From an uncultured Eubacteriales bacterium (GTDB lineage Bacteria > Bacillota > Clostridia > Oscillospirales > Acutalibacteraceae): a DNA stretch of 41,224 nucleotides. The position numbers and the translations under genes were made by a program. The notes below the pieces were generated by a model. The model worked only from the letters and a program-made list of their open reading frames with translations, did not search any database and was not told where the DNA came from. Location: NCBI GenBank assembly GCA_949296825.1, contig CASFQZ010000089.1, positions 1 to 41,224 on the forward strand, read 5' to 3'. Below, piece after piece: positions 1 through 41,224 of this stretch. Positions within the stretch are counted from its first letter, which is position 1. The number at the start of each line of letters is the position of its first letter.

Positions 1-959
1 ATATTACTATAGATATCAATAAATATTCCACCAACTATGCGCTAACTTTTGAAGATACCGGCATTACCTATTCTGTTTGTGTGGGCGGCATTGTCGGTGT
101 TTGCTCGGATGGAACGGCACAAAAGACGAGAATTTTGAATTGCTCTGTCAGCGGAACCATTGATGTGCGGTATTGCAGCGATGCCTATGTCGGCGGAATC
201 TGCGGCTATGGCGCACCGATGAACAGCCAGAATGATGCGCAAATCAATGTTTATGCCAATGCCAGCTGCCGGTCAGAATCCGATAGCGAAGTTTATTGTG
301 GCGGCATCACCGGTTATTCTCGAGCCTCTGGTGATTCGATTGAAAACTGTGCCAATTACGGTAAAATTACAGCGACTGCCGGTAATTTTCTTTATCTCGG
401 TGGCATTAGTGGACACGGTGGCGCATTAAAAAATTGTGTGAATATTGGGAATATCTCCGGTACGCGCCTATATGGCACCTCAACATCATCTCTTTCTTCC
501 GACTGCATCGTTGGAGGCATTGTCGGCTATAACACTGTATCGGGGAAGCTCATTCAATGCGTCAATTATGGCGATATCAATGTGTTTTCAAATAAATATA
601 TCACTAATTCTGGGATAGCTGCCGGGGGTATTGCAGGTATAATGGCTGGCGCATATGGAGACTATGGTGATGTAAGAAGTTGTTACAATTATAATGATTA
701 TATCAATGCATCATATAAAGCAACGGAAGAAAATCCCAGGGCGAAAGTGGGACGCATTTTCGGTGTTGGCGATAAAGATCGGTGTTATGATTGCTATTCG
801 TCAGACCAAACGATTGTTACAGGGAATACAAATACCTACGCTGTGGATGGCGCATCCCTAAGTGCCGATGCGTTTTTGCACGAAGATGCTTACATCGATT
901 TCGATTTTGAAAATGTATGGGTAATTGACCCAGAAATCGGCGGCGCGGTTCTCAAATAA
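1..959 (+). CDS. GLUG-repeat surface protein, 5'-truncated by window edge
   Basis: The frame is open from the first complete codon at position 3 to the TAA at 957-959, so the start lies outside the window. The visible ~318 residues are built of repeats of the form GGI.G followed by a variable stretch and NC.N.G.I (for example VGGIVGYN, GGISGHGG, GGITGYSR, then CVNYGDI, CVNIGNI, CANYGKI). This is the pattern of GLUG-type repeats, which form beta-solenoid stalks in secreted or wall-bound proteins of gut Firmicutes. The C-terminal ~70 residues lose the repeat and end without an LPXTG motif or membrane anchor, so attachment must be upstream or absent. An internal GTG at 81 lacks a ribosome binding site and is not a start. 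The coding sequence is visibly more AT-rich than the rest of the window. Adhesion or matrix binding is likely but not shown. Confidence 0.75.
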   Translation, partial: ITIDINKYSTNYALTFEDTGITYSVCVGGIVGVCSDGTAQKTRILNCSVSGTIDVRYCSDAYVGGICGYGAPMNSQNDAQINVYANASCRSESDSEVYCGGITGYSRASGDSIENCANYGKITATAGNFLYLGGISGHGGALKNCVNIGNISGTRLYGTSTSSLSSDCIVGGIVGYNTVSGKLIQCVNYGDINVFSNKYITNSGIAAGGIAGIMAGAYGDYGDVRSCYNYNDYINASYKATEENPRAKVGRIFGVGDKDRCYDCYSSDQTIVTGNTNTYAVDGASLSADAFLHEDAYIDFDFENVWVIDPEIGGAVLK

Positions 960-1033
960 GACCGGCAGGCGGAAGTGGCAACGATATTGTCAATGCTGTT
1001 GAGATGTTCTGCATTTTGAATACTAGTGTCTCA

Positions 1034-1087
1034 AAAAGGAAGCCTGGACTTTGCTGTTGGCAAGCCAAGGCTTCCTTTTCAATGTTT
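1034..1087. terminator. Rho-independent terminator between convergent genes
   Basis: A perfect 12-bp inverted repeat, AAAAGGAAGCCT at 1034-1045 and AGGCTTCCTTTT at 1068-1079, encloses a 22-nt loop. A short T-run follows at 1085-1090, and A-runs on the left arm allow use from both strands. It lies between the convergent surface-protein and DUF5131 genes and probably ends both transcripts. Confidence 0.8.
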
Positions 1088-1132
1088 TTTGACGTGGAGC
1101 AAAAGGATAAAATGAGCAATGTTTTCAGGGTA

Positions 1133-2008
1133 TTAGTTCCCGCATTTTCCGCAATCCGAGCAGCCGTTGCAAATCGGTTTGCTGCCGCAGTGCGCGCAGC
1201 TTTCGCGGTACCGGGGCTGGTATAAATTTTCCGGCGGGATCGGGGCACCATCGCGGTCGGTCAGATGAAATATCATTGGCTTCCCGGCAAAGGAAATGCC
1301 GGATTTATATGCCATTTCACTCTGCACGCGCTTGTCGGGAAGATGATAGGTCTTTCCGTCTTTGATAAAAACCGAGCCGGTTTCTATAAAGCAAAAAGGA
1401 ATGTTGTGTTTTTCGCAGGCATAGCGCAGCTTTTTGACCCAGTCATAGTTACAGGGGCGGGCGCCGCCGTAATTTTCGCCGCCGCAAATGACCTGTTCGA
1501 TCTGTCCATCCCCCAAAAACGGCGCGAGATCGATTTCTCCAATCAGAGGGGCGCACATAATTCCCTTGTGACGGAAGGGCAGCTTTTTGAGCAGCGGAAT
1601 GCGCTCCTTTGCCCGCCGCTGGTTTTCGGTGGTGACATTGAAAAAAACATTCTCCCAGCCATCGCCCCAGTCCTTCGGCAGACAGTCCCACACCCGCTGC
1701 GGGCGTTTGGTCAGAAGAAAAAATTTGACGTCGCTGCGGATGCGCATCATTTCCCATGCCTCAGCCCGCCAGGCGTCCGCCTCTTCCAAAAAGAAATCCG
1801 AGGTCATGCATACGCGGATCAATTCCCCGCTTTTTATTTGATACGCGCCGTCCTTTTTGCGCTGCAGGGGGTAGCGAAAGCCGGTTTTTGTTTTGAAAAT
1901 ATCCGACCCCACCCGGTCGCGCTGCCGGTCCAGATAATACATATAGCAGTTGTCGCACCCTTCGCTGCATTTGATGCAGCCGTGCCAGGGATTCCAAATA
2001 TCATGCAT
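1133..2008 (-). CDS. DUF5131 / Gp37-Gp68 family radical-SAM-like protein
   Basis: A 291-residue protein starting WNPWHGC. It carries Cys11, Cys14, Cys18 and Cys21; the last three form CxxxCxxC, the spacing of the radical SAM 4Fe-4S cluster ligands. The body has motifs typical of the DUF5131 (phage Gp37/Gp68) family: LTKRPQR near residue 100, FNVTTENQ, APLIGEIDL, and VICGGENYGGARPC where homologues usually read GGESG. The C-terminal ~25 residues add seven Cys in CxxC-type spacing (CAHCG, CNGCSDCGKCG), which suggests a second metal or Fe-S site. The substrate is unknown; DUF5131 genes are common in phages and mobile islands, but no other phage gene is visible here. The ATG at 2008 has GAAGGA about 7 nt upstream. 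The gene follows the terminator of the upstream operon and I see no clear promoter of its own. Confidence 0.85.
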   Translation of the reverse strand: MHDIWNPWHGCIKCSEGCDNCYMYYLDRQRDRVGSDIFKTKTGFRYPLQRKKDGAYQIKSGELIRVCMTSDFFLEEADAWRAEAWEMMRIRSDVKFFLLTKRPQRVWDCLPKDWGDGWENVFFNVTTENQRRAKERIPLLKKLPFRHKGIMCAPLIGEIDLAPFLGDGQIEQVICGGENYGGARPCNYDWVKKLRYACEKHNIPFCFIETGSVFIKDGKTYHLPDKRVQSEMAYKSGISFAGKPMIFHLTDRDGAPIPPENLYQPRYRESCAHCGSKPICNGCSDCGKCGN

Positions 2009-2030
2009 TTGTTTTTCCTTCTTTCGGAAA

Positions 2031-2059
2031 GAAAAAAGCCGGAACCGCTCCGGCTTTTG
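2031..2059 (-). terminator. Rho-independent terminator after the 2060-2593 gene
   Basis: Arms AAAAGCCGGA (2034-2043) and TCCGGCTTTT (2049-2058) enclose a 5-nt loop. Read on the minus strand, the stem starts one base after the stop codon at 2060-2062 and is followed by a T-run. It separates the DUF5685/J-like/membrane operon from the DUF5131 gene. Confidence 0.85.
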
Positions 2060-2593
2060 TTATTTGAAGATTTTGCGGAACCATTTGCGCCATTGGTGTA
2101 AATACAGATAGACCAGCCGGGACAGGACATAATCAAATAAAAAGAACATCACGTTCGCCATGACAAGCAGAAGCGGGATCGTCCATTTGCCGAAGGTGTC
2201 CATGCCGTCCACCGGCAGGCGAAAGACGTAAATAATCAGAAGATATGCCACGACCACCGCGCCGTTGAACAGCAGGAATTTGACGATCCATTCCCAGACC
2301 CTGGACATCTTTTCCTCGATCACCGATTTCAGAATGGGATAATAGCCGAAAAACGCGGCGTACATGACGGCGGTTTCCTTGTCCGCCAGAATCAGCAGCG
2401 AAAGAATACTCACCGCCGCGTAAGCGCCCAGCGCCCACTTCCTGCCGATTTCGATGACCATGACCATTAAAATGATCCCCGCCGCTGCGGGCAATACATA
2501 AGTTAAAAACGGGATGATGGTGGACAGCAGCATCAGTACCAGCGACAGCGCGGCTATGATTCCGCCCAGGGCGGTCTTTGAGCTTTTTCTCAC
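2060..2593 (-). CDS. Integral membrane protein, unknown function
   Basis: A 177-residue, strongly hydrophobic protein with about five to six predicted membrane segments (roughly residues 8-28, 30-48, 52-70, 75-92, 102-125, 138-165) and a basic C-terminus ending HQWRKWFRKIFK. The size and six-helix layout resemble small ECF-type S-components, but I see no signature that proves this and name no substrate. The GTG start at 2593 is chosen because AAAGGAGGT lies 8 nt upstream. It is the third gene of a minus-strand operon, 16 nt after the J-like gene, and is closed by a terminator directly after the stop. The grouping with DUF5685 and a J-like protein suggests a shared task, which cannot be named from sequence. 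Confidence 0.7.
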   Translation of the reverse strand: MRKSSKTALGGIIAALSLVLMLLSTIIPFLTYVLPAAAGIILMVMVIEIGRKWALGAYAAVSILSLLILADKETAVMYAAFFGYYPILKSVIEEKMSRVWEWIVKFLLFNGAVVVAYLLIIYVFRLPVDGMDTFGKWTIPLLLVMANVMFFLFDYVLSRLVYLYLHQWRKWFRKIFK

Positions 2594-2609
2594 CGGGCGG
2601 GACCTCCTT

Positions 2610-3242
2610 TCAACAGCAGGGGATCAGGTCCCCGCCCATGCTTTCGCAGCAGCAATCAGCGCAGATCAGCCCGGAGCAGATGTCGCAGGTGCTGCAGCCG
2701 CGCCGCTCGGGACGGGCGCGATATCCGCCGCTTCGTTTGCTGAAAATGCTTTCATAGGTGCCGCGATATTCCGGATTGCCCGGTTCCATGCGGTAAGCCG
2801 CTTCAAATTCCTTCGACGCCTCTTCCAGCCAGCCCTTGTTGTAAAGGACCTGACCTTTCAGAAAATGCCATTCGGCATTGCGCCCCACCGGCGGCACACC
2901 GTCCAATATCATATTTGCGTCGTCGTACCGCCCCGAAGACACCAGCTGACGCACATCGGCGTAAGAGGTCGCGTCGGCATAGCCGTAGGGCGGCGAATAG
3001 GACCCGCCGCCGTAGGCATTTTGCCCGTTTGCGGAGGCGTTCGGATACGCATCGGTATAGGCAGTGCTGCCCATTCGCGCGTTCATGATCTGATCGTACG
3101 CGGCGTCCAGCTCTTTCATGCGGGCGGCGGAATCTTCCGGCGGCAGAGCGGACGCCTGCTTCGCCGCCTTTTTATAGGCTTTTTTGATTTGGGCGTCTGT
3201 CGCGCCCGGGGCAATGCCCAGTACCTGATAAGGATCGTTCAT
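2610..3242 (-). CDS. J-domain-like protein lacking HPD, with TPR-like region and Cys-rich tail
   Basis: A 210-residue protein. Residues 1-53 match a J domain (DPYQVLGIAPGATDAQIKKA, later AAYDQI), but where helices II and III join, the invariant HPD motif is replaced by ASALPPED, so canonical DnaK stimulation is not expected. Residues ~55-95 are a Gly/Tyr/Ser/Ala linker. Residues ~122-165 (WHFLKGQVLYNKG and EFEAAYRMEPGNPEYR) look like one or two TPR-type helical hairpins. The last ~28 residues hold nine Cys (CSTCDIC, CADCCC, final CC), a possible metal site or disulfide cluster. The ATG at 3242 overlaps the stop of the upstream DUF5685 gene by 4 nt, so translation is probably coupled. A scaffold or co-factor for the neighbouring protein is inference. 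Confidence 0.85.
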   Translation of the reverse strand: MNDPYQVLGIAPGATDAQIKKAYKKAAKQASALPPEDSAARMKELDAAYDQIMNARMGSTAYTDAYPNASANGQNAYGGGSYSPPYGYADATSYADVRQLVSSGRYDDANMILDGVPPVGRNAEWHFLKGQVLYNKGWLEEASKEFEAAYRMEPGNPEYRGTYESIFSKRSGGYRARPERRGCSTCDICSGLICADCCCESMGGDLIPCC

Positions 3243-4105
3243 TCTCTTACCTCTTGCATTTGGGAATAGATACGGTCTGCCTGTTCATACAGACCCATTC
3301 GGATTACATTTTCCGTGATTTCAGAATATGCTCCCTTCGGCAGCGTTTCATAGGCGTCGATCAGCGCGCCGATGGTCAGCTCCAGCGCGTTTTTACAACG
3401 GGGAAAGGTCTCGGTCAAATTGTCCTTGCTGATGTGGTGCGTTTGGATAAAAGGATTGAAATTGCCGGTTTTGATGTCTTTTTTTAAATCGTCCAGCGCA
3501 TCGGCAAGGTAGATATACCTGCCCAGCAGCCGTCCGAAGGCTGCCGCCTGCGCACGGTTTTGCTCCGGCGCATTTTTTGCCGCCAGATCGGCGATATAGT
3601 CCGCCGTCGGCTGGGCGGCAGCGTCAACGGTCGAGAGGGGAGAGTGCTCCGCTTTAAACTGCGCCGCCAGATATCGGGCGGTCCGTTTATCTTCCTCCGG
3701 ACAGCGTTTTTTCGCCTTTCGGTGAAGATGAGAAAGATAGGGCAGCAGCAGATAGGCAGCGATTTTCTTAAAAAATCCGCCGTCCTCAATGGTGTCCTGC
3801 AGTTTGTAATAGGCGATCAGCACCGTCAGATCCGCCGCATATGCCAGCAGTGGCTGCGCCGGGTCGCAATAGGCACACCTTTTTGACGGGTTAAAGGGAC
3901 AGCGCCCCGGCTGAAAGGAAACGGTTTCATCTTTTACACAGCAGATGAAAAGAATCAAAAAGGTCAGATCATAGCTGAGCAGCAGTCGAGCCGGCTGCCC
4001 GTAGCGTTTGCCCAGTGTCCGGCACAGTGAACAGTAAAAGGCGCGGTAGGTCTCATATTCTTTGATTTTCATTTCGGGCTTGTGCGCCCGGATATATCCA
4101 ACCAT
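3239..4105 (-). CDS. DUF5685 family protein
   Basis: A 288-residue, mostly helical protein starting MVGYIRAHKPEMKIKEYETY, the typical DUF5685 N-terminus. It has a CxxC pair (YCSLCRTLG, near residue 30) and a second Cys cluster (CPFNPSKRCAYCD, near residues 68-81), plausible metal ligands. In the C-terminal half, LADALDDLKKDIKTGNFNPF contains an acidic DxxDD...D run like the metal-binding motif of class I isoprenoid synthases such as squalene/phytoene synthase. This suggests a related all-helical fold, but activity is not established and a second aspartate-rich motif is not obvious. The ATG at 4105 has only a weak upstream GGTGAT. First gene of the operon with the J-like and membrane proteins. 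Confidence 0.85.
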   Translation of the reverse strand: MVGYIRAHKPEMKIKEYETYRAFYCSLCRTLGKRYGQPARLLLSYDLTFLILFICCVKDETVSFQPGRCPFNPSKRCAYCDPAQPLLAYAADLTVLIAYYKLQDTIEDGGFFKKIAAYLLLPYLSHLHRKAKKRCPEEDKRTARYLAAQFKAEHSPLSTVDAAAQPTADYIADLAAKNAPEQNRAQAAAFGRLLGRYIYLADALDDLKKDIKTGNFNPFIQTHHISKDNLTETFPRCKNALELTIGALIDAYETLPKGAYSEITENVIRMGLYEQADRIYSQMQEVRE

Positions 4106-4122
4106 GGTATCACCGCGACTTC

Positions 4123-4128
4123 ATTATA
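4123..4128 (-). promoter_or_regulatory. Possible -10 element for the DUF5685 operon
   Basis: A perfect TATAAT on the minus strand lies 18 nt upstream of the DUF5685 start codon. No good -35 hexamer is found at 16-18 bp (AAGCAT at 17 bp), and the very short leader makes this a weak call. Confidence 0.35.
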
Positions 4129-4189
4129 TAGGATAAGCCTCGCCAATGCTTGAATAACCTGTTAATTTTGGGGAAACAGAAAGATACAG

Positions 4190-4233
4190 AAAAGGACCGC
4201 CGCATATCCTTGCGGACAAGCGACAGTCCTTTT
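4190..4233 (-). terminator. Terminator after the 45-aa peptide gene
   Basis: Outer arms AAAAGGAC (4190-4197) and GTCCTTTT (4226-4233) with an inner GC-rich hairpin (CCGC/GCGG). On the minus strand it lies 16 nt after the peptide stop and is followed by a T-rich stretch. Confidence 0.65.
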
Positions 4234-4249
4234 GCTCACGCAATCTGCC

Positions 4250-4387
4250 TTATTTGAGGACCTTGAAATCGTCCTCGCCCCAAACGGTGGGATCACCGCG
4301 GAGCTGCTTCACAAGGTTCTGGATGAGTTTAACGATATCTTTGATCGCGTCAATGATGGTGGTGAAGAAACCAACAATACCTTCCAT
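4250..4387 (-). CDS. Small amphipathic peptide (45 aa)
   Basis: Reading from the ATG at 4387 to TAA at 4250-4252 gives 45 residues: MEGIVGFFTTIIDAIKDIVK for the first twenty, then LIQNLVKQLRG and a charged tail GDPTVWGEDDFKVLK. Residues ~4-30 form a clear amphipathic helix with Ile/Leu/Val/Phe spaced i, i+3/i+4 and Lys/Asp on the other face. There is no signal peptide. The support is unusually complete for so short a gene: AAAGGAGG about 10 nt before the ATG, a TTGAAT-17-TATGAT promoter at 4438-4466, and a terminator at 4190-4233. The shape recalls phenol-soluble modulins and leaderless membrane-active peptides, but this is analogy. The helical half resembles the duplicated peptides at 7703-8107 in pattern, not in alignable identity. 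An overlapping plus-strand frame (4232-4495) has no such signals. Confidence 0.75.
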   Translation of the reverse strand: MEGIVGFFTTIIDAIKDIVKLIQNLVKQLRGDPTVWGEDDFKVLK

Positions 4388-4437
4388 GGGTCAATTGCCT
4401 CCTTTCACTCGAAGAGTAAGGATTTACCTTCATCGCT

Positions 4438-4466
4438 ATCATACACCAAGTCCGAAAAAAATTCAA
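4438..4466 (-). promoter_or_regulatory. Sigma-A promoter for the 45-aa peptide
   Basis: TTGAAT (4466-4461) and TATGAT (4443-4438) on the minus strand with an exact 17-bp spacer. The predicted leader is about 45 nt and contains the strong ribosome binding site. Confidence 0.7.
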
Positions 4467-4565
4467 GAGGTTTTCGCAAAATCTTCAACTTTTAAAGTTT
4501 CTTTGATTCTTTGCAACCTTTTCGGCAAAATCTATAGAAGCAGACAATATTTGTTTACGGATTCT

Positions 4566-4886
4566 TTACGAAACAACGCGTGTAAAGTTTTTTAAATCGA
4601 TTTTGCCCAAAAAAGGAACTTTCAAAAAGCCGTTCATGGTATCATCCTGAAACGTCAATTGGACGTCGACGGTTTTGCCGGGCAGCAGCGAAACCTCGGC
4701 GACGGCACGCAGCGTATCGCCCTCCTCTTTGATTTCCCGAAATGAAAATTCCGGCAGCTTGGCAGCGCCTTCGGGCAGATTCATGGAAAAATCATAGCCG
4801 CCGTCCTTTTCCCCGATGGTAAAGGTTACGTCGCCCGAAAAAAACATGGTGTTGACCTTTCCGGTCCAGGTTCCCAGTCCGATCAT
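4566..4886 (-). CDS. Small beta-rich hypothetical protein
   Basis: A 106-residue protein with alternating hydrophobic/polar strands and a start MIGLGTWTGKVNTMFFSGDV. The GxW near the N-terminus and the repeated strands (VTFTI, YDFSMNL, VAEVSLL, VDVQLTF, LKVPFLG) suggest a small beta-barrel or sandwich, lipocalin-like in outline only. There is no signal peptide or membrane segment, so it is probably cytoplasmic. I do not recognise a named family. The ATG at 4886 has GGAGG about 8 nt upstream and a strong promoter at 4953-4981. No convincing terminator follows; the next gene downstream on this strand has its own promoter. Confidence 0.7.
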   Translation of the reverse strand: MIGLGTWTGKVNTMFFSGDVTFTIGEKDGGYDFSMNLPEGAAKLPEFSFREIKEEGDTLRAVAEVSLLPGKTVDVQLTFQDDTMNGFLKVPFLGKIDLKNFTRVVS

Positions 4887-4952
4887 TTGGTCCGCCTCCG
4901 TTTTGTTTTATCACAGCATACGCAGGCAGAGGCTGCAATATGCCGCATCTTT

Positions 4953-4981
4953 ATTGTAGCATACCTGAAAATGAAGGGCAA
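4953..4981 (-). promoter_or_regulatory. Sigma-A promoter with extended -10 for the 4566-4886 gene
   Basis: TTGCCC (4981-4976), a 17-bp spacer and TACAAT (4958-4953) on the minus strand, with TGC directly before the -10 hexamer. The leader is about 60 nt. Confidence 0.7.
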
Positions 4982-5079
4982 TCCTTTTTTTGCGGCAAAA
5001 TAGGAGATCTTCTGCGATTATTCGTCGAAATTACTAAAAATAATAAGCAAAATTTTACAATCCATGGAGAAATCGGTGG

Positions 5080-5108
5080 TTTACTTTAGTGCGCTAATCT
5101 GGTAAACT
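5080..5108 (+). promoter_or_regulatory. Promoter for the amino acid ABC transporter
   Basis: TTTACT (5080-5085), 17-bp spacer, TAAACT (5103-5108), about 31 nt before the start codon. The spacer carries the near-palindrome TTAGTGCGCTAA (5086-5097), a possible repressor site between -35 and -10. The rest of the 253-nt gap holds the divergent promoter at 4953-4981 and AT-rich sequence without recognisable elements. Confidence 0.6.
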
Positions 5109-5139
5109 GATACCATAACAAATCTGGAGGTAGATACCT

Positions 5140-6024
5140 ATGAAAAAAAGAGGAACCGCTCTGATTCTTGCCGCGATCATGGTCCTGATGACCTTTGTTT
5201 TCGCCGCCTGCAACAATGAGACCACGCCGGATTCAAAGGATCCCGCCGGTGAGGTTTCCACCGAAGAAGGCACCGACGCTCCCGCTGCCGACGCCGCGTC
5301 TGATCTGGACGACATCAAAGCCAAAGGCGAGCTGGTGATCGGTATCACCTATTTCTCCCCCATGAATTATCTGGACGATAACAATGAGCTGATCGGCTTT
5401 GAGACCGAGTTCGCCAAAGCCGTTTGCGAAAAGCTCGGCGTTGAGGCGAAATTCCAGGAGATTATCTGGGACAGCAAGGTGATGGAGCTGAATTCCGGCA
5501 GCATTGACTGCATCTGGAACGGCATGACCATGACGGAGGATCTTGCCCCGCAGATTGATTTTTCCACGCCTTATATGGCGAATAAGCAGGTCTGCGTCAT
5601 CCGCACCGAGGATGCTGACACCTATACCGACCTTGCGTCGATGAACGGCGCCGCCGTGGTTGCCGAATCCGGTTCCGCCGGTGAAACAGCAGCCACCTCT
5701 GACCCGAATCTTGCCGCCAATTTTATTTCCGTGACCGCGCAGGCGGATGGCTTGAACGAAGTAAAAGCCGGAACGTCGGACATTGCCGTGATGGATGCCG
5801 TGATGGCGTATTCCATGGTCGGCGAAAATACCGATTTCAATGATCTGATGGTGCTGGATGTCTTTGGCGACGATGCCAACGAGCAGTATGCCGTCGGCTT
5901 CCGCAAGGGCAGCTCCCTGACCGCCGCCGTCAACACCGCCATGGAAGAGCTGGCTGCCGACGGTACGCTGGATCAGATTGCCCGCACCTATGGCCTGGAG
6001 TCCCGCATTCTGCTGGGCGAATAA
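5140..6024 (+). CDS. Amino acid ABC transporter substrate-binding lipoprotein
   Basis: A 294-residue family 3 solute-binding protein. The N-terminus has a basic MKKR, a hydrophobic core and a lipobox FAAC with Cys24, so it should be lipidated and tethered outside the membrane. Residues ~25-55 form an acidic Thr/Ala-rich linker. The binding domain starts at about residue 58 (KGELVIGITYFSPMNYLD) and has the family motifs GFETEFAKAVCEKLGV and WNGMTMTEDLAPQIDFSTPY. These point to a polar amino acid ligand (glutamine, cystine, arginine/histidine class), but the exact one cannot be read. GGAGG lies about 9 nt before the ATG. It is the first gene of a complete importer with the permease and ATPase downstream. 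Confidence 0.95.
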   Translation: MKKRGTALILAAIMVLMTFVFAACNNETTPDSKDPAGEVSTEEGTDAPAADAASDLDDIKAKGELVIGITYFSPMNYLDDNNELIGFETEFAKAVCEKLGVEAKFQEIIWDSKVMELNSGSIDCIWNGMTMTEDLAPQIDFSTPYMANKQVCVIRTEDADTYTDLASMNGAAVVAESGSAGETAATSDPNLAANFISVTAQADGLNEVKAGTSDIAVMDAVMAYSMVGENTDFNDLMVLDVFGDDANEQYAVGFRKGSSLTAAVNTAMEELAADGTLDQIARTYGLESRILLGE

Positions 6025-6056
6025 GAAGCCCCCTTTTTGAGCAACCGAAAGCAAGG

Positions 6057-6090
6057 AACCGGTACGCGCGTTTCCCGCGTATCGGTTTTC
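6057..6090 (+). terminator. Intra-operon hairpin between binding protein and permease
   Basis: AACCGGTACGCG (6057-6068) pairs with CGCGTATCGGTT (6076-6087), including one G-U pair, followed by a weak T-run. Such hairpins after binding-protein genes commonly stabilise the upstream mRNA or cause partial termination, giving more binding protein than membrane components. Confidence 0.7.
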
Positions 6091-6116
6091 TTTGCCGTAG
6101 ATAAAGGAGCAATTTC

Positions 6117-6764
6117 ATGAGCTTTGCCGCCGTTAATTTGCAGCTGCTGGACGGCTTCAAAACCACTTGTATGCTGTTTTTCGTTACGCTGGTCGCAGCG
6201 ATCCCCTTAGGGCTTGTGGTCGCGTTTTTTTCCATGTCCAAATTTAAGCCCTTGCAGCTGTTGTCCCGCTTTTTTGTATGGGTCATCCGTGGTACGCCGC
6301 TGATGCTTCAGGTTATGGTGGTGTTTTACGGTCCCGGTCTGATGTTTGACATGAAAAGCTTTCCCCGGGAGGAAGCGGTCTGTATCGCCTTTATCATCAA
6401 TTATGCGGTATATTTTTCCGAAATTTACCGCGGCGGCATCGAAAGCATCCCCCGCGGGCAATATGAAGCCGGACAGGTTCTGGGCATGAAAAAATCTCAG
6501 GTCTTTTTCAAGGTCGTGCTTTTGCAGGTCATCAAGCGTATCGTTCCGCCTATGAGCAACGAGATCATCACCCTGGTCAAGGACACCTCTCTGGCGCGGG
6601 TCATCGCCGTCGGCGAGCTGGTTAAGGCGGCGCAGGATATTATCAATACCAAGGGGCTGATCTGGCCGCTGTTCTACACCGCCGTGTTCTATCTGATTTT
6701 TAACGGCGGGCTGACGCTGATCTTCAGCCGGATCGAAAAGAAACTTGCTTATTTCAGAGGATAA
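6117..6764 (+). CDS. Amino acid ABC transporter permease (HisM/GlnP type)
   Basis: A 215-residue membrane protein with about five membrane segments. Family motifs are VIRGTPLMLQVMVVFYG near residue 58, INYAVYFSEIYRGGIESIPRG, and the cytoplasmic EAA loop EAGQVLGMKKSQVFFKVVL that docks onto the ATPase. One permease gene suggests a homodimer. AAAGGAGC lies 7 nt before the ATG. The stop is separated from the ATPase start by 3 nt. Confidence 0.93.
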   Translation: MSFAAVNLQLLDGFKTTCMLFFVTLVAAIPLGLVVAFFSMSKFKPLQLLSRFFVWVIRGTPLMLQVMVVFYGPGLMFDMKSFPREEAVCIAFIINYAVYFSEIYRGGIESIPRGQYEAGQVLGMKKSQVFFKVVLLQVIKRIVPPMSNEIITLVKDTSLARVIAVGELVKAAQDIINTKGLIWPLFYTAVFYLIFNGGLTLIFSRIEKKLAYFRG

Positions 6765-6767
6765 AGT

Positions 6768-7550
<783 letters not shown>

Positions 7551-7552
7551 CG

Positions 7553-7586
7553 GAAAAAGCGTCTGCGGGCGCTTTTTCTTTTTTGC
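7553..7586 (+). terminator. Terminator of the amino acid ABC operon
   Basis: GAAAAAGCG (7553-7561) pairs with CGCTTTTTC (7570-7578) across an 8-nt loop, followed by TTTTTT at 7580-7584 region. It starts 3 nt after the ATPase stop codon. Confidence 0.85.
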
Positions 7587-7639
7587 CCGAGGAAAGTTTG
7601 CGAAGTTTTGTTATCTTTGTCAAATTTTTCGAAAAGCCC

Positions 7640-7668
7640 TTGCTATTTCTTCCCGGTAATGGTATACT
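7640..7668 (+). promoter_or_regulatory. Sigma-A promoter for the duplicated small peptides
   Basis: TTGCTA (7640-7645), exact 17-bp spacer, TATACT (7663-7668). The predicted leader to the first peptide start is about 28 nt. Sequence upstream is AT-rich and could act as an UP element. Confidence 0.8.
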
Positions 7669-7702
7669 ACGATTGAATGAAACTGTAAGAAGGTGAATTG
7701 CA

Positions 7703-7882
7703 TTGGATTTTGAAAAGTATGGCTTTATCGGCGTTATGATCGATTATCTTCAGCTGTTTTTGCAGAAGATCGCCGACATTATCGCTTTTATTTTCGGCGG
7801 CGGTTCTTCTTCTTCGACCACCGCACCGACCACGACGGCGCCTGCCGTGACGGAAGCACCGTCCAACGTGATCGTTTATTGA
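7703..7882 (+). CDS. Small helix-plus-Thr/Pro-tail peptide, copy 1 (59 aa)
   Basis: A TTG start at 7703 with AGAAGGTG 7 nt upstream gives 59 residues ending at TGA 7880-7882. Residues 6-31 are a strongly hydrophobic, partly amphipathic helix (YGFIGVMIDYLQLFLQKIAD then IIAFIFG). A GGGSSSS joint follows, then a low-complexity TTAPTTTAPAVTEAPS tail of the kind used as extracellular linkers in ruminococcal proteins, and a short VIVY end. There is no classical signal peptide with a cleavage site, so the helix may itself insert in the membrane and display the tail. The start is set by alignment with copy 2, whose ATG-TTG corresponds to GCA-TTG here. Not recognised as a named family. Confidence 0.75.
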   Translation: MDFEKYGFIGVMIDYLQLFLQKIADIIAFIFGGGSSSSTTAPTTTAPAVTEAPSNVIVY

Positions 7883-7924
7883 CGGCTGATTTTTTACGAT
7901 TTTATAAAAAAGAAGGTGAATCAA

Positions 7925-8107
7925 ATGTTGTATGAGGAATATGGCTTTATCGGCATCATGATCGGCTACCTTGAGCGGATCCTGAACATTATTGCGGATT
8001 TCTTCGCGCGTATTACCGGCGGCGGCAGCTCCACGACGGCTCCCGAGACGACGGTTCCCGCGACCACGGAAGCTCCCGTGACCGAGGTTATCATTTATCG
8101 CAACTGA
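7925..8107 (+). CDS. Small helix-plus-Thr/Pro-tail peptide, copy 2 (60 aa)
   Basis: Sixty residues from ATG 7925. An in-frame GTG at 7916 overlaps the AGAAGGTG ribosome binding site and is rejected. The layout matches copy 1: MLYEEYGFIGIMIGYLERIL and NIIADFFARI helix, GGGSS joint, TTAPETTVPATTEAP tail and a VIIYRN end. The conserved features are the helix pattern, the Gly joint and the terminal V-I-Y, which is what one would expect if both are functional. A strong terminator follows 10 nt after the stop. Function unknown; membrane-active, regulatory or signalling roles are all open. Confidence 0.8.
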   Translation: MLYEEYGFIGIMIGYLERILNIIADFFARITGGGSSTTAPETTVPATTEAPVTEVIIYRN

Positions 8108-8117
8108 TCCGATCATT

Positions 8118-8150
8118 AAGCGCTTTCCTTCGCGGAGAGCGCTTTTTTTT
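8118..8150 (+). terminator. Terminator of the small-peptide operon
   Basis: AGCGCTTTCC (8119-8128) pairs with GGAGAGCGCT (8134-8143) with one G-U pair, tetraloop-like centre, and eight Ts at 8143-8150. Confidence 0.9.
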
Positions 8151-8167
8151 GAAATAAGGAGAAAAAG

Positions 8168-8659
8168 ATGTGGGAATACCGTCGGGCAACCCGAGATGAG
8201 GTGGCTTTTCTCTGGGATGAGAATATTCGGACACATACCGCCCGTAAGACCTGGGAACAATGGAAAGAGGAATATTTATATTATCTCGACCATCATATGG
8301 CGCTGACCTTCGCCGCCCTGCAAAACGGCGTACAGGTGGGGGAGGGAACGCTTCTGCTCTCGCCGGACTGTAAAGCAGTCCGCGGCAGAAGCTCCCTTTG
8401 TGACGGCAAAACAATCGCCAATGTCAACGCGCTTCGCATCCGCCGGACGTTTGAGGGACAGGGTCATATTTCCGCCTTGATAAAAGTGCTGGAAAGGGAA
8501 GCGGCAGCGCAGGGCATTTCCATGCTGACCATTGGCGTTCAAGAAGACGAGGCACGCAATCGTGCCATTTACCGGCATTGGGGGTATCTGGAGCCGGTGC
8601 TGCAGGAAAGGGAGGACGGCGTTCTGGTTCTGTATTTTGCCAAACACCTTTCCTTTTGA
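8168..8659 (+). CDS. GNAT family N-acetyltransferase
   Basis: A 163-residue GNAT. The acetyl-CoA binding region is read as IRRTFEGQGHISALIKVLER (R-x-x-G-x-G-like), followed by LTIGVQEDEARNRAIYRHWGYLE, the usual N..A...Y...GF motif. The substrate is not predictable. AAGGAG lies about 7 nt before the ATG. It sits just after the peptide-operon terminator and has no obvious promoter of its own, so it may depend on read-through. Followed by an AT-rich stretch and the fucO promoter. Confidence 0.88.
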   Translation: MWEYRRATRDEVAFLWDENIRTHTARKTWEQWKEEYLYYLDHHMALTFAALQNGVQVGEGTLLLSPDCKAVRGRSSLCDGKTIANVNALRIRRTFEGQGHISALIKVLEREAAAQGISMLTIGVQEDEARNRAIYRHWGYLEPVLQEREDGVLVLYFAKHLSF

Positions 8660-8752
8660 CAATGCGGAGTCAGTTTTTTCGGACAAAATATGAAACAAAA
8701 TTTGAATTTTTGAAAATTTTTCCATTTGTGTCCGATTTTTTGTTTTGTTTGG

Positions 8753-8781
8753 TTGACAGTGCCTGACAAGATTATTAAAAT
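8753..8781 (+). promoter_or_regulatory. Strong sigma-A promoter for fucO
   Basis: Perfect -35 TTGACA (8753-8758), 17-bp spacer, TAAAAT (8776-8781). An unusually AT-rich 60-bp stretch lies directly upstream, a likely UP element. Leader about 43 nt. Confidence 0.85.
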
Positions 8782-8830
8782 AAAAAAGCAAACAAACTGC
8801 AGTGCAGTTGAAGTAAACGGAGGTATTTGT

Positions 8831-9979
8831 ATGGTAAACAGATTTGTTTTGAACGAAACATCGTATCACGGCGCCGGTGCAATCCAGATGATCCCCGAAG
8901 AGATCAAAGCCAGAGATTTTAAGAAAGTCTTTCTTGCTTCCGACCCGGATCTTCTGAAATTCGGTGTAACGAAAAAAGTGACCGATCTTCTGGACGCCGC
9001 TGCGATTCCTTATGAAATCTATTCCGATATTAAGCCCAACCCCACGATTGAAAATGTCCAGCACGGCGTGCAGTGCTTTAAGGACAGCGGCGCGGATTGC
9101 ATCGTTGCCATTGGCGGCGGCTCTTCCATGGATACCTCAAAAGCCATCGGCATCATCGTTGCAAATCCGGAATTTGCGGATGTCAGAAGCCTGGAGGGCG
9201 TCGCTCCGACCAAAAAGCCCGCTGTGCCCATTATCGCCGTTCCCACCACCGCCGGTACGGCTGCGGAAGTAACGATCAACTATGTCATTACCGACGCGGA
9301 AAAGAACCGCAAAATGGTCTGCGTGGATGTTCATGACATTCCCGTGGTTGCCGTTGTGGATCCGGATATGATGTCCACCATGCCCAAGGGGCTGACCGCC
9401 GCCACCGGTATGGACGCGCTGACTCATGCCATCGAAGGGTATATCACCAAAGGCGCCTGGGCACTCTCCGATATGTTCCACCTGAAAGCCATCGAGATAA
9501 TTTCCAAAAACTTACGCGGCGCGGTGGATAATACCCCCGAAGGCAGGGAAGGCATGGCGCTGGGCCAGTATGTGGCAGGCATGGGCTTTTCCAATGTCGG
9601 TCTGGGCATTGTCCACTCCATGGCGCACCCGCTGGGCGCTCTGTACGACACGCCCCACGGCGTTGCCAACGCCATCATTCTGCCGACGGTTATGGCGTAT
9701 AACGCCCCAGCCACCGGCGATAAGTATCGCGATATCGCCAAAGCCATGGGCGTTGCCGGTACCGAAAGCATGACCATTGAAGAAGCCAGAAAAGCCGCAA
9801 TTGACGCGGTAAAGCAGCTGAGCCAGGATGTGGGCATCCCCGCTGATTTGAAAGAAATCGTCAAGCCCGAGGATGTACAGTTCCTTGCCGAATCCGCCTA
9901 TGCGGACGCCTGTCGACCGGGCAACCCGAGAGATACCAGCGTGGAAGAGATTAAAGAGCTGTATCTTTCCCTGATGTAA
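8831..9979 (+). CDS. fucO: Lactaldehyde reductase (1,2-propanediol oxidoreductase)
   Basis: A 382-residue iron-containing (group III) alcohol dehydrogenase, the same length as E. coli FucO and close to it throughout (for example TTAGTAAEVTINYVITD, DALTHAIEGYITKGAWALSD, GQYVAGMGFSNVGLG). It reduces L- or D-lactaldehyde to 1,2-propanediol with NADH, regenerating NAD during anaerobic fucose or rhamnose fermentation. The nucleotide site GGGSSMD is at 96-101, and metal ligands correspond to Asp195, His199, His262 and His276. The ATG at 8831 has GGAGG 8 nt upstream; an upstream in-frame start at 8726 lies inside the promoter and is rejected. No fucose catabolic genes flank it. It has its own strong promoter and terminator. 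Confidence 0.95.
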   Translation: MVNRFVLNETSYHGAGAIQMIPEEIKARDFKKVFLASDPDLLKFGVTKKVTDLLDAAAIPYEIYSDIKPNPTIENVQHGVQCFKDSGADCIVAIGGGSSMDTSKAIGIIVANPEFADVRSLEGVAPTKKPAVPIIAVPTTAGTAAEVTINYVITDAEKNRKMVCVDVHDIPVVAVVDPDMMSTMPKGLTAATGMDALTHAIEGYITKGAWALSDMFHLKAIEIISKNLRGAVDNTPEGREGMALGQYVAGMGFSNVGLGIVHSMAHPLGALYDTPHGVANAIILPTVMAYNAPATGDKYRDIAKAMGVAGTESMTIEEARKAAIDAVKQLSQDVGIPADLKEIVKPEDVQFLAESAYADACRPGNPRDTSVEEIKELYLSLM

Positions 9980-9992
9980 AATTCGCACAAGC

Positions 9993-10026
9993 AAAACGCC
10001 GCCGGAGCGATTCGGCGGCGCTTTTT
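9993..10026 (+). terminator. Terminator after fucO
   Basis: CGCCGCCG (9997-10004) pairs with CGGCGGCG (10013-10020) across an 8-nt loop, followed by CTTTTT. Confidence 0.9.
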
Positions 10027-10043
10027 GCGAAAGGACGGTTGTT

Positions 10044-10706
10044 TTGAAAGGTTTCTTGCGCGTTCTTATTTATTTTTTAGGGCTGTTTCTGATTGCCCTC
10101 GGCATCAATTTATCGCTGCTGTCCGGGCTGGGCGTTTCCCCTGTTGCGGCGTTTACCTCTTCCCTGAGCCGGGCGGCGGGCGTTCGTCTCGGTGCTGTAA
10201 CCGCCCTTTGCTACAGCGCATTTGTATTGCTGGAAATGGTTATATTACGAAAACAGTTTCGCCCGAAACAGCTGCTGCAAATCCCCTTTTGCTTTGTTTT
10301 CGGCGCCTTTGTGGATTGGATTGGCAGGGTCTTTGCCGATATGGCGATGGACGTCTATCTGCTTCGGCTTTTGATTTTGCTTTTGGGTATTGCCGCCTTG
10401 GCGGCGGGCGCGGTGATTTATGTTGCCATGGATATTGTCCCAAATCCGCCGGAGGGGCTGATTCTCGCAATTTGTAAAAAGAGCGGCGCCTCCTTTGGTA
10501 AAATTAAAATCGCGACCGATTGCGCTTATGTGATCGCGGGGATTTTGATCAGTCTCCTGTTTTGTCACGACATCGGTGAGGTGCGGGAAGGAACCGTTCT
10601 CTCCGCCCTGCTGACCGGAAAACTCATTTCCTTTTTTACCGGGAAATGGCAGGACCCATTGCGGAAGATTTATCAAAAGAAGGGAAAATCGCAGAAGATT
10701 ACATAA
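10044..10706 (+). CDS. YczE/YitT-like membrane protein (DUF6198 type)
   Basis: A 220-residue membrane protein with about five to six segments. The N-terminal pattern GLFLIALGINLSLLSGLGVS and the motif DIVPNPPEGLILAICKKSG are characteristic of the YczE/DUF6198 family of uncharacterised membrane proteins; the A..D......I...I.....G.....GT sequence in the C-terminal part is also typical. Transport has been proposed for related families, but the substrate is not known. The TTG start at 10044 is set by AAAGGA about 9 nt upstream. It follows the fucO terminator by 17 nt and its transcription probably depends on read-through. Confidence 0.8.
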   Translation: MKGFLRVLIYFLGLFLIALGINLSLLSGLGVSPVAAFTSSLSRAAGVRLGAVTALCYSAFVLLEMVILRKQFRPKQLLQIPFCFVFGAFVDWIGRVFADMAMDVYLLRLLILLLGIAALAAGAVIYVAMDIVPNPPEGLILAICKKSGASFGKIKIATDCAYVIAGILISLLFCHDIGEVREGTVLSALLTGKLISFFTGKWQDPLRKIYQKKGKSQKIT

Positions 10707-10731
10707 GCATCGGCAAAAACCGATGCTTTTT
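10705..10731 (+). terminator. Terminator overlapping the YczE-like stop codon
   Basis: AAGCATCGG (10705-10713) and CCGATGCTT (10720-10728) with a 6-nt A-rich loop and TTTTT tail. Confidence 0.85.
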
Positions 10732-10761
10732 ATGGAAGGGCGAACACTTTCGATGCCCGGA

Positions 10762-11116
10762 TTAAGCTTGGTTTCTTTTCGCCGTGTTGACTGAGGCAAT
10801 CAAAAGCTTTTTCAATTCCGTGCAGTGCTGCAGGGAGACAGGGTCGCGTAAATCGCCACTTTCCGACAAAAGCTCCAACCAATATTCGCTTTCGGCGCAT
10901 TCCTTCCGGGAAATTTGCAGTTTTGCGATAAAATCGGACCTGCTGTGGGCTTAAGTCGCCTCTCGGATATTGGCGCCAACGCTGGTGCCGGAACGGAGCA
11001 GATGATCTGTTAGGCTGCGTTCTTTTTTTCTCGGTGCGCAGATCCTTGCACGGCCGGATGATTTCCAACGCAAACACCCTGGATTTTTTTGCAGCGGGCT
11101 TGCCATATTGATTCAC
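10762..11116 (-). pseudogene. Broken four-helix-bundle (23S rRNA IVP / S23-type) protein gene
   Basis: Minus-strand reading starts at GTG 11116 (AAAGGACGG upstream) with KKSRVFALEIIR and KDLRTEKK. At a run of seven As (about 11008-11014) the frame must shift by one base. The other frame then gives SLTDHLLRSGTSVGANIREA, a TAA stop, AHSRSDFIAKLQISRKECAE, SEYWLELL, and a TAA end at 10762-10764. The sequence is an almost perfect match to the pattern of the four-helix-bundle family (SGTSxGANxxEA, F..K..I..KE..E..YWL..L). One frameshift plus one nonsense codon show the gene is dead, yet the reading is otherwise clean, so inactivation looks recent. These genes are often found inside 23S rRNA insertions or as scattered orphans; this one lies beside a tRNA pair. 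Confidence 0.85.
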
Positions 11117-11150
11117 CCGTCCTTTTTTACGGCGCAGACCACCGCCACCA

Positions 11151-11223
11151 AAACGATTCACTCTGCACTCCCCAAACCCGCCTCTGTGGTAGAGGGGAGG
11201 TGAGGAGAAAAACGATTCACTCT
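11151..11223. repeat. Short direct repeats upstream of the pseudogene
   Basis: AAACGATTCACTCT occurs at 11151-11164 and 11210-11223, and related ATTCACT/AGTGAAT words occur at 11230-11275. The ~200-bp stretch 11117-11277 between the pseudogene and the tRNA terminator holds only these degenerate repeats and a short GAGG/CCTC-rich hairpin; I see no gene in it. This may be decayed insertion sequence or a local repeat family. Confidence 0.5.
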
Positions 11224-11277
11224 TCGTTATTCACTCCCAAAAATCGGCTTCTGCGATGTAGTGAAAAGTGAATAAGT

Positions 11278-11315
11278 AAAAATCGGCAAACACTTCGCAG
11301 TGTTTGCCGATTTTT
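11278..11315 (-). terminator. Terminator of the tRNA-Thr/tRNA-Tyr operon
   Basis: Perfect 16-bp stem AAAAATCGGCAAACAC (11278-11293) with GTGTTTGCCGATTTTT (11300-11315) and a 6-nt loop, immediately after the tRNA-Tyr CCA end on the minus strand. Confidence 0.9.
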
Positions 11316-11399
11316 GGTGGGAGAGGGTGGATTCGAACCACCGAAGTCACTGACAACAGATTTACAGTCTGCCCCCTTTGGCCACTCGGGAACTCTCCC
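11315..11399 (-). tRNA. tRNA-Tyr (anticodon GUA)
   Basis: The minus strand starts GGGAGAG (11399) and ends CTCTCCC-A-CCA, a 7-bp acceptor stem with encoded CCA. The anticodon loop is CTGTAAA, giving GUA. A long variable arm (about TGTCAGTGACTTC) fits a class II tRNA-Tyr, and the T-arm reads GGTTCGAATCC. Confidence 0.97.
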
Positions 11400-11410
11400 A
11401 TATTCAAAAT

Positions 11411-11486
11411 TGGAGCTGGTGGACGGACTCGAACCCCCGACCTGCTGATTACAAATCAGCTGCTCTACCAACTGAGCTACACCAGC
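11411..11486 (-). tRNA. tRNA-Thr (anticodon UGU)
   Basis: Seventy-six nt with acceptor GCTGGTG/CACCAGC, discriminator T and encoded CCA. The anticodon stem CTGAT/ATCAG holds the loop TTTGTAA, giving UGU. D-arm TAGCTCAGTTGGTAGAGCA and T-arm GGTTCGAGTCC are canonical. Co-transcribed with tRNA-Tyr 11 nt downstream. Confidence 0.97.
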
Positions 11487-11519
11487 AGACGACGGCAGGT
11501 CTCGCAACCGACGCAAACT

Positions 11520-11548
11520 AATATATCACACCCCAGGGGAAAAGTCAA
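11520..11548 (-). promoter_or_regulatory. Promoter of the tRNA-Thr/tRNA-Tyr operon
   Basis: TTGACT (11548-11543), 17-bp spacer, TATATT (11525-11520) on the minus strand, 34 nt before the mature tRNA-Thr 5' end. Confidence 0.85.
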
Positions 11549-11693
11549 TAGTTTTTTTCAGTTTTTTGCGACTGCCGCGATTTGTCCGGATAAAAGGCGA
11601 TGGGGTGTAAATCGCTGTTTTCCAGCGGATAAATTTTGAAAAAATTGAGACAAAACAAAACAGTCTCTGAACAGATGGCTAAATATTTACAGT

Positions 11694-11711
11694 ATATACA
11701 TATTTGTATAT
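11694..11711. promoter_or_regulatory. Inverted repeat upstream of the SDR gene, possible operator
   Basis: ATATACA (11694-11700) and TGTATAT (11705-11711) with a 4-nt TATT centre, about 20 bp upstream of the -35 hexamer. The symmetry fits a dimeric regulator, but AT-rich sequence makes chance palindromes common. Confidence 0.4.
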
Positions 11712-11729
11712 GGATTTTTTTTGAAATTT

Positions 11730-11758
11730 TTGTTACCATGTACTCGTATCTTTAGATA
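11730..11758 (+). promoter_or_regulatory. Promoter for the SDR gene
   Basis: TTGTTA (11730-11735), 17-bp spacer, TAGATA (11753-11758). The transcript would start only a few bases before the ribosome binding site GGAGG (11762-11766). Confidence 0.6.
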
Positions 11759-11775
11759 TGACGGAGGTATAAAAA

Positions 11776-13281
11776 ATGAGCAAGACCGTATTTCTGACCG
11801 GCGCGTCCGGCAATATGGGCTGGGCGGGTTTTAAAGAAATTTACAACGCACCCGAAAAGTTTAATCTGGTGGTCCTTCTTCGCGACAGCGAGAAGAATCG
11901 CGAAAAGTTCAAGGATTATATCAATGATCCTCGCGTTCGCATCGTCTGGGGCGACCTGACCAATTACGACGATGTGTTGAGCTGTGTGACCGGTTCCGAC
12001 GTGGTTCTTCATGTCGGCGGTATGGTTTCCCCCGCGGCGGATTATTATCCGAAAAGAACGCTGGATACCAACACCAAAGCTGCCCGCGATATTGTGGAAG
12101 CCGTTAAGGCGCAGCCCAATGCCGACGACATCCGCGTGATCTATATCGGCACCGTGGCGCAGACCGGTGACCGCAATCCCCCCATCCACTGGGGCAGAAC
12201 CGGCGACCCGATCAAAATCAGCGTTTACGACCATTATGCCATCAGTAAGACCATTGCCGAAAGCATTTTCGCCGAGTCCGGCTTGAAGCATTGGGCGTCT
12301 CTTCGTCAGTCCGGCATTCTGTATGCCAATATTTTGAAAAACTATGACCCGATCATGTTCCACGTCTGCATCAACGGCGTTCTGGAATGGGCGACGGTCG
12401 AGGATTCCGCAACGCTGCTGCTGCGCTGCTGCCAGGACAACGTTCCCGACGAGTTCTGGAGAGGCTTTTACAACATCGGCAGCGGCAAGCAGTATCGCCT
12501 GACCAACTTCGAGTTTGAGGAGCTGCTGCTGGATACCATCGGTCTGGGCGACCCCAGAAAGATCTTCGACGCCAACTGGTTCATCACCCGCAACTTCCAC
12601 GGTCAGTGGTATGCGGATTCCGATAAGCTGGAGGAGATGCTGCACTTCCGTCACAATGTTCCGGTACGTCAGTATTTCAAAGACCTGGGCAAACAGGTGC
12701 CCAAATATTTCAAGCTTGCCAAGCTGGCGAAGCTGGTTCCCGGCGTCGTTAAGTCCCTGGGCATGAAGCCGATGACTATGAAGCCGGTTTACGGCACCAT
12801 GGGCTGGTTCCGCGATAATAATGAGCAGAGAATTTCCGCTTACTTCGGCTCCCGCGAAGAGTGGGCGAAGATCGGCACCTGGAAAACCTTTAAGATCGTC
12901 CGTCCCACCGAGGAAGTTTCTCTCCTGGATCACGGCTATGACGAGTCCAAGCCTCTGAATGAATTGGATATTGAGGATATGAAAAAAGCGGCTGCCTTCC
13001 GCGGCGGCGAATGCCTGTCCGAGACCATGGAAAAAGGCGACCTGTTCACGCCGCTGAAATGGAAATGCGCCCATGGTCATGAGTTTGAGATGACGCCCAA
13101 CCTGGTGCTTCGCGGCGGTCACTGGTGCCCCGAAGAGCTGCCGATGCCCTGGAACTATGACGAGGAAGCCAAAGTGAACCCCTTCTTCGCGCAGGTCTGG
13201 TATCCGCTGCACAGTAAGGACGAACATAACTTCTACGACAAAACCATCTATAAGGATTTCCCCGATTACGATAAGCTGTAA
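11776..13281 (+). CDS. NAD-dependent epimerase/dehydratase (extended SDR) with C-terminal extension
   Basis: A 501-residue protein. The N-terminal ~300 residues are an extended short-chain dehydrogenase: TGASGNMG near residue 8 binds NAD(P), GDLTNYDDVL supplies the adenine-side acidic residue, and YDHYAISK is the catalytic YxxxK. SDRs of this class normally end near 300-330 residues. Here ~190 residues follow, including a helical stretch (residues ~295-335) and a small module KCAHGHEFEMTPNLVLRGGH then WCPEE, which looks like a degenerate zinc-ribbon (CxxGH...WCP). The substrate is not known; epimerases of nucleotide sugars and steroid-type dehydrogenases both fall in the class. GGAGG lies 9 nt before the ATG. 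Monocistronic, with its own promoter and terminator. Confidence 0.88.
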   Translation: MSKTVFLTGASGNMGWAGFKEIYNAPEKFNLVVLLRDSEKNREKFKDYINDPRVRIVWGDLTNYDDVLSCVTGSDVVLHVGGMVSPAADYYPKRTLDTNTKAARDIVEAVKAQPNADDIRVIYIGTVAQTGDRNPPIHWGRTGDPIKISVYDHYAISKTIAESIFAESGLKHWASLRQSGILYANILKNYDPIMFHVCINGVLEWATVEDSATLLLRCCQDNVPDEFWRGFYNIGSGKQYRLTNFEFEELLLDTIGLGDPRKIFDANWFITRNFHGQWYADSDKLEEMLHFRHNVPVRQYFKDLGKQVPKYFKLAKLAKLVPGVVKSLGMKPMTMKPVYGTMGWFRDNNEQRISAYFGSREEWAKIGTWKTFKIVRPTEEVSLLDHGYDESKPLNELDIEDMKKAAAFRGGECLSETMEKGDLFTPLKWKCAHGHEFEMTPNLVLRGGHWCPEELPMPWNYDEEAKVNPFFAQVWYPLHSKDEHNFYDKTIYKDFPDYDKL

Positions 13282-13288
13282 TTTGATG

Positions 13289-13331
13289 AAAAACAATGCC
13301 CGCTTCTTTTCCGGAGCGGGCATTGTTTTTT
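13289..13331. terminator. Bidirectional terminator between the SDR and DUF4392 genes
   Basis: AAAACAATGCCCGCT (about 13290-13304) pairs with AGCGGGCATTGTTTT (about 13315-13329), flanked by A- and T-runs, so it can end transcripts from both converging genes. Confidence 0.9.
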
Positions 13332-13336
13332 TATTG

Positions 13337-14152
13337 CTACTCAGCAAGCAGGCTTTGCAGCGCCTCGACGATTTCCTGTTCGGTCGTTTCCGGAAATCCG
13401 TCTACAGTGGGAATATGCTGCTTATGAATGCCGTCGACACTGCCTTTGGAGACGATATAGCGAATGTAATCGCGCACTTTTTCGTAGGACGGCAGAAGGT
13501 TTTTCCCACTTTCCCGGGACAGCGCGGTCAAAAGCCCATAGGCGCCCCAGTTGGAGACGGTGGCAATCAGCAGGGAGGAGACCGACACCTCGCAGGGAAC
13601 CAGAGAAAGCTTTTTTTGAATGACATGCTTCAGATTGCCCATGCCGATTTCGTTGCCGCCGTCGCCAATGCCGACGGTATAGATGCCCTTGCGATATGCC
13701 AGATCAAAAATATCGTCGATGGGCGGCGTATGCGCCGCAATGCTCACGCCCCGGCAATTGGCATAATCTCCGGCGGTGTTTTTGCCGCAGCGCTCAATGG
13801 AAATCATCGCGGCAGGGCGATATTCTTCCAGAATTTCTTCGGCGGATAAATTCTGATCCAGGAAGCGAGCGCGCACCTCCCGCATCGGGAAAAAGCCGCC
13901 GCAGTAAATATCGGTCAGAATCACCGGAGAAAAGCCCAGCGCCGCCAGCCCCTTCGCCAGGAAAAACGCGCCAGGCGGGCCGTCGGTTTCCGCAAAGCCG
14001 CCGACATAAAAACCGGTGGTTAAAAGCACGGTTTTTCGCTCCTGCGCCAAAAGCTGTCGGGCAGTTGTCTCATACATATCGGCGTCCAGCTCCGGCAGCA
14101 GCAGATCCATGCCCCGCTGGGAATGGCGCAGCACCGTTTCGCAAATGGTCAT
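13337..14152 (-). CDS. D-glutamate cyclase-like protein (DUF4392 domain)
   Basis: A 271-residue protein matching the DUF4392 domain, the C-terminal part of D-glutamate cyclases that convert D-glutamate to 5-oxo-D-proline. Diagnostic stretches are TTGFYVGGFAETDGPPGAFF (near residue 45), SIERCGKN, and GIGDGGNEIGMGNL (near residue 172). The N-terminal DUF1445 domain found in the two-domain mammalian enzyme is absent, as in many bacterial stand-alone forms, so activity is likely but unproven. The ATG at 14152 overlaps the stop of the ThyX gene by 4 nt, giving translational coupling. In a Gram-positive cell D-glutamate is a peptidoglycan precursor; turnover of it is a plausible role. Confidence 0.85.
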   Translation of the reverse strand: MTICETVLRHSQRGMDLLLPELDADMYETTARQLLAQERKTVLLTTGFYVGGFAETDGPPGAFFLAKGLAALGFSPVILTDIYCGGFFPMREVRARFLDQNLSAEEILEEYRPAAMISIERCGKNTAGDYANCRGVSIAAHTPPIDDIFDLAYRKGIYTVGIGDGGNEIGMGNLKHVIQKKLSLVPCEVSVSSLLIATVSNWGAYGLLTALSRESGKNLLPSYEKVRDYIRYIVSKGSVDGIHKQHIPTVDGFPETTEQEIVEALQSLLAE

Positions 14153-15531
14153 GATAAAACCCCTCCGTTCAGATATTTCTGCCGCATTTCTTCCTGTTTC
14201 CCGCAGCTCATTCTGCCTTCCGGACAGGCGCCGAGCACACAGCTGGGTCCGTAGCCCCGGAAAATTTCCGGCTCGGTTTCACGGCAGAGGCGCAGCATCT
14301 CTTCGGCGTGGCGGCGGATCTCCCATTGGGCGCGGTTGCAGCAGCGCAGACGGAAAAACAGCAGCAGCTCCCGGGCGTTCATGGTGGTGACAATATCGAT
14401 GGTATTGCCGCTGAGCAGGGTATAAACGCCGGTATTTTTGCTCACGCCCATGCTTTGCAGGTCTTCCCACAGCGCGGCAGCCTCCCGGAATGCCTGCTGG
14501 TAAAGCTCTTTTTGCTTGTCTGAGGTAAACAAAGGCATGACATGGTTCTGACGGTTTGTATGCATCAGACTCGGAATCTGGATGGACTGCATCCGATGGC
14601 GGGCGTAATGGGTCAGACAGGAAAGGGAGAGACCGGGCACCAGGAAGGTATAGCTTGTCGCTTCCAATGCCCGCGGGCGGGGACAGGAACGCAGATATTG
14701 GAAAATCTGCGCCCGATTTTCATTGGTTTGTACGATGGCTTCCGCCGTCGCTTTGCTGTACCCCTCTTCCATCAGAGCGGTCAGACAGACGGTTTTCGCC
14801 CCGTCCGGCGTATGATTCAAAAGCAGCACCGTGCCGCCGGCTTCCGGCGCGGCTTCACGGGGGAACGCCGGGAACGCGGGCAGCTCCTTTTTGCTTCTCG
14901 CTTCAAAATCGGTCAGAATGCCCGGCGCCTTTTCCCGCGCCTGGGTAAAGAGCTGTTCGCCCAGCTCCCGCAGCTCCGGGAACGGCGCGCCTCTGCCATA
15001 GAGCATGGTGCGCAGCATATGTAAAAACTCCCGTGCATTGACGGTGCAGAAAAAATTACTGTTTAGACAATAGGGCAGGACAAAACGGGCGTCTTCCTTT
15101 GGCATCCCGTCGTCGGTCAATTGATGGTAGATCGCAAAAAAATGCTGCATGGCGGCGATATAGCGCTCCCGCGCTGCGCCGGTCAGTTCATTCGGAATAT
15201 AAAATCCGCTGTCGGAAAAATCGACATAGCGGCGGCTCTTGACCGTAAAGGACGCCAGTCGGAATTCAATCAGAAACTGTTCGGCAAATACGGAGATATT
15301 TTCAAATGCCAGATGAAACACCGTGTGCTCGATGGTGGAGGTGTGTCCGGATTGGGTCACTTTGGCGATCAGCTTTGTGTTTTTCTCCGCATCCTGCGAT
15401 TTTTCAAAAATCTCGGTCGCCGTGCCCGGCTGGGTGGAAATGCGCCCGGCGGCAGCGGGCAGAATCTCGCCGGTGCTGCTCATGCCCAGAATGACGGCGC
15501 GCGCGCTCGTATCAGTCGTCATATCGCTCAT
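14149..15531 (-). CDS. Tandem-domain FAD-dependent thymidylate synthase (ThyX-like)
   Basis: A 460-residue protein, about twice the usual ThyX length, made of two ThyX-like halves. Half 1 has SGHTSTIEH (61-69), the FAD-side motif in degenerate form FRLASFTVKSRRY (90-102, where ThyX usually has RHR), and EDARFVLP (146-153). Half 2 has an intact RHRMQS (311-316), NARELLLFF and AQWEIR but no HS..EH or EDAR. Between them, the halves carry a full set. ThyX makes dTMP from dUMP with methylene-THF and FADH2; the active site of homotetramers is shared between chains, so complementary halves could work in one chain. Start at 15531 (MSDM) is used; ATG 15522 is possible, with better spacing from AGGAAAGG. 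Confidence 0.85.
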   Translation of the reverse strand: MSDMTTDTSARAVILGMSSTGEILPAAAGRISTQPGTATEIFEKSQDAEKNTKLIAKVTQSGHTSTIEHTVFHLAFENISVFAEQFLIEFRLASFTVKSRRYVDFSDSGFYIPNELTGAARERYIAAMQHFFAIYHQLTDDGMPKEDARFVLPYCLNSNFFCTVNAREFLHMLRTMLYGRGAPFPELRELGEQLFTQAREKAPGILTDFEARSKKELPAFPAFPREAAPEAGGTVLLLNHTPDGAKTVCLTALMEEGYSKATAEAIVQTNENRAQIFQYLRSCPRPRALEATSYTFLVPGLSLSCLTHYARHRMQSIQIPSLMHTNRQNHVMPLFTSDKQKELYQQAFREAAALWEDLQSMGVSKNTGVYTLLSGNTIDIVTTMNARELLLFFRLRCCNRAQWEIRRHAEEMLRLCRETEPEIFRGYGPSCVLGACPEGRMSCGKQEEMRQKYLNGGVLS

Positions 15532-15554
15532 CCTTTCCTGGAATCTTCCCCTCT

Positions 15555-15583
15555 ATTCTAACACAAATGTTAAAAATAATCAA
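15555..15583 (-). promoter_or_regulatory. Promoter of the thyX-like/DUF4392 operon
   Basis: TTGATT (15583-15578), 17-bp spacer, TAGAAT (15560-15555) on the minus strand. It is divergent from the promoter at 15601-15629, with only 17 bp between the two -35 hexamers, so the two may influence each other. Confidence 0.8.
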
Positions 15584-15600
15584 ATGCTCTTTGAAATACC

Positions 15601-15629
15601 TTGTCCTTTTTTGCAAAAGGTGTTATAAT
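15601..15629 (+). promoter_or_regulatory. Promoter of the DUF2156-to-mltG cluster
   Basis: TTGTCC (15601-15606), 17-bp spacer, perfect TATAAT (15624-15629). Leader about 52 nt to the DUF2156 start. Confidence 0.8.
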
Positions 15630-15687
15630 TGGAAAAGCAAAGAAACGGGGAGGCGGCGCGCCGTCTCTTTTTACCAACGGAGGCTGT

Positions 15688-16605
15688 ATGCTGGATTTCA
15701 GAACCCCCGCCCTGTCGGATAAGGCGCTGGTGGACTCTTACTTGAAGCAAACCGAGACCGAGGGCTGCGGCTATTCCTTCGGGAATTTATATTTATGGCG
15801 TAAAGCGTATGATATGACCTTTTGTGTTAAGGGCGGTTTTCTGTTTATTTCCTCTTCTCTGGGAGACAGCCGCGCCTTTGCCGTGCCGGTGGGCAGCGGT
15901 GATTTGCGATGGGCGATGGCGCAGGTTTGCCAAACCGCGAAGGCGATGGGAATCCATCCGATTTTTTACGCGGTCACAGACCGTCAGAAAGAAGCCATAG
16001 AAAAGGCGTGCCCGGGCATCTTCTTTTTTTGCGATGAACGGGATTATTACGATTATATTTATAAGACAGAGAATTTGGCGCTGCTTCCCGGGAAAAAATA
16101 CCATGGGAAGCGCAACCATATTTCAAAGTTTGAAAAGAACCACACCTGGCATTTTGAAAGGATCAACAAAGATAATCTTTCGGATTGTGCCTGTATTCTC
16201 GAAGCCTGGCGATCCGGGAAATTTCCCGAAGGGGCGGCTACAGAGGAGGCGGACGCGGAAACCGATGTGGCGCGCGAATCCATTCGTCTGTTCTTTGAGC
16301 TGGGCTATGAGGGCGGTATTTTGTATGCCGATGGTGCACCTGCCGCCTATGCCATGGGCGAAGCGCTCAGCGATACCGTTTTTTGTACGCATATTGAAAA
16401 GGCTGCGCCGGCGTTCCGGGATGCCTATGCCCTGATTAACCGAGAGACCGCAAAAAGCCTTTTGGGCAGGTATGAATACATTGATCGGGAGGATGACGCG
16501 GGCGACGAAGGGCTGCGCAAAGCAAAGCTGTCCTATTATCCGGACATCCTTCTGGTCAAATCCGCCGCGTCTTATCACAGCTATGACGAGTTATCGAACC
16601 TGTAA
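15688..16605 (+). CDS. DUF2156 / phosphatidylglycerol lysyltransferase C-terminal domain protein
   Basis: A 305-residue soluble protein with the double-GNAT fold of DUF2156 (LPG_synthase_C): FGNLYLWRKAYD near residue 34, GKKYHGKRNHISKFEK near residue 136 (a hallmark of the family), and a C-terminal region YEYIDREDDAGDEGLRKAKL with LSYYPDILL. In MprF the domain transfers aminoacyl groups from tRNA to lipid; stand-alone copies lack the membrane flippase half and their acceptor is unknown. The start ATG 15688 has GGAGG about 4-5 nt upstream; a longer in-frame start at 15601 lies within the promoter and is rejected. It overlaps the next acetyltransferase gene by 23 nt. Confidence 0.85.
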   Translation: MLDFRTPALSDKALVDSYLKQTETEGCGYSFGNLYLWRKAYDMTFCVKGGFLFISSSLGDSRAFAVPVGSGDLRWAMAQVCQTAKAMGIHPIFYAVTDRQKEAIEKACPGIFFFCDERDYYDYIYKTENLALLPGKKYHGKRNHISKFEKNHTWHFERINKDNLSDCACILEAWRSGKFPEGAATEEADAETDVARESIRLFFELGYEGGILYADGAPAAYAMGEALSDTVFCTHIEKAAPAFRDAYALINRETAKSLLGRYEYIDREDDAGDEGLRKAKLSYYPDILLVKSAASYHSYDELSNL

Positions 16606-17290
16606 CAGCCAGGACAGACCGGCGCTTTGCCGGTTGTGGTACCGGGTGTTTGGCGATGAAGAGGCTTGGGTTGAGCGTTTTTTGACAAATATTCCTTCCC
16701 TGGTCAGCCGGGGGGCTTTTGCGGACAGCAGGCTGGTCAGCGCCCTGCACCTGATCCCGTGCCGCCTCATGGGCGGAGAAGTGCCTCTTTCGGGGTATTA
16801 TCTCTATGCCGCAGCCACCGAGCCGTCGTATCGCGCCCAGGGGTTGATGGCAAATCTTTTGCGGAATACCGCCGAAAGCTGCCGCGCACAGCTGGATTTT
16901 ATTTGTCTGTATCCCGCCGAGGAAAGCTTATATGCCTATTATGCGCGCTTCGGCTATTTGCCTCTTTTTGGTCGCGCCCACTATAGCGTTTCGCCAATGC
17001 CGGTCCGCCGGTTTGCAGAGGCGGGAAGCTGGAAAAAAACAAGTGAAGGCGCCTTTTTCGGAAAATATATTTCTTTTGATGAGAAGGTATATGCGTTTTT
17101 GCTGCGGGAGGATCCGGAATCGGCGGTCTTCCCCATGCAGGGCGCGGACGGCTGCTTTTTGCTGCCGATGGAAAATGCGGCGCAGCTCGGCGGCGATTTT
17201 ACCGAAGAAAAGGGCGGTATGCTGCTGCCGCTTTCCGAGCAGGCGAAAAAACTGACTGCCCCCCTTTATCTGGGGTTGACAATGGAGTAA
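16583..17290 (+). CDS. GNAT family N-acetyltransferase
   Basis: A 235-residue protein with an N-terminal GNAT domain: LVSALHLIPCRL strands, then YLYAAATEPSYRAQGLMANL (acetyl-CoA pyrophosphate loop as RAQGLM) and YAYYARFGYLPLFG. The C-terminal ~90 residues are an appended region as in Eis-like acetyltransferases. The start ATG 16583 lies inside the end of the DUF2156 gene (23-nt overlap) with no good ribosome binding site, so translation is likely coupled. Substrate unknown. Pairing with a DUF2156 protein, itself of the GNAT fold, suggests joint action on a cell-surface or tRNA-linked acceptor (inference). Confidence 0.85.
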   Translation: MTSYRTCNSQDRPALCRLWYRVFGDEEAWVERFLTNIPSLVSRGAFADSRLVSALHLIPCRLMGGEVPLSGYYLYAAATEPSYRAQGLMANLLRNTAESCRAQLDFICLYPAEESLYAYYARFGYLPLFGRAHYSVSPMPVRRFAEAGSWKKTSEGAFFGKYISFDEKVYAFLLREDPESAVFPMQGADGCFLLPMENAAQLGGDFTEEKGGMLLPLSEQAKKLTAPLYLGLTME

Positions 17291-17298
17291 AAGGAAGG

Positions 17299-17856
17299 AT
17301 GAATGTTATGGTATATGTAATGATGGCGGACGGAACGGAAGAGCTGGAAGCCCTTGCTCCGGTCGATGTCCTGCGGCGGGGCGGCGTGGAGGTCCAGACC
17401 GTTGGCGTAACCGGAAAGACAGTGCGTCTTTCCCACGGCGTTTTGATGCATTGCGATGCCTTTATTGATGAAATAGCGCCGGATGAAGAAAAAATCGATG
17501 CGGTGATCCTCCCCGGCGGAATGCCCGGGACCATCAATCTGGAGAACAGCGCAAAAGTACATCGGATTATTGAGTTGGTGGATGAAAAGGGCGGGCTGCT
17601 CTGCGCCATTTGCGCCGCGCCCTCAATTCTGGGACACCGGCATTTGCTGGAAGGCAGGCGCGCCACGGCATTCCCCGGCTTTGAAAAAGATTTGTACGGC
17701 GCTTTGGTTTGTACGGATAAAGCAGTTGTCCGGGACGGAAATATCATCACCGCGCGCGGCGCGGGCGCAGCGATGGAATTTGCCCTTGACATTCTGGCGG
17801 CGCTGACTTCGTCGGAAAAAGCACAAGAAACGGCAAAGGCGATGCAGTGCCAATGA
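17299..17856 (+). CDS. DJ-1/PfpI family protein
   Basis: A 185-residue DJ-1 (YajL/ThiJ) subfamily protein. Key features are the Glu in EELEALAPVDVLRRGG near the N-terminus, AVILPGGMPG, and the nucleophile elbow LLCAICAAPSILG with Cys105. C-terminal ITARGAGAAMEFALDIL is typical. Family members act as glyoxalase III/deglycase-type or stress proteins in the cytoplasm; which activity applies is open. AAGGAAGGATG precedes the start; I use ATG 17299. The stop overlaps the next gene by 4 nt. Confidence 0.93.
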   Translation: MNVMVYVMMADGTEELEALAPVDVLRRGGVEVQTVGVTGKTVRLSHGVLMHCDAFIDEIAPDEEKIDAVILPGGMPGTINLENSAKVHRIIELVDEKGGLLCAICAAPSILGHRHLLEGRRATAFPGFEKDLYGALVCTDKAVVRDGNIITARGAGAAMEFALDILAALTSSEKAQETAKAMQCQ

Positions 17857-18431
17857 CCGATATCCGACCGCTGAAGCAACAGCTTCGCGCGTATTACAGC
17901 GCCGTGCGGCAAAAGATACCGCTGTCGGAAAAACAGAAAAGGGACGAAAGTATTACAAATGGTTTCATTCGCTTGCCAATTTTCGCGCAGTGTGATATGA
18001 TTCTCTTATATGCATCCGTTCGGGCGGAGATCTCTACCGGGCGGCTGCTGGAGCTTTGTCTGCGGATGGGGAAGCAGGTCGCGCTGCCCAGATGCGCGCA
18101 AGGACGGCGGATGGACTATTTCACGATTCGCACGCCGGAAGAGCTGCATCCCGGTGCGTTCGGGATCCCAGAGCCGGCGGCGGATCCAAAAAATCGGGTC
18201 CAGTGCTTTGATCACGCCCTTTGCGTTGTGCCGGCGCTCTCCTTCGACCGGTACGGCTATCGGCTGGGCTACGGCGGCGGCTATTATGACCGTTTTCTGG
18301 CAAGGTTTTCCGGTGAGACCATCGGCTTTTGTTATCAGGACTGTATACACGAGGAAATGCTTCCACATGGAAAATATGATCGCAGATTGCCTGCCTTCTT
18401 GACCGAGCAAGGCGTTGTTATTTGTGAATAA
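17853..18431 (+). CDS. 5-formyltetrahydrofolate cyclo-ligase
   Basis: A 192-residue enzyme that converts 5-formyl-THF to methenyl-THF using ATP, returning the storage form to the one-carbon pool. Diagnostic motifs are the N-terminal LKQQLRAYY, VALPRC, and the C-terminal signature VPALSFDRYGYRLGYGGGYY followed by DRFL. ATG 17853 overlaps the DJ-1 stop as ATGA; an in-frame GTG 17847 is possible but less likely. It complements the divergently transcribed ThyX-like gene, which consumes methylene-THF. The family lengths are 180-200 residues, so it is complete. Confidence 0.95.
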   Translation: MTDIRPLKQQLRAYYSAVRQKIPLSEKQKRDESITNGFIRLPIFAQCDMILLYASVRAEISTGRLLELCLRMGKQVALPRCAQGRRMDYFTIRTPEELHPGAFGIPEPAADPKNRVQCFDHALCVVPALSFDRYGYRLGYGGGYYDRFLARFSGETIGFCYQDCIHEEMLPHGKYDRRLPAFLTEQGVVICE

Positions 18432-18449
18432 GAAAAAGGATGATGTTTT

Positions 18450-19898
18450 TTGGCGAATCAGAATTGGAATCGCGGAAGCGGCGGCGCTGTGCCCCCTTCG
18501 GATAATCAAAAAACACGGAAATTTGATGCGGTGGGAGATGCGCTCCCGACGCGCAATCCCGATGGCGTCTATATCGGCGAGCGTCCGGTTTACCCCGGCG
18601 CCGGTCGGAAGCGGATGCCGCAGCATCCCGCGGCTCCGGAGAATCGCAGCCCTGCATCCGGACAAAGTCGTCCTGCCGAGCGGCTGCCTGTGCGCGGCAG
18701 AGCGGCGTCCGGCGCCAAAAAGACCGCTTCGGACGGCGTCAAACGCAAAAACATCAAAAAAAGACCTCCAAAACCCAAAAAGGAATATACCAAACAGGAG
18801 CTTGCCGCACGAAAAAAACGCCGCAGCATTACCTTTGCATTTTGCTCTGTTGTAATCTGCGTTTCCGTTTTGCTGGCGTCCATCGCGCTGAGCTGCATCA
18901 ACGACATCCTGGCGATGAACCGCTCAACGGATAAAATTTCCGTTTCCGTCAATCAGGATATGAATACCGATCAGGTGATCGATGCGCTGGCGGACAAGGG
19001 GCTTATCAAAAACGCCTGGTTCTGCAAGCTGATGGCTGACTTTCTCGATTTCAGCGACACGGAATATTTAACCTCGGTTTACGCGCTGCAGCCAAGCTAC
19101 GGACTGGAAAAAATGCTGACCACCATGAGCAGCAGCTCCGTCGGCACGGAAACCAAGCGTCTGATTTTTCCGGAGGGCTATACCATCGAGCAGATTTTCG
19201 CCAAGCTGGAGGAGTTTGAAGTTTGTTCCGTCGAAAGTCTGCGGGCGACGGCAAGGGAAATGGATTTTTCCGACGATTTTCCTTTTCTGAAAGAGATTCA
19301 GAATCCCACCGAGCGGTATTATCAGCTGGAAGGCTACCTGTATCCCGATACCTATGAATTTTATGTGGGCGAAAACGCGACCAGCGTTATCACTCGTTTT
19401 TTGAGCAATTACGAAAAGCACTGGACGGAGGAATATGCCGCCAGGGCTGCCGAGTTGAACATGAGCATGGATCAGATTTTGACGCTGGCTTCCATTGTTG
19501 AAAAAGAAGCCTACGGCAACGATCAGATGTATCAGGTCTCCTCGGTTCTTCACAACCGATTGAACGACAACAGCGGCGCGTTTCTCTATTTACAGTGTGA
19601 TTCGACCAGCAGCTACATCGCCGGCATCCCGGAGGATGTGCTGGCGGGCGATGCGCGCGTTAATTTCACAAAACTGTATGATACCTACCAGACCCAGGGG
19701 CTTCCGGCTGGACCGATTTGCAGTCCGGGCGATGAAGCAATCAAAGCAGCGCTCTATCCGGCAGATACCGATTATCTCTATTTCCGTCATGATGTAAATC
19801 GTAAGATCTACCTGGCGCGGACGGAGCGTGAGCATAACCGTAACGGCGAAGAAGTGCTTCGAGTCAACGCCGAAGCAGCCGAAGGCGGCGAAGGATAA
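18450..19898 (+). CDS. mltG: Endolytic murein transglycosylase MltG
   Basis: A 482-residue membrane-anchored lytic transglycosylase that cleaves nascent glycan strands. Residues 1-~125 are a long cytoplasmic, Pro/Arg/Lys-rich disordered region (longer than in E. coli). One membrane segment lies at ~127-150. A LysM-like part then leads to the YceG domain with FPEGYTIEQIFAKL, LEGYLYPDTYEF, and the catalytic motif ASIVEKEA with Glu351. LPAGPICSPG near the C-terminus is also typical. TTG at 18450 is the start, set by AAAAGGATG upstream and absence of an alternative. It is the last gene of the cluster and is followed by a terminator. Confidence 0.93.
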   Translation: MANQNWNRGSGGAVPPSDNQKTRKFDAVGDALPTRNPDGVYIGERPVYPGAGRKRMPQHPAAPENRSPASGQSRPAERLPVRGRAASGAKKTASDGVKRKNIKKRPPKPKKEYTKQELAARKKRRSITFAFCSVVICVSVLLASIALSCINDILAMNRSTDKISVSVNQDMNTDQVIDALADKGLIKNAWFCKLMADFLDFSDTEYLTSVYALQPSYGLEKMLTTMSSSSVGTETKRLIFPEGYTIEQIFAKLEEFEVCSVESLRATAREMDFSDDFPFLKEIQNPTERYYQLEGYLYPDTYEFYVGENATSVITRFLSNYEKHWTEEYAARAAELNMSMDQILTLASIVEKEAYGNDQMYQVSSVLHNRLNDNSGAFLYLQCDSTSSYIAGIPEDVLAGDARVNFTKLYDTYQTQGLPAGPICSPGDEAIKAALYPADTDYLYFRHDVNRKIYLARTEREHNRNGEEVLRVNAEAAEGGEG

Positions 19899-19906
19899 CA
19901 AAAAGC

Positions 19907-19950
19907 AAAGGATCGGAAGTCGGGATGCCCCGCTTGCCGGTCCTTTTGTC
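19907..19950 (+). terminator. Terminator after mltG
   Basis: AAAGGATCGG (19907-19916) pairs with CCGGTCCTTT (19937-19946), one G-U pair, followed by TTGTC. Moderate T-run. Confidence 0.7.
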
Positions 19951-19955
19951 TGCTC

Positions 19956-19984
19956 TTGACTTCTTTGCAGGGTTGTGATAGCAT
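19956..19984 (+). promoter_or_regulatory. Promoter for the Eis-like/phosphoesterase operon
   Basis: TTGACT (19956-19961), 17-bp spacer, TAGCAT (19979-19984); CATAAT at 19982-19987 is an alternative -10 at longer spacing. Confidence 0.6.
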
Positions 19985-20010
19985 AATGCTGACAAAAAAA
20001 GAGGGTGCGG

Positions 20011-21177
20011 ATGATGGAAGAAAAAATTGCCGTCGGGCGCGCAAGCGAGGCGCAGTATGAAGAGCTGATGGGGGTGCTGGATGCTTCCTTTTCCTTTGAA
20101 ACGGAGCATGACCGGTTTATCTCCCTGCTGCCCAAGCTGTACCGCAGGGAATACCGCCCGTGGGAAAATAATATCTGTGTGTTCGAGGCCGGGCGAATCA
20201 AGGCGGCGGTCGGTTTGTATTATGCCAAATATGATGTCTGCGGCGAAGAGCTGACCTATGGCGGCATCGGCAATGTCGGCGTGCTGCCCGAGGCGCGCGG
20301 TAAGGGATATATGAAGCTTGCCATGAACGCCGCCGTACAGGAAATGAGCCAGAACGGCACCGATTTTGGTTTCCTGGACGGACAGCGCCAGCGGTACCGT
20401 TATTTCGGCTTTGATAACGCCGGATTTTGTCATATTTATCAAATCAGAAAAGATAATCTGCGGCATGAGTACGGTACAGACCGGCAGACAAGTTTGCGTA
20501 TCGAGCCGATTGCCGCACAGGATGCGCAGGCGCTGGATTTTGTGTATGACTGTAATCTGGCGCGGGAGATGCATTCTGTGCGCAGCCGCGCCGCTCTGCA
20601 TGATCTGCTGCTGTCCTGGCACTCGCAGCCGTATGCGCTGCGGCGGGGGAATGAAATTGTCGGCTATTATGTGTTGGGCGACGACGGCAGGGAAGTGCGG
20701 GAATTCACCCTGCGCGATCCGGCGGATATGAAGGAAGCGATCATTGCCGTGGTGGACAGCGATGAAGCCTCCGGCAAAAATTTCGTTTTTGCGCCGTATC
20801 AGCACGAATATTGCGACTTTTTCTTTGATATTTGCGACCGGATGCATGTAGCGGGAAGCTGTAAGCTTTCGGTGTATCATTACGAAAAGGTGATCGCGGC
20901 GTTTCTGAAAGCAAAAGCGCTGGAACATTCCTTGCAGGACGGCAATTTTACCTGTCTGATCCATGGCTTTGCCGGTGATGAAAAGCTGGAAATCAGCTGT
21001 GAAAACGGCGTCCCGACGGTGCAGAAGACCGCCGGAACGCCGGATCTGGAGCTGACCCATGTCGAAGCGGAAAATTTCTTTTGTGCCAATCATTCCAGGC
21101 ATCGCCGCAAATTGCCCCACGGCGGCGCCGGAATCTTCCCGCTGCCGTTTTTCCTGCTGACGCAGGATCATGTGTGA
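20011..21177 (+). CDS. Eis-like GNAT N-acetyltransferase
   Basis: A 388-residue protein. Residues ~10-150 are a GNAT domain with IGNVGVLPEARGKGYMKLAM (acetyl-CoA loop R-x-K-G-x-M) and RQRYRYFGFDNAG. A second, weaker acetyltransferase-like region spans ~165-280, and the C-terminal ~100 residues resemble the sterol-carrier-like domain of Eis proteins. Eis family members acetylate amines on aminoglycosides, peptides or proteins; the target here is unknown and resistance is not implied by sequence alone. ATG 20011 has GAGG 6 nt upstream; GTG 20005 overlaps it and is rejected. Followed after 9 nt by the phosphoesterase gene. Confidence 0.87.
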   Translation: MMEEKIAVGRASEAQYEELMGVLDASFSFETEHDRFISLLPKLYRREYRPWENNICVFEAGRIKAAVGLYYAKYDVCGEELTYGGIGNVGVLPEARGKGYMKLAMNAAVQEMSQNGTDFGFLDGQRQRYRYFGFDNAGFCHIYQIRKDNLRHEYGTDRQTSLRIEPIAAQDAQALDFVYDCNLAREMHSVRSRAALHDLLLSWHSQPYALRRGNEIVGYYVLGDDGREVREFTLRDPADMKEAIIAVVDSDEASGKNFVFAPYQHEYCDFFFDICDRMHVAGSCKLSVYHYEKVIAAFLKAKALEHSLQDGNFTCLIHGFAGDEKLEISCENGVPTVQKTAGTPDLELTHVEAENFFCANHSRHRRKLPHGGAGIFPLPFFLLTQDHV

Positions 21178-21186
21178 GGTTGCAGC

Positions 21187-22527
21187 ATGAAAACATTTTT
21201 TCCTCCCAATCTGATTTCCGCCGTGTCGCTGATGGTTTCTTCCCTGCTCTCGCTGAAATCCTTTGCGGACAATCCCTTTGCCCCCGGCGACGGCAATATG
21301 CCGAAGGCGCCGGATATTTTCAATCCGGTTCTGCGCTTTGTCGTTTGCAGCGACATCCATAACCGGAACGATCGCTTCCGCGATATGATGGAGACAAGTT
21401 ATGCGCTGGCGGAAGCCTCGCCGCTTTATCAGAAGCTGGACGCGGTGTTGGTTTGTGGTGATTTTACCGACAGCGGCAGGTACGAGGAAATGGAGCGCTT
21501 CGCCGATGTTTTACACGGCTGCGTCCGTACGGGGACCCGTCCGATTCTCTGTCTGGGCAATCACGATTTTTTTGCCTGCACCAGAAAAGGAGAAACGGCG
21601 CACGGCTCGACCGAGGATAAGTTTCGTGCGCTTTTTGGCGCAGAACCGGATTCGGTCTGTGAGATCAACGGGTTTACCTTCCTGGCTGCTTCTTACGACG
21701 CCTCCGGCAAGCACTTTTTTGGAAAAGAAAAACGGGATTTTTACCGGACGACGCTGAAAAAAGCCCGTTTGCGCTCTGATGAAAAACCGATTTTTGTCCT
21801 GCAGCACCCCCATCCGGTGCTGACCGTTTACGGCAGTGTCAACTGGGCGGATATTTCCACGGATCTGTTGTGGCGGCGCTGTCCCAATGTGGTCAATTTT
21901 TCCGGACACTCTCATTATCCCATCGGCGATCCGCGCTCCGTCTGGCAGGGAGGCTACACGGCGCTGGGTACCGGCTCGCTTAAGTATTTTGAGTTGGAAA
22001 AGGAGCTGCGCTGCGGGTATTACGGCGATATTCCCGATTCGTCCGAGCAGTTTTATCTGGTGGAGGCGGACGCGAAGGGTTCGCTTCTGATTCGCCGGTA
22101 CGATCTGCACGCTCGGTCCTTTTTCGGCGAACCGCTCTACATGGAAAAACCGGCGGACAAAAAGAGCTTCCGCTATACCTATCGCAACCGCAAAGCCTCG
22201 GACGGTGCGCCATCGTTCCCGGAGGACGCGCTGCTTTCCCTGTCGCGCAACGAAAAGGGCGAGGCGCTTCTGACCTTTCAGACGGCGCAGGACCGGTATG
22301 AGGTGCATGATTATAAATACATGGTCCGCGACCGCATGGGGAAAAAAGTCGCTTCCGGCAGCGTACTAGCGCAGTATTTCCTTCCGGACCGTAAGCCCCG
22401 CTATATGACCGTTTCTCTGGGACGCCGCTGTAAAGTGGGGGAAGAATATACCGTCCATGTTTATGCCTGCAATTGCTATTATCAATTGTCTCGACCGCTG
22501 AAAAAACGGCTGCTGCTCGGAGAATAG
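21187..22527 (+). CDS. Calcineurin-like metallophosphoesterase
   Basis: A 446-residue protein with all five blocks of the binuclear metallophosphoesterase fold: SDIH (Asp56, His58), GDFTD, GNHD, a His in LQHPHP, and GHSH. Residues ~8-27 are hydrophobic and may be a signal or anchor segment, so the enzyme may act outside or at the membrane, though the preceding proline-containing stretch makes this uncertain. The C-terminal ~150 residues form a beta-rich domain of unknown role (fibronectin-like strands such as YTVHVYACNCYY). The ligand may be a nucleotide, phospholipid or phosphodiester. The ATG has GAGG about 7 nt upstream; gene pair with the Eis-like acetyltransferase. Confidence 0.9.
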   Translation: MKTFFPPNLISAVSLMVSSLLSLKSFADNPFAPGDGNMPKAPDIFNPVLRFVVCSDIHNRNDRFRDMMETSYALAEASPLYQKLDAVLVCGDFTDSGRYEEMERFADVLHGCVRTGTRPILCLGNHDFFACTRKGETAHGSTEDKFRALFGAEPDSVCEINGFTFLAASYDASGKHFFGKEKRDFYRTTLKKARLRSDEKPIFVLQHPHPVLTVYGSVNWADISTDLLWRRCPNVVNFSGHSHYPIGDPRSVWQGGYTALGTGSLKYFELEKELRCGYYGDIPDSSEQFYLVEADAKGSLLIRRYDLHARSFFGEPLYMEKPADKKSFRYTYRNRKASDGAPSFPEDALLSLSRNEKGEALLTFQTAQDRYEVHDYKYMVRDRMGKKVASGSVLAQYFLPDRKPRYMTVSLGRRCKVGEEYTVHVYACNCYYQLSRPLKKRLLLGE

Positions 22528-22535
22528 CAAAAAAG

Positions 22536-22570
22536 AAAACGGAAACAGCCATAGACTGTTTCCGTTTTTT
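22536..22570. terminator. Bidirectional terminator between phosphoesterase and tRNA-Val
   Basis: AAAACGGAAACAG (22536-22548) pairs with CTGTTTCCGTTTT (22556-22568), flanked by A- and T-runs. It ends the plus-strand phosphoesterase transcript and, read from the other side, the tRNA-Val transcript. Confidence 0.92.
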
Positions 22571-22645
22571 GGTGGTCGCTAACGGGCTCGAACCGCTGAC
22601 CCTTCGCACGTCAAGCGAATGCTCTACCAACTGAGCTAAGCGACC
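22570..22645 (-). tRNA. tRNA-Val (anticodon GAC)
   Basis: Seventy-six nt with acceptor GGTCGCT/AGCGACC, discriminator A and encoded CCA. The anticodon arm TTCGC-TTGACGT-GCGAA gives GAC. D-arm TAGCTCAGTTGGTAGAGCA and T-arm GGTTCGAGCCC are canonical. Confidence 0.97.
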
Positions 22646-22662
22646 ATGCCTGACAGGTATAT

Positions 22663-22691
22663 ATTCTACTCGGTTTGCCCGCAAATGTCAA
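22663..22691 (-). promoter_or_regulatory. Promoter of tRNA-Val
   Basis: Perfect TTGACA (22691-22686), 17-bp spacer, TAGAAT (22668-22663) on the minus strand, 18 nt before the mature 5' end. Confidence 0.88.
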
Positions 22692-22728
22692 GCACAAAAT
22701 ACAGTTTTTTTTATTTTCTTTTTGCGTT

Positions 22729-23598
22729 TTATTGAAGAAAGGGCAGCCATGCTTCCGCCGCCCGTCCAACCGTCAGCCCAAACAACACGCCAAAGACAAA
22801 AAGCGTCAGCGTCAGCAGCGCATTTTCCTTTGGCTTTTTGTTGACGCGGTACAATACCAGCAGTCCCACGCCTGCGTTGGCGATGAGTCCGGAAAGCAGC
22901 GCGGAGACGCCCAATACGCCGTTGACATAAAGATTGGTCAGCAGCACCGAAGCGGAACAGTTCGGAATCAGCCCGATCAGGGCGGCGAGCAGTTCGCCGA
23001 GTACGGGGATTCGCCAGAATGCCGCAATTTTTTCCGCCGGCAGCAGCGAAAACAAACCATTCAGCACTGCCGTTACCAGAAAAATCAGGAGAACGATTTT
23101 GATGGTATGCTTGAGCGCAGACAGGAAAATATTCTCCTCGCAGCGGCAGTGCTCCTGCTCGCAGAAGGAGTGGATCGAGGCGTTTCTTTTATGTTTTTTT
23201 CGCAGGACAAAATCTGTCAGGAAGCCGATCGCCAGACCGCTGACCAGTTTGAATGCAAGCAGGGTCAGGATGACGGAGAGGGGCAGCTGCTCGCTGATAA
23301 GGATCGGCAGCATTTCATCGGAGGTGGAAGCGAAAACAGCCAGCAGCGTTCCCGCTGTGATCGTTCCCGCCGCGTAAAGATTTGCCGCGGCGCCGGAAAA
23401 TCCGCATTGGGGTACTACGCCCAGGAGCGCGCCGAACAGAGGACCGGCTTTTTTTGCCTTTTCCATCGCCCCTGTCATTTTTCCGCCGGCGCGATGTTCC
23501 AGATATTCCATGAACAGATAGGTTAAAAACAAAAGCGGGATCAGCTTCAGGGTGTCTTCCCCCGCGTGAAGAAGGATGTGCAGGAGCTCCTGCGCCAT
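22729..23598 (-). CDS. Putative manganese/heavy-metal exporter (ArsP_2-type, 10 TM)
   Basis: A 289-residue polytopic membrane protein of the ArsP_2/putative manganese transporter type. Two halves repeat the same core: GALLGVVPQCGFSGAAANLY then STSDEMLPIL, and AALIGLIPNCSASVLLTNLY. The P-Q/N-C turns in each half are the likely metal site. A central cytoplasmic or external loop, KHKRNASIHSFCEQEHCRCE, is rich in His and Cys and may sense or deliver metal. Manganese is suggested by family annotation; sequence alone does not fix the ion. The ATG at 23598 has AAAGGAGG 9 nt upstream. The ~27-nt leader from its promoter is too short for a yybP-ykoY riboswitch. Confidence 0.82.
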   Translation of the reverse strand: MAQELLHILLHAGEDTLKLIPLLFLTYLFMEYLEHRAGGKMTGAMEKAKKAGPLFGALLGVVPQCGFSGAAANLYAAGTITAGTLLAVFASTSDEMLPILISEQLPLSVILTLLAFKLVSGLAIGFLTDFVLRKKHKRNASIHSFCEQEHCRCEENIFLSALKHTIKIVLLIFLVTAVLNGLFSLLPAEKIAAFWRIPVLGELLAALIGLIPNCSASVLLTNLYVNGVLGVSALLSGLIANAGVGLLVLYRVNKKPKENALLTLTLFVFGVLFGLTVGRAAEAWLPFLQ

Positions 23599-23631
23599 TT
23601 TTGCCTCGCCTCCTTTCGGCTCTAATCATAT

Positions 23632-23660
23632 AGTATAGCATGAGTACGGTAAAAAAACAA
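23632..23660 (-). promoter_or_regulatory. Promoter of the metal exporter
   Basis: TTGTTT (23660-23655), 17-bp spacer, TATACT (23637-23632) on the minus strand, giving a leader of about 27 nt. Confidence 0.72.
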
Positions 23661-23815
23661 TCCCGCACGCCGAAATATCGTCCAAATCAGCAGCGCTTAA
23701 TTTGCGACTCCTTTGAATGTCTTTGTGAAAGTTGTACAAGAGGGTGAAAAAATAGTTTTTTGGGCAATTTGTATTTAATTTTTTACCTTGCCTTGTGCAA
23801 TAACACGAATAAAAA

Positions 23816-23830
23816 GCGACAAATTGTCGC
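23816..23830. promoter_or_regulatory. Perfect palindrome upstream of the CdaR-like gene
   Basis: GCGACAA-A-TTGTCGC is a 7+1+7 perfect inverted repeat, 48 bp upstream of the -35 hexamer for the CdaR-like regulator. Its size fits an operator for a dimeric regulator, perhaps the CdaR-like protein itself. The rest of 23661-24079 is an AT-rich gap plus an untranslated leader of ~165 nt (23913-24079) with short weak hairpins; I recognise no riboswitch or T-box in it. Confidence 0.5.
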
Positions 23831-23877
23831 TAAACGTCTATTATCTTAAAAATTTTTTGGTTTTTCTTATTATGTGC

Positions 23878-23906
23878 TTGCAAATCAGCGGGTATTTGTG
23901 TAGAAT
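23878..23906 (+). promoter_or_regulatory. Promoter of the cdaR-ftsEX cluster
   Basis: TTGCAA (23878-23883), 17-bp spacer, TAGAAT (23901-23906). It gives an unusually long leader of about 165 nt before the ATG at 24080. Confidence 0.75.
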
Positions 23907-24079
23907 ATTTAAGAAGCAGTGGTAATATTGCATAAATCATTCTTGTGTCCGAGCGGTTTTCGCGGCTCCTCAAGTCAATCTGTGTTCAATGTTCCTGTCC
24001 CAGAATGAGAGCAAACCCTTCAGGACTTTGTTATCACTCTAAAAACGAAATTGACGAAAGCACCACAGGGGGTTATTTT

Positions 24080-25165
24080 ATGTCCAACAGACTGTTCCAA
24101 AGCATCATCCATCAGATGAAAGACGCGGTCGATTGCCGCATCGGCGTCGTGGATGAGACCGGCACGATTATTTCCTGCAGCGACCTGGGCAAGATCGGCG
24201 AGGTTGTTCCTACGCCGCTGACTGAGGCGTTTTCAGCCAATACGGCCATTGTCATCGGCGACAGCGTTTATCATTCCTTCGGCTCGCCCATTCATCCGGA
24301 ATACGCCGTGTTTGTGGATAATACCGATCCCGCCGCGCAGAAATACGCTTCCATCCTTGCCATTTCTCTGGCGAATGTAAAGCAGTATTATGACGAAAAA
24401 TACGACCGCGGCAATTTTATTAAAAATGTTCTTCTGGATAATATCCTTCCCGGCGATATCTATCTGAAAGCGAAGGAGCTGCATTTCAACAACGAAACAA
24501 CCCGGGCGGTCCTGCTGCTTCGCATTACCGAAAAAACGGATGTGCCGGTTTATGATTTGGTGCAGGCGTTTTTCCCGGATAAAAGCCGTGATTTTGTCAT
24601 CAATATCAATGAGTCGGATATCGCGATCGTCAAGGAAGTTCGTCCGAATGTCGAGCCGAAGGATCTGGAAAAGCTGGCGCGTTCTGTGGTGGATTCTCTT
24701 GGTTCCGAGCTGTATTCCAAAATCCTGGTCGGTATCGGAACGCCGGAAAGCGGCGTCAAGGAGCTGGCGCTTTCCTTCCGCGAGGCGCAGGTCGCCCTGG
24801 AAGTGGGCAAGGTTTTTGACACCGAAAAAACCATTGTCAATTATGATAACCTCGGCATTGCCCGTTTGATCTATCAGCTCCCGACGACCCTTTGTGAAAT
24901 GTTCCTTCATGAGATCTTTAAGCGCGGTTCCATTGATTCGCTGGACGGCGAAACCCTGTTCACCATCCAAAAATTCTTTGAAAACAACCTGAATGTTTCG
25001 GAAACCTCCAGAAAGCTCTTTGTCCACCGCAATACGCTGGTGTATCGTCTGGAGAAAATCAGAAAACTGACCGGGCTGGACCTGCGCGAGTTTGACGACG
25101 CTATTGTCTTCAAGGTTGCGCTGATGGTCAAGAAATATCTGGATTCCAATCCCGCCAGATTCTGA
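24080..25165 (+). CDS. CdaR/PucR family transcriptional regulator
   Basis: A 361-residue regulator. The N-terminal ~125 residues resemble the sugar-diacid recognition domain of CdaR (MKDAVDCRIGVVDETGTIIS). The middle is a CdaR GGDEF-like domain. The C-terminal ~55 residues are the PucR-type helix-turn-helix: FENNLNVSETSRKLFVHRNT and LVYRLEKIRKLTGLDLREFD. Members bind DNA and respond to small carboxylic ligands; the ligand here is unknown. ATG 24080 follows AGGGGG by 8 nt; the longer frame from 23945 is in the leader. It lies 32 nt upstream of ftsE on the same strand, without a visible terminator, so it may control or be co-transcribed with the division genes. Confidence 0.9.
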   Translation: MSNRLFQSIIHQMKDAVDCRIGVVDETGTIISCSDLGKIGEVVPTPLTEAFSANTAIVIGDSVYHSFGSPIHPEYAVFVDNTDPAAQKYASILAISLANVKQYYDEKYDRGNFIKNVLLDNILPGDIYLKAKELHFNNETTRAVLLLRITEKTDVPVYDLVQAFFPDKSRDFVININESDIAIVKEVRPNVEPKDLEKLARSVVDSLGSELYSKILVGIGTPESGVKELALSFREAQVALEVGKVFDTEKTIVNYDNLGIARLIYQLPTTLCEMFLHEIFKRGSIDSLDGETLFTIQKFFENNLNVSETSRKLFVHRNTLVYRLEKIRKLTGLDLREFDDAIVFKVALMVKKYLDSNPARF

Positions 25166-25197
25166 TCCGTCCGAACACAATAACGGAGTTTGATTAC

Positions 25198-26211
25198 ATG
25201 ATACAATTCAAAAATGTGTCTAAAACTTATAAGAACGGAACGAAGGCACTCAGCCATGTGAATCTTGAGATTGCCGACGGAGAGTTCGTATTTGTTTTGG
25301 GTGCGTCCGGTGCGGGAAAAAGTACCTTCCTGAAGCTGATGATGCGGGAGGAAGTACCCACCGCCGGAGAAGTAATGATCAACGGTTATAATCTGAATAC
25401 GATTTCCAAGCGTAAGATTCCGTATTTCCGCAGGACCCTGGGCATTGTATTTCAGGATTTTCGCCTGATCCCGAATATGCGCGTGTATGACAATGTTGCG
25501 TTCGCCATGCGCGTCATCGGCGCGAAAGAAAAAGACATCAGCAAGCGCGTTGCCTATGCCCTGAGCCTGGTGGGGTTGTCTTCCAAGGCGAAGGTCTATC
25601 CCAACCAGCTCTCCGGCGGCGAGCAGCAGCGCGTTGCTTTGGCGCGGGCGCTGGTCAATGACGCCGATATCATCATTGCGGACGAGCCGACCGGCAACAT
25701 CGACCCGCAGATGTCCTACGAAATCGTAGACCTGCTGAACCATATCAATGCCAACGGCACCACGGTTATTATGGTAACGCACGAGCACAGCTTGGTGAAG
25801 CAGTTTCCCGGCAAGCGGATTATTACCATCAAAAACGGCAGCGTAATTTCCGATACCGCGAACGGTGACCTTCCTTTGCAGCCTGCGGAAAAGAATGAGC
25901 CGGTTGCCGAGATCCACAGCAATTTCTATGATGTCCCGAATGAGAACGCGGAAGTGGAGAGCTTTTTGCGCAATTACGGGACCGAGCGGGAGAATGCCGG
26001 GGAGGAAGAGCTGACCGAGGTTCCCATGGACGAATCCGTGACGGCGGAGCTGCGCACGGACCCTGCCTTTACTTCAAATATCAATATTTCTGAGGTATAT
26101 GATGAGCTGTATGCCGACCAGGATACGGAAGAGGAAGAAAAAAGCGATGTCATCCGTCCCGGTGGCAGCGCCTTCCGTTCTCAATCTGAAGAAGGGGGCG
26201 ATGCGCAGTGA
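25198..26211 (+). CDS. ftsE: Cell division ATP-binding protein FtsE with acidic C-terminal extension
   Basis: A 337-residue protein; typical FtsE is about 225. Residues 1-222 are a complete ABC ATPase: Walker [10 protein letters not shown] (35-43), Q-loop [16 protein letters not shown], signature LSGGEQQR (138-145), Walker B IIIADEP (158-164), H-loop VTHE (193-196). It couples ATP hydrolysis to FtsX to trigger periplasmic/extracytoplasmic murein hydrolysis at the septum. Residues ~225-337 are an added, strongly acidic, probably disordered tail (runs of Glu, DTEEEEKSD) of unknown role. ATG 25198 follows AACGGAG. The stop overlaps the ftsX GTG start by 4 nt. Confidence 0.95.
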
Positions 26212-27125
26212 AATCCGGAAGTTTGCGGTATTTGACCAAAGAGGGCTTTCGCTATCTGTTTGTCAATCGCATGATGTCGCTGGCGTCGATCACCGTTCTG
26301 ATGTCCTGTCTTGTGATCATCGGCATCGCCGCCATGATTTTCTTTAATATCAACGCCATTCTGGACAGCATCGAAGCGCAGAATATTGTGATGGTCTTTG
26401 TGGACGAGCAGGCGAGCGAGCAGGAGACGGAAGCGCTGGGCGCGCAGCTTGCCGCGACGGAGAATGTCGCGAATTGCGAGTTCGTTCCCCATGAGGACGG
26501 TTTCAACAGCGTTCTTCAAGATCTGGGCGACGAAGCGAGCGTTCTGGAGGGGATGGATTCCAGCTTCCTGCCGGACGGGTATCGTATTACGGTCGATGAT
26601 CTTTCGCTGTTTGATCAGACCGTGCAGACCATCAGCGGCTATGAGCACGTCGAGTCGATCAAGGAAAACAGCGACCTCGCCGGGCGTCTCACCAAGGTGC
26701 GCGACGCCGTGACCTATGCGAGCTTCGGGGTCATCCTCCTTTTGTTTTTGGTCGCTCTGTTCATCATTGCCAATACCATCCGCATTACCATGTATGCCCG
26801 TCGGCTGGAAATCAGCATCATGAAAGCTGTCGGCGCCACCAACAACTTTATCCGCTGGCCCTTTATCGTGGAGGGCATTGTCATCGGCATTCTGGCTGCG
26901 GCTCTTTCCGAGGGCGTATTGTATCTGATTTATCTGTTCGCCTCGGTGTCCTTCTCCAGCGTACTGGTGCTGATGAACAGTACCTTCGTTCCTTTTGCCG
27001 AATTTGGCGGGTGGATTTTCCTGGTATTTTTGGGAATCGGTATGCTGACCGGCGTCTTCGGCAGTTTGGTATCCATGGGTAAGTATTTGAAAGAACAGGG
27101 AAGTGTTGTCAGTGTGGAAGAATAA
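26208..27125 (+). CDS. ftsX: Cell division protein FtsX
   Basis: A 305-residue membrane protein, usual FtsX length and layout: one N-terminal membrane segment (~25-47), an extracytoplasmic domain (~50-170) that contacts the hydrolase, then three segments (~175-195, ~220-240, ~268-290). The motif IANTIRITMYARRLEISIMK followed by AVGATNNFIRWPFIVEG is the conserved permease signature shared with MacB-type proteins. GTG start at 26208 overlaps the ftsE stop (GTGA) for coupling. Its end overlaps the M23 hydrolase start, so FtsE, FtsX and their hydrolase are made together. Confidence 0.95.
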   Translation: MKSGSLRYLTKEGFRYLFVNRMMSLASITVLMSCLVIIGIAAMIFFNINAILDSIEAQNIVMVFVDEQASEQETEALGAQLAATENVANCEFVPHEDGFNSVLQDLGDEASVLEGMDSSFLPDGYRITVDDLSLFDQTVQTISGYEHVESIKENSDLAGRLTKVRDAVTYASFGVILLLFLVALFIIANTIRITMYARRLEISIMKAVGATNNFIRWPFIVEGIVIGILAAALSEGVLYLIYLFASVSFSSVLVLMNSTFVPFAEFGGWIFLVFLGIGMLTGVFGSLVSMGKYLKEQGSVVSVEE

Positions 27126-28410
27126 AATTTGCCGCAATCTTCTTTGCGCCGCTCTGACGGCGGCTTTGCTGTTTGGTTCGACTGCGTTCCCCGCGTTCGG
27201 CACCGACACGGATGAGCAGATCGACGCGCTGCGCCAGAAAAGCGAGGAGCTGCAGGCGCAGATCGACGCGGCGGAGCAGGAAATCGAAGCCATTCGTTCC
27301 GATGTCAATAAAAAACAGGAATATGCCGATGAGCTCAGCGGGCAAATCGAGGATCTGCAGGCGCAAATCGATGTGCTGGATCAAAGCATTGCTGCCGTAC
27401 AGGTAAGAATTGACGAAAAGCTGGTCGAAATCGAAGAAAAGAACAATACCATTCTTGCGCTGGAGCAGCAAAACGCAGAAGCCCAGGCGGAGATCGAGCG
27501 CTGTGAAGAGGAGATTGAGCAGACCTACGAACGCTTAAAAGGGCGGCTGCGCAGCCTGTATATGAACGGTACATTGTCTGAACTGGAGCTTTTGATGTCC
27601 GCGACGGATTTTTCCACCTATTTAACCACGCTCCAGCTGATGGAGAGTATGGCGGCGCACGATGACGCGCTGATCAAATCCATCGAATCGGATATTTTAA
27701 ATTTACAGGAATTGCAAAAAACCATCGAAGCCAATCGGCTGAAGGTGGAGCAGTCTAAGGTGGAGCTGGAAGCTGCCAAGGCGGACTATGAAGCGAGCCA
27801 GGCTGAGATTGAAGAGGATAAGGCGGTTGTAAAATCGTCGCAGGATCTGATCCAGAGTAAATGGGACGAGGTACAGTCGGTCATTGCCGATTTGGACAGC
27901 CAGAGCGCTGCCTATCAGTCCTTAAAGGAATCTTATGAGCGGCAGCTGAATGAAGCGGCGGATGAGATCGACGCACTGATTCGCGCGCAAGCCAGCAGCG
28001 GCAACGCCTCCTGGGGCGACGGCAGCGTATCGGCGGGGGGCTTTGTCTGGCCCGTTCAGGGCAGCGGCGTGTATACCACCACCGAATACGGTCAGGGGGG
28101 CCACGGCGGTCTTGACATTACCCGTCACGGCGCCAGTCAGCTGACCACCCCGATTTATGCCGCCGCAGCTGGTACCGTGCTGACCGCGACCTGGCATTCA
28201 AGCTACGGCAATTACATTGTCGTAGACCACGGCAACGGCTTGACAACGCTGTACGCCCATTGCAACAGCATTTCCGTCTCTCCCGGTGAGCACGTCGAGC
28301 AGAACCAGCAAATCGGCATTGTCGGCAATACGGGCTATTCCTTCGGCGCGCACTGCCATTTTGAGGTCCGTATCAACGGCTCAAGAACCAATCCGAGAAA
28401 TTATCTGTGA
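27109..28410 (+). CDS. PcsB/EnvC-like murein hydrolase: coiled coil plus active M23 domain
   Basis: A 433-residue exported protein. A signal peptide (ALTAALLFGSTAFPAFG) is followed by a long coiled coil (residues ~35-285), rich in Glu/Gln/Ala heptads, the part that binds FtsX in EnvC and PcsB. Residues ~310-433 are a peptidase M23 (LytM) domain. Zinc and catalytic residues are intact: His332 and Asp336 in HGGLD, His415 and His417 in HCH, and YAHC. EnvC lacks these, so this protein should itself cut cross-links rather than only activate an amidase. GTG 27109 is preferred over TTG 27103 because of spacing from AGGGAA; it overlaps ftsX by 17 nt. Confidence 0.92.
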   Translation, partial: SVWKNKICRNLLCAALTAALLFGSTAFPAFGTDTDEQIDALRQKSEELQAQIDAAEQEIEAIRSDVNKKQEYADELSGQIEDLQAQIDVLDQSIAAVQVRIDEKLVEIEEKNNTILALEQQNAEAQAEIERCEEEIEQTYERLKGRLRSLYMNGTLSELELLMSATDFSTYLTTLQLMESMAAHDDALIKSIESDILNLQELQKTIEANRLKVEQSKVELEAAKADYEASQAEIEEDKAVVKSSQDLIQSKWDEVQSVIADLDSQSAAYQSLKESYERQLNEAADEIDALIRAQASSGNASWGDGSVSAGGFVWPVQGSGVYTTTEYGQGGHGGLDITRHGASQLTTPIYAAAAGTVLTATWHSSYGNYIVVDHGNGLTTLYAHCNSISVSPGEHVEQNQQIGIVGNTGYSFGAHCHFEVRINGSRTNPRNYL

Positions 28411-28420
28411 TCTACATAGA

Positions 28421-28463
28421 AAAAAGCCTTTGCGCGTATGGTAGCGTGAAGGCTCTTTTTTTG
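28421..28463 (+). terminator. Terminator after the ftsEX-hydrolase cluster
   Basis: AAAGCCTT (about 28423-28430) plus CGC pairs with GCG plus AAGGCT (28444-28454), followed by seven to nine Ts. Confidence 0.85.
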
Positions 28464-28476
28464 TGGAGGGATTTTT

Positions 28477-29271
28477 TTGATTTGCGGGATTATAGAGGCG
28501 CTGCCGGATATTATTTCGGAGAAGCATCGGCGGCGACGGGAAAAACCACAGCTCTGCGCACAAAAAATTTACGGCGAGAGCAGCAGCGCCGTCTATCGAA
28601 TCTGCGTCCGAAAGCGGCGGGACGGCAGCGAATGGGAAAACTGCGAACAGTGGCTTGCGCCCTTTCGGGGCAGATTTCTGATAGCGCACGGCGTAGATGC
28701 GCCCCGGCAAGTCAGGGCGATGGCATTCTCGTCCACGGGCAGGTACGACAGGGTTCTTGCCCAGGCGGCGATGGATTTGCTGGACGGCGCCATGCCTCGG
28801 GTGCTGGGGGTATATGATGAAGGCGTCGGACTTCTGCCGTTTTTACCGTCTTTTCTTTCCCATTGCGGCAGCGTAACGGTCTATACCTGTCGGAGAGAGC
28901 CGTGGCGAAGGAGCGGGGAGCGGCTGTATCGGGAGACCGGCGCGGTGGTCACGCTGGTGGATTCACCGGAATCGCTCCGGCGGACAGATGGGTGCGCGGT
29001 ATCCTTTGGGTGCGCCAAAAAAATGACGGTGCGGCAGCCGTTCCTTTCATTGGAGATACAAAAGTATGCTATCGGCATCGCTGCGCTGTCCTTTGGCGAC
29101 GGCTGTCCGGTGCCCGATGGCGTTGATCCTGCCGCCTTTGCCGCCTTGCGGGCGGAATGCGCCGGTGTAAAGGGAGAATGCAGCTTTCGGGTGACGCGGT
29201 ATTCCTTCGGCGGAAGACCCCTTTCTCCCTCATCGGCGCGGGCGTTGTTTCTGGGCACGGCGCGCCTTTGA
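28477..29271 (+). CDS. Unknown cytoplasmic protein
   Basis: A 264-residue protein that I do not recognise. It has no signal peptide or membrane segment, is rich in Arg and Cys (Cys spread over the chain, not in CxxC pairs), and has alternating strand/helix stretches (MPRVLGVYDEGVGLLPFLPS and VTVYTCRREPWRRSGE), consistent with an alpha/beta Rossmann-like fold. A TTG start at 28477 with GGAGGG 6 nt upstream is used. It lies between the terminator of the ftsEX cluster and the gap gene, with its own terminator at 29280; no promoter is obvious, so it may depend on read-through. The frame is clean over 265 codons with the typical codon pattern, so I consider it real. Confidence 0.65.
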   Translation: MICGIIEALPDIISEKHRRRREKPQLCAQKIYGESSSAVYRICVRKRRDGSEWENCEQWLAPFRGRFLIAHGVDAPRQVRAMAFSSTGRYDRVLAQAAMDLLDGAMPRVLGVYDEGVGLLPFLPSFLSHCGSVTVYTCRREPWRRSGERLYRETGAVVTLVDSPESLRRTDGCAVSFGCAKKMTVRQPFLSLEIQKYAIGIAALSFGDGCPVPDGVDPAAFAALRAECAGVKGECSFRVTRYSFGGRPLSPSSARALFLGTARL

Positions 29272-29279
29272 CGTAAAAG

Positions 29280-29322
29280 CAGCGGCGTAAAATTGATGAC
29301 AATTCACCGCTGGGATTTTTTC
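29280..29322 (+). terminator. Terminator after the 28477-29271 gene
   Basis: CAGCGG (29280-29285) pairs with CCGCTG (29307-29312), with an inner AATT/AATT pairing, followed by GGATTTTTT. Confidence 0.65.
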
Positions 29323-29331
29323 TACTTTTTG

Positions 29332-29359
29332 TTGACTTGTCCAAAAATAAGGATAGACT
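29332..29359 (+). promoter_or_regulatory. Upstream promoter P1 of gap
   Basis: TTGACT (29332-29337), 16-bp spacer, TAGACT (29354-29359). Confidence 0.55.
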
Positions 29360-29379
29360 AAGATTTTTCGGCAAAATGC

Positions 29380-29408
29380 TTGCAATCATCGGACAAATGG
29401 GATAAAAT
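29380..29408 (+). promoter_or_regulatory. Main promoter P2 of gap
   Basis: TTGCAA (29380-29385), 17-bp spacer, TAAAAT (29403-29408). Two stacked promoters fit the high expression usual for this gene. Confidence 0.75.
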
Positions 29409-29452
29409 AACAATCGTAAAAAAATATTTTTTACCTTATTGGAGGAATTTCA

Positions 29453-30487
29453 ATGTCTGTTAAAGTTGCCATTAACGGTTTCGGCCGCATCGGTCGTCTT
29501 GCGTTCCGCCAGATGTTCGGCGCGGAAGGCTATGAAGTCGTTGCCATCAACGATCTGACCAAGCCCTCGATGCTTGCCAATCTGCTGAAGTATGACACTG
29601 CGCAGGGTGGTTACTGCGGCGTAATCGGTCAGAATCTGCACACGGTTTCCGCCGATGACGAAGCCGGCACCCTTACGGTGGACGGTAAAACGCTGAAAAT
29701 ATATGCCGAAAAAGACGCCAAGGATCTTCCCTGGGGTGAGATTGGCGTGGATGTCGTGCTGGAATGCACCGGCTTCTATTGCTCGAAGGATAAGTCCATG
29801 GCGCACATCAACGCCGGCGCCAAGAAGGTTGTTATCTCCGCGCCCGCGGGCAACGACCTGAAGACCATCGTCTTCAGCGTCAACGAAAAGACCCTGACCG
29901 CTGACGATCAGATCATCAGCGCTGCTTCCTGCACCACCAACTGCCTTGCTCCCATGGCGAAAGCGCTGAACGATTACGCGCCCATCCAGAGCGGTATCAT
30001 GTCCACCATTCACGCTTATACCGGCGACCAGATGATTCTGGACGGTCCGCACAGAAAGGGCGATCTCAGAAGAGCCCGTGCCGGCGCTGCCAACATTGTT
30101 CCCAACTCCACCGGCGCAGCCAAGGCGATCGGTCTTGTTATCCCCGAGCTGAACGGCAAACTGATCGGCTCCGCCCAGCGTGTACCGGTGACCACCGGCT
30201 CCACCACCATCCTGACTGCCGTTGTCAAGGGCGCCGATGTGACCAAGGAAGGTATCAATGCCGCCATGAAGGCTGCCGCTTCCGAGTCCTTCGGCTACAA
30301 TGAGGATCCGATCGTTTCTTCCGATGTGATCGGTATGCGTTATGGCTCTCTGTTTGATGCGACCCAGACCATGGTCAGCAAGATCAGCGACGATCTGTAT
30401 GAAGTACAGGTTGTTTCCTGGTATGACAATGAGAATTCCTACACCAGCCAGATGGTCAGAACCATCAAATATTTCGCTGAGCTGTAA
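29453..30487 (+). CDS. gap: Glyceraldehyde-3-phosphate dehydrogenase, type I
   Basis: A 344-residue glycolytic enzyme that oxidises glyceraldehyde-3-phosphate to 1,3-bisphosphoglycerate. NAD-binding [15 protein letters not shown] is at the N-terminus, and Asp in AINDL fits NAD over NADP. The active site is [10 protein letters not shown] with Cys160, followed by the catalytic His in [26 protein letters not shown] near the C-terminus is typical. GGAGG is 8 nt before the ATG. Codon use is strongly biased to optimal C/G-ending codons. It stands alone, with two promoters and a terminator, not in a pgk-tpi operon. Confidence 0.97.
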
Positions 30488-30508
30488 GAGTATCTCGCAA
30501 AAATATTT

Positions 30509-30541
30509 GGCGGACTTGCCTTGGTGAGTCCGCCTTTTTCT
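30509..30541 (+). terminator. Terminator after gap
   Basis: GGCGGACT (30509-30516) pairs with AGTCCGCC (30527-30534), followed by TTTTTC. Confidence 0.9.
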
Positions 30542-30550
30542 TTCCCGCAT

Positions 30551-30592
30551 AAAAAAGAGCCTTTCCCCTGTTTGATTGGGAAAGGCTCTTTT
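30551..30592 (-). terminator. Terminator after the GH5 gene
   Basis: AAAAGAGCCTTTCCC (30553-30567) pairs with GGGAAAGGCTCTTTT (30578-30592); on the minus strand it follows the GH5 stop by 9 nt and ends in a T-run. Confidence 0.88.
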
Positions 30593-30601
30593 GTCGTGCT
30601 T

Positions 30602-32077
30602 TTATTTTTTGAAGCAGACCTTTACATAATGCTTGCCGGGGGTGGTCTTTAGATGGAGTTCGCAGTCTTTTTGCGTAAACTTGACGTCCTTGCCGTCCAC
30701 GGTGACGCTTTCCGCCTCGAAGGGCGCGGCAATCAGCGTTTCCGTCTTTGCCATTTCTTGCGGCTGGTCAAAATCCAGATAAAAGATTTTGTTTTTCAGA
30801 TCGTAGGTATAGGCGTTGATGCTGCCAGCCACCGCTCTGGGGTAGGGTCGGGAGAACACCGTCATCAGCGGCGTATCTAAAAAGCCATCATAATATGCCC
30901 AATAGGTATTGCTCCAGTGATTCTTATCGAACACATCCAAAAGGAAGCTGATGTGGGGCAGCCAGTCGGAATTATCCGAGCCGCCAGAGCCACCCCATTC
31001 GCCGACGATTACAGGAATCCCCAGCCGCTCCTGACTCCTTCTGTGCTCGGCGAAAATGGCGCCGACACGGTCATTGCTGGCGTATTTATACAGCGGGGTA
31101 TCTACCATAAAATCATAAGCATGGGGCGCGAACAGCTGGTTTTCCGCCTTTTTGCCGTTGATGGAAATGGTGGGAGTGGAGTAGGGGATGCCCAGATTGC
31201 TGTAATAGCTGTTCTCCAGAAAATAAATCTTATCGTCGCTGACCTCGTTGATGGTGGCTGCGGTCTTGTTCAGGAAGGCGGAGTAATCGCCGGTGTCAAA
31301 TTTGCGGATCAAATCATCTGCCCGCGAGGTGGCACGGCGAACAACGCCCGGAGTGATCTGACTAAGGATTTTCGGAATGCGATCCTTGCTGAACAGATCG
31401 CGGATCGCCTTGCCCCGTTTGATTTCCTTGTCAAATAATACGGCATGAACCACACCTTTGACCATCTCTTTGAATACCTTGCCGCCCAGCGTGCCGGGGA
31501 AGGGCTCGTTCATCATGTCATAGCCGATCACGGCGGGCTTTTTGCCCAGACGTCCGGCGATATGCTGCCAGCATTCGGCATAGCTGTCCTGAATGCCCTT
31601 GCCGTTGACCGGCGTATTGCTCCAGAAGTTGTCAAAGGCGGCGTGGCAGGCTTTGCCCCAGAAATACGGCTCCGCCCAAACCAGCTTCGGCGGTTTGATT
31701 TTTTTCCCGTCGGTCAGCGTCGCCCAGTCCGGCGCGCCGTCGGATCCGATCACCGCAGAGTAAACATCCTGGTGCATATCGAGGTAGACATAGATGCCAT
31801 ACGTTTCGCATTTGTCCAAAACCATCGACAGATTGTCAATGTATTCCTCGTTATAGACACCCTGCTGCGGCTCCAGCTTCGCCCAGGTAAAGCCCAGACG
31901 GATCAGGTTCAGTCCCGCATCGCGCATTCGGCGAAGGAGCGTGTCGATTTCTTCTTCGTCATAGCCCTGCTTGCCCGGTGTATAGACCGATTTGTCGCAC
32001 AGGTTGATGCCGTTGAAGATGCGCTCCCGTCCCAGCTCATCGACCAGTTTCATCCCGCAAGTTTTGATTTTGTTCAT
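30602..32077 (-). CDS. GH5 glycoside hydrolase, endoglycoceramidase-like
   Basis: A 491-residue family 5 TIM-barrel hydrolase plus a small C-terminal beta domain (~400-491). Motifs include GLNLIRLGFTWAKLEPQQGV, LDMHQDVYS (residues 99-107) and DGAPDWAT, which are typical of endoglycoceramidases. The acid/base is Glu191 in MMNEPFPG and the nucleophile Glu360 in VGEWGG. Such enzymes cut the bond between oligosaccharide and ceramide in glycosphingolipids, abundant in host mucosa. There is no signal peptide, so the protein should be cytoplasmic or released otherwise, which is odd for a glycolipid hydrolase; an intracellular substrate such as a steryl or lipid glucoside is possible. The ATG at 32077 has a weak upstream GAGGG. 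Own promoter and terminator. Confidence 0.88.
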   Translation of the reverse strand: MNKIKTCGMKLVDELGRERIFNGINLCDKSVYTPGKQGYDEEEIDTLLRRMRDAGLNLIRLGFTWAKLEPQQGVYNEEYIDNLSMVLDKCETYGIYVYLDMHQDVYSAVIGSDGAPDWATLTDGKKIKPPKLVWAEPYFWGKACHAAFDNFWSNTPVNGKGIQDSYAECWQHIAGRLGKKPAVIGYDMMNEPFPGTLGGKVFKEMVKGVVHAVLFDKEIKRGKAIRDLFSKDRIPKILSQITPGVVRRATSRADDLIRKFDTGDYSAFLNKTAATINEVSDDKIYFLENSYYSNLGIPYSTPTISINGKKAENQLFAPHAYDFMVDTPLYKYASNDRVGAIFAEHRRSQERLGIPVIVGEWGGSGGSDNSDWLPHISFLLDVFDKNHWSNTYWAYYDGFLDTPLMTVFSRPYPRAVAGSINAYTYDLKNKIFYLDFDQPQEMAKTETLIAAPFEAESVTVDGKDVKFTQKDCELHLKTTPGKHYVKVCFKK

Positions 32078-32109
32078 AAGAAAACCCTCAGCATTCTTAT
32101 TTTTTATTC

Positions 32110-32138
32110 ACCATAGCATGAGAGCGCGGGAAAGTCAA
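32110..32138 (-). promoter_or_regulatory. Promoter of the GH5 gene
   Basis: TTGACT (32138-32133), 17-bp spacer, TATGGT (32115-32110) on the minus strand. Confidence 0.65.
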
Positions 32139-32149
32139 GAGAGAATTTG

Positions 32150-33337
32150 TTAAATCCCCAGAAGATCATCGCATTGAGACAAGGCGGTAAACAGCAGATC
32201 AAAGGCATCCAGAATCTTCATCAGCGGTCCCTTTTCCTTGGCGGGGAAATCATCAAAGCCCAGCGCATCGGCAATGCGCACCGGAATGCTTCTGTTCTCC
32301 ACCGCTTCGCCGTCGGGGATCAGTGTCCGGGAGCCATAAACAAACAGCGGAACATTCGCGCCGGAGTGGGAGCCGCTGGTGTAAACATAGGCGCCGTCTT
32401 CTTCCGTAATGGCGCCGGTCTCATGGTCTGCCGTTACGATAACGATGGTTTCGCCGTCTTCCTCGGCAAAGTTGACGGCGGCTTCGATCGCGTCGTCAAA
32501 CTCGCTCAGCGCCTCGGTCATGTTGGCGACCTTCTGCGGGTAATGGTTGCCCTCGTCCGTTTTGTGCGAGTGCTTGTCGATGTGCGCGCCCTCCACCATC
32601 AGGAAGAAGCCCTCGTCGCCGTCCAGAAGCTCAATCGCCTTTTCGGTCATTTCGCTAAGATTCGGAGAAGGATCGTCTTCGGGTACTTCCTGCCGCCACA
32701 TATCGCCGCTGAATTGTCCGAAGCTGCGGCTTCCCGCCGTCAGGGCGTCCATTTCCTCTTTGGTAGTGATGACAGAAAATCCGTTTTCGGCTGCCTTATC
32801 CTCATCCATGGAATCACTGGAGGCGCCCCAGATCAGATCCAGACCAGATTCCAGCTGCTGGCAGGTGATGGAAGCCTCCATGGAGCGGCTGGTGGTGTGA
32901 GTGGAAAAGCCGGCGGGGGTCGCGCCCGCAGTGCTGTCGGTGGTGACAATGCCGGTCTTCATCCCGTGGTCCATGGCGACTTCGGTGATGGAGCGGGGCG
33001 TTGCAAACAGTCCGAAGGGATCATACCCGTAGACGCCAAGGGTGCCGTTGATGACGCGAACACCGCAGGAAAGAGCGGTGGCGCCGGCGGCACTGTCGGT
33101 TACCTCCATCAGCGAACGGGTTTCGGATTGACCGCGCAAATCATAGCTGCTCTCCATAAACAGCTCGACACCCTCCTGTTTTGCCAGGTTCAGGTGGTTT
33201 TCTCCCATGCCGTCGCCAATCATCAGTATCACGTTTTTAACGGTCCCGCTATCCTGCGCATAGCTTGCGAAGGGCAGGGAGCAGAAGATCAGCGTCAGCG
33301 AAAGAAGCACGGCAAATACTTTTTTACGATTCAACAT
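32150..33337 (-). CDS. Secreted alkaline phosphatase (PhoA family)
   Basis: A 395-residue phosphomonoesterase. The signal peptide is MLNRKKVFAVLLSLTLIFCS followed by LPFASYAQ with a likely cleavage after ASYA. Metal and active-site motifs are in order: NVILMIGDGMG (metal Asp), VTDSAAGATAL (nucleophile Ser), VEGAHIDKHSH and TADHETG (metal ligands), and SGSHSGANVP. It releases phosphate from organic esters outside the cell. Length is close to Bacillus PhoA/PhoB types. The ATG at 33337 follows AGGAGG by 9 nt. It lies downstream of an E2-like gene on the same strand but has its own promoter; no Pho box is recognised. No clear terminator follows it before the GH5 promoter. Confidence 0.95.
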   Translation of the reverse strand: MLNRKKVFAVLLSLTLIFCSLPFASYAQDSGTVKNVILMIGDGMGENHLNLAKQEGVELFMESSYDLRGQSETRSLMEVTDSAAGATALSCGVRVINGTLGVYGYDPFGLFATPRSITEVAMDHGMKTGIVTTDSTAGATPAGFSTHTTSRSMEASITCQQLESGLDLIWGASSDSMDEDKAAENGFSVITTKEEMDALTAGSRSFGQFSGDMWRQEVPEDDPSPNLSEMTEKAIELLDGDEGFFLMVEGAHIDKHSHKTDEGNHYPQKVANMTEALSEFDDAIEAAVNFAEEDGETIVIVTADHETGAITEEDGAYVYTSGSHSGANVPLFVYGSRTLIPDGEAVENRSIPVRIADALGFDDFPAKEKGPLMKILDAFDLLFTALSQCDDLLGI

Positions 33338-33392
33338 CAGAAAACCTCCTGTTGGAAAAGTCGGTAAGACTTTTTATGAATTTTACAAAAGT

Positions 33393-33421
33393 AGTATAAC
33401 ACACAGAAGATTTTTTGTAAA
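33393..33421 (-). promoter_or_regulatory. Promoter of the alkaline phosphatase gene
   Basis: TTTACA (33421-33416), 17-bp spacer, TATACT (33398-33393) on the minus strand; leader about 50 nt. Confidence 0.72.
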
Positions 33422-33468
33422 CTATGATTTGATAAAAAGTTACGTTTTTTCTTTCCCCACAGCGACGG

Positions 33469-34431
33469 TTATGCTTCTTTCAGATAGGCGGTTTCCCTGG
33501 CTTTTGGTTCATTCAGCCAATCATACAGCACCTGGGGCGCGGCGAAGATTTCCTCACAGCGTTTTAAGAACGGAATCAGATCGCCGAAATCCATGGCACG
33601 GTGGTCAAAGGCGATGCAGATGGGCATAATTTTACGGCTTTCGATGACTTTCGCACCGGTCTTGCCCGTTTGCACAGCTGCCCGCTCCTGAATGGCGCCC
33701 AGACCGATGGCGCAGACCTGCGGCGGGATAATGTCCAGCAGCGAAACGAAGCCGGGCAGCGAGCGGTCCAGAGAACCGAGATTGGAGACGGTGATCGTCC
33801 CCTGTTCAATGTCGAAACCGGTCAGCCGGTCGCAGACGGGAATCGATTCATACCGCCGCTTATCTTCACCCTTCAGCCGCTTGATTTTATGCTTGCCGAA
33901 AAAGGAGCCCAGCAGCCGTCCGAGTACAGTCAGCAGCTTTCCCTTTTGCAGCTGTTGGAAGCTGTTATACAGGGACGCTTCCAGCATGGCTTCATCCAGA
34001 ATGGTGTTTTCCGCCCGGCGGCGGGTGTCGTTGATTTTTTCCGTGATCTCATCCAGATTCATATGCTCAAAGCCGCGAACTTTGACGGTCATCATCCGCC
34101 GGTCGGGCATGATCATCGGCATGGAAATATCGATCTCTTTGGCGCATTCGACCTTGCCGCACACCAGCCCCTTATGATAGGAAAGCCGGGCATTCATCAC
34201 CGGCGCCTTTTTCAGCCCTTCGGCAATGATTTTTAGTAGCAGGGTGTTAACGGTGATTTTGTCTTCGGCGGCGCGGGAAGCGTTGATGCGGTGCAGTACC
34301 TTAAGCGTTTCAGTCAGGTCCGGCTCATATTGATAGGTGACGTGCGGGGCGTTCTGCCAGCCCTCGGTGGTCATGTTGGCGACGACCTTTCTTTGCAGAT
34401 CGAAGTGTTCGGTGTGATTCATCGTAAGCAT
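33469..34431 (-). CDS. 2-oxoacid dehydrogenase E2-type acyltransferase domain, stand-alone
   Basis: A 320-residue protein with the chloramphenicol-acetyltransferase-like fold of E2 catalytic domains. ISMPMIMPDRRMMTVKVRGF, GTITVSNLGSLDRSLPGFVS and PPQVCAIGLGAIQER are E2-like, and the active-site block reads AFDHRAMDFGD, keeping His and Asp of HRxxDG but with Phe in place of Gly. Lipoyl and subunit-binding domains are missing, as are neighbouring E1 and E3 genes, so it does not belong to a usual dehydrogenase complex here. A free acyltransferase acting on CoA thioesters is possible. A middle insert of ~55 residues (LLTVLGRLLGSFFGKHKIKR) is hydrophobic/basic and may contact membrane. ATG 34431 follows AAAGGAA; ATG 34422 is an alternative. 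Confidence 0.82.
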   Translation of the reverse strand: MLTMNHTEHFDLQRKVVANMTTEGWQNAPHVTYQYEPDLTETLKVLHRINASRAAEDKITVNTLLLKIIAEGLKKAPVMNARLSYHKGLVCGKVECAKEIDISMPMIMPDRRMMTVKVRGFEHMNLDEITEKINDTRRRAENTILDEAMLEASLYNSFQQLQKGKLLTVLGRLLGSFFGKHKIKRLKGEDKRRYESIPVCDRLTGFDIEQGTITVSNLGSLDRSLPGFVSLLDIIPPQVCAIGLGAIQERAAVQTGKTGAKVIESRKIMPICIAFDHRAMDFGDLIPFLKRCEEIFAAPQVLYDWLNEPKARETAYLKEA

Positions 34432-34529
34432 ATTTGGATAATTCCTTTCGGTTTTGAATTTGCGTCCGGCTTCCTGCCGTCGCTGATTGCATGATACCGA
34501 AAGAAGGCGGGAAAAACTACCAACCATCG

Positions 34530-34641
34530 GTTGCGGCAACGCCTCTTTGCGAAAAAAATAGCCCCGCAACCGTCCGTTGCGCCGGTTGCAAAAGTATAAA
34601 CATACAAAACAAAACGAATCTTTATGCAGATTTTCGGTTGC
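34530..34641. repeat. Cluster of GGTTGC/GCAACC words upstream of argF and the E2-like gene
   Basis: GGTTGC at 34530-34535, GCAAC at 34537-34541, GCAACCG at 34566-34572, GTTGC at 34576-34580, CGGTTGC at 34583-34589 and 34635-34641. The words form several small inverted repeats inside the 369-nt gap between the divergent E2-like and argF genes. They may be regulator sites for either gene. The rest of the gap holds the argF promoter and AT-rich sequence. Confidence 0.45.
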
Positions 34642-34719
34642 ATTGCCGGATTTGCTGGATAACCGGATGGCGCGGCTTATTTTTATACATTTTTGCTTTC
34701 ATTTTCTGCCTTTTTGCCC

Positions 34720-34748
34720 TTGACAAGCGGGGAAAAAAGATGTAATAT
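34720..34748 (+). promoter_or_regulatory. Promoter of the argF-carA-carB operon
   Basis: Perfect TTGACA (34720-34725), 17-bp spacer, TAATAT (34743-34748). Leader about 46 nt. Confidence 0.8.
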
Positions 34749-34759
34749 TATGCATAATA
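34746..34759. promoter_or_regulatory. Palindrome over the transcription start, ArgR-box-like
   Basis: TATTATGCATAATA is a perfect 14-bp palindrome overlapping the -10 hexamer and start site of the arginine/carbamoyl-phosphate operon. AT-rich imperfect palindromes with TGCATA or TGAAT half-sites are typical ARG boxes; repression by ArgR with arginine would fit the genes. ArgR itself is not in the window. Confidence 0.55.
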
Positions 34760-34800
34760 CATTTTACAAAAATCTGATACCGGAAAGCGAGGAAATGCCC

Positions 34801-35715
34801 TTGAAGCATTTGTTGAAGCTCGCCGATTTGTCCACAGAAGAGATCCTTTCGATCCTGGACACGGCGGATCAATTGAAGAGTGAAAAAAAGAAAGGAATCG
34901 CTCATCCGATTTTACAGGGAAAAACCCTGGGCATGATTTTTAGAAAATCCTCTACACGAACCAGAGTCAGCTTCGAGGTCGGCATGTATGACCTTGGAGG
35001 CGCGGCTCTGTTTTTGAGTTCGCAGGATCTGCAAATCGGCAGAGGCGAGCCGGTACAGGACACCGCCCGGGTGCTCTCCCGCTATCTGGACGGCATTATG
35101 ATCCGCACCTTCGACCAGGAAGAGGTCGAGGCGCTGGCGCAGTGCGGCTCCATCCCCGTCATTAACGGGCTGACCGATTATTGTCATCCCTGTCAGGTGC
35201 TGGCGGACCTGATGACCATCCGGGAGTTTAAGGGGGCGCTCGAGGGCAAAAAGCTCTGCTATATCGGCGACGGCAATAATATGGCAAACTCCCTGATTGC
35301 CGGCGGCATCAAAACCGGCATGAAGGTTGCTATCGCCTGCCCGGCGGATTATCAGCCCGACGAGGAGCTGATGCAGTGGGCGGCAAAGACCGGTGATTTT
35401 CTCTGTACGCCGGATATTGCAGAGGCTGCGGCGGGCGCCGATGTGCTATACACCGACGTCTGGGCGTCCATGGGGCAGGAGAGCGAAGCGCAGGAGCGCA
35501 AAAAGATTTTCAAGGGCTATCAGATCAACGATGAAGTCCTGTCAAACGCCGCGCCGGACGCGATGGTGCTGCACTGTCTGCCCGCTCACCGGGAAGAGGA
35601 GATCACCGCCAAGGTGTTTGAAGCGCACGCGAAGGAGATTTTTGAAGAGGCGGAAAATCGCCTGCACGCCCAGAAAGCGGTGCTGGTCAAGCTGATGGCG
35701 GAGCCAAAGCAATAA
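34801..35715 (+). CDS. argF: Ornithine carbamoyltransferase
   Basis: A 304-residue enzyme that makes citrulline from ornithine and carbamoyl phosphate. Carbamoyl-phosphate binding STRTR is at residues 51-55, followed by HPCQVLADLMT and the ornithine loop VWASMGQE; HCLPAHR near the C-terminus is also intact. I use TTG 34801 because GAGGA lies 7 nt upstream and the product starts MKHLLKLADLS as in the family; ATG 34795 is only 1 nt from that ribosome binding site. First gene of an operon with carA and carB, whose product is its substrate. Confidence 0.95.
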   Translation: MKHLLKLADLSTEEILSILDTADQLKSEKKKGIAHPILQGKTLGMIFRKSSTRTRVSFEVGMYDLGGAALFLSSQDLQIGRGEPVQDTARVLSRYLDGIMIRTFDQEEVEALAQCGSIPVINGLTDYCHPCQVLADLMTIREFKGALEGKKLCYIGDGNNMANSLIAGGIKTGMKVAIACPADYQPDEELMQWAAKTGDFLCTPDIAEAAAGADVLYTDVWASMGQESEAQERKKIFKGYQINDEVLSNAAPDAMVLHCLPAHREEEITAKVFEAHAKEIFEEAENRLHAQKAVLVKLMAEPKQ

Positions 35716-35736
35716 AAGGGAACGGAGGCAAACAGG

Positions 35737-36804
35737 ATGAAAAAAGCCTATCTTGTGTTGGGCGACGGTACGGTTTTTGAGGGGACGCGTTTCGGCGCCG
35801 GCGGTGAAACGCTCGGCGAGCTGGTCTTCACCACCGGGATGTGCGGTTATATTGAGACGCTGACCGACCCGAGCTATTACGGGCAGATCGTCATGCAGAC
35901 CTTCCCCCTGATCGGCAATTACGGCATCATAGAGGAAGATTTTGAGGGTGAGTGCTGCATTAAGGGATATATCGTCCGCGAATGGTGCGACGCGCCGTCC
36001 AATTTCAGAAGTCAGTATGATGTAGATGCGTTTTTGAAGAAAAAGAATGTGGTCGGGCTTTGCGGTATTGATACCAGAAGCGTTACGCGTCTGATCCGGG
36101 AACACGGCGTGATGAACGCCATCATCTGCGACAAGGTGCCGGAGAATTTGGATTTTGTCAACGGCTATGTGATCCGGAATGCGGTGGAAAGTGTAACAAC
36201 CGAAAAGCCTTTTGTGCTAAAACCGGAGGGCGAAAAGAAATTTTCTGTCACGTTAATCGATTACGGTGCAAAACGCAACATTGTCCGCGAGCTGCTGCGC
36301 CGCGGATGTGAAATCACCGTGGTTCCCGCCACCATGACTGCCGAGGAAATTCTGGCAGCAAACCCGGACGGCATCATGCTGTCCAATGGTCCCGGCGACC
36401 CGGCGGAAAACACCTTCCAGATCGAACAGCTGCGCCGTCTCTTCGGCAAAAAACCGATTTTCGGTATCTGTCTGGGACACCAGCTTCTGGGTCTTGCCGA
36501 CGGCGGCAGGACCGTCAAATTGAAATACGGTCACCGTGGCGCGAACCAGCCGGTCAAAGAGGTCAACGGCACGCGCACCTATATCACCAGCCAGAACCAC
36601 GGCTATGCCCTGGTCGCCGACAGCGTGCGGCACGGCAAACCCAGCTATGTCAACGCCAACGACGGGACCAATGAGGGGATGGATTATCCGGAGCTGAATG
36701 CCTTCTCGGTGCAGTTCCATCCGGAGGTCTGCGCCGGTCCCAAGGACACGGAGTTTATTTTCGATAAATTTATCAAGAAGATGGAGGGTCAGGATCATGC
36801 CTAA
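35737..36804 (+). CDS. carA: Carbamoyl-phosphate synthase small subunit
   Basis: A 355-residue glutamine amidotransferase that supplies ammonia to CarB. The N-terminal half is the CPSase small-chain domain (GELVFTTGMCGYIETLTDPS). The C-terminal half is a class I GATase with Cys245 in FGICLGHQ, His328 and Glu330 in FHPE. AACGGAGG precedes the ATG by 9 nt. The stop overlaps the carB start by 8 nt. Length and motifs are complete. Confidence 0.97.
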   Translation: MKKAYLVLGDGTVFEGTRFGAGGETLGELVFTTGMCGYIETLTDPSYYGQIVMQTFPLIGNYGIIEEDFEGECCIKGYIVREWCDAPSNFRSQYDVDAFLKKKNVVGLCGIDTRSVTRLIREHGVMNAIICDKVPENLDFVNGYVIRNAVESVTTEKPFVLKPEGEKKFSVTLIDYGAKRNIVRELLRRGCEITVVPATMTAEEILAANPDGIMLSNGPGDPAENTFQIEQLRRLFGKKPIFGICLGHQLLGLADGGRTVKLKYGHRGANQPVKEVNGTRTYITSQNHGYALVADSVRHGKPSYVNANDGTNEGMDYPELNAFSVQFHPEVCAGPKDTEFIFDKFIKKMEGQDHA

Positions 36805-39800
36805 AGCGGAAGATATCAAAAAAGTACTGGTCATCGGTTCCGGCCCCATTGTCATCGGGCAGGCTGCGGAATTCGATTACGCGGGCGCTCAGGCGTGCCG
36901 CGTGCTGAAAAAAGCCGGCGTCGATGTGGTGCTGGTCAACTCCAATCCTGCCACCATTATGACCGACAAGGCGCTGGCGGATGAGATTTATCTGGAGCCG
37001 CTGACCGCGGAGACCGTCAAGCGCATCATTGAAAAAGAACGTCCGGACAGCCTTCTGGCGGGGCTCGGCGGTCAGACGGGGCTGACCATCGCCATGCAGC
37101 TCTCCAAAGAGGGATTTCTGGATAAAATGCATTGCCGTCTTCTGGGCACCAACGCCGAAGCCATCGACAAGGCGGAAGACCGCAAAATGTTCAAGGACAC
37201 CATGGCAGCCATCGGGCAGCCGACCATCCCTTCGGAGATCGCCAACACGGTGGAGGACTCGCTGAAAATCGCCGAACAGATCGGCTATCCGATCATCGTG
37301 CGTCCCGCCTTTACCCTGGGCGGCGCCGGCGGCGGCGTGGCGTACCATCCCGAAGAGCTGAAGGTCATCGCCCGCACCGGTCTGGATATGTCCCCGATCA
37401 ATCAGGTGCTGATCGAAAAATATATTTTCGGCTGGAAAGAAATTGAGTTTGAAACCATGCGTGACAGCGCGGGCAATGTGATCGCCGTTTGCAGCATGGA
37501 AAACTTTGATCCGGTCGGTGTGCATACCGGCGACAGCATTGTCGTCGCCCCGGCGCTGACGCTTTCCGACAAGGAATTTCAGATGCTGCGCAAGGCGGCG
37601 CTGGATATCATTTCCGCCCTGGGCATCGTCGGCGGCTGCAACTGCCAGTTTGCGCTGAATCCCGACAGCTTTGAGTACGCGGTCATTGAGGTCAACCCCC
37701 GGGTGTCCCGTTCCTCCGCGCTGGCGAGCAAGGCGACCGGGTACCCCATTGCCAAAATCACCGCCCAGATTGCGCTGGGCTATACGCTGGATGAGATTCC
37801 CAACGATATTACCGGCAAAACCTGCGCCTGCTTTGAGCCGACCGTCGATTACTGTGTCGTCAAATTCCCGAAGTGGCCCTTTGATAAATTCATCGGCTCC
37901 AACCGCACCTTAGGCACCCAGATGAAAGCCACCGGCGAAGTGATGAGCATCGCGCCCTCCTTTGAGATGGCGATTATGAAAGCCGTGCGCGGCGCGGAAA
38001 TTTCGCTGGACACGCTGAATCGTCCTGCGACCGGCGATGACCGTCCGATCCGCGAGCGGCTCAAGGATATCAACGACATCCGCCTGTTTACGATTTTTGA
38101 GGCGATCAAGGCGGGCGTTTCGGTCGATGAAATTTTTGAGATTACCCGCGTGGACCGCTGGTTCCTCAGTAAGCTCAAAAAGCTGGCGGACTATGAATCC
38201 GCCATCGCCGGGAAGGGAAGTCTGACCGAGGAGGAGTACCTGCGCGGCAAGAAGCTTGGCTATCTGGATAAATCCCTGAAGCAGATCAGCGGTGCGTCCG
38301 AGATCCCGCACCGCAACGCTGTCTATAAAATGGTGGATACCTGCGGCGCGGAGTTCGACGCCCGCACGCCCTATTTCTATTCCAGCTATGATGATTTTTG
38401 CGAGGCGCGGCATTTTATCCGCAAGCATACCAAACCGCGCATCATCGTCATCGGCTCCGGTCCGATTCGCATCGGACAGGGAATTGAGTTCGACTATTCC
38501 TCCGTCCATTGCGTCTGGACGCTGCAGGAGGAAGGGTATGAGGTCATTATCATCAACAATAACCCCGAGACGGTCTCCACCGACTACGATACCTCCGACC
38601 GGCTGTATTTTGAGCCGCTGACGCCGGAGGACGTGATGAATGTTGTCGAGGTCGAAAAGCCCGAGGGCGTGGTGGTCGCCTTTGGCGGTCAGACCGCCAT
38701 CAAGCTGACCAAGTTCCTGGATTCTCAGGGCATTCGCATCTTTGGCACCTCCGCCGAGGGCATTGACACGGCAGAAGACCGGGAAAAGTTTGACGAGCTG
38801 CTGGAAAAATTCAATATCCGCCGTCCGCGGGGCATGGGCGTTCTGACTATGGACGAGGCGCTTGCCGCCGCCGAAAAGCTCGGTTATCCGGTGCTGCTGC
38901 GTCCCTCCTATGTCATCGGCGGTCAGAATATGGTCATTGCCCATGAAAAGGAAGATGTGATCAACTATATGAACATCATCCTGGCGGGCAATATCGAAAA
39001 CCCGGTGCTGATCGATAAATATATGATGGGTACCGAGCTGGAAGTGGACGTTATTTCCGACGGCGACGATGTGCTGATTCCCGGCATTATGGAGCATGTG
39101 GAGCGCGCCGGCGTCCACAGCGGCGATTCCATTGCCGTCTATCCGCCCTATAATCTGAACGATAAGATGCTCCATACCATCATCGATTCGTCCGAAAAGC
39201 TGGCGCGTTCCCTTGGCACCAAGGGTCTGGTTAATATCCAGTATCTGATTTATAAAAACGAGTTATATGTCATTGAGGTCAATCCCCGCGCCTCCCGTAC
39301 CGTGCCCTATATCAGCAAGGTGACCGGCGTGCCGATGGTCGATCTGGCATCCAAGGTCATGATCGGCAAAAAGCTCAGGGAGCTGGGCTATGGCACCGGA
39401 CTTTACAAAACGCCGCCCTATTTCACGGTAAAGGTGCCGGTGTTCTCCTTTGAAAAACTGACCGACGCCAACTCAATCCTCGGACCGGAAATGAAATCCA
39501 CCGGCGAGGTGCTGGGCATCGGCAGCGACATCAATGAGGCGCTCTTTAAGGGGCTGACCTCCGCCGGGTTTAAGATCGTCACCCACAGCGAAACCGGCTC
39601 TTCCGGCGTGTTTATCAGCGTCGATGAGCATGACCACTGGGAGCTGTTTCCGCTGGTGAAAAAGTTTGCCGATCTGGGCATGAAGCTCTATGCCACCAGA
39701 GGCACCGCCGAAACCATCCGATCCTTTGGTTTTGAGGTGACGCAGGTTACCGGCATGACCGAAAGCCATGAGATCTTCGATTTGCTGGAGAGCGGGAACA

Positions 39801-40840
39801 TTCAATATATCATCTACACCGGTGCGCTGTATGACGCGACGGTCGGTGAATACCGCCTGCTGCACAAACGGGCGCTGGAGCTTTCCGTCACCTGCGTCAC
39901 ATCGCTGGATACGGCGAATGTGCTGGCAGATATCATCACCGGCCGCTATAACCAGGGCAACACCGAGCTGGTGGATATTAACCGCCTGCGCAAGGAGCCG
40001 ATGCAGCTGCACTTTGTAAAGATGGAAGGTTCGGGCAATGATTATATTGTGATCGACGACCCTAAGGAGCAGATCAACTGCCCCGAGGCGCTGAGTGTCA
40101 AGTTCTGCGACCGCCATTACGGCATCGGCGCGGACGGGCTCATCTTAATCCGAAGCTCCGAACAGGCGGACGCGGCGATGAAGATTTATAATGTGGACGG
40201 CTCCGAGGGCAAGATGGCGGGTAACGGCATCCGCTGCGTCGCCAAATATCTGTACGACAGCGGCAAGGTCAAAAAGGACCGGATGCGCATCGATACCGCC
40301 AGCGGCGTCAAACAGGTCAGCGTTTTCACCATCAATGACAAGGTCAGCTCCGCCAGCGTCGATATGGGCAAAGCCGTGTTCGACGCCCGCGCCATTCCGG
40401 TAAAGGCGGACGCGGCGACGGTGATCAATTATCCCGCCAAAATCGGCGGCGAAGGGTATAAGATCAACTGCGTCTCCATCGGAAACCCCCATTGCGTGGT
40501 CTTTACCAATAAGGTGGACGCTCTGGATATCGATAAAATCGGTCCCAGGTTTGAAAACGCGCCGCTGTTCCCCGAGCGTGTCAACACCGAGTTTGTGGAT
40601 GTGATCAACTCCACCACGCTGAAAATGCGCGTTTATGAGCGCGGCAACGGCGAGACGCCCGCCTGCGGTACCGGCGCCTGTGCCGCCGCCGCTGTGGCGG
40701 TGCTGAACGGTTATTGCAAAAAGGGCGAGGATATCTCCATCAAGGTCAAGGGCGGCGATCTGACCGTCAATTACACCGACGAAGCCATCACCCTGACCGG
40801 TCCCGCCAAGCTGATCTACAGCGGCGTTGCCGAATATTAA
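36797..40840 (+). CDS. carB-dapF: CarB-DapF fusion: carbamoyl-phosphate synthase large subunit with C-terminal diaminopimelate epimerase domain
   Basis: A single 1347-residue frame. Residues 1-~1068 are a complete CarB: two homologous ATP-grasp halves (each starting [20 protein letters not shown] or [20 protein letters not shown]) and a C-terminal MGS-like allosteric domain (~940-1060). Residues 1069-1347 are a full-length DapF starting [19 protein letters not shown], with the second catalytic Cys intact ([10 protein letters not shown], Cys1290). The first active-site Cys is replaced: the motif reads [16 protein letters not shown] with Ala1141 where DapF has Cys. CarB makes carbamoyl phosphate; DapF converts LL- to meso-DAP. 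AAGGAG lies 3 nt before Met1069, so separate internal initiation is conceivable but the spacing is short. ATG 36797 overlaps carA by 8 nt. No stop or frameshift separates the halves. Confidence 0.95.
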   Translation: [1347 protein letters not shown]

Positions 40841-40957
40841 GTCCCTACGGCGCAACAGGCGCTTCTGACGAAATACGTCGGAAACGGACAATAAAGCCCC
40901 CTTCAGGATAAAAAAATCCCAAGGGGGCTTTTTGTGTCGCGAAGACGCCGTAGGTAC
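40841..40957. repeat. 117-bp segment bounded by 12-bp imperfect inverted repeats
   Basis: GTCCCTACGGCG (40841-40852) and CGCCGTAGGTAC (40946-40957) are inverted repeats with one mismatch, directly after the carB-dapF stop. Between them lie a small GACG/CGTC hairpin and the terminator. No coding sequence is seen inside. The layout could be a MITE-like element or only an extended terminator region. Confidence 0.45.
40893..40934 (+). terminator. Terminator of the argF-carA-carB-dapF operon
   Basis: AAAGCCCCCTT (40893-40903) pairs with AAGGGGGCTTT (40921-40931), followed by TTTTTG. Confidence 0.88.
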
Positions 40958-41022
40958 ACCTTCGGCAAAAATAGCATGGCAATGCCGGGAAATTAGCAGA
41001 AGAGAAGCCGCCAAACTACGGG

Positions 41023-41164
41023 CGGAAAACCGCCCTTCCATGGACGGAAAACCGACCTTCCATGGGCGGAAAACCGACCCCCAAAAAGCCGGAAAACCGA
41101 CCCCCGAAAGCCGGAAAACCGACCCCGGTGATTGCGAAAATGAATCCCCCCCGTTGCGAAAATG
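41023..41164. repeat. Seven-unit tandem array with 22-bp period and phased A-tracts
   Basis: CGGAAAACCG occurs at 41023, 41045, 41067, 41090 and 41112, then TTGCGAAAATG at 41132 and 41154. The AAAA tracts start at 41026, 41048, 41070, 41093, 41115, 41137 and 41159, a period of 22 (once 23) bp. The core has CGG/CCG symmetry around A4; the 8-12 bp between cores vary, two containing CTTCCATGG. The period is not a multiple of three, so it is not a coding repeat. AT-rich sequence follows to the window end. The stretch 40958-41022 before it holds nothing I recognise. Confidence 0.85.
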
Positions 41165-41224
41165 CGTACCTAACGAACTGATATAACAAACTGAATGAAA
41201 CACTTAAAATAATTACATAAAAAA

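Follow-up and report, generated by a model that had tools for sequence, protein, structure and literature searches.

The window analysed here—a stretch of 41,224 nucleotides from an uncultured Eubacteriales bacterium—carries a gene in which the large subunit of carbamoyl-phosphate synthase (CPS), CarB, continues in the same reading frame into a domain of the diaminopimelate epimerase (DapF) type. Catalysis by DapF uses two cysteines, Cys73 and Cys217 in the numbering of the Haemophilus influenzae enzyme, the first of which is absent from the fused domain. Judged from its sequence, the gene may well combine a very likely active CPS large subunit with a pseudo-epimerase domain maintained by selection and probably acting as an amino-acid-binding regulator, the chance of this reading as a whole being put at about even. 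The domain would thus probably sense or support rather than make a cell-wall precursor, because one of its catalytic cysteines has been lost and yet it is still under selection.

The fused frame and its locus

The original prediction that CarB and DapF share one uninterrupted frame is borne out, since a single open frame on the + strand runs from the ATG at 36797 to the TAA at 40838-40840 (1347 codons with no internal stop) and both parts match their NCBIfam profiles above the cut-off. Residues 1-1048 match CarB (NF003671 with 1431.9 bits; TIGR01369 with 1393.7 bits, cut-off 1027), and residues 1072-1345 match DapF over the full length of the family (TIGR00652 with 276 bits, curated cut-off 114.65). 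The model of the bifunctional DapF/glutamate racemase (NF038284) was rejected, its 114.7 bits lying under the curated cut-off of 350. The features of the locus are as follows:

34693..35715, +, argF, ornithine carbamoyltransferase (TIGR00658, 416.2 bits, cut-off 280.85); coordinates from the first TTG, the start being putative
35737..36804, +, carA, CPS small subunit (NF009475, 430 bits, cut-off 221)
36797..40840, +, carB::dapF fused frame, 1347 amino acids plus TAA; same architecture in relatives
36797..40000, +, CarB part, residues 1-1068 (TIGR01369 above cut-off; 1017.1 bits against the large chain of 1bxr)
39641..39901, +, MGS-like allosteric domain of CarB, residues 949-1035 (PF02142, 41.2 bits, cut-off 24.1)
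39899..39901, +, Thr1035, aligned with Thr1042 of Escherichia coli CarB (1a9x alignment, weak here at 25 bits)
39902..40000, +, segment between Thr1035 and the DapF domain, residues 1036-1068
39992..39997, +, AAGGAG, proposed internal ribosome-binding site, with 3 nt spacing to the ATG; not conserved
40001..40837, +, DapF-like domain, residues 1069-1347 (TIGR00652; matches to DapF structures in the PDB); pseudo-epimerase by its residues
40217..40219, +, Ala1141 (GCG), at the position of catalytic Cys73 of H. influenzae DapF
40664..40666, +, Cys1290 (TGC), the second catalytic cysteine (Cys217), kept, in the motif ACGTGAC
40894..40934, +, terminator-like hairpin AAGCCCCCTT...AAGGGGGCTTTTT, 3' of the fused gene, read straight from the sequence; its loop exceeds the length limit of the hairpin scan, which did not report it

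The 3' end of carA overlaps the start of the fused gene by 8 nt, the CarA partner of the fused CarB being thus encoded alongside it, and argF upstream likely belongs to the same operon. A CarA match also lies upstream in 77 of the 88 fused loci having at least 1.2 kb of upstream sequence. Between the fused gene and the end of the window, 22-bp tandem repeats (CGGAAAACCGACC...) occupy positions 41023-41126.

The CarB half is very likely active in carbamoyl-phosphate synthesis, as may be judged from the 20 of 37 genomes checked, that of the window among them, in which no CarB other than the fused copy was found. Ornithine, UMP and IMP bind to the C-terminal domain (933-1073) of E. coli CarB, where Thr1042 touches the activator ornithine (PMC6245113). 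The residue aligned with this threonine, Thr1035, does not vary among the 72 fused proteins of alignment A2 (T131 there), and the DapF domain begins 34 residues after it.

With regard to the junction itself, at Met1069 (codon at 40001), the AAGGAG preceding it had been taken for a relic of a separate gene start that may still allow some independent DapF. The motif does exist 3 nt before Met1069, but it is altered to AAAGAG in one of the close relatives (L003) and absent in another (L004). A conserved internal DapF start is not supported. Met1069 is shared by just 4 of the 33 aligned loci (window included); of 243 fused junctions, 48 show a methionine near the start of the DapF domain, and only 18 combine a start codon with an SD-like motif lying 4-11 nt ahead of it. 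In five loci with separate carB and dapF genes (L147-L151), SD-like motifs are found at the usual distance before the dapF ATG.

Distribution and evolution of the fusion

How wide the fusion is among clostridial genomes had been posed as a question together with the original prediction, and it turned out to be common. Within the genus, the full-length fused frame is present in six of the seven genomes, including that of the window, the match in the seventh (G002) being split across two contigs. In the wider samples—which overlap, include the window and were counted by hand among the matches listed, so that all values are lower bounds—CarB and DapF share one frame in at least 90 of 300 genomes of the family, at least 130 of 345 of the order (124 of these with a frame of at least 1000 residues), at least 39 of 291 of the class at E 1e-95 (35 with a frame of at least 1000 residues) and at least 14 of 299 of the phylum at E 1e-100. 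The named carriers are for the most part Oscillospiraceae, Ruminococcaceae and other Clostridia assembled from metagenomes; Ruminococcus sp. FC2018, whose record has no MAG label, is also among them. The fusion occurs in single-contig genomes too (G526, G802, G1071 and G1095). A simple loss of the stop codon in one strain is contradicted by the same frame recurring at several taxonomic levels, from genus to phylum, and an assembly error by this recurrence together with the single-contig genomes; the caveat that the fusion might merely reflect a lost ancestral stop codon or a faulty assembly is thus hardly credible. A real fusion as widespread as this goes beyond the loss of a single stop codon.

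The comparison of gene order proposed at the same time found relatives of the expected kind, since in L147-L151 carB and dapF are distinct genes, the second lying a short way behind the first. It should be noted that the DapF of this separate pair keeps both cysteines and belongs to a different DapF clade, and that two genomes (G007 and G264) possess a separate carB-dapF pair besides a Cys73-less fusion. Three Cys73-less fusions (L212, L213 and L215) lie on contigs titled Treponema or Spirochaetaceae, reflecting either horizontal transfer or mis-binning; L213 and L215 form a supported pair of their own in the tree described below.

Among four members of the genus, the fused domain has a dN/dS of 0.026-0.259, compared with 0.049-0.142 in standalone DapF and 0.019-0.090 in CarB, dS being near saturation (0.9-1.9) in all genus pairs. 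L005 enters three of these comparisons, and there it is the fused domain that changes faster (0.147-0.259, versus 0.105-0.142 in standalone DapF). As estimated from these ratios, the DapF domain of the window is under purifying selection and is not decaying.

A quick tree of 119 representatives, prepared with both cysteine columns masked, places the window in a supported group of 55 representatives, none of which has Cys73. The state of Cys73 requires 13 changes in all, three of them being forced by well-supported branches and loss not being distinguishable from gain, and the fused or separate state requires four, with the root unplaced. The residue is missing in the lineage of the window and, apparently more than once, elsewhere, for the most part in genomes that also have a standalone DapF or a meso-DAP dehydrogenase (Ddh). 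Concerning the surroundings, dapL lies directly downstream in 7 of 28 loci with both cysteines having at least 1.3 kb of downstream sequence, in none of 60 lost-cysteine loci and in none of seven unclassified ones. Two Cys73-less fusions looked at closely adjoin arginine genes, namely argD-argF-carA (L162) and argH-argF-carA (L201).

Catalytic cysteines, substrate pocket and other routes to meso-DAP

The active-site signature of DapF, as given in PMC8225329, is broken in the window exactly at the catalytic cysteine, which is replaced by Ala1141. The same position is occupied by Gly in at least two other members of the genus, and the first catalytic cysteine is missing from all 33 fused loci first aligned, including the window. 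In the larger set of 233 fused domains—with identical sequences merged, one short match (L207) left out, and L053-L129, L133-L146, L235-L267 and L270-L274 being pieces of about 1 kb whose fused status comes from the open-frame listing of the search and not from the whole gene—Cys73 is missing in 158, substituted by Ala, Gly, Ser, Phe, Thr or Tyr, and only Cys217 is missing in four. Among the 158 domains, 150 keep Cys217 and the other eight are without both cysteines, the latter including the single-contig genomes G526 (GS), G1071 and G1095 (both SA). All 20 separate DapFs examined have both. Having both cysteines, used here as the mark of a bifunctional CarB/DapF, is seen in 71 of the 233 fused domains, which may plausibly be bifunctional, and not in the window, where Cys73 is absent. 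One both-cysteine case, G739, shows only a 644-residue frame well inside a contig, so that its CarB may be interrupted; another (L152, on G285:C17) is followed by a standalone DapF, some 2.8 kb further along the same strand.

In PddB, a DapF-like racemase, changing either catalytic cysteine to Ser leaves less than 0.1% of activity, according to PMC8225329, and since even Ser is so damaging, a domain of the Ala type is very unlikely to be active. An active epimerase in the window was accordingly rejected on residues alone (Ala1141 for Cys73), and we infer that its domain would have no epimerase activity.

The positions N64, N157, N190, E208, R209, G74, N75, G218 and T219 are conserved to 95-100% in the 158 Cys73-less domains, for which the median over 277 columns is 70%. 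Five of them—N64, N157, N190, E208 and R209, all present in the window and conserved to 95-98%—are substrate contacts, as are the positions of Asn11 and Gln44, which hold, respectively, the reactive and the distal amino group of the substrate (all these roles from PMC8225329). The Asn11 and Gln44 positions are relaxed to 79-80%, the latter being Asp in these domains. Contrasting the conservation in Cys73-less and other domains yielded no clear new motif.

The genome of the window encodes, on contig C58, a standalone DapF that has both cysteines and is next to a gene resembling dapL (LL-diaminopimelate aminotransferase), labelled so for its similarity to the gene of L192, which passes the cut-off of TIGR03542; this genome thus needs no epimerase from the fused domain. 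The physical link between nitrogen assimilation and peptidoglycan precursor supply that had been envisaged is therefore unlikely for the window, in view of both the change of Cys73 to Ala and the other DapF, while a bifunctional protein is plausible in the lineages keeping both cysteines.

Across 114 genomes, standalone DapF or Ddh was found in 69 of 74 with a lost-cysteine fused domain versus 27 of 40 with both cysteines (Fisher p 0.0007, shared ancestry being ignored and standalone DapFs being counted regardless of their own cysteines). In the remaining 13 of the 40 both-cysteine genomes, the fused domain is the only route to meso-DAP found. Because 27 of the 40 also have another route, redundancy alone does not bring about the loss of the cysteine. 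When ancestry was taken into account on a 75-member tree, no signal emerged: the independent pairs numbered just 3-6, too few to give any power, and among them changes of the second trait in the opposite direction slightly outnumbered those in the same direction. Neither a standalone DapF above the cut-off nor Ddh was found in the genus g47 (G052, G170 and G247), whose domain is of the Ala type, and neither was found in G307 and G416, where the fused domain is without Cys217 only (C217S).

Possible role and comparison with known systems

The most favoured scenario would begin with an active DapF, probably fused to CarB first, from which Cys73 was then plausibly lost where another route to meso-DAP (standalone DapF or Ddh) existed; this order of events is one that we infer. 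The amino-acid pocket would still bind a diamino acid, such as LL- or meso-DAP, and pass its state on to the neighbouring ornithine/UMP allosteric domain, by which the supply of carbamoyl phosphate could be tuned for arginine, in keeping with the argF-carA-carB operon, and for pyrimidines too where there is no other CarB. DapF takes on a closed form when its ligand is bound (PMC12039745) and, were the pocket tied to the allosteric domain, the level of the diamino acid could therefore reach CPS. That the dead epimerase is such a sensor, with LL-/meso-DAP or a related ligand closing the domain and altering CPS activity, is put forward tentatively, its chance being rated somewhat below even.

The domain could instead be a structural or oligomerisation module, the dimerisation of the DapF fold shaping the assembly of CPS, or the domain pairing with, anchoring or regulating a standalone DapF, with no ligand sensing. 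This is considered rather unlikely: its retention under selection despite the missing Cys73 would suit a module, as would the ability of E. coli DapF to stimulate RppH by binding (PMC4227774), but the 95-98% conservation of the five residues contacting the distal end of DAP goes beyond what would be expected of a pure scaffold, and in 8 of the 50 genomes whose fused domain is Cys73-less there is no standalone DapF to pair with. Lower still stands a one-base enzyme, in which Cys217 alone would act on a DAP-like amino acid, by proton exchange or by elimination, in a new reaction tied to arginine synthesis. Although the retention of Cys217 in most Cys73-less domains would accord with it, this is improbable in view of the eight domains that lack Cys217 as well, those of the three single-contig genomes among them, and of a residue at the Cys73 position that varies (A, G, S, F, T or Y) unlike that of a tuned new active site. 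Still less credit is given to a protein of the window remaining bifunctional through an epimerase that works without Cys73; the strong overall similarity to DapF and the genus g47, where no other DapF or Ddh was found, speak for it, but an Ala side chain is incapable of acting as a base, the Ser variants of PddB are practically inactive (PMC8225329) and another DapF exists in the genome of the window. A neutral relic or artefact, to which the many metagenome-assembled relatives could point, is hardly credible with the same architecture at the family, order, class and phylum levels and in single-contig genomes, and with purifying selection on the fused domain.

The architecture is a common one (at least 39 of the 291 genomes of the class), in which an essential enzyme bears a domain annotated as a second enzyme and, by its residues, often dead, so that the automatic annotation as DapF would mislead for most of the sampled fused copies (the 158 without Cys73). 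Because this one residue has apparently been lost repeatedly, the fusions form a natural series in which the change from enzyme to regulatory domain can be followed. If DAP is bound, the state of the cell wall would have a way of setting the flux to arginine and pyrimidines and, if the sensor reading is true, the lysine/cell-wall and arginine/pyrimidine pathways would be coupled directly by allostery, through repeated loss of a catalytic residue. The open-licence PMC literature pairing CarB with DapF yielded no paper describing a CarB-DapF fusion; a widespread CPS with a selected pseudo-epimerase domain appears to be undescribed there and, for the copy in the window, it replaces the unlikely metabolic link.

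Compared with DapF (TIGR00652, PF01678), the domain of the window shares the full-length match, the second catalytic cysteine and most of the substrate-contact residues, but it is fused to CarB and has Ala for Cys73. With CarB (1bxr, 1a9x), the protein has in common the models above their cut-offs, the MGS domain, the threonine aligned with Thr1042 and the adjoining carA, whereas its approximately 279 additional C-terminal residues, forming the DapF-like domain, set it apart. The fusions with both cysteines (for example Ruminococcus sp. FC2018, L192) show the same architecture with carA upstream; they differ in keeping both catalytic cysteines, and in L192 in having dapL directly downstream, and are probably bifunctional. 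Human CPS1 offers a precedent, being itself a CPS with a retained but catalytically dead part, the glutaminase-like S2 domain, which has Ser294 in place of the catalytic cysteine (PMC4655335), although there the dead domain is a glutaminase in the N-terminal moiety, whereas in the window it is an amino-acid epimerase at the C-terminus.
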